From a virus, in the IMG/VR virus record IMGVR_UViG_3300033156_001190, positions 1 through 23,241 of that record: 23,241 bases of DNA. The stretch is one strand, 5' to 3'. A model generated the notes under the pieces. That model saw only the letters and a list, made by a program, of their open reading frames with translations. It did no database searches and had not been told where the DNA came from. Made by a program: the position numbers and the translations under genes. This document shows positions 1 through 23,241 of the stretch, one piece after another. The first letter of the stretch is position 1, and each line of letters starts with the position of its first letter.

Positions 1-13
1 CTGTTGATGTCAT
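1..13 (-). CDS. Start of the gene after the capsid gene (partial)
   Basis: An ATG at 13 on the minus strand follows a near-perfect Shine-Dalgarno (AAGGAGG at 25-19, spacing 5) and opens with Met-Thr-Ser-Thr before the window ends. It starts just 11 bases after the capsid stop codon, so it belongs to the same operon. The product cannot be identified from four codons; in this type of phage a head-completion or tail protein would be expected. Confidence 0.6.
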
Positions 14-23
14 GTTTTCCTCC

Positions 24-936
24 TTATACGCTTAGGGTTGCTCTTAAATTGAGGACCCATGCATCGTTAGTGATACGTGGTGTTTGCGCAAATTTATATC
101 CCACACTTGCATTGAGAGCGAGAGGTCCATCATAAATAGGAGGACGATAAATAAATTGCGAACTATACCCATCTTGTTCTACAACAGCATAGGCTTCCAT
201 TCCAACACAGAAAATGTTGTAAACATCATTGCCATTATTAGAACCTGAAGGTGTAATCGATCCAATTGAAGATAAAAGGAATCGTAAGTTGGAAACACTC
301 CCCCATTCAGGACGAAGAGTGCTCATTTGACTGGGATATTGAGCTTTTGCAATGAACCCGTTTACTTGTTCTAGATCCCCAATAAGTTGGGTAGAACCTA
401 AAGCAAAATAAGCATCTCTTACGGGAGCTGTTCCAAATCGATCTTCACCTTCAATATTATCTGCAATCGTGTAAGCATTGTTATCGGCGAGTGTACGAAT
501 AATTACATCGACATCACTCCGAGTAATTTCCGTAGGATTGTCACCGTTAGTACCGCCCACACAGTTGATAAACGATGCTGTTGATGCGAGCATGTTTCGA
601 GTGAGTTCGTCTTCTGTCTGTCGAAGAGACACACCCAAACGTTGAGCTGCTTCATTTAGTACAGGATCTTGGTTTTGAAGAGTAACTTGCTCGTTCAAAA
701 TGATATAAGTTCCATAGAAATCCAGCTCGGCATCAATATTAACTGCTGTTAGTTGTTGCGGAGGGGGAGTCACCCCAGAATTTCCTAAAGGCACCGTCGC
801 CGTATTAAGAGGATTATATCGTCTCATACGAAGAGTGGTACCACCATTCCTTGGCATGTTTTTAAGCATCGCGGGAATGTTGTGGATCATATATGGTACT
901 GGCACTGACAGTAATTTATAACTAAATGACTGCTGA
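24..936 (-). CDS. Major capsid protein, exon 2 (N4-gp56-like)
   Basis: This is the main exon of the major capsid protein, which forms the icosahedral head shell. The translated part runs QQSFSYKLLSVPVPYM and continues through an LRMRRYNPL segment and a long beta-rich body (AELDFYGTYIILNEQVTLQN, DVYNIFCVGMEAYAVV, ending LNLRATLSV). This pattern resembles the N4-gp56 family of capsid proteins. A conventional caller would start it at a GTG at 941, but that GTG has no convincing ribosome site and lies inside the intron. The true N-terminus is in exon 1 (1633-1667). Joining 1633-1667 to 24-936 gives 948 nt and a 315-residue protein beginning MTTTTTVLPAPVQQSF. The scaffold gene lies immediately upstream, as is usual for a head operon. 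The capsid identity rests on remembered family features and gene order and is firm; the exact family is slightly less certain. Confidence 0.88.
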
Positions 937-1632
937 CTCACTATTACTTTCGGGCAACCATATCGCCCTACTGACCATTTCTGGCGGGGAAACCTCTTCG
1001 GATCTCCCTCTCATAGTTTCCTATGAGGCTAGACTGTCGCTTACCCTCTCGGGTCCTGAGGACTCAGTCGTTGCGGCTACTTTATATCCATTGAGCTTTC
1101 TCATATTTTTATAAGACTCCTCTCTGAATACTAGCTCTTCATCATCTAATCCTAAAGTTGGGCTCGGACAATCTTTTACTTTATTGCAATAATCAAGTAA
1201 AAATTGTGCTCGATCCCTTTTAATCTTTAAGTAGGGAATCAATTCTTCTAAAAATTTCTGAATGACTCCTTTGCTTCTCAGATACCAAATGTACATATCT
1301 TTAGAAGTTGGACGACTTTTTCGAGCGCCTTCTTTCAAAATTGTTCCATAACCTAAATCTTCAACAAGAGAAAGAATAGCTTCTTTTTCTACCATTGCTA
1401 TTTTCATAGAAGGAAGATAAGTTGGAGAAAATCTATCTCTTTTGTGTTTAGTTATCATAAAACATCCATCAGCATCAAAAATTCCTGCTGCATATGAAAG
1501 AAGCGTTTGCCTCTGGTTACCATGCATAAACCATCCTTTGTTGTACTGCATTCAGTATAACTAACATCTGAATTTATGTTTAGGCTTCCCAAGTAATCAC
1601 CTCAAGTTTTACACCAGCTCAATTAAGCTTTA
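937..1632 (-). ncRNA. Group I intron in the capsid gene
   Basis: This 696-nt element separates the two capsid exons. At the 5' end, exon bases GCACCGGU (1640-1633) pair over eight positions with intron bases GCUGGUGU (1618-1611), with the diagnostic U-G wobble at the splice site. Intron bases UUGA just before that guide pair with the first four bases of exon 2 (UCAG, 936-933), giving P10. The intron ends in G (937), as group I introns must. The core near the 3' end has P7 (GACUG in the context AACGACUGAG, paired with CAGUC in the context GACAGUCUA), a P8 candidate ACCC-GAGA-GGGU, and a perfect P9 hairpin CUCAUAG-GAAA-CUAUGAG with a GNRA loop (about 1027-1010). The start UAAUUGAGC recalls the phage T4 td intron. 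Splicing restores the reading frame exactly. Unspliced RNA stops two codons after the splice site (KA, then TAA). Confidence 0.88.
1021..1527 (-). CDS. LAGLIDADG homing endonuclease (intron-encoded)
   Basis: This small endonuclease would cut intronless capsid alleles so that repair copies the intron into them. A single LAGLIDADG-type motif (LLSYAAGIFDADG) lies near the N-terminus, followed by a typical ELIPYLKIKRDRAQFLLDY segment; one motif implies a homodimer. The start at 1527 (MHGNQRQTLL) is preferred because AAAGGATGG lies just upstream; the in-frame ATG at 1551 has no ribosome site. From 1527 the protein is 168 residues. It sits wholly inside the intron, and its last roughly 20 codons (AATTESSGPERVSDSLAS) are read through the P7, P8 and P9 region of the ribozyme. 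The coding sequence is therefore constrained by both protein and RNA structure there. The family is clear; activity cannot be judged from sequence. Confidence 0.88.
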   Translation of the reverse strand: MHGNQRQTLLSYAAGIFDADGCFMITKHKRDRFSPTYLPSMKIAMVEKEAILSLVEDLGYGTILKEGARKSRPTSKDMYIWYLRSKGVIQKFLEELIPYLKIKRDRAQFLLDYCNKVKDCPSPTLGLDDEELVFREESYKNMRKLNGYKVAATTESSGPERVSDSLAS

Positions 1633-1667
1633 ACCGGTGCCGGTAGAACCGTGGTTGTAGTTGTCAT
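1633..1667 (-). CDS. Major capsid protein, exon 1
   Basis: This exon has eleven full codons plus two bases, reading MTTTTTVLPAP and the first two bases of a Val codon. The ATG at 1667 is preceded by AAAAGGAAAAAC, a usable ribosome site, and lies 17 bases after the scaffold stop codon. A Thr-rich start followed by VLPAP is typical of capsid proteins of this type as I remember them. The exon ends at U1633, the base that forms the U-G pair of P1. The Val codon is completed by the first base of exon 2, then Gln-Gln-Ser-Phe follows. Without splicing only a 14-residue peptide would be made from this start. Confidence 0.85.
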
Positions 1668-1684
1668 GTTTTTCCTTTTCTCAT

Positions 1685-2401
1685 TTACAGAGCTTTACGA
1701 GCGTCTTCCATTTCCTTTTGAAGCTGCTTTTTCAAATCAGGAGTTAATCCTTGAGCGAAAACATTAGCTTCATGAAGAGCTCCTTGGCCTTTAACAGCTT
1801 GGACGCTCATCGGTTTTGAATGGTTGCTTTTGACAACTTCTTTTTCTTTATCGAAATTTTGGGGGGATTTATACAAACCTAATCCTTTTAAGGTTTTATA
1901 GGCTGAAATACCTTTCGCAAAAAGATCATTTCCTGAAGTTATCGATTGGTAAAGCTCGGGCTCCGTAGTTTTCAGTTTTTCAATATTCTCTTTTGTGACG
2001 ACATCATCAAAATCAGAAAATCGACTTTTTAACCGTTCAGGAATGGTTTCGAGTTCTTTTTGAGTTATATGTTTTTTTAACTCTCGCACTTGAGTTTCTA
2101 AGGCTTTGTATTGGCGTCCTTCTATAAGGTCCTCATCTCCCACAGTGGAAGTTTCCTCTTGAGGCTCTTCGCGCGATTGAGAAGCTCGGACAATTTCCTC
2201 TATTTGTTTTTTATAGTAGTCTCTTTCTTCTTCAACTTGTCGACTTTTCTCCCGAAGTTTTTGAAAATTATATTCTTTATCTTTAACTTCTTCGGAAGAC
2301 TCTTGGAGATTTTGTTGGCCTTCTTCCACTTCTTCTTTAGGAGGCTGAACGATTTCCTCATTTTGAATTTCTTCTGCTACGTTCTCTGTTTCTGTTGCCA
2401 T
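1685..2401 (-). CDS. Head scaffolding protein
   Basis: This 238-residue, highly charged protein is probably the internal scaffold that guides capsid assembly and is then lost or cleaved. The N-terminal 60 residues are very acidic (EEIQNEEIVQPPKEEVEEGQ). They are followed by predicted coiled coil (EYNFQKLREKSRQVEEERDYYKKQ, then ALETQVRELKKHITQKELE) and a Lys/Glu-rich C-terminus ending DLKKQLQKEMEDARKAL. There are no cysteines or membrane segments. It sits directly before the major capsid gene, the standard scaffold position, and has a strong ribosome site (AAGGAG, 2412-2407). The assignment rests on composition and position rather than a sharp motif. Confidence 0.75.
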   Translation of the reverse strand: MATETENVAEEIQNEEIVQPPKEEVEEGQQNLQESSEEVKDKEYNFQKLREKSRQVEEERDYYKKQIEEIVRASQSREEPQEETSTVGDEDLIEGRQYKALETQVRELKKHITQKELETIPERLKSRFSDFDDVVTKENIEKLKTTEPELYQSITSGNDLFAKGISAYKTLKGLGLYKSPQNFDKEKEVVKSNHSKPMSVQAVKGQGALHEANVFAQGLTPDLKKQLQKEMEDARKAL

Positions 2402-2519
2402 AAAACTCCTTGTGCGCCGGCGGTGCGCGTTACGCCTTTAACCCACCACCCGTTACGTGGGCAGCGATAAGATGGATTAGTTTTTTCATAAATTTAAAAT
2501 GATTTTTTTTCAAAGGGAA
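2402..2519 (-). promoter_or_regulatory. GC-rich leader before the scaffold gene, with a 19-codon ORF
   Basis: This gap separates the 2520-2990 gene from the scaffold gene. Bases about 2411-2465 are far more GC-rich than the surroundings. They contain potential hairpins (GCGC/GCGC around CGGCGGT, and CCCAC/GTGGG around CACCCGTTAC) and the element CGTTACG twice. On the minus strand a short ORF, MKKLIHLIAAHVTGGGLKA (2489-2430), ends inside this structured block, but it has no clear ribosome site. It could be a leader peptide, a structured 5' end for scaffold-capsid RNA, or an imported fragment. No promoter was convincing. Confidence 0.3.
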
Positions 2520-2990
2520 TTAAGCAGTTTTTTCTAAATTTAATTTATCGGCCAATTCATCTAGTTTGCCCGAGTTAAAATCTAAAACATATTTGAGAAA
2601 CTCTTTTTGCTCTTCTGGGAGCAAATGCTTATGCAAAGGAAGAACTTCACATGTTTCTTTGTCGGGAATAACCCATAAAAATTTTAAAGAATGGGAATTT
2701 CTATAATAGCGATAAACAACTTGGTCATATTCAGGGCGAGGACAGGTTTTCCTAGGAAAGAAATATTGCCGAACAACATTTACCATAAGTCTTTCTTTTT
2801 TAAAGAGTACGACTACATAAAAATCCCCATCAAAGTCTTTTTCTCCCCTTTCAACCGCTAGTCTAACTTGATTTTCATAAGAATCTTCCGATTCATTACC
2901 TTCATGCACAGCTTGTTGAAGCTCGATCGGATTAATCTTTTCATCTTTTTGCTGAAGCTCATAAGAATATTTTCCTACATTTTCAGTCAT
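2520..2990 (-). CDS. Conserved phage protein, head-operon accessory
   Basis: This protein has 156 residues from the ATG at 2990. A GTG at 3011 with GGAG nearby would add seven residues and cannot be excluded. It has an acidic, Gln/Glu-rich N-terminus, then a beta-rich centre (DFDGDFYVVVLFKKERLMVNVVRQYFF, then a Cys-Pro and YDQVVYRYYR) and a helical C-terminus (LPEEQKEFLKYVLDFNSGKLDELADKLNLEKTA). I recognise the pattern as a recurrent phage hypothetical protein near head genes, but know no function. It has no signal peptide or membrane segment. It overlaps the end of the upstream gene by eight bases, indicating translational coupling. Confidence 0.75.
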   Translation of the reverse strand: MTENVGKYSYELQQKDEKINPIELQQAVHEGNESEDSYENQVRLAVERGEKDFDGDFYVVVLFKKERLMVNVVRQYFFPRKTCPRPEYDQVVYRYYRNSHSLKFLWVIPDKETCEVLPLHKHLLPEEQKEFLKYVLDFNSGKLDELADKLNLEKTA

Positions 2991-3270
2991 CCCATCCCCA
3001 TTGAGATGCACATCTTCTCCATTTCACAACAACGTCCTCTTTCTTAAGTCGTAGACCGTCAAAAAAGAATTCGGCCCACCATCCCTTAACTACTTTTCCC
3101 GTAGAGGTTTTAAGATAGAGAATGTCATAGGGAATTGGTTTATAATCATTTGCATCCGCCCAACCGTGTTCATTAAAAACAGCATGCTTGTAAACAAATG
3201 TATTGGCTTCTTCGTAATTTCTAGGAAGACGGGTTTTTCTTTTCCGTCTCTGAGGGAGTATAGTGCTCAT
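2983..3270 (-). CDS. Hypothetical phage protein
   Basis: This 95-residue protein has a basic start (MSTILPQRRKRKTRLPRNYE) and a compact aromatic-rich body: IPYDILYLKTSTGKVVKGWW, FFFDGLRLKKEDVVVKWRR, and the end SQWGWDD. The GKVVKGWW-to-VVVKWRR part looks like a small beta-barrel fold, but I cannot name a family. It overlaps the preceding 3221-3502 gene by 50 bases and the next gene by a few, so it belongs to the same operon. Confidence 0.65.
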   Translation of the reverse strand: MSTILPQRRKRKTRLPRNYEEANTFVYKHAVFNEHGWADANDYKPIPYDILYLKTSTGKVVKGWWAEFFFDGLRLKKEDVVVKWRRCASQWGWDD

Positions 3271-3502
3271 TAATACGTTCCTCTAAAAGAGATATCTGTA
3301 AGGTTAAGGACCTATACAAATTTTTAATAACGTACTTGAGCTTTTCTGTCTCGATATTATTTATTTGAGAAATTTGCCATTCAATCAATTCTTTTTCCGA
3401 AGGACCTTTGGCGCAAAAATAACAGACTGTAGAATGAAACTCATCCAGGGGAATGCGATGATCATTCCACCGCATAAAGCAGGAGGGACATTCGAATTTC
3501 AT
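3221..3502 (-). CDS. Small zinc-finger-like protein
   Basis: This 93-residue protein carries two Cys-x-x-Cys pairs near the N-terminus (CPSC at residues 5-8 and CYFC at about 27-30), the layout of a treble-clef or zinc-ribbon metal site. A helical region follows (KELIEWQISQINNIETEKLKYVIKNL and on to SLLEERINEHY). A role as a DNA- or RNA-binding regulator is possible but unproven. The ATG at 3502 overlaps the upstream stop in an ATGA arrangement, and its 3' end overlaps the next gene by 50 bases. Confidence 0.65.
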   Translation of the reverse strand: MKFECPSCFMRWNDHRIPLDEFHSTVCYFCAKGPSEKELIEWQISQINNIETEKLKYVIKNLYRSLTLQISLLEERINEHYTPSETEKKNPSS

Positions 3503-3840
3503 AAGTGAAATAGAAATCGAAAATACACTGAATGATCTTTATAAGCTTTTCCTCCAGTTAAAATAACAGGATGGTAAAAGATTTCACTACGTGTGTTTTT
3601 CGAGGTTTTCAATCCCAATCCCACTTGAGGGAACATCAAAAATCGACTACTTTTATAATTAAGATCTTTTTTAGAATAAATATTTTTTAATTTTAATCCA
3701 GCTTTGAAATAAAAATCCTTATTGTCATCTTTTATGAAAGACATTCCCGAGTTTAAGGAAATAATGGAATAATGATAGGAAGGCTTTCCAGAAAAATATA
3801 AATATCCTCCCCACACATCCACCTTTAAAAGTTTTTTCAT
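3499..3840 (-). CDS. Hypothetical beta-rich protein
   Basis: This 113-residue protein of alternating beta-type sequence is rich in Tyr, Phe, Gly and Lys (GGYLYFSGKPSYHYSIISL, FYFKAGLKLKNIYSK, FLMFPQVGLGLKTSK, and ending with Phe-Arg-Phe-Leu-Phe-His-Leu). The strands and the terminal aromatic residue loosely recall a short outer-membrane beta-barrel, but there is no signal peptide, so the resemblance may be superficial. It is the first minus-strand gene left of the divergent promoter region at 3841-3968, and its stop overlaps the next start (ATGA). The ribosome site is weak (GGGTGA). Confidence 0.5.
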   Translation of the reverse strand: MKKLLKVDVWGGYLYFSGKPSYHYSIISLNSGMSFIKDDNKDFYFKAGLKLKNIYSKKDLNYKSSRFLMFPQVGLGLKTSKNTRSEIFYHPVILTGGKAYKDHSVYFRFLFHL

Positions 3841-3898
3841 AAATCACCCAAAAATAAACTGGTTCCAATATAGGGAAATTTTCTTAAAAAGGTCCTCT

Positions 3899-3928
3899 AC
3901 AGTACACAAAGGTTGATCAGAAAGTCAA
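3899..3928 (-). promoter_or_regulatory. Putative leftward promoter
   Basis: The minus strand has TTGACT (3928-3923), an 18-base spacer and TACTGT (3904-3899). The -35 box is good and the -10 box weak. It would drive 3840 and the genes to its left. It overlaps a rightward promoter, so the two would compete. Confidence 0.35.
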
Positions 3929-3941
3929 GTTTATTTATTCT
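3913..3941 (+). promoter_or_regulatory. Putative rightward promoter of the recombinase island
   Basis: TTGATC (3913-3918), a 17-base spacer and TATTCT (3936-3941) form a sigma-70-like promoter 27 bases before the first plus-strand gene. This is the only intergenic space from which the 3969-5154 genes could be transcribed. Confidence 0.45.
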
Positions 3942-3968
3942 TAACCCTTCACCATTTAGGAACTATGA

Positions 3969-4202
3969 ATGACTTGGATAAGTATTAAGCGATTTCCTCC
4001 TCCAGAAAGTGAGGATGTGATTTTAACTCATTTTGTTTGGAGAAAGGGAGATAAAACCTTTACTCCACAATTCTTTTTGGTTGGAAAGTGGGTTAAAAAT
4101 TGCTGGTTCGATTCTTATACGGGAAAAAATCTCACCTCTCATTTAAAAAAATGGAAGCCAACCCATTGGTGTGAACTTCCCTCGTTACCCTGTATTAATT
4201 AA
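3969..4202 (+). CDS. DUF551-like protein
   Basis: This 77-residue protein has the start and end hallmarks of the DUF551 family of small phage proteins: an N-terminal W-I-S-I-K-R-F-P-P-P-E segment and a C-terminal T-H-W-C-E-L-P-S-L-P segment, with a Trp-rich centre (HFVWRKGDKTF, FLVGKWVKNCWF). DUF551 proteins have no established function that I know of. The start at 3969 is favoured by AGGA seven bases upstream; a nearby ATG at 3965 is out of frame. It is the first gene of the rightward island. A second DUF551-like protein occurs at 12316-12561. Confidence 0.7.
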   Translation: MTWISIKRFPPPESEDVILTHFVWRKGDKTFTPQFFLVGKWVKNCWFDSYTGKNLTSHLKKWKPTHWCELPSLPCIN

Positions 4203-4211
4203 GGATTTTTT

Positions 4212-4382
4212 ATGCACATTGTTATTGTAATGTTACTTTCTCTTTATAGTTGTCACTCTTTGAACTTTCAAACTACGAAGCCTTCATCTTTTGTTCCTAA
4301 CCCCTATTCAACGGGGTGGTGGGTATGTGCTTACTGCGGAAAAAAATATGAAAATGGCGAAACCTCTTGCACATGTCATTAG
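4212..4382 (+). CDS. Small putative lipoprotein with Cys/His cluster
   Basis: This 56-residue ORF lies in the gap between the DUF551-like gene and the recombinase. It begins MHIVIVMLLSLYSC, a hydrophobic signal segment ending in a lipobox-like L-Y-S-C (Cys14), so the product is probably exported and lipidated. The mature part is short and ends in a metal-site-like cluster: C39-A-Y-C42 followed by C53-T-C55-H56. The ribosome site AAGGA (4201-4205) is at a good distance. It fits between its neighbours with gaps of only nine and three bases. The function is unknown: a surface-exclusion or moron role would fit a small lipoprotein, but nothing in the sequence proves this. Confidence 0.6.
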   Translation: MHIVIVMLLSLYSCHSLNFQTTKPSSFVPNPYSTGWWVCAYCGKKYENGETSCTCH

Positions 4383-4385
4383 ATT

Positions 4386-4955
4386 ATGAAATTTGGTTAT
4401 GCTCGTATTTCTACGCCTAAACAATCTCTAGAAAGTCAAATTACATTGCTCAAGAAAAGCGGCTGTGAAAAAGTTTTTTCTGATGTAATTTCGGGTTACA
4501 ATTCTCAAAAAAAAGAATTTGAAAAAATGTTTCAACAACTTCGAGCCGGTGATACGGTCTCAGTTACGGGCATCGATCGATTGGGTCGATCTACTAAAGA
4601 TTTATCTACCCTTTTAGATGAATTCCATAAAAAGGAGGTCGACCTAATCGTTTTGGGATATGATTTTGATACCAGAACAGCCCAAGGAAGAATGATTTTT
4701 AACTTTATGGCGATGATCGCCGAAAATGAGCGAATGAGAAATCTCGAAAGAATTCAACAAGGCTTAGAAGCCGCAAAAGCACAAGGAAAAAAAATTGGAA
4801 GACCAAAAAAATTAAATAATTCACAAAAGAAAAGAATGAGTGACCTTTATAATAAAAAAGCTTTATCTATATCCGAAATTTGTTTAATGTATGATATCGG
4901 AAAAGTTACAATGTATAAATATTTAAAGGAATTAGAAAATGAAAAAACAACTTGA
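4386..4955 (+). CDS. Serine recombinase (resolvase/invertase family)
   Basis: This 189-residue site-specific recombinase makes and rejoins double-strand breaks through a 5'-phosphoserine link. The catalytic N-terminal domain has YARIS with Ser9 as nucleophile and Arg7, then GIDRLGRS (Asp64, Arg65, Arg68), FDTRTAQGRMIFNFMAMIAE and the ERxR-type hinge region (ENERMRNLERIQQGLEAAKAQ). The GRPKKL linker leads to a C-terminal HTH (SISEICLMYDIGKVTMYKYL). Length and order match classic small resolvases/invertases, and all key residues are present. It could invert DNA, resolve dimers or resolve a transposon; no target site is evident. Its stop overlaps the start of the next gene. It stands on the opposite strand to the head operon, which suggests insertion as a unit. 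Confidence 0.93.
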   Translation: MKFGYARISTPKQSLESQITLLKKSGCEKVFSDVISGYNSQKKEFEKMFQQLRAGDTVSVTGIDRLGRSTKDLSTLLDEFHKKEVDLIVLGYDFDTRTAQGRMIFNFMAMIAENERMRNLERIQQGLEAAKAQGKKIGRPKKLNNSQKKRMSDLYNKKALSISEICLMYDIGKVTMYKYLKELENEKTT

Positions 4956-5154
4956 TTTATTTGAAAACCAATCAGTGGAAAAAAGTGCAGAAATGGAAAT
5001 GCTTTTAGATTTAGAAACTCAACAGGATAATTTACGCCGTGGAATATTTCGCCGTTATCATGAACAGCACGAAAGAATTAAAAAGCTAGAAACAATGGTA
5101 TTAGAGCTGTCTCAAATTCTTAAGTTTTATGAAATGAAAGAAGTCGCTGGATAA
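4939..5154 (+). CDS. Small coiled-coil protein following the recombinase
   Basis: This 71-residue, mostly helical, charged protein (KQLDLFENQSVEKSAEMEML, then the heptad-like HERIKKLETMVLELSQILKFYEM) starts 17 bases inside the recombinase gene and is therefore translationally coupled to it. It could be a partner or regulator of the recombinase, but I know no family. Its stop codon (5152-5154) lies two bases from the end of the convergent minus-strand reading frame. Confidence 0.55.
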   Translation: MKKQLDLFENQSVEKSAEMEMLLDLETQQDNLRRGIFRRYHEQHERIKKLETMVLELSQILKFYEMKEVAG

Positions 5155-5155
5155 G

Positions 5156-5475
5156 CTAGCGAGGAAAATTTTCCTCATATCGTTCTTGATGTTCGCGAGC
5201 TCTTTCTTCTATTCTGCGCTGTTCTTCTCGAGCCCTTTCTTCACGCTCTTTTTTTCTCTTTCTTCTCTTTCTCGACGCTCTTTTTGTTCTTGCTCATATT
5301 TGCGAGCTTCTGCTTTTTCACAAGCTGCCCTCTCATAGTCTTCCTTAAGTTTTTCTTCGTTAAGATGAAAATCTAATTTAGGCGCAAATGCATGAAGATT
5401 AGAGCCCAAAGAAAAAACCGCGTTTGTTCCAGTAAATCCCAGAACCAACAATAAAAAGCGTGATAAATAGTGCAT
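5156..5475 (-). CDS. Membrane/exported coiled-coil protein, possible -1 frameshift product
   Basis: In the zero frame this starts at ATG 5475 (MHYLSRFLLLVLGF; GGAG seven bases upstream) and stops at 5209. It has a hydrophobic N-terminus, then a long charged helix (NEEKLKEDYERAACEKAEAR, then QEQKERREREEREKK). After EKK the frame turns to SVKKGLEKNSAE and stops. At that point (5254-5248) lies A AAA AAG, phased correctly for -1 slippage. The -1 frame continues the same Arg/Glu coiled coil (ERERAREEQRRIEERA-like) to NFPR and a stop at 5156-5158. This could be programmed frameshifting or a one-base deletion in a seven-A run. A membrane-anchored coiled coil is compatible with an inner-membrane spanin, but this is only a structural analogy. 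Confidence 0.55.
5161..5176. repeat. Perfect 16-bp palindrome
   Basis: GAGGAAAATTTTCCTC is perfectly self-complementary and is preceded by another palindrome, GCTAGC (5155-5160). It lies just after the stop of the plus-strand recombinase island and inside the tail of the frameshifted minus-strand frame, so it may end convergent transcripts. There is no U-tract on either side. A recombinase-related site is an alternative. Confidence 0.5.
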
Positions 5476-5494
5476 TAAATTCACTCCAAGTCAT
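5399..5494 (-). CDS. Tiny membrane peptide overlapping the coiled-coil gene
   Basis: This 31-codon ORF (MTWSEFNALFITLFIVGSGI, then YWNKRGFFFGL) has one clear membrane span followed by a positive stop (NKR). It has an excellent ribosome site (GAGG six bases before ATG 5494). It overlaps the next gene in another frame. Its frame (+1 relative to that gene) is the same one used by the -1 extension at 5248-5156. One reading is therefore that the ancestral gene was this membrane anchor joined to the coiled coil and that two homopolymer indels (a T6 run at 5412-5417 and an A7 run at 5249-5255) now split it. A real two-gene overlap is equally possible. Such a peptide could be holin-like. Confidence 0.4.
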   Translation of the reverse strand: MTWSEFNALFITLFIVGSGIYWNKRGFFFGL

Positions 5495-5545
5495 GTCTAC
5501 CTCGCTCATTTCGGGTGTAATTATAGAATAATACCATCCCAAATG

Positions 5546-5830
5546 CTACTTTTTCTTGTCTTTTTTAAGCTCTGGATATTTTTTATACACAGCTCTTCGA
5601 ATACCGGCAGGATCAGGCGCATTGTGAGCCAGTTTAAGAGCCGATTTGGCTCTTGCTAGTGTATTTATGGGATACGAATATTTACTGCTTTTACCTGACT
5701 TTCCTGCAAAGTCTTTTGGCGCTACGTTTTTATATTTTCCTGTATTACTGGATCCCGGTTTTTTTCTCATTTTTTCTTCTTTTCCACGTGGAATTTTAAC
5801 TCCCTTTGCAACTGTTATTTTTTTTGCCAT
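5546..5830 (-). CDS. Small basic phage protein
   Basis: This 94-residue, strongly basic protein has a Lys-rich start (MAKKITVAKGVKIPRGKEEK), then KYKNVAPKDFAGKSGKSSKYSYPINTL-like sequence and a helical motif ARAKSALKLAHNAPDPAGI followed by RRAVYKKYPEL. The APDPAGIRRAVYKKYPEL-type ending is a pattern I associate with recurrent small phage proteins of unknown role, possibly DNA-associated virion proteins. The ribosome site AAGTGAG is some distance upstream. The gene overlaps the end of the preceding one by about 35 bases. Confidence 0.65.
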   Translation of the reverse strand: MAKKITVAKGVKIPRGKEEKMRKKPGSSNTGKYKNVAPKDFAGKSGKSSKYSYPINTLARAKSALKLAHNAPDPAGIRRAVYKKYPELKKDKKK

Positions 5831-5963
5831 TGGTTTTACTCACTTTTTTAATTAATTCTTTGTCTTCTTTCATCTCTTTTTTGAGATGCTTTCGTTGTTT
5901 GCCGAAACCTTTGATATCTTCTTTAAGATGTTTAGTAATAGTTTTTTTCAACTTCTTTTTCAT
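5796..5963 (-). CDS. Small Lys-rich helical protein
   Basis: This 55-residue protein starts at ATG 5963, chosen because GAGG lies seven bases upstream. The longer frame from 6035 has no such signal and runs across the lipoprotein gene. The sequence MKKKLKKTITKHLKEDIKGF and onward is almost pure Lys/Glu helix ending KKNNSCKGS. Small proteins of this type are common next to head genes in this kind of phage; the function is unknown. It overlaps the lipoprotein gene (5932-6087) in another frame. Confidence 0.5.
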   Translation of the reverse strand: MKKKLKKTITKHLKEDIKGFGKQRKHLKKEMKEDKELIKKVSKTNGKKNNSCKGS

Positions 5964-6087
5964 GGTGATCCTCAATATTAATTTCTTCAGCACCATCACC
6001 TGGACTTGGTCCAAAGTGAAGATCCCATATCTCATAATCGCACCCAGATAAGAAGAGTGCTAAACTTATCCATAAACTCTTTTTAAT
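5932..6087 (-). CDS. Small lipoprotein, apparent ATT start
   Basis: The frame reads I/M-K-K-S-L-W-I-S-L-A-L-F-L-S-G-C: a textbook lipoprotein signal peptide with lipobox L-S-G-C at residue 16. An acidic mature part follows (DYEIWDLHFGPSPGDGAEEI, ending VEKNYY). The total is 51 residues. The only plausible start is ATT at 6087; in-frame codons back to the TAA at 6115-6117 include no ATG, GTG or TTG. AAAGGA lies eight bases upstream, a good ribosome site. The Lys-Lys n-region directly after the ATT supports it. It overlaps the upstream gene's end by 22 bases and the next gene in another frame. A short outer-membrane lipoprotein overlapping other frames resembles o-spanins (Rz1), but it is not proline-rich like Rz1. 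Confidence 0.5.
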   Translation of the reverse strand: MKKSLWISLALFLSGCDYEIWDLHFGPSPGDGAEEINIEDHHEKEVEKNYY

Positions 6088-6290
6088 CCTGCTTTTTCCT
6101 TTATTTTTTTTGTTTTAAACTCTGTTAATTCATCTAAAAAGCACCATTTTTCAATTATATCCCATTGTTGATTGGGACTCACAGTAATGGTACATATTGT
6201 TTTTTCTCCTTTCCATCCTTCATGCGATTTGAATACGACGTGAATTTTATCCCCTTCATTTGCAATGTGAGGGGGTTTTTTCCAAATCAT
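6066..6290 (-). CDS. Hypothetical protein
   Basis: This 74-residue protein starts at ATG 6290 (MIWKKPPHIANEGDKIHVVF), overlapping the upstream stop by ATGA; the frame extends further upstream but only across the preceding gene. A compact beta-type core (DKIHVVFKSHEGWKGEKTICTITV-like) leads to an aromatic helix (QWDIIEKWCFLDEL) and a basic tail. The function is unknown. Translational coupling and unbroken spacing support its being real. Confidence 0.55.
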   Translation of the reverse strand: MIWKKPPHIANEGDKIHVVFKSHEGWKGEKTICTITVSPNQQWDIIEKWCFLDELTEFKTKKIKEKAGLKRVYG

Positions 6291-6577
6291 TTTAACACAA
6301 AAAATGAACGATAAATTTTGGGAGAATTTTCTTTGATTCGAATTATTTGAACCGAGTGACATAAATCTGAAGTAGAAATGATGTCTTCTTTTTTCTTTTC
6401 CCACTTTTTTTTGTGAGATTTTTCCCATTCACTTACCAGGGCATCAATCGAATCATCTAAGATCGCATGCAGTTGAATAGAAAGTTTTTTTTTATTCTTA
6501 AAATACCCTCTAAATGGAACTAAATAATTTCCCGTCTTCAAAAAATAAAGATTTTCTTCATGTTTTTTTCCGAACAT
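6287..6577 (-). CDS. Hypothetical basic protein
   Basis: This 96-residue protein starts at ATG 6577 (MFGKKHEENLYFLKTGNYLV). The start was chosen because CCAGGA precedes it and because the upstream part of the same open frame is only the shadow of a smaller real gene (6558-6719). A helical, Lys/Glu-rich region (SIDALVSEWEKSHKKKWEKK) is followed by a beta-like C-terminus ending RSFFVLK. No family was recognised. It shares an ATGA overlap with the next gene. Confidence 0.5.
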   Translation of the reverse strand: MFGKKHEENLYFLKTGNYLVPFRGYFKNKKKLSIQLHAILDDSIDALVSEWEKSHKKKWEKKKEDIISTSDLCHSVQIIRIKENSPKIYRSFFVLK

Positions 6578-6719
6578 TTTTTTTCCTGGGTTTAGAACTT
6601 GTAGAAGAAACTTTTTTGGGAAGTTTTTTTCCTTTAGGAGTATGTTCGGCCCATTTTTTGGCAATTTTAGGGTGATTAAGAAAAAGATAACGCCGTTGGG
6701 CTTCTGAAACAAATGGCAT
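6558..6719 (-). CDS. Small conserved phage protein (MPFVSEAQRR type)
   Basis: This 53-residue protein is encoded in a frame hidden by a longer spurious one. It reads MPFVSEAQRRYLFLNHPKIA, continues KKWAEHTPKGKKLPKKV, and ends in a Ser/Thr/Lys tail. The combination MPFVSxAQRR...W.EHTPKGKKLP is a recurrent small protein in phage structural regions, as far as I recall, with no known role. TTGGAG lies six bases before ATG 6719. This means the frame opening at 6730 is not the real gene. It overlaps the 6287-6577 gene by 20 bases. Confidence 0.65.
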   Translation of the reverse strand: MPFVSEAQRRYLFLNHPKIAKKWAEHTPKGKKLPKKVSSTSSKPRKKNVRKKT

Positions 6720-6730
6720 AAAAACTCCAA

Positions 6731-6748
6731 GGGCTACCGAAGTAGCCC
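6731..6748 (-). other. UUCG-tetraloop hairpin between genes
   Basis: On the minus strand GGGCTAC-TTCG-GTAGCCC is a perfect seven-pair stem with the extra-stable UUCG loop. It lies between the stop of the 6755 gene and the ribosome site of the 6719 gene. The following TTGGAGTTTTT is only weakly terminator-like. It could protect or process the mRNA, or partly stop transcription. Confidence 0.65.
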
Positions 6749-6754
6749 AAATAA

Positions 6755-6997
6755 TTAGCGTTTGTGCATTGCTTTGCGATGCTTGTGCGCCATATATTTA
6801 TGATGCGCATGCGCCATGTGGTGATGATAGGATTTATCCATATCTTTATCTCCCGCATAAGCATGACCTGTGAGGTGTTTTTCTTCACCTTTGGATTCAT
6901 CACGACGATCTTTCATCGACTGTTTATGAGGACCACGATGTCTCATTCCTAGTGATTCATCTAGTCTGTCATCATATCCTTGTTTTTTTCTTTTCAT
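6755..6997 (-). CDS. Histidine-rich small protein
   Basis: This 80-residue protein has a charged N-terminus (MKRKKQGYDDRLDESLGMRH, then KQSMKDRRDESKGEEKHL) and a remarkable His/Met/Lys C-terminus (SYHHHMAHAHHKYMAHKHRK, then AMHKR). The DRLDESLGMRH...MKDRRDESKG pattern recurs in small phage proteins near head genes, as far as I recall. The His-rich tail could bind metal or nucleic acid. The ribosome site AGGAAGG is seven bases before ATG 6997. It overlaps the upstream gene by 26 bases. Confidence 0.7.
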   Translation of the reverse strand: MKRKKQGYDDRLDESLGMRHRGPHKQSMKDRRDESKGEEKHLTGHAYAGDKDMDKSYHHHMAHAHHKYMAHKHRKAMHKR

Positions 6998-7172
6998 GGG
7001 GTAACCTTCCTAAATTTTCATTTATATCTACAATTTTTATTTCGACGTCATCTTTTTCATAGGGCTTAACTTTTTTTTTCTTAAGCCCAGAAGAAGGTTT
7101 ATTTCGATTTAAACCTGGGATAACGTTTTCAGCAATTTCTTGGGCTTTGCCCGATGGCCTTGGCATAGCCAT
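6972..7172 (-). CDS. Hypothetical small protein
   Basis: This 66-residue basic protein reads MAMPRPSGKAQEIAENVIPG and continues through a Lys-rich stretch (GLKKKKVKPYEKDDVEIKIV) to LPHEKKKTRI. No family was recognised. Its ATG overlaps the upstream TAA (TAATG), so it is coupled to the 7172-7390 gene. Confidence 0.55.
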   Translation of the reverse strand: MAMPRPSGKAQEIAENVIPGLNRNKPSSGLKKKKVKPYEKDDVEIKIVDINENLGRLPHEKKKTRI

Positions 7173-7390
7173 TAGTACATGCTGTCAGATTGGTGATGGT
7201 CAGTTTTTCTCACAGAATCGTCAATGTTATCGTCGATTCCTTCGATTGTATCATCCAAGTAATGCATATCGAGGTATTCATTTTTTGGATAATATTTATG
7301 TACCACACCTTGAGGAAGATTAGCTGGCGCTGAGTGATCTTCTGAGATCATTCCCATGAAACCATCATCTAAATGTTCTTTGCGTGCCAT
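7172..7390 (-). CDS. Hypothetical acidic protein after portal
   Basis: This 72-residue acidic protein (MARKEHLDDGFMGMISEDHS, then HYLDDTIEGIDDNIDDSVRK) is rich in Asp and His with no membrane segment. It is coupled to the portal gene by a TAATG overlap and to the next gene by another. Small acidic proteins next to portal genes may act in assembly; this is inference only. Confidence 0.6.
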   Translation of the reverse strand: MARKEHLDDGFMGMISEDHSAPANLPQGVVHKYYPKNEYLDMHYLDDTIEGIDDNIDDSVRKTDHHQSDSMY

Positions 7391-9453
7391 TATTTTTCTC
7401 CTTGGGCCATGACGGCCAATTCTTCAATATTGGGGGTTTTTACTTGCTCCTCTTCTTCTCTCTCTTGAGGAGTCTCGACCACTTGGAGAGCTCGAACCAT
7501 AGTCAATAACTTTTGAACTTGGTCAATATCCATCCCTTCGAGCTCTTTCATAGCTTTTGTAAGCTCATAAGCTCCGAGTTCGCGATCTTTTTGTGCTTCT
7601 GCCAGCCTTTCTTGGGCAAGAGCTCTATTTTCTTGAACTCTTGAGGCTCTTTCTAGGGCTAGACCTGCATTAGCTTGAGCTCGTCCTTCAAGATCTTTAA
7701 TTTTAGCTTCTTCTTCGGCAAAAGCTAGTTGCATCTGCTGCTGAGAGATTTGCTGTGCTTGCTGTTGCTGTTGGCCTATCGCTTCTACGAGCTCTTGTTT
7801 ATTTTGAAGCGTTGATGCCCGAATAAGAAGATCTTGAGGTACTTCAATCCCAGCTGCTCTAAGCTCCATAAGTTGGGCAAATTGCATCTGTTTTTGAGTA
7901 GTTGTATTAATTCCTTCTTCTACAGCTGCATCGAATTTCCCAAAGGCTTTCGAATAAAACTGAAGAGAAGGTTGCTCATTAATAATTCTCTGGATTTTTC
8001 CAGGAGAGAAATTGGTTTGTATCAGGTCGATGTAGAGTCGACCAAGTAATTTTTGCGAATAGTCTAACTGATCAAACAAGATTTGAAGAGTAGTAAGCCC
8101 CGCTCCTTGTCTAAGCATGGATAAAATTCCCGCTTTATCATCTTGGGCACTTCCTAAAAGCTCCTCATTGACTCCCGAAATTTGCTGGATCTCTTCTCCC
8201 AATATCTTCGAAAGTTCGATCATAGACTGTGGAACTGATGGAGCCTGAATAGGTTGAACATCCGACATTTGCGCATCTTGTTTAACCGCGAGTCCTCGTC
8301 CCTGTCCTTGAAGGTAAATATCTTTAGGATTAACTAGAGAATCTGGTTTGTATATGAACCCACTGTTAATTTGCGACTCCAGAATGTCTAGCTCAATCAC
8401 CTTTCGGCGGTTGTAAAGATATTGTGAGTCGCGCAGACCGCGCACCACTCCTTGAATCCTATAAGGAAAATAAGGAATTTGTGGGTCATAATATCCAAGG
8501 ACAGGAACAAAAGGATAACTATCTATACCCATCGGATTAGGACCGTCATACATGACAACTCCCTGAACAACAATTGCCAAGCGACAGGTAGGAATTTCTA
8601 CTTCTAATGTTGTAATTTCAGGAAATCTTTGAAGGAAAAGGTCTAAGTCTTCACTCATTCCTTTCCATTCCATCGTTTCCCCCGTTTGAACATCCACCAA
8701 GAGTTTTTGAGTCCGATAATCTCGATACCAAAATTCATCATAAGTCAGTAGATCTTCCATTCCATAGTTATAGGCTTCGGGCATAAACTGGAACTTTCCA
8801 TCTCGATTACCTCGCGCATATAATTTGTCTATCTCAGATTTTCTTTCCGGCAGAAGCGATTTGATTTGAGGTTTGGTAAGCCACTTTCGAGTCCAAATGA
8901 AGTTGCAGTCTGAAAGGTCTTGTTTTTTGAAAAATGGGTCGATTAGATAGGCATTATAAGCTACGTTATCCAAGCAAATATTGCCATTGATAGGATCATC
9001 TCGATAGTCCATCCAAACCGATAGCAAGTTCATTCCGGTTGTCAAGGTCTGATCAAACGCTGTGGAAATAGTATCTAAAGCTCCATCAGACTCCATAGCC
9101 CACATTATAACTTTAGTGAATTGGTCTGCTGTGTGCTCATCCGAGTTTTCAATGGGAGTGACTTTGATAGACTTACGATGATTGCGTTGATAGCCGCTAA
9201 TCATATTGCATACCCGACGAATACGATTGAAGTTAAAAACGCGCCGGCGAAAAGCAGGGAGATTGCCATAGATATCATTCCAAAGAGTTTGATCGCCGGC
9301 ACGGAAACGGGAATCTATATCAGCTTCCGACCAAAAACTTTGATTGATTGTAATGCTTTGAGCATAATACTTTTCCATCATTTCTTTCACTGTCAAATCT
9401 TGATCAGTCTGATAAGGGAGAAAGTCGGTATTGATTTGAGGAAAAAGAGTCAC
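7390..9453 (-). CDS. Portal protein (P22-like)
   Basis: This 687-residue protein would form the dodecameric ring at one capsid vertex through which DNA enters and leaves. Its size, gene order (directly after large terminase and one small gene) and sequence fit P22-type portals. These include the N-terminal FNFNRIRRVCNMISGYQRNH segment, the DPFFKKQDLSDCNFIWTRKW region, the clip/stem-like PYFPYRIQGVVRGLRDSQYL and a GVNEELLGSAQDDKAGILSM loop. The last 140 residues are a Gln/Glu/Ala-rich helical region (QQQQQAQQISQQQMQLAFAE and on to ALAQERLAEAQKDRELG), consistent with the helical barrel of long portals. The ATG at 9453 overlaps the preceding stop. No frameshift or missing region is evident. Confidence 0.9.
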   Translation of the reverse strand: MTLFPQINTDFLPYQTDQDLTVKEMMEKYYAQSITINQSFWSEADIDSRFRAGDQTLWNDIYGNLPAFRRRVFNFNRIRRVCNMISGYQRNHRKSIKVTPIENSDEHTADQFTKVIMWAMESDGALDTISTAFDQTLTTGMNLLSVWMDYRDDPINGNICLDNVAYNAYLIDPFFKKQDLSDCNFIWTRKWLTKPQIKSLLPERKSEIDKLYARGNRDGKFQFMPEAYNYGMEDLLTYDEFWYRDYRTQKLLVDVQTGETMEWKGMSEDLDLFLQRFPEITTLEVEIPTCRLAIVVQGVVMYDGPNPMGIDSYPFVPVLGYYDPQIPYFPYRIQGVVRGLRDSQYLYNRRKVIELDILESQINSGFIYKPDSLVNPKDIYLQGQGRGLAVKQDAQMSDVQPIQAPSVPQSMIELSKILGEEIQQISGVNEELLGSAQDDKAGILSMLRQGAGLTTLQILFDQLDYSQKLLGRLYIDLIQTNFSPGKIQRIINEQPSLQFYSKAFGKFDAAVEEGINTTTQKQMQFAQLMELRAAGIEVPQDLLIRASTLQNKQELVEAIGQQQQQAQQISQQQMQLAFAEEEAKIKDLEGRAQANAGLALERASRVQENRALAQERLAEAQKDRELGAYELTKAMKELEGMDIDQVQKLLTMVRALQVVETPQEREEEEQVKTPNIEELAVMAQGEK

Positions 9454-9701
9454 TTACATCCCCACATCTTTCTAGACCAATAGTTAGGAGAAAGTTTGCT
9501 ATCTTTTCCCTTAATCCCTCCCGATCGAGCGCAATAGCTTTTTTTTCTAGAAGGTTCATTTTTTTTGATGGTCATATTAGGATCTCCAAACCTTACCGTT
9601 TTTACTTTTCCTGTGGAAGGATCTTTGACGTATACAGCAAATTTCTTTCTTTGCCCAGGGGTTCTAAAAGGCTTGTTTAGAGGCTTTTTTTCTTTGCTCA
9701 T
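9450..9701 (-). CDS. Small conserved protein between terminase and portal
   Basis: This 83-residue basic protein has a well-conserved look: FRTPGQRKKFAVYVKDPSTG, then KVKTVRFGDPNMTIKKNEPS, RKKSYCARSGG and ending SPNYWSRKMWGCK. The KFAVxVKdPxTGKvktVrFGDpNM...R.SYcAR...YWSrKMW pattern resembles the DUF5872-type family found in phages and large DNA viruses, as far as I recall. A DNA-binding or virion role is possible; none is known to me. It starts one base inside the terminase stop and ends overlapping the portal start. Confidence 0.75.
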   Translation of the reverse strand: MSKEKKPLNKPFRTPGQRKKFAVYVKDPSTGKVKTVRFGDPNMTIKKNEPSRKKSYCARSGGIKGKDSKLSPNYWSRKMWGCK

Positions 9702-11077
9702 TAATAATTACCTACGTAAACATTATCTTGAAAAATGGAGGGAAGATTGGAGTTAGATCCAAAATGAGCTTCATGATGAAGTTGTTCCAGATCCGAGGCA
9801 CTTAAACCATCTTGGGTTTTGGGCAACGAAACAGCCAGATATCTCATTGCATCGCAAAAATGGGAAGACCAATCATGTAAAGGTCGGGGCATGTAAACCT
9901 TTTTCTTGACATCATATTCTTGCCTGTAGTTTTCTAGAGCCTTTATTAATTCGGTGCATTTCTGTTGGTCTATCCAAATTTTGGAAAAAGCAGATCGAAC
10001 TGCTTCAATTCCATCGGGGATCTCGAGTTGATCAGAAATAGTGAACTTGATTCCTAGCTGACGCGCTTTTTCATAACGAGTCACTCCGGATCCCCATTCC
10101 CTGACGCGAATATCATGAGGAGCTATATGAATGCCATATTGATAAGGCTTGTTTTTCAAAACATCGGTATAATGTTCGAGCCCCACCTTGGAATTTTCAT
10201 ATTCATCAATTATTCTTATTGTTTGTCCGATGGTTTGGAAGAAGATAATAGAAGTACTATCGCGCACGCCGATATCCCAAGCAGTGTGAACTGGAAAAGC
10301 GGATTCCCAAGGTACGTCAGTGATTTTGCCATCCCTCCGTAAGCGATCCATATACTTAGCATAGTATGCTCCTTCAACTCCCATATCGAACGAGGTGTAA
10401 TATTCTTGCATGATCATGTCTTCAGACATTTCACCTGCTCTTTTCTCTCGCTCAATTTCCTCTAAGGGGATATGATTTGTATCCTCCACGGTCAGTTTAT
10501 AGCAAAACCACTCGGGAGATTCTTTAGCTAATTGATAAATACTCCAGAGATGATTTTTCCCTCGGGGAGTAGAAATGAAAAGGGCCCAACCCCCATTGGC
10601 CGTCAGAATCGGGCGAATATACTGATATGCCATAGGATCTTGCAACGCATATTCTGAAAAAACGCATCCTCGAGGGTTGGTTCCCATAAGAGAATCATAA
10701 TTATCCGAACCAATAAGTTGAAATAGAGAGGTACCTCCATTTTTGTTTTTCATCCGGATCTTCATTTCCTGAGAATTCATTTGCACAACGAGATCTTTGG
10801 GGAAATAGTCCAAAATTCTCTTCCCATCGTTAGTAAGCGAATCCCAGATAACTTTTTTGGCTTGCGAATAGGTGGGAAAGATATAATAGTAGACACCTGG
10901 AACTTCCCACATTTTTCGTATGATGTAGTTAAGAGCCGTAATGTCCTTACCGGCTCGTCTGGGAAGAATAGCTAATACGCGTTTGTATCCCGAATCAAGA
11001 GCCTTTAAGAGGGGAGCTTGATAGACGCGAGGCTTATATTCATTTAGTTTTGCTTGAACTTCTTCGTCGGTTAGCAT
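9701..11077 (-). CDS. Terminase large subunit (TerL)
   Basis: This is the packaging motor: an ATPase that drives DNA into the head and a nuclease that cuts concatemers. From ATG 11077 (MLTDEEVQAKLNEYKPRVYQ) it is 458 residues. The ATPase domain has Walker A LPRRAGKD (residues 38-45), Walker B-like GCVFSEYAL (about 136-144) and motif III ISTPRG (about 168-173). The RNase-H-like nuclease domain has TAWDIGVRDSTS (Asp267), APHDIRVREWGSG and the C-terminal DWSSHFCDAMRYLAV. In-frame starts at 11140 (ATG) and 11176 (TTG) would add 21 or 33 residues but overlap the small subunit further; the start is the only uncertain point. Confidence 0.94.
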   Translation of the reverse strand: MLTDEEVQAKLNEYKPRVYQAPLLKALDSGYKRVLAILPRRAGKDITALNYIIRKMWEVPGVYYYIFPTYSQAKKVIWDSLTNDGKRILDYFPKDLVVQMNSQEMKIRMKNKNGGTSLFQLIGSDNYDSLMGTNPRGCVFSEYALQDPMAYQYIRPILTANGGWALFISTPRGKNHLWSIYQLAKESPEWFCYKLTVEDTNHIPLEEIEREKRAGEMSEDMIMQEYYTSFDMGVEGAYYAKYMDRLRRDGKITDVPWESAFPVHTAWDIGVRDSTSIIFFQTIGQTIRIIDEYENSKVGLEHYTDVLKNKPYQYGIHIAPHDIRVREWGSGVTRYEKARQLGIKFTISDQLEIPDGIEAVRSAFSKIWIDQQKCTELIKALENYRQEYDVKKKVYMPRPLHDWSSHFCDAMRYLAVSLPKTQDGLSASDLEQLHHEAHFGSNSNLPSIFQDNVYVGNY

Positions 11078-11501
11078 TGCTCTCGTATATTTCTTCAAAA
11101 CGTCCTGAAAGCTTGAGCTTTTTAAAGTCTTCTGACTCATAAACCTTAAGGGGTACTCCAGCGTTTGCTTCTGCAATTTCTCGTTTAGCTTTTGTCTCTA
11201 TTTCAAAAGCATGATCATCATAAACTTTAAGATATCTCATAAGAATGGATGTAAGATGGCGAGAAAGATCATCTTTTTTAAAAGCAAGCTCCATCCACTT
11301 AGCATGAAGTTTAGCAATCACAACCTCAAAGGTGTTTTGAAGAAGAGGAGCTGCCTCTATCATGGCCTTAAGGTATTTCCAAGAAATCCCATGCTTAGCG
11401 AGGAACTGAGGGATAACCATGGCTTTCTCATCTTTTTCCCATTCTTCAAGCCAAGAACAGACCGTTTCAATGTATTCGGGAGATATCTGAATTTTTTCCA
11501 T
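11040..11501 (-). CDS. Terminase small subunit (probable TerS)
   Basis: This 153-residue, largely helical protein lies immediately upstream of and overlaps the large terminase, the usual place for the subunit that recognises the packaging site. The N-terminal part (IETVCSWLEEWEKDEKAMVI, then FLAKHGISWKYLKAMIE) looks like an HTH-type DNA-binding region. A long helical section follows (HAKWMELAFKKDDLSRHLTS and on), then a Lys-rich C-terminus ending RRRSSSKTK. No strict motif is visible; position and shape carry the assignment. Confidence 0.75.
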   Translation of the reverse strand: MEKIQISPEYIETVCSWLEEWEKDEKAMVIPQFLAKHGISWKYLKAMIEAAPLLQNTFEVVIAKLHAKWMELAFKKDDLSRHLTSILMRYLKVYDDHAFEIETKAKREIAEANAGVPLKVYESEDFKKLKLSGRFEEIYESNANRRRSSSKTK

Positions 11502-11562
11502 GTAATTAGATAAAGTTTTTAAACATCTAAGTAAGAAATATTGGGAATATTTTCAAGAGTAA

Positions 11563-11748
11563 CTATTCTTCTTCTATTAAGAAATAATCCCAATTTGAAA
11601 AACCAGCATGAAGGCGTTCTTCTCCAGTAATCGCATCTTTTTCATACACGACCAAAGAACCTTCAGAGGTTTTTTCAAAAGTGTAGTCTACGTAAAAGTT
11701 CTCAAATTTCTTGAATCCATGAGGGTAATAAACGGTGAGTATTTTCAC
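11563..11748 (-). CDS. Hypothetical small protein, GTG start
   Basis: This 61-residue beta-type acidic protein (KILTVYYPHGFKKFENFYVD, ending FSNWDYFLIEEE) starts with GTG at 11748, overlapping the RusA stop as GTGA, with GGAG a suitable distance upstream. No family was recognised. About 60 bases without a gene follow before the small terminase gene. Confidence 0.55.
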   Translation of the reverse strand: MKILTVYYPHGFKKFENFYVDYTFEKTSEGSLVVYEKDAITGEERLHAGFSNWDYFLIEEE

Positions 11749-12137
11749 TTAATTTTCTCCAACTTAATCAGCGTTTTAGGATCTTCCGCATAGACCTTCT
11801 TCACATGCAAGTCAGCAATAATGGCGTCATCTTTCCATAGGATGTGATTTAGAGCATCTTCAGTAAATTTAGCGAGATTAGTCAGATCGGGTTTTTTCAT
11901 ATGAGGCTTACCAATGCTGTTTAAACGCTTTGTCTTCGAATAACTTTTTGGAATAGGCATATGATACTCAACTTCTACTTTAATCGCTTCAGCGTGAGGA
12001 AAAAGCCCTACAGCGCGCTTTTTAACAAGCCATGCGAAGTTTCTTTTCGCTTCTTTAGATGGGTCATAGGTTTTACCCTTGCATGTTCGATGTCTTTTCA
12101 GAGGAATCGGTTCTCCAGGAATTTCAAAAGTTAGCAT
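11745..12137 (-). CDS. rusA: RusA-family Holliday-junction resolvase
   Basis: This 130-residue endonuclease cuts four-way DNA junctions made during recombination and may trim branched DNA before packaging. Typical RusA features are present: the N-terminal IPGEPIPLKRHRTCKGKTYD, a central EYHMPIPKSYSK, and the catalytic block KKPDLTNLAKFTEDALNHIL followed by WKDDAIIADLHVKKVY. Asp84, Asp94 and Asp103/Asp104 are candidate metal ligands and Lys90 is also in place. It sits just upstream of the packaging genes and complements the ERF/YqaJ recombination genes on the other strand. It overlaps both neighbours by a few bases. Confidence 0.92.
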   Translation of the reverse strand: MLTFEIPGEPIPLKRHRTCKGKTYDPSKEAKRNFAWLVKKRAVGLFPHAEAIKVEVEYHMPIPKSYSKTKRLNSIGKPHMKKPDLTNLAKFTEDALNHILWKDDAIIADLHVKKVYAEDPKTLIKLEKIK

Positions 12138-12319
12138 GATGAAATCTCTTCTTTCATTGTTTCTCTAATACTTTCCATCTGAGAAGTTGTGCAAAAATAT
12201 TCTTTGCAGTTGATACATTCCAAATATTCAGTAGCTATGGTAGTCTCTCCATGTGGAGTTAAGAACTCTTTTACTCCTTGTTTAGGAAGACATTCCCATT
12301 CACACCAACAACATTTCAT
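12131..12319 (-). CDS. Small zinc-ribbon protein
   Basis: This 62-residue protein starts at ATG 12319, which overlaps the upstream stop (ATGA); the longer frame to 12391 is a shadow. It has two Cys pairs, C-C-W-C near the start (residues 3-6) and C-I-N-C about 35 residues later, spaced like the zinc ribbons of MqsA/YgiT-type proteins. A helical C-terminus (TSQMESIRETMKEEISSC) follows. It may bind nucleic acid or a protein partner; the function is unknown. Confidence 0.6.
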   Translation of the reverse strand: MKCCWCEWECLPKQGVKEFLTPHGETTIATEYLECINCKEYFCTTSQMESIRETMKEEISSC

Positions 12320-12561
12320 TCTTCTTCCTCTGGGCTTAAGGGCAACGAAGCCCAATATTTGATCTCTCCCAGCTTTTTCTTCCATCCGCAAATATCTTCA
12401 GATGCATCGACTACTTCTTCCCATTTATTGCCGGGGATAGGCATATATTTTCCAATAGAAACGTTATCTCCATCTGAAATGAGATAATATCTCTCTTGAG
12501 AAGGTTTAGGGTTATCTTTTTCGGTGTTGATCCAAATCACTACTTGCCTCGATAATCTCAT
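12316..12561 (-). CDS. DUF551-like protein
   Basis: This 81-residue protein has a start with Trp and Ile, a YYLISDGDNVSIGKYMPIPG centre, a Trp-bearing DICGWKKKLG segment and an IKYWASLPLSPEEEE end. This layout matches DUF551-type small phage proteins (substrate or partner unknown) and parallels the 3969-4202 gene, though direct similarity is low. It is linked by ATGA overlaps on both sides. Confidence 0.55.
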   Translation of the reverse strand: MRLSRQVVIWINTEKDNPKPSQERYYLISDGDNVSIGKYMPIPGNKWEEVVDASEDICGWKKKLGEIKYWASLPLSPEEEE

Positions 12562-12845
12562 GAGCTAATCATCATTCCTACGCCATATTCTTTATAGAGC
12601 TTGCGAAATAAGAGAAAAGATTCATCATATCCCGATTCGAAGAGTTCATCAAACTCTCGTCTCCAATCTCCCTCCACAACTCCCATGAAATCTAAGACTT
12701 CATCGCTAAAGGCTGTCACAATTCCATCGAATCCATAAAATGAATCATCGTAAATCACAGCAAACTCGTCATGAAGGAGCAACGAATATACCATTTCTCC
12801 ATGTAAAACGCTTCTTTTTTCCCATGTTTGTGTAAGATAACTCAT
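12558..12845 (-). CDS. Hypothetical acidic protein
   Basis: This 95-residue acidic, aromatic-rich protein (HGEMVYSLLLHDEFAVIYDD, then SFYGFDGIVTAFSDEVLDFM) ends YGVGMMISS. No family was recognised. It is the first gene downstream of the nested inverted repeat at 12855-12907 and therefore probably opens the 12845-11563 gene group. It ends with an ATGA overlap. Confidence 0.6.
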   Translation of the reverse strand: MSYLTQTWEKRSVLHGEMVYSLLLHDEFAVIYDDSFYGFDGIVTAFSDEVLDFMGVVEGDWRREFDELFESGYDESFLLFRKLYKEYGVGMMISS

Positions 12846-12854
12846 GTGTTTCCA

Positions 12855-12907
12855 TAGTCAATCTTCATACTCTGGTGTATATAACCCTGGAGGGGTTATA
12901 TTGACTA
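12855..12907. repeat. Nested inverted repeats between replication gene and next operon
   Basis: An outer eight-base pair TAGTCAAT (12855-12862) / ATTGACTA (12900-12907) encloses a perfect nine-base stem ATATAACCC (12879-12887) / GGGTTATAT (12893-12901) with a five-base loop. The outer right arm and inner right arm share two bases, so the two structures are alternatives. There is no U-tract, so a simple terminator is unlikely; an operator, attenuator or processing hairpin would fit. Confidence 0.55.
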
Positions 12908-12915
12908 GCAGTAAC

Positions 12916-13734
12916 TTATACCAACTGCTTGTTCTTCTTTAATTTCCCAGCTAAAGACCAATTCTGTTGGCTTTTAGGAGTAAGTTTAAGAAGACGGGCC
13001 ATAAACCAATTCCAAGGACGATCTAGATTTTTTTTAGTTTCTATTAAAATTCTCATCTCATCGACCACTCTTTGGAAATTATTTTCTGGAAATGCAGCCA
13101 TATTCCACCACCTTCTCGGATCTTGTCTGAAAAGTGATGCAAGAAAAGGGTTTTTTTCTTCAAAAACTGGGAAGTTGCAAAGCCACGGAGGCGCTTGAGC
13201 TTTGTTCCAAGTTTTTTTTCTTGATTTTGCACGCTTTTCCATCCCCGGTTTTTTACTTAAGATAGAAGAATATTTAGAAGTTATAATACTTGGTGTGAAC
13301 TGGGGTGTGAACTCTCGTGGATTTAGGATAAGAAATTTGATTCTTTCCCAACTTAAACCCTTGAACTTTTTTGGGATAAAATATGTGCATGTTTGACGAT
13401 GTCTATACTGTTTCACAATGATTTTAAGATTACTCAAAATCTTTAACAATTTGTTTACCCACTCTCGGGTTGTTCCAATCATTTTTGCCAGCAATGTTTG
13501 CGACGGATAGCATTCAAGATATTTCCAATTTTCAATAAGACGGAAAAGATATTGAGCTTTCGAGGAAAGATGAAGGAAAACAGAAGAAAATTCCGCATTA
13601 TCCCGAGGAATCATCAAAGATTTCATTCCATGAGAATGAGTCATTTGATGAAGTTTTATCTCCATTTCTTCAGAAAAAGAAAAAAAGTTGGTTTGTGGTT
13701 GCTTTAATTTGTCTTGAGTGTCTATATTGGTCAT
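12916..13734 (-). CDS. HTH replication-initiator-like protein
   Basis: This 272-residue protein starts at ATG 13734 (MTNIDTQDKLKQPQTNFFSF). A central winged-HTH of the kind seen in phage and plasmid replication proteins is clear (ECYPSQTLLAKMIGTTREWV, then NKLLKILSNLKIIVKQYRHR). A basic linker follows and then a helical C-terminus (FQRVVDEMRILIETKKNLDR, PWNWFMARLLKL). It probably binds an origin or loads the replication machinery, but a transcription-regulator role is not excluded. The frame continues to a TTG at 13824 across a strong stem-loop; no Shine-Dalgarno is seen at either start, so the start is uncertain. Its leader is covered by a likely antisense RNA on the plus strand. Confidence 0.65.
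   Translation of the reverse strand: MTNIDTQDKLKQPQTNFFSFSEEMEIKLHQMTHSHGMKSLMIPRDNAEFSSVFLHLSSKAQYLFRLIENWKYLECYPSQTLLAKMIGTTREWVNKLLKILSNLKIIVKQYRHRQTCTYFIPKKFKGLSWERIKFLILNPREFTPQFTPSIITSKYSSILSKKPGMEKRAKSRKKTWNKAQAPPWLCNFPVFEEKNPFLASLFRQDPRRWWNMAAFPENNFQRVVDEMRILIETKKNLDRPWNWFMARLLKLTPKSQQNWSLAGKLKKNKQLV
13699..13728 (+). promoter_or_regulatory. Putative promoter of an antisense RNA
   Basis: TTGCTT (13699-13704), an 18-base spacer and TATATT (13723-13728, five of six consensus bases) face right, inside the first codons of the replication gene. The predicted start would be near 13735, exactly at the replication gene's start codon. Confidence 0.4.
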
Positions 13735-13787
13735 GGTTTTTGTTTGTTTTATGCCCGGTTCAACCCCATTGACCGGGCCTTTTTTTT
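13735..13787 (+). ncRNA. Candidate antisense RNA with intrinsic terminator
   Basis: The plus strand holds a stem GCCCGGTTCAA (13753-13763) / TTGACCGGGC (13769-13778), ten pairs with one bulged base and loop CCCCA. A run of eight T follows (13780-13787), making a strong intrinsic terminator. There is no plus-strand gene upstream for it to end. With the promoter at 13699-13728 it would define an RNA of about 50 nt, fully complementary to the leader of the replication gene. Plasmids commonly control initiator synthesis by such RNAs; here this is inference from sequence alone. Confidence 0.45.
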
Positions 13788-13843
13788 CTTTAAACTTCTT
13801 CTTTTTTCCATTTGGGGACCCCAATAATTACTTCTTGCTTGTG

Positions 13844-13878
13844 CGATTCTGGGAGTTATGGTAAGATTCCAAGAATCG
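13844..13878. other. Large stem-loop in replication-gene leader
   Basis: CGATTCTGGGA (13844-13854) pairs with TCCAAGAATCG (13868-13878), ten of eleven positions, around a 13-base loop. Nearby is the perfect palindrome TTGGGGACCCCAA (13811-13823). These lie in the gap between the divergent genes at 13734 and 13942 and may be part of an origin, an operator or a structured leader. Confidence 0.45.
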
Positions 13879-13887
13879 AAGTCATAA

Positions 13888-13919
13888 GCCCCAATTTCTA
13901 TGGTTGGGGTCTTTTTTTT
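13888..13919 (+). terminator. Intrinsic terminator
   Basis: CCCCAA (13889-13894) pairs with TTGGGG (13904-13909) around a nine-base loop, followed after C13911 by eight T residues. It faces right, 23 bases before the plus-strand gene at 13942, so it would shield that gene from rightward transcripts, or attenuate its own. Confidence 0.6.
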
Positions 13920-13941
13920 CAACTTAAAAATATGAAAAATT

Positions 13942-14238
13942 ATGAAATTTTCAATATCTATCGAAGAGATCTATCCCTCTGAAAATGTTGCCAATCCATT
14001 AAAAAACAAAGAGATGGGAACAGTCCACGCAATCATCGATTTTGGATTTTTGCAAGTAGAAATAAAAAATATTTTTTACTGTATTAACAAAAAAAAGAAG
14101 GTTTTCGTCAGCATGCCTAACCACATGTATCACCAAGACACACCCGATAAAACCCGTGTCCCTTCTATCTCTTTTTCAGATCCCGAAATTTTTAGAGAGA
14201 TAAGAAAAAAAGTTACCCAAGAAGTCTTGATGAGTTAA
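13942..14238 (+). CDS. SpoVG-like small protein
   Basis: This 98-residue protein has a layout reminiscent of SpoVG: an N-terminal strand segment (ISIEEIYPSE), a strand pair (VHAIIDFGFLQVEIKNIFYC), a basic turn leading to VFVSMPNHMYHQ, and a C-terminal FSDPEIFREIRKKVTQEVLM helix. SpoVG proteins bind nucleic acid and regulate genes; phage and chromosomal versions exist. The match is by pattern only. No clear ribosome site is seen at 13942. It converges with the HTH gene at 14235, sharing bases at the stops, and diverges from the replication gene. Confidence 0.5.
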   Translation: MKFSISIEEIYPSENVANPLKNKEMGTVHAIIDFGFLQVEIKNIFYCINKKKKVFVSMPNHMYHQDTPDKTRVPSISFSDPEIFREIRKKVTQEVLMS

Positions 14239-14468
14239 CGAGAGGATATTTTTTCCCACTCGCTTAAGGCCTTTTGATAAAACTCAATCTTTGCTTCTAT
14301 GAGTTTTTTAATCCCTAATGAAAAAGCTAAATGCATTCGACCCTCTAACTCACCCTTGCGAGTGAGAATTTTATTTACCGTCATGCGAGAGTAATTTACA
14401 TAGTCGGCCACTTCTTCTCGCGTGAGACGAGAATCTTTAATAAATTCTTTTATTTTTTTTATTTCCAT
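14235..14468 (-). CDS. Small HTH regulator (Cro-like)
   Basis: This 77-residue DNA-binding protein has a clean HTH: SRLTREEVADYVNYSRMTVN, then KILTRKGELEGRMHLAFSLG, followed by a helical C-terminus (EFYQKALSEWEKISSR). Its size and its position facing the early operon's promoter suggest a lambda Cro/Cox-type switch protein controlling the divergent 14469-14554 region. AGGCAGG precedes ATG 14468. Confidence 0.75.
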   Translation of the reverse strand: MEIKKIKEFIKDSRLTREEVADYVNYSRMTVNKILTRKGELEGRMHLAFSLGIKKLIEAKIEFYQKALSEWEKISSR

Positions 14469-14484
14469 CAGCCTGCCTTTTTTG

Positions 14485-14513
14485 TTGACTAAATCTTACA
14501 CAAACATTACCAT
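14485..14513 (+). promoter_or_regulatory. Early-operon promoter
   Basis: TTGACT (14485-14490), a 17-base spacer and TACCAT (14508-14513) lie about 40 bases before the first early gene. Half-site-like arms TTACAnnAAA (14496-14505) and TTTnnTGTAA (14523-14532, approximate) flank the -10 box and could be an operator for the adjacent HTH protein. Confidence 0.5.
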
Positions 14514-14554
14514 TTGGATAACTTTTATGTAAACCCCAGATGTGGAGAGTATTA

Positions 14555-14812
14555 ATGAGCATGTACATAAACCACTGGGCCTCAGAAGATGATTTGCCCA
14601 TTTCGCATGAAGATTTAGCTCACGCTAAAGAACATATGAAGCTTGTATTGGAAGCAGCGTATGATGGAACACGCAGCATGCAAGAGTTAGACAGTTCTTT
14701 AGAAGAGGTAGCTGCGGCTTTGGATCTAAAGTTTTGCCAAGAAAAGAAGCTGAAGCTACAAAAGAAAGAAAATCCATTTTTCGATCTAGGAGTATCTTTG
14801 ATGAAAAACTGA
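14555..14812 (+). CDS. Hypothetical early protein
   Basis: This 85-residue acidic helical protein starts at ATG 14555 (MSMYINHWASEDDLPISHED), chosen for the GGAGAG seven bases upstream; the frame opens at 14540. The central helices (LAHAKEHMKLVLEAAYDGTR, then MQELDSSLEEVAAALDLKF) lead to a Lys-rich end. It is the first gene of the early operon before ERF. The function is unknown. Confidence 0.65.
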   Translation: MSMYINHWASEDDLPISHEDLAHAKEHMKLVLEAAYDGTRSMQELDSSLEEVAAALDLKFCQEKKLKLQKKENPFFDLGVSLMKN

Positions 14813-14834
14813 GGTCCGTAGCTTAGGAGCACAC

Positions 14835-15545
14835 GTGACCTCGAAAATTATTAACCTCGAGGAGTATTTAATGAGCATTCCAGAAGAATCCTACGTTCCT
14901 TCTAATACCTATGAAGGAAATAACACTACTCTCCGTCCTATGGAGTCGGAAGAGCTAAACAAGCTGTTTGAAGCGTTGGCAAAAGCCCAGATGGAAATGG
15001 AAGTAGCCAAAACAGATAGCACCAATCCCTATTTCAAAAGCAAATATGCAGATTTGAGATCTGTCGTTGATGCCTCCCGTCCTTTTTTAGCAAAAAATGG
15101 ACTGTGTGTGATTCAACGCACCATCCCAGGAACGAACGGCACGTCATATCTTTACACGCGGCTCGGGCATTTGTCTGGTCAGTGGATGGAGAGCTATATG
15201 CCTATCAACCCTCCAAAGCAAGATATTCAAACCTTGGGATCTTATCTTACCTATTTACGTCGCTACTCTTACTCAAGTATGGTCGGAGTGGTGGCCGGAG
15301 ATGAAGACGATGATGGTGAAAACGCCATGCATATTACGAGGGAAAAAGGAATGTCTAATGATAAAATATCTAAACCTCAACTAGATATGCTCGCGCAAGA
15401 ACTTAAAGGAGAAACTCAAATTGTAGAGCAAATTTTTAAGTCTTATGGTATTTCTAAACTTTCAGATGTCCCAGCAAAAAAATACACTAAATGCTTGGAA
15501 ACTATTAGAGAAATTAAACGAGCTAGAGAGGCAACACCAGCATGA
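14835..15545 (+). CDS. erf: ERF-family single-strand annealing protein
   Basis: This 236-residue recombinase anneals complementary single strands, pairing with the exonuclease two genes downstream. Family features are clear: LNKLFEALAKAQMEMEVAKT, NPYFKSKYADLRSVVDASRP, FLAKNGLCVIQ, the TRLGHLSGQWMESYMPI strand, GSYLTYLRRYSYSSMVGVVA and an acidic EDDDGENA end of the core. The C-terminal third is a variable helical tail. The GTG at 14835 has AGGAG six bases upstream. An ATG at 14871 also has a good site (GAGGAG), so a shorter 224-residue form is possible. The stop overlaps the SSB start (ATGA). Confidence 0.93.
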   Translation: MTSKIINLEEYLMSIPEESYVPSNTYEGNNTTLRPMESEELNKLFEALAKAQMEMEVAKTDSTNPYFKSKYADLRSVVDASRPFLAKNGLCVIQRTIPGTNGTSYLYTRLGHLSGQWMESYMPINPPKQDIQTLGSYLTYLRRYSYSSMVGVVAGDEDDDGENAMHITREKGMSNDKISKPQLDMLAQELKGETQIVEQIFKSYGISKLSDVPAKKYTKCLETIREIKRAREATPA

Positions 15546-15904
15546 ACCATTCAATTTTAATGGGAAGATTAGGAAAAGACCCTGAAGAAAGGGTAACTAA
15601 AAACGGGAACAAGGGAATTTTTTTCTCGCTGGCTGTAGACTCTTATTCTGCAGGAGAAAGAAAAACATCGTGGTATAATATTGCCATCTGGGAAAACGGT
15701 CTTTTTCCTATTGCTTTGTCTTTGAAAAAAGGAGGAATGGTTGCCGTGGCAGGGACGATGCTTCCTCCGAAAACTTATGAAGCCAAAGATGGTACTCTCC
15801 GAGTAGATCAAACCTTAAAATGTGCGGCACTTTACTTTTTACCGAGTGCCCAAAAAAACTCTCTTCCCGAGGAGGATAACCCAGAACAAGATTTAGGTTT
15901 TTAA
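15542..15904 (+). CDS. ssb: Single-stranded DNA-binding protein
   Basis: This 120-residue OB-fold protein coats single-stranded DNA. It has the SSB signature MNHSILMGRLGKDPEERVTK, FFSLAVDSYS, a WYNIAIWENG strand, KKGGMVAVAGTMLPPKTYEA, and an acidic tail (LPEEDNPEQDLGF) ending in Phe, as in SSB tails that dock partner proteins. It is shorter than cellular SSB because the linker is short. It overlaps ERF upstream and its TAA overlaps the exonuclease ATG. Confidence 0.93.
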   Translation: MNHSILMGRLGKDPEERVTKNGNKGIFFSLAVDSYSAGERKTSWYNIAIWENGLFPIALSLKKGGMVAVAGTMLPPKTYEAKDGTLRVDQTLKCAALYFLPSAQKNSLPEEDNPEQDLGF

Positions 15905-16794
15905 TGAAAATTATCAATTTTTTAGAAGGCCAAGGATCCAAAGAATGGTTGGAATGGAGGCGTGGAGGAATCGGCGCTTCCGACATTGCGGTGTTAATGG
16001 GAACTTCTCGTTTCAAAACTCCGTTGACTTTGTGGAATGAGAAATGTGGATTTGCTTTAGAAGAACCACCCAACGCAGCCATGCAGCATGGGAATATGAA
16101 TGAAAGTCGAGCTCGAGAATGGCTCAATGAAAACTTAAATTTAGATCTTCAACCTCTATGTGTGGAAGATCCAGAAACTCATTACTTTCGGGCATCTTTA
16201 GATGGATATGATCATAAGACTAAAACTTTAGTAGAAATAAAATGTCCTGTGACTGATGAGATTATTGAAAATGCGCGCCTTAAACAAAAGGTTCCTGAGT
16301 ATTGGGTGGATCAAAACCTGTGGCAAATGATGTTTATGAAACCTGTGAGGTCGATGATTGCTATTTGGGATTACAAAAATGAATGTTGTTACACTGTAGA
16401 AAATCTGTGTAGGCCCGACCGCCTTGAAAAAATGAGGGAAAAAGCAGAGGAATTTTGGCATAAAGTCCAAACTGGCATATCTCCGGAACCTGAAAATGGT
16501 GATTATATTGTCATAGAAACTCCAGAATTGAAGAAACTGTTCGAAGAGTATGGAGACCTCTATGAAAAAGAAAAATGCGCTCAGAAGAGGCGTAAAGAGC
16601 TTAAAGAAGAAATCATCAATCATGGAGATGATGGAAACTTTTTATCCTTTGGATATCGAGTAACTCGTTGCCGTCCTAAGTCATCTTACGATATCAAAAA
16701 AATGGAAATGGATGGCATTGATGTCGATAAATATCGCAAGCCCTACCATGGAATTGGATTCTATAAAATAGATGTTCCGTCCTCTAGAAGGTAA
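15904..16794 (+). CDS. YqaJ-type viral recombinase exonuclease
   Basis: This 296-residue lambda-exonuclease-like protein would resect double-stranded ends to give strands for ERF. Motifs appear in order: QGSKEWLEWRRGGIGASDIA at residues 10-29, a conserved Glu in NESRAREWL (about 67-71), Asp100 in ASLDGYD, and Glu111/Lys113 in LVEIKCP, the metal-binding core. The middle is helical, with an alternating charged coil (YEKEKCAQKRRKELKEEII), and the end is GFYKIDVPSS. The ERF-SSB-YqaJ cassette is typical of phages using recombination-dependent replication. The 79 bases after the stop hold no gene or clear terminator. Confidence 0.93.
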   Translation: MKIINFLEGQGSKEWLEWRRGGIGASDIAVLMGTSRFKTPLTLWNEKCGFALEEPPNAAMQHGNMNESRAREWLNENLNLDLQPLCVEDPETHYFRASLDGYDHKTKTLVEIKCPVTDEIIENARLKQKVPEYWVDQNLWQMMFMKPVRSMIAIWDYKNECCYTVENLCRPDRLEKMREKAEEFWHKVQTGISPEPENGDYIVIETPELKKLFEEYGDLYEKEKCAQKRRKELKEEIINHGDDGNFLSFGYRVTRCRPKSSYDIKKMEMDGIDVDKYRKPYHGIGFYKIDVPSSRR

Positions 16795-16873
16795 ATATTA
16801 TCCAAATACACCATGAATGATCAGGCTCCCAGTAAATATCATAACGTTCGAACTGAAATTTACTCTTTATGAG

Positions 16874-17098
16874 TCAACGCTGTTCCCAGAAGTAAAAATC
16901 CTCGGATTTTCTTCTTTCCCTCATTTCATCTTGAGTTTTCTTTAAAAGATCATTGTATTCATCATTTTTTTGTTCGAGGGCTTGTCTATGATCTCTTTTC
17001 ATCATTTGACGATTCACGGAAAAGAAAAAAGTAACCACTGTGGTAAGAAGTAAAAACACAGCCGAAACCACAGTAGCGCCTTCACTCAATTTGGACAT
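16874..17098 (-). CDS. Single-pass membrane protein with charged helix
   Basis: This protein of 74 residues starts at ATG 17098 (MSKLSEGATVVSAVFLLLTT); the ATG at 17107 would add three. A single membrane span (about residues 8-28: ATVVSAVFLLLTTVVTFFFS) is followed by a positive NRQMMKRDHRQ stretch and a charged helix (ALEQKNDEYNDLLKKTQDEM, ending in SEDFYFWEQR). The topology fits an inner-membrane spanin or holin-associated lysis protein placed after tail genes, but no motif proves lysis function. Confidence 0.55.
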   Translation of the reverse strand: MSKLSEGATVVSAVFLLLTTVVTFFFSVNRQMMKRDHRQALEQKNDEYNDLLKKTQDEMRERRKSEDFYFWEQR

Positions 17099-17099
17099 C

Positions 17100-18437
17100 T
17101 TAAACATAATAGAATCCTTCTGTAGTAATTAAGGAAGAGTTGGCAAACATAGTATCATCCATATTAATAAATGCTCCCCCTGCATTCGAAGATGTAATTA
17201 TATCCGCGGTAGTAGTCGCCCCTAAATTCCGAATTCCAATCCCGGTAAAATTAGCAGGAGGGGTTAGACGCGCCCATCCTCCTAGGGGATTCGCATAGCT
17301 TTCTCCGGTGAAAACAGTAAAAGGAAACCCACTTACTACGGCATTTCCTGTAGAAGTCCCCTTATTGGAGATTTGGAGAAAAATGTGATAGTGAACAATG
17401 TTTCCAATACGCGTATATCTTCCTTGTTGAAAAGTATATACAATACCTGTAGACCCTCCTCCAAAAGTTAACGTTGGAGTCCACGTCCCAGTTTCGTAAA
17501 AATCGAGCTTATTGTTTCCTCCATCAAAACTGATCGAACCACTATTAGTGGCTACTCCTGTCAAAGTTGTGGGATTTAAAATTCCGGTGGAAAGGATTGA
17601 CTGTACAACCCCCCCGATATTGCAGGTACCTCCACCAGTAATAACATTGGCGTTTGTGGACCGCAAGATACAACTATAAACTTCTGCACTAGTGGTAACT
17701 TCAATATCGGATGCGGTTCCCGAAGTAATGGTACAAAAATTTATTTGTTGACCTCCGGAAGAACTTAAAGTAAGAGCGGTTGTATTGCTGCGAATGAATA
17801 AGGAAGACCAATTACATCCAAAATTTACAGTTCCTGTCGTTTCTATAGGATTTATGAATTGAGTCCAATTTATGAATAAATTTCCTGAGCTTGCTGTATT
17901 GGAAGTGGTGGAGTTGATATCATTTCCAAAATCGCATTCTTCAAAGTCTAATGTCCCCACTGACGTAGAGGAAAAAATAGCATTCCCTAAGGTAGTAATA
18001 TTTCCAAAACATTCAATGCAGTCAATTAAAGAATCTGCATTAGAACTCGTAAAGTTTATCCCGGTATTATTGGTACATAAAATATTGCATTTAAAAAGGA
18101 GAACATCAGTGTCATTAGCTCCCGTGACTTCTAAGCAAAAATCTCCATTGGTTTGGAGTGCCAGACTCGAAAGGGAAGCACTCCCTTCGAACGAAGCAGA
18201 GCATTTTCCAATGATTTTTACTATTTCTGTGGCTTCATTTCCTGGCCATGCTACTAGATTTACCCCAGCTTTTAATGTTAAATCTTCGGTATAAGTGCCT
18301 TCGCGAATGAAAATGGTTTCTCCCGCCGATGCAGCATTAAGGGCAGAAGTAATGGTGGTGTGGGTTCCCAGTCCCGCTGTCGGATCTACAATCCACCGAG
18401 CCGGACCAAATTTATTATCTGAAGTTTGAATAGTCAT
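17100..18437 (-). CDS. Tail spike/fibre with beta-helix and C-terminal module
   Basis: This 445-residue protein starts at ATG 18437 (MTIQTSDNKFGPARWIVDPT), which overlaps the upstream stop (ATGA). The extra 25 codons upstream are the shadow of the previous gene. The N-terminal TAGLGTHTTITSALNAASAG and FIREGTYTEDLTL resemble the entry of pectate-lyase-like right-handed beta-helices, followed by a long beta-helix-type stretch. The last about 120 residues are a separate module (GTWTPTLTFGGGSTGIVYTF, then GRYTRIGNIVHYH and a Tyr-Tyr-Val end), also present in the 19129-20823 protein. It probably contacts the host surface. No catalytic residues could be assigned. Confidence 0.75.
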   Translation of the reverse strand: MTIQTSDNKFGPARWIVDPTAGLGTHTTITSALNAASAGETIFIREGTYTEDLTLKAGVNLVAWPGNEATEIVKIIGKCSASFEGSASLSSLALQTNGDFCLEVTGANDTDVLLFKCNILCTNNTGINFTSSNADSLIDCIECFGNITTLGNAIFSSTSVGTLDFEECDFGNDINSTTSNTASSGNLFINWTQFINPIETTGTVNFGCNWSSLFIRSNTTALTLSSSGGQQINFCTITSGTASDIEVTTSAEVYSCILRSTNANVITGGGTCNIGGVVQSILSTGILNPTTLTGVATNSGSISFDGGNNKLDFYETGTWTPTLTFGGGSTGIVYTFQQGRYTRIGNIVHYHIFLQISNKGTSTGNAVVSGFPFTVFTGESYANPLGGWARLTPPANFTGIGIRNLGATTTADIITSSNAGGAFINMDDTMFANSSLITTEGFYYV

Positions 18438-19132
18438 GTAATGATGGGTACTCCTATAGAAGAAAGAACCGTGAAATCGGTATCTTGGGTGGTGCAAACG
18501 AGTTCTAAGCAATCATATTGTTGAGTAGAAGCGATATTTCCCCCTACCCCTGTCGTGGAGTCAACATTTCCAAAATGAAGGGTTTGTCCCCCATTTTGAT
18601 TTAATTGCCATCCGCCACTCCCTTTTCCCGCTATGCGAATGACATCTCCAAACGCAGCTGTAGTTGGAAGGGTGACATTGACTGTGGAAGCGTTATTCAG
18701 GACATATCCTGTATTCGAAGAAAGAGAAGTAGGTCCAGTTACGGTGAGTTCTATCCATTTTAATCCTCCCCCTACCACATCGAAAGTCATGGTATTTGTT
18801 CCAGGACTTCCAGCCGTTACACACCCTGTTCCTCCTAGCGTATTTATTATTCCCGACCCATCTGGTCCTACATTTCCTCCAGAATCGCCCGTTAAAAATT
18901 GGACATCTCCGGTGGCCCCTCCGCCGAGTTTAATCCATGTGGCCACAGCGGAAGAAATATCTGTTAAATACCATAAGTCATTTTGAGAAATGTCATTCCA
19001 AAAATCCCGGACTTTAAAATTCCTGTAGTCGGTCGTTAAAGGCGCTCGATTGCGTCGAAAAATTCGAACCGGAACCTGAGAATTAGTGGGATATTCTAGA
19101 GGAGATTGAGGTTGATTATTATTCATCGTCAT
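18434..19132 (-). CDS. Tail-fibre-associated protein
   Basis: This 232-residue beta-rich, Gly/Thr/Asn-rich protein begins with an acid/aromatic adaptor-like section (FKVRDFWNDISQNDLWYLTD). It continues with GDVQFLTGDSGGNVGPDGSG and ends in a module TLPTTAAFGDVIRIAGKGSG, GWQLNQNGGQTLHFGNVDST that recurs in phage fibres, as far as I recall. The GDSGG...GGTG element also occurs at the start of the rightmost tail gene. It is coupled to both neighbours by ATGA overlaps. Probably part of the fibre or its attachment. Confidence 0.65.
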   Translation of the reverse strand: MTMNNNQPQSPLEYPTNSQVPVRIFRRNRAPLTTDYRNFKVRDFWNDISQNDLWYLTDISSAVATWIKLGGGATGDVQFLTGDSGGNVGPDGSGIINTLGGTGCVTAGSPGTNTMTFDVVGGGLKWIELTVTGPTSLSSNTGYVLNNASTVNVTLPTTAAFGDVIRIAGKGSGGWQLNQNGGQTLHFGNVDSTTGVGGNIASTQQYDCLELVCTTQDTDFTVLSSIGVPIIT

Positions 19133-20823
19133 ACTAAATAAAACCCCGAAAAGCGAATAAAGGATGAATTATTAAAATGGGTATCATCCGCATTAATGTA
19201 TGCCACATTATCTCCCGCTAAATTTATATTGGCGGTAGTAGAAGAAGATTGGGGAACAATAGAAACCGAAAAATGGCTCGCCGGAAGATCCAGAGCATAG
19301 GCATTACATTGCATATAACTATCAGCACTTGCTTTGTTGGTAATTGGAAGAGTGATAGTAGCGGCTCCTGTTGAAGAGCCTTTATTCGAAAGACTAATAA
19401 GACACTCAATATGAACCACATTACCCACCCGAGTATAGTTTCCCGTCTGTCTCGAATAAACTATTCCAGTGGATCCTCCTCCAAATGCTAAAGTGGGCGT
19501 CCACGTTCCTTCTTCATAGTTAGATAATGTATTGGTCCCTGAATCAAAGGATACACTTGTAAGTTCGATAGCAGCATCTAAGTTAACCGTAGCTGTAGAT
19601 CCAGCCCCCGAAGTGTTGATATTGGTCCCTCCTGCTATAGTTAAGACCCCACTACTTGGGGTGGCGGTTCCACTATCTGTAGGAAAAGAAGTAGAAACGG
19701 ATGATCCGGTTTCTAGATTTAAACTATTGGCTCCCGGTGTAAAGGAAATACTGGATCCCGTTGAAGTTAAAGAGGCAAAAGCGGGATCTGCTCCTGTGGC
19801 TCCTATCAAGAGCTGTCCATTGGTTCCGGCAGAAGTAGCTACCATGTTTGTGGCACTTCCTTGTCCTACAATCACTCCATGATCCGTATAATCAGTTTTA
19901 AGTGTTCCGGAATAAGAGGTTCCTGAAAATAGAGTAAGAGTTCCTGCTATAGCATTATTACTAAGAAAGTTAATTCCTTCTAATGTTAAAGTTCCCGCTC
20001 CTGTCCCCGCAATACTTGGATTTGTAAAGGAATCGATGGTGGAGTTAGTAAGAGTAAAAGCATCTGAAGAATTATGAGTGATGGCACTTCCCGATAAATT
20101 TTGAATTTTACTCTCCGATCCTGTAAGTTCACACGACCCGGCCGTTGTTATGCCTCCTAAAAAAGAACAGTGGAAAAATTGAGAATCGGAACCATCTAAA
20201 TAGGCGATGGGATTATTAAATGTAGAATAGTAAAATCGATTGGTTCCTCCTAGGTTAGAGCTTAAAGCTCCAAAAGACCCACATTCACTATTATAAACAA
20301 AAACATTAGCGCCGGTGCTATTGTTTATCCCTCTATTCCCTCCAAACTTATTGAGACTGTTTAAAAGCGATATTTCGCCAATCCAATTATCTAAATCAAA
20401 TAAATATCCAGAAATTAACCCTACTGCGCAACTGTCTACCTGAATAGTAGCGATTCCTGGCGATGAAGTAGAAATTACACTTCCCGAACTGGTAAAAGAT
20501 ACATTTTTAAAGGCAAAAAAACCAGTCGTTGGAGGCGTATGAGTTCCGGTAATGACTACCGGTTCATTTCCTCCTGAGCCAGCGTTTACAGTACCAGGGG
20601 AGCAAAACCCTACCACTTGAGTGTTGTCATAAAGAGTAAGATCTTCGATATAGGTGCCCGGCTGGACTCCTACTATTCCGCCTCCAGCTGCATTAGCTGC
20701 ATCTAAACCATCTTGAATAGTTTGATAGACAGCTTCTCCAACGGCTCCCACCACATAAGGTGTAATTGGAAATTCATTGGATCCAGGAGAAGAAGAAGTG
20801 GTAGTTGCTCCGGATTGAGACAT
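19129..20823 (-). CDS. Tail spike/fibre, pectate-lyase-like
   Basis: This 564-residue protein has near its start the block FPITPYVVGAVGEAVYQTIQ, DGLDAANAAGGG and VQPGTYIEDLTL, the entry of a pectate-lyase-like beta-helix, shared almost word for word with the 21968-23241 protein. A long beta-helix-type body follows, then a linker and a C-terminal module GTWTPTLAFGGGSTGIVYSR, NYTRVGNVVHIE shared with the 17100-18437 protein. The ATG at 20823 overlaps the preceding stop. Mixed modules suggest recombination among fibre genes. Likely host-binding or surface-degrading; enzyme activity not shown. Confidence 0.78.
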   Translation of the reverse strand: MSQSGATTTSSSPGSNEFPITPYVVGAVGEAVYQTIQDGLDAANAAGGGIVGVQPGTYIEDLTLYDNTQVVGFCSPGTVNAGSGGNEPVVITGTHTPPTTGFFAFKNVSFTSSGSVISTSSPGIATIQVDSCAVGLISGYLFDLDNWIGEISLLNSLNKFGGNRGINNSTGANVFVYNSECGSFGALSSNLGGTNRFYYSTFNNPIAYLDGSDSQFFHCSFLGGITTAGSCELTGSESKIQNLSGSAITHNSSDAFTLTNSTIDSFTNPSIAGTGAGTLTLEGINFLSNNAIAGTLTLFSGTSYSGTLKTDYTDHGVIVGQGSATNMVATSAGTNGQLLIGATGADPAFASLTSTGSSISFTPGANSLNLETGSSVSTSFPTDSGTATPSSGVLTIAGGTNINTSGAGSTATVNLDAAIELTSVSFDSGTNTLSNYEEGTWTPTLAFGGGSTGIVYSRQTGNYTRVGNVVHIECLISLSNKGSSTGAATITLPITNKASADSYMQCNAYALDLPASHFSVSIVPQSSSTTANINLAGDNVAYINADDTHFNNSSFIRFSGFYLV

Positions 20824-21167
20824 TATTTTCCTCCTTCTGCATACATTACCTCTATCCAGGCATTTCCGGAAGTGGGAGCGCCCGAAACACGTTGAATGTA
20901 AATTTGAGTTCCCACTCCAAGAAAGAGTCCATCATCCCTTACTTTATTAGCAGATAGATCAAGAAGAAAAAAAGAATTAGCTGCTAATCTAATTTGATCG
21001 GTTGACCCATCCAAAGAAAGATATACTTCTGCATCCAACGTAGATACAAATCGGATTAGGCGAGCATGATCTCCTAGCGGAGTTCCAACAGGAGAATAAG
21101 TCGCTCCTACATCTCCAAACGCTATTTCTCTTACTGGATCTAAAGCTACACGGGTTCCAAATGCCAT
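20823..21167 (-). CDS. Small tail/baseplate-type protein
   Basis: This 114-residue beta-rich protein (MAFGTRVALDPVREIAFGDV, then LGDHARLIRFVSTLDAEVYL, LSLDGSTDQIRLAANSFFLL, ending EVMYAEGGK) resembles small virion proteins encoded beside fibre genes in similar phages, as far as I recall. AGGAGAATAA precedes the ATG. It is probably an adaptor or head-decoration-like protein; this is an inference from context. Confidence 0.6.
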   Translation of the reverse strand: MAFGTRVALDPVREIAFGDVGATYSPVGTPLGDHARLIRFVSTLDAEVYLSLDGSTDQIRLAANSFFLLDLSANKVRDDGLFLGVGTQIYIQRVSGAPTSGNAWIEVMYAEGGK

Positions 21168-21175
21168 TTATTCTC

Positions 21176-21958
21176 CTATATAGTGCGAGGAGGATTAGAA
21201 ACTAAATCATTTTCAATGAGATACATTTCATAATTAGAGGATACACTCACCGTTCCTGCTCCTGCAATTTTCACTCCTTGGACACGAATATCAGATTTTT
21301 CTTCTACTGACAAAGGAATTTCATAGTTTTGATAAAAAGAACGATCAATAATATTAAGCCGATAACGGATAATCCATGCCCCGGTTTCCGTACGAGTTTG
21401 TAAGTCTAACTGTACCTGATCATTATTGGCCGTTCCCACTGTAAGGTTTTTAATGTAAGCCGTATACCCTCTAGGAACAGTAAATTGACTTTTTAGAGTG
21501 CTTCCTACACCTGTTCCAATAGTTCCTTGGACAGTTCCACTTACAGAAGCAGTGGCCGAAATATCTCCCGCATTTGTGCGAGAACTTCCGACGTCTAAAA
21601 CTCGTAATCGATTGAGTCTTAGATATGAATTTAAGGTGGAAACATTAGATGTTCCATTTAGCACTACAATTTCTGTTTGAGGATTATAATTTTCATCAAG
21701 GCCCCATATTTGAATCGTGTGAGCGCCCGTACCTGCAGGATTACCATCATCATCAGCACTTGTAGAAGCAATAAGCATCGTCTCAGCATTGGTTAAAAAG
21801 GAAAGAACTCCTCCTTCAAACCAAATGTCCTCAGTCACAACATCAATGGAAGTATTTAATCCATTTTTATTCTCGGGAATTATTCCACTAACTCGATTTG
21901 CACCCACACGGAGCGGAAAATCCCATTCACTCCATGCAGTCGAATTTGGAAGAACCAT
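21176..21958 (-). CDS. Phage structural (tail/virion) protein
   Basis: This 260-residue beta-rich protein contains GLNTSIDVVTEDIWFEGGVL, SADDDGNPAGTGAHTIQIWG, GLDENYNPQTEIVVLNGTSN and VPRGYTAYIKNLTVG, segments I associate with a recurrent phage virion protein of unclear exact place (tail or baseplate). It is between two fibre genes, just nine bases before the next. No signal peptide or membrane segment. Confidence 0.65.
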   Translation of the reverse strand: MVLPNSTAWSEWDFPLRVGANRVSGIIPENKNGLNTSIDVVTEDIWFEGGVLSFLTNAETMLIASTSADDDGNPAGTGAHTIQIWGLDENYNPQTEIVVLNGTSNVSTLNSYLRLNRLRVLDVGSSRTNAGDISATASVSGTVQGTIGTGVGSTLKSQFTVPRGYTAYIKNLTVGTANNDQVQLDLQTRTETGAWIIRYRLNIIDRSFYQNYEIPLSVEEKSDIRVQGVKIAGAGTVSVSSNYEMYLIENDLVSNPPRTI

Positions 21959-21967
21959 GTTTTTTCC

Positions 21968-23241
21968 TTATAATTGCCGTACAATAAAATAGTTTACAAT
22001 TGAAACGTCATTGGTTTCCGTAGATCCGGGAGTTCCTGGTTGGAGGGCCGTAATGGTAAAGCTAGTAGAAGCAGTAATACTGACATCTAATACTCCAAGG
22101 GCTGTCGATGTTGCTACGCCCTCTCGTGTTACAAAAATCTTATCTGTAGCGGCGATATTTGTATTTGCTACTGTCACGGTACCTGCTACCAAAGTTGCTT
22201 GGCCTATAAAGTCTGTAACTGCTCCCCCCGTTAAAGCGACAGCTCCGGTGGCAGTAGTTCCTCCAGCTAATGTAACCGTACCGGCTACCGCAGCATTGGC
22301 ATCAAAACTTACTCCACTTAATCTCAAGGCTCCTGCTCCGGTCCCTCCAATGGCGGGATCATTTGTCGATTGAATTTCCCCGCTGGAAATCGAAAAGTTA
22401 CCACTCGAGTTAAAAGTCAAAGCTTGACTTGCGCCTGTTCGGAAGGCGGTTTGAATAGCATATCCAGTTAAAGACCCTCCAATAGTTACATTTTCTCCAA
22501 ATCTTACTCCATTTTGGAGGATGACTTGCCCTGATCCCGCCATATTTACGGGACAATTCACATTACAAGTATCAAAACGAAGAAATCCTCCTCCCCCGTT
22601 GAGTTGCATGGTATTTCCCGTGCCAGCTCCCATCTCAACATTAATAAGTTTAATGTCGGAGGAACCAGAAATGTTGTTAATAACTCCATCATTGGTGCTA
22701 GCTTCGCCACAGTTATCCATTAGAATTTCACCTGTCCAATTAGGAAGGTTAAAAATATAACCATTAGTGATGATAATAAAACAGTTGTTGATATTCATCG
22801 TCGTACTTCCGGCTGCAGCCGAATTGAGAATATGAGTGGCACTTTGAAGAACAAACCCATCAAACCAAATTGTTCCTGAAGACGGAGGTGTATGAATACC
22901 ATCGATTGTGGCCACTCCATCTAAACTAAAAAAAGCGATGGAAGAAGTAATATTTAAATCTTCGGTATACGTTCCGGGCTGCACCCAAATAACATTTGTT
23001 CCCCCTGCTGCTGTCGCAGCGTCAATGGCTGATTGAATCGTTGTATATCCTGCTTCTCCTGAAGTTCCTACAACATAAGGGGTAATTGGATAGCCCCCTT
23101 CTGCATCTCGATTAATGGTCAATGTAGAACCGGCTCCAGCGACAGTAAGTCCATCGCCGCCTAAAATGTTAATATTTCCCGCCGCAGGCGAAATAGCCCC
23201 TCCTGTATCACCTGTCAATGTGTCTACATCCGATGCTCCTG
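21968..23241 (-). CDS. Tail spike/fibre, N-terminus beyond window (partial)
   Basis: The frame stays open to the right edge (the seven codons before the TTG at 23218 read GASDVDT), so the TTG is not the real start and the gene continues outside. The visible part, about 424 residues, begins LTGDTGGAISPAAGNINILG, then YPITPYVVGTSGEAGYTTIQ and VQPGTYTEDLNI, the same beta-helix entry as in the 19129-20823 protein. It ends in a different C-terminal module (FIGQATLVAGTVTVANTNIA, ATDKIFVTREGVATSTALGV, with an end VNYFIVRQL) typical of phage fibres. Probably a receptor-binding or spike protein. Confidence 0.78.
   Translation of the reverse strand, partial: GASDVDTLTGDTGGAISPAAGNINILGGDGLTVAGAGSTLTINRDAEGGYPITPYVVGTSGEAGYTTIQSAIDAATAAGGTNVIWVQPGTYTEDLNITSSIAFFSLDGVATIDGIHTPPSSGTIWFDGFVLQSATHILNSAAAGSTTMNINNCFIIITNGYIFNLPNWTGEILMDNCGEASTNDGVINNISGSSDIKLINVEMGAGTGNTMQLNGGGGFLRFDTCNVNCPVNMAGSGQVILQNGVRFGENVTIGGSLTGYAIQTAFRTGASQALTFNSSGNFSISSGEIQSTNDPAIGGTGAGALRLSGVSFDANAAVAGTVTLAGGTTATGAVALTGGAVTDFIGQATLVAGTVTVANTNIAATDKIFVTREGVATSTALGVLDVSITASTSFTITALQPGTPGSTETNDVSIVNYFIVRQL

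Follow-up and report, generated by a model that had tools for sequence, protein, structure and literature searches.

A predicted antisense RNA over the leader of a phage replication gene and its layout in diverged relatives

Introduction

Why should a strong intrinsic terminator lie inside the leader of a phage replication gene, on the opposite strand and reading away from that gene, when no gene upstream of it on that strand, judged from the layout, would need it? The locus that raises this question belongs to a tailed phage known from a complete IMG/VR record (IMGVR_UViG_3300033156_001190), whose 23,241 bases form the window analyzed here. The phage has no named close relative, and its terminase is at most 43% identical to those in named phage records. 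A preliminary description of the DNA had pointed out that no plus-strand gene calls for the terminator and had likened the arrangement to plasmid copy-number control RNAs. Both points agree with our results, and sequence comparison refines the second: the nearest phage precedent is the OOP RNA of lambda, and among plasmid RNAs, RNAII of pMV158 comes closest in anatomy.

The purpose of lambda OOP and its promoter pO has been debated for decades, with proposals that include a replication primer, an antisense RNA to cII and the tuning of replication by a convergent promoter (PMC3985674, PMC3349717). According to PMC4933390, phage antisense RNAs besides oop were until recently reported solely from lambdoid phages. 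The OOP literature comprises work on lambda and P22-like prophages as well as reviews (including PMC7067206, PMC12197685, PMC3349717, PMC5869508 and PMC7157519). Our search, which left subscription journals mostly aside, found no literature on such elements in the present phage group.

Results

Early region of the phage

The replication gene (rep) occupies 12916-13734 on the minus strand, its start codon appearing as CAT at 13732-13734, and encodes 272 aa with an HTH_Crp_2 domain. Direct searches with the protein returned no relative in viral contigs, named phages or plasmids. Its assignment to replication rests on one homologue, that of the related locus L020 (37% identity), which matches the profiles "replication initiation O-like" and "DnaD-like helicase loader". 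A small helix-turn-helix gene (14235-14468, minus strand) leads the leftward operon, so that the gene order runs from this gene (14468) through rep (13734-12916) to RusA, terminase, portal and capsid. The rightward operon (14540-16794, plus strand) contains o14540, an ERF annealing protein, SSB and a YqaJ exonuclease. For YqaJ, neither a single-sequence search nor an alignment search in 84,980 genomes gave a relative, and because the rep and YqaJ searches both came back empty, we do not name a host.

Between rep and the helix-turn-helix gene, and convergent with the latter, lies a 98-aa plus-strand ORF (13942-14238) that matches SpoVG below threshold (E 0.015; 15.9 bits, cut-off 29.6). Most relatives have at this place a small leftward gene that looks membrane-like by eye.

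A predicted antisense RNA at the rep start

The preliminary description had placed a promoter-like pair, TTGCTT-18-TATATT, where it would start transcription at the rep ATG, and a strong terminator about 50 bases further on, inside the rep leader. Both are exactly where it put them. The -35-like hexamer lies at 13699-13704 and the -10-like hexamer at 13723-13728 (plus strand), with 3 nt between the latter and the rep start codon of the opposite strand, which would set the transcription start near 13735. The hexamers match the consensus at 3/6 and 5/6 positions, respectively, too few for the pair to be listed by a promoter scanner, and jointly score 7.8, which is rank 115 of 46,410 positions on both strands under an assumed sigma-70 matrix. 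Taken alone, this promoter is weak. It gains weight only from its position, because such sites are far commoner at the rep starts of relatives than at other gene starts (see below).

The terminator, T1, spans 13753-13787 (plus strand) and consists of a hairpin with the stem GCCCGGT..ACCGGGC (13753-13778), a C at 13779 and a T8 run at 13780-13787. Promoter and terminator together delimit a predicted antisense RNA of 53 nt (RNA 1; 13735-13787, plus strand), which would be the full complement of the last 53 nt of the rep mRNA leader. Its predicted anatomy is an 18-nt single-stranded tail, a GC hairpin with one bulged base and a U8 run. The RNA folds with -14.7 kcal/mol, a value equaled by 2/200 dinucleotide shuffles (z -2.4). 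Nothing in the window matched Rfam.

Further upstream of rep lie two features beyond the preliminary description, namely the ORF 13942-14238 and a further intrinsic terminator, T2 (13888-13919, plus strand; hairpin 13888-13910, T8 13912-13919). A promoter-like pair, TTGACC-16-TAAACT (13769-13796, plus strand; score 9.4, rank 25 of 46,410), sits within and just after T1 and might give rise to a second antisense RNA of ~117 nt (13803-13919, plus strand). Since the search for promoter-like sites 5-110 nt upstream of additional terminators had no null, we claim no significance for such sites. A single long hairpin is the predicted fold of the segment 13790-13920 (-38.3 kcal/mol, z -3.0, with 0/200 shuffles as good). 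On the minus strand, a candidate local rep promoter (TTGAAA-16-TATTTT, 13927-13954) would start transcription near 13920, which makes 13735-13920 the putative target leader; by inspection, no AGGA-type Shine-Dalgarno motif directly precedes the ATG at 13734. If the mRNA does start near 13920, the two antisense RNAs (13735-13787 and 13803-13919) would together cover nearly the whole rep leader.

Terminators upstream of rep in relatives

To compare this locus with others, we collected related loci by protein searches in viral contigs and obtained 19 genomes, including the window, that span the interval from RusA to ERF. Three groups can be told apart among their rep proteins, with no BLAST match between groups at E 1e-3 (18 genomes with 19 sequences, as L047 contributes two and L052 was omitted), and no rep pair is 60% identical over >150 residues. 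Because the rep proteins are so diverged, the leader DNAs are effectively independent, save for L060/L061 (91% over 135 residues) and L020/L052, whose terminators have nearly the same sequence. The test on this discovery set came after the pattern had been noticed by eye, and it used hand-picked rep starts.

A terminator reading away from rep was present no more than 150 nt upstream of the start in 16/19 loci, compared with 5/182 control genes of the same loci (Fisher p about 1e-16), while terminators of the opposite orientation within the same distance occurred in 1/19 loci and 4/182 controls. When the whole gap from rep (or the small gene before it) to the next upstream gene was considered, all 19 loci held an away-reading terminator, and two of them (L050, L057) also held one in the reverse direction. 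In leaders of 250 nt, 17/19 carried a terminator in the orientation of T1; ten dinucleotide-shuffled sets of the 19 leaders averaged 2.0 with a maximum of 4, so the terminator is clearly above chance.

Individual loci differ in detail. In L052 and L055, the mechanically called ORF reaches with its 5' end into the hairpin. A small ORF separates terminator and rep in L047, L055, L059, L060 and L061, which counts against the antisense reading. The terminator is in tandem in L052, and L045 has seven plus-oriented terminators within ~800 nt (3900-4850), with duplications of the rep start region (75 nt) and of the terminator (29 nt); several of its hairpins are followed by short leftward ORFs. In L046, the rep leader contains three 40-nt direct repeats (3883-4004), each with AGGAA on the rep sense strand. 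Seven terminators, when aligned locally, proved too divergent for counting compensatory changes, and we make no claim of covariation. We also considered start codons in the hairpin loops of the sense strand, seen by eye in the window, L020, L046, L047 and L056, and dropped this candidate as they are absent from L044, L045, L049, L050, L053 and L059.

Promoter-like antisense sites at rep starts and a held-out test

Promoter-like sites on the opposite strand (score at least 7, gap -6 to 9) were found at 14/18 rep starts and at 12/184 control starts, the controls being supported gene starts (Mann-Whitney p 1.2e-6). L052 was left out of this count due to its ambiguous start; its site, TTGTAT-18-TGaTATGTT, is 3 to 6 nt from two candidate start codons. 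L047, L060 and L061 were scored at the small gene preceding rep. Examples are TTGTGA-18-TGgTATAGT in L020, TTGGGA-17-TGcTATCTT in L045 and TTCATT-17-TGtTATGAT in L053. The -10 hexamers of the relatives lie a few bases inside rep, placing the transcription start at or near the start codon, and the RNA predicted to begin there spans the Shine-Dalgarno motif, as judged by inspection of the sense leaders. Within the divergent early promoter region, the top plus-strand site ranked 11th or better in the whole locus in 8/11 cases; thus, the sigma-70 matrix looks like a valid, fair guide in these phages.

More distant relatives were then scored under a rule fixed beforehand. Starting from 333 matches, we kept 80 loci, of which 64 were new; 40 had the anchor gene and 22 gave ORFs, and removal of two near-duplicates left 20. 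This rule picks whichever ORF before RusA is longest, so that in some loci the true rep may have been missed. Among the 20, a terminator was present in 12, one of the opposite orientation in none (0/20) and a promoter in 7, with promoter and terminator together in only 2/20. That the two so rarely coincide speaks against a promoter-terminator unit that is uniform across distant relatives.

Comparison with lambda OOP

In lambda, an opposite-strand promoter (pO) lies at the start of the replication gene O or of a small ORF before it, and a short RNA runs away from the gene to an intrinsic terminator (tO) before the upstream gene; the arrangement predicted here has these same traits. The early order of helix-turn-helix gene, small gene, replication gene and RusA is a further likeness. 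The same scan applied to lambda, P22, HK97 and HK022 detected CATAAT over the start codon of O or the preceding small ORF, as well as a terminator upstream of that start and reading away. In P22 both promoter and terminator are annotated as oop, while the HK97 and HK022 records have no oop annotation.

OOP is a real RNA in lambda (PMC5869508), and in the Salmonella prophage BTP1, RNA-seq reveals an RNA at the OOP position, as PMC7067206 reports. As this transcript is seen there, we take the OOP layout as a working predictor of a real transcript, even though the BTP1 RNA is antisense to cII (PMC7067206), unlike that of the window. Lambda OOP and the 3' end of cII overlap over 52 or 55 nt, depending on the source (PMC5869508, PMC3349717). 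This lambda trait has no counterpart here: a Phage_CII match was found in 0/19 records, many of them fragments, and RNA 1 ends before the upstream gene. We therefore rejected a lambda-type role as cII antisense RNA. Neither a tyrosine integrase nor an S24-type repressor was detected in the 19 records, an absence that is soft for the same reason.

The start sites differ as well. Lambda OOP begins at 38675, which is 11 nt upstream of the O codon at 38686 (PMC5869508), whereas the start in the window lies at the start codon itself, so that the predicted RNA covers the ribosome-binding region. Lambdoid phages share a 33-bp OOP sequence block (PMC3349717); blastn of 13600-14100 against a phage collection gave no match. 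Lambda OOP is made in vivo and has an RNase III-dependent effect; for the predicted RNA of the window, both are putative. Lacking a detectable CII, an overlap with the upstream gene and sequence similarity, the window element is, on these comparisons, not an OOP in the strict sense.

Comparison with plasmid pMV158 RNAII

RNAII of pMV158 is encoded between copG and repB. It measures 48 nt, made up of a 17-nt tail, a hairpin with a bulge and a U tract, and it blocks translation of repB (PMC4485353). RNA 1 would be 53 nt long with an 18-nt single-stranded 5' tail, and by prediction it has the same succession of A/U-rich 5' tail, one bulged GC hairpin and U run. Like RNAII, it is complementary to the leader directly upstream of the rep start. 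Both leaders lack ordinary start signals (pMV158 according to PMC4485353, the window by inspection), and in both operons a regulator gene precedes rep. The inhibition that RNAII exerts on rep translation in trans is putative for RNA 1.

The replicons themselves are different. pMV158 encodes a rolling-circle RepB in its copG-repB operon, whereas the rep product of the window is a helix-turn-helix, O/DnaD-like phage protein; a plus-strand ORF between regulator and rep is a further difference from pMV158. Consistent with an initiator that appears unrelated in kind, the rep protein had no match in the plasmid collection, and we conclude from the sequences that the window locus is not a replicon of the pMV158 family.

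Discussion

The anatomy and orientation of the element are clear, and the layout recurs at the same place in diverged relatives. We consider it probable, on the basis of sequence, that the site encodes a small antisense RNA over the rep leader, acting as a gene-dosage brake on replication. The duplicated start region and terminator of L045 speak for this reading. RNA polymerase would start at ~13735, at the rep start codon, read away from the gene and stop at T1 after ~53 nt. Pairing with the rep leader would begin through the 18-nt single-stranded tail and lower the amount of replication protein by blocking ribosome access, as with pMV158 RNAII, by exposing the duplex to RNase III, or both. 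As every genome copy would make the RNA, the brake would respond to gene dosage. The opposing promoter might also hamper leftward transcription, as has been proposed for lambda pO against pR (PMC3985674). We favor a translational block of rep, given the RNAII-like anatomy and the span of the relatives' RNA over the Shine-Dalgarno motif, and see promoter collision as an additional effect compatible with it.

The plus-oriented terminators could instead be insulators that merely stop stray antisense transcription from the leftward operon, protecting the helix-turn-helix gene and the divergent promoters, with no discrete RNA acting. Several relatives do have at least two terminators in a row (seven in L045), which has the look of a fail-safe, and a good promoter and terminator coincide in only 2/20 held-out loci. 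Insulation is nevertheless unlikely in view of the promoter-like sites at rep start codons (14/18 versus 12/184 controls) and of lambda OOP, a real RNA with this layout (PMC5869508). Sense-side action, through structures of the rep mRNA leader or through DNA hairpins of an origin, would reduce the T run to the complement of an A-rich leader. Every hairpin folds in the sense RNA too, and by inspection each of the three L046 repeats carries its Shine-Dalgarno-like AGGAA on the rep sense strand; yet the U run is confined to the antisense strand (16/19 versus 1/19), and antisense promoters at the start codon would not be expected from sense structure alone, which makes this reading improbable.

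An attenuator role for T1 and T2, ahead of the weakly SpoVG-like ORF 13942-14238 and within its leader, is very doubtful. T2 ends 22 nt before the ORF, with a promoter-like pair upstream of it, and the long hairpin at 13790-13920 competes with it, but the terminators also occur in relatives without the ORF (tblastn of the ORF gave no match at E 1e-3 in related loci), and for this reason we rejected the ORF as their explanation. Chance, by which an AT-rich leader would yield both promoter-like and terminator-like strings, accords with the rank of the promoter by itself (115 of 46,410), but is hardly credible for the terminators, found in 17/19 leaders against 2.0/19 (maximum 4) after shuffling and again in the held-out set.

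If the antisense brake is real, its scope could be wider. It is possible, though we hold this only tentatively, that a dosage-sensing antisense brake at rep is a general module of a broad phage group, predating and independent of cII, with OOP/pO kept for replication control and not for the cII switch. The leader in the window would then be tiled by two antisense RNAs (13735-13787 and 13803-13919), and in L045-like relatives the unit would have been multiplied, with up to seven terminators. A phage group without detectable CII, S24-type repressor or tyrosine integrase keeps an antisense promoter and terminator at rep, and the rep family itself varies among the members that keep them. Should the brake be confirmed, the replication role of OOP/pO would become testable without interference from cII, phages would be shown to use copy control of the plasmid kind, and a phage could throttle its own DNA replication.

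Other features of the window and its relatives

Several observations lie apart from the rep leader. In the window, a hairpin at 14809-14858 encloses the ERF gene's Shine-Dalgarno region together with its GTG start codon, with an A run flanking it on the sense side, and possibly sequesters the start codon. A strong plus-oriented hairpin with a T6 run (6251-6275, plus strand) overlies the 5' end of a leftward ORF. Adjoining the major capsid gene is a LAGLIDADG homing endonuclease ORF (1021-1551, minus strand); in L011, the capsid gene match is in two pieces. The TerL genes of L010, L011 and L013-L017 contain inserts of ~1 kb at a few recurring positions, which are probably introns or inteins. 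A small serine resolvase (4386-4955, plus strand) is present in 8/19 related records, counting the window.
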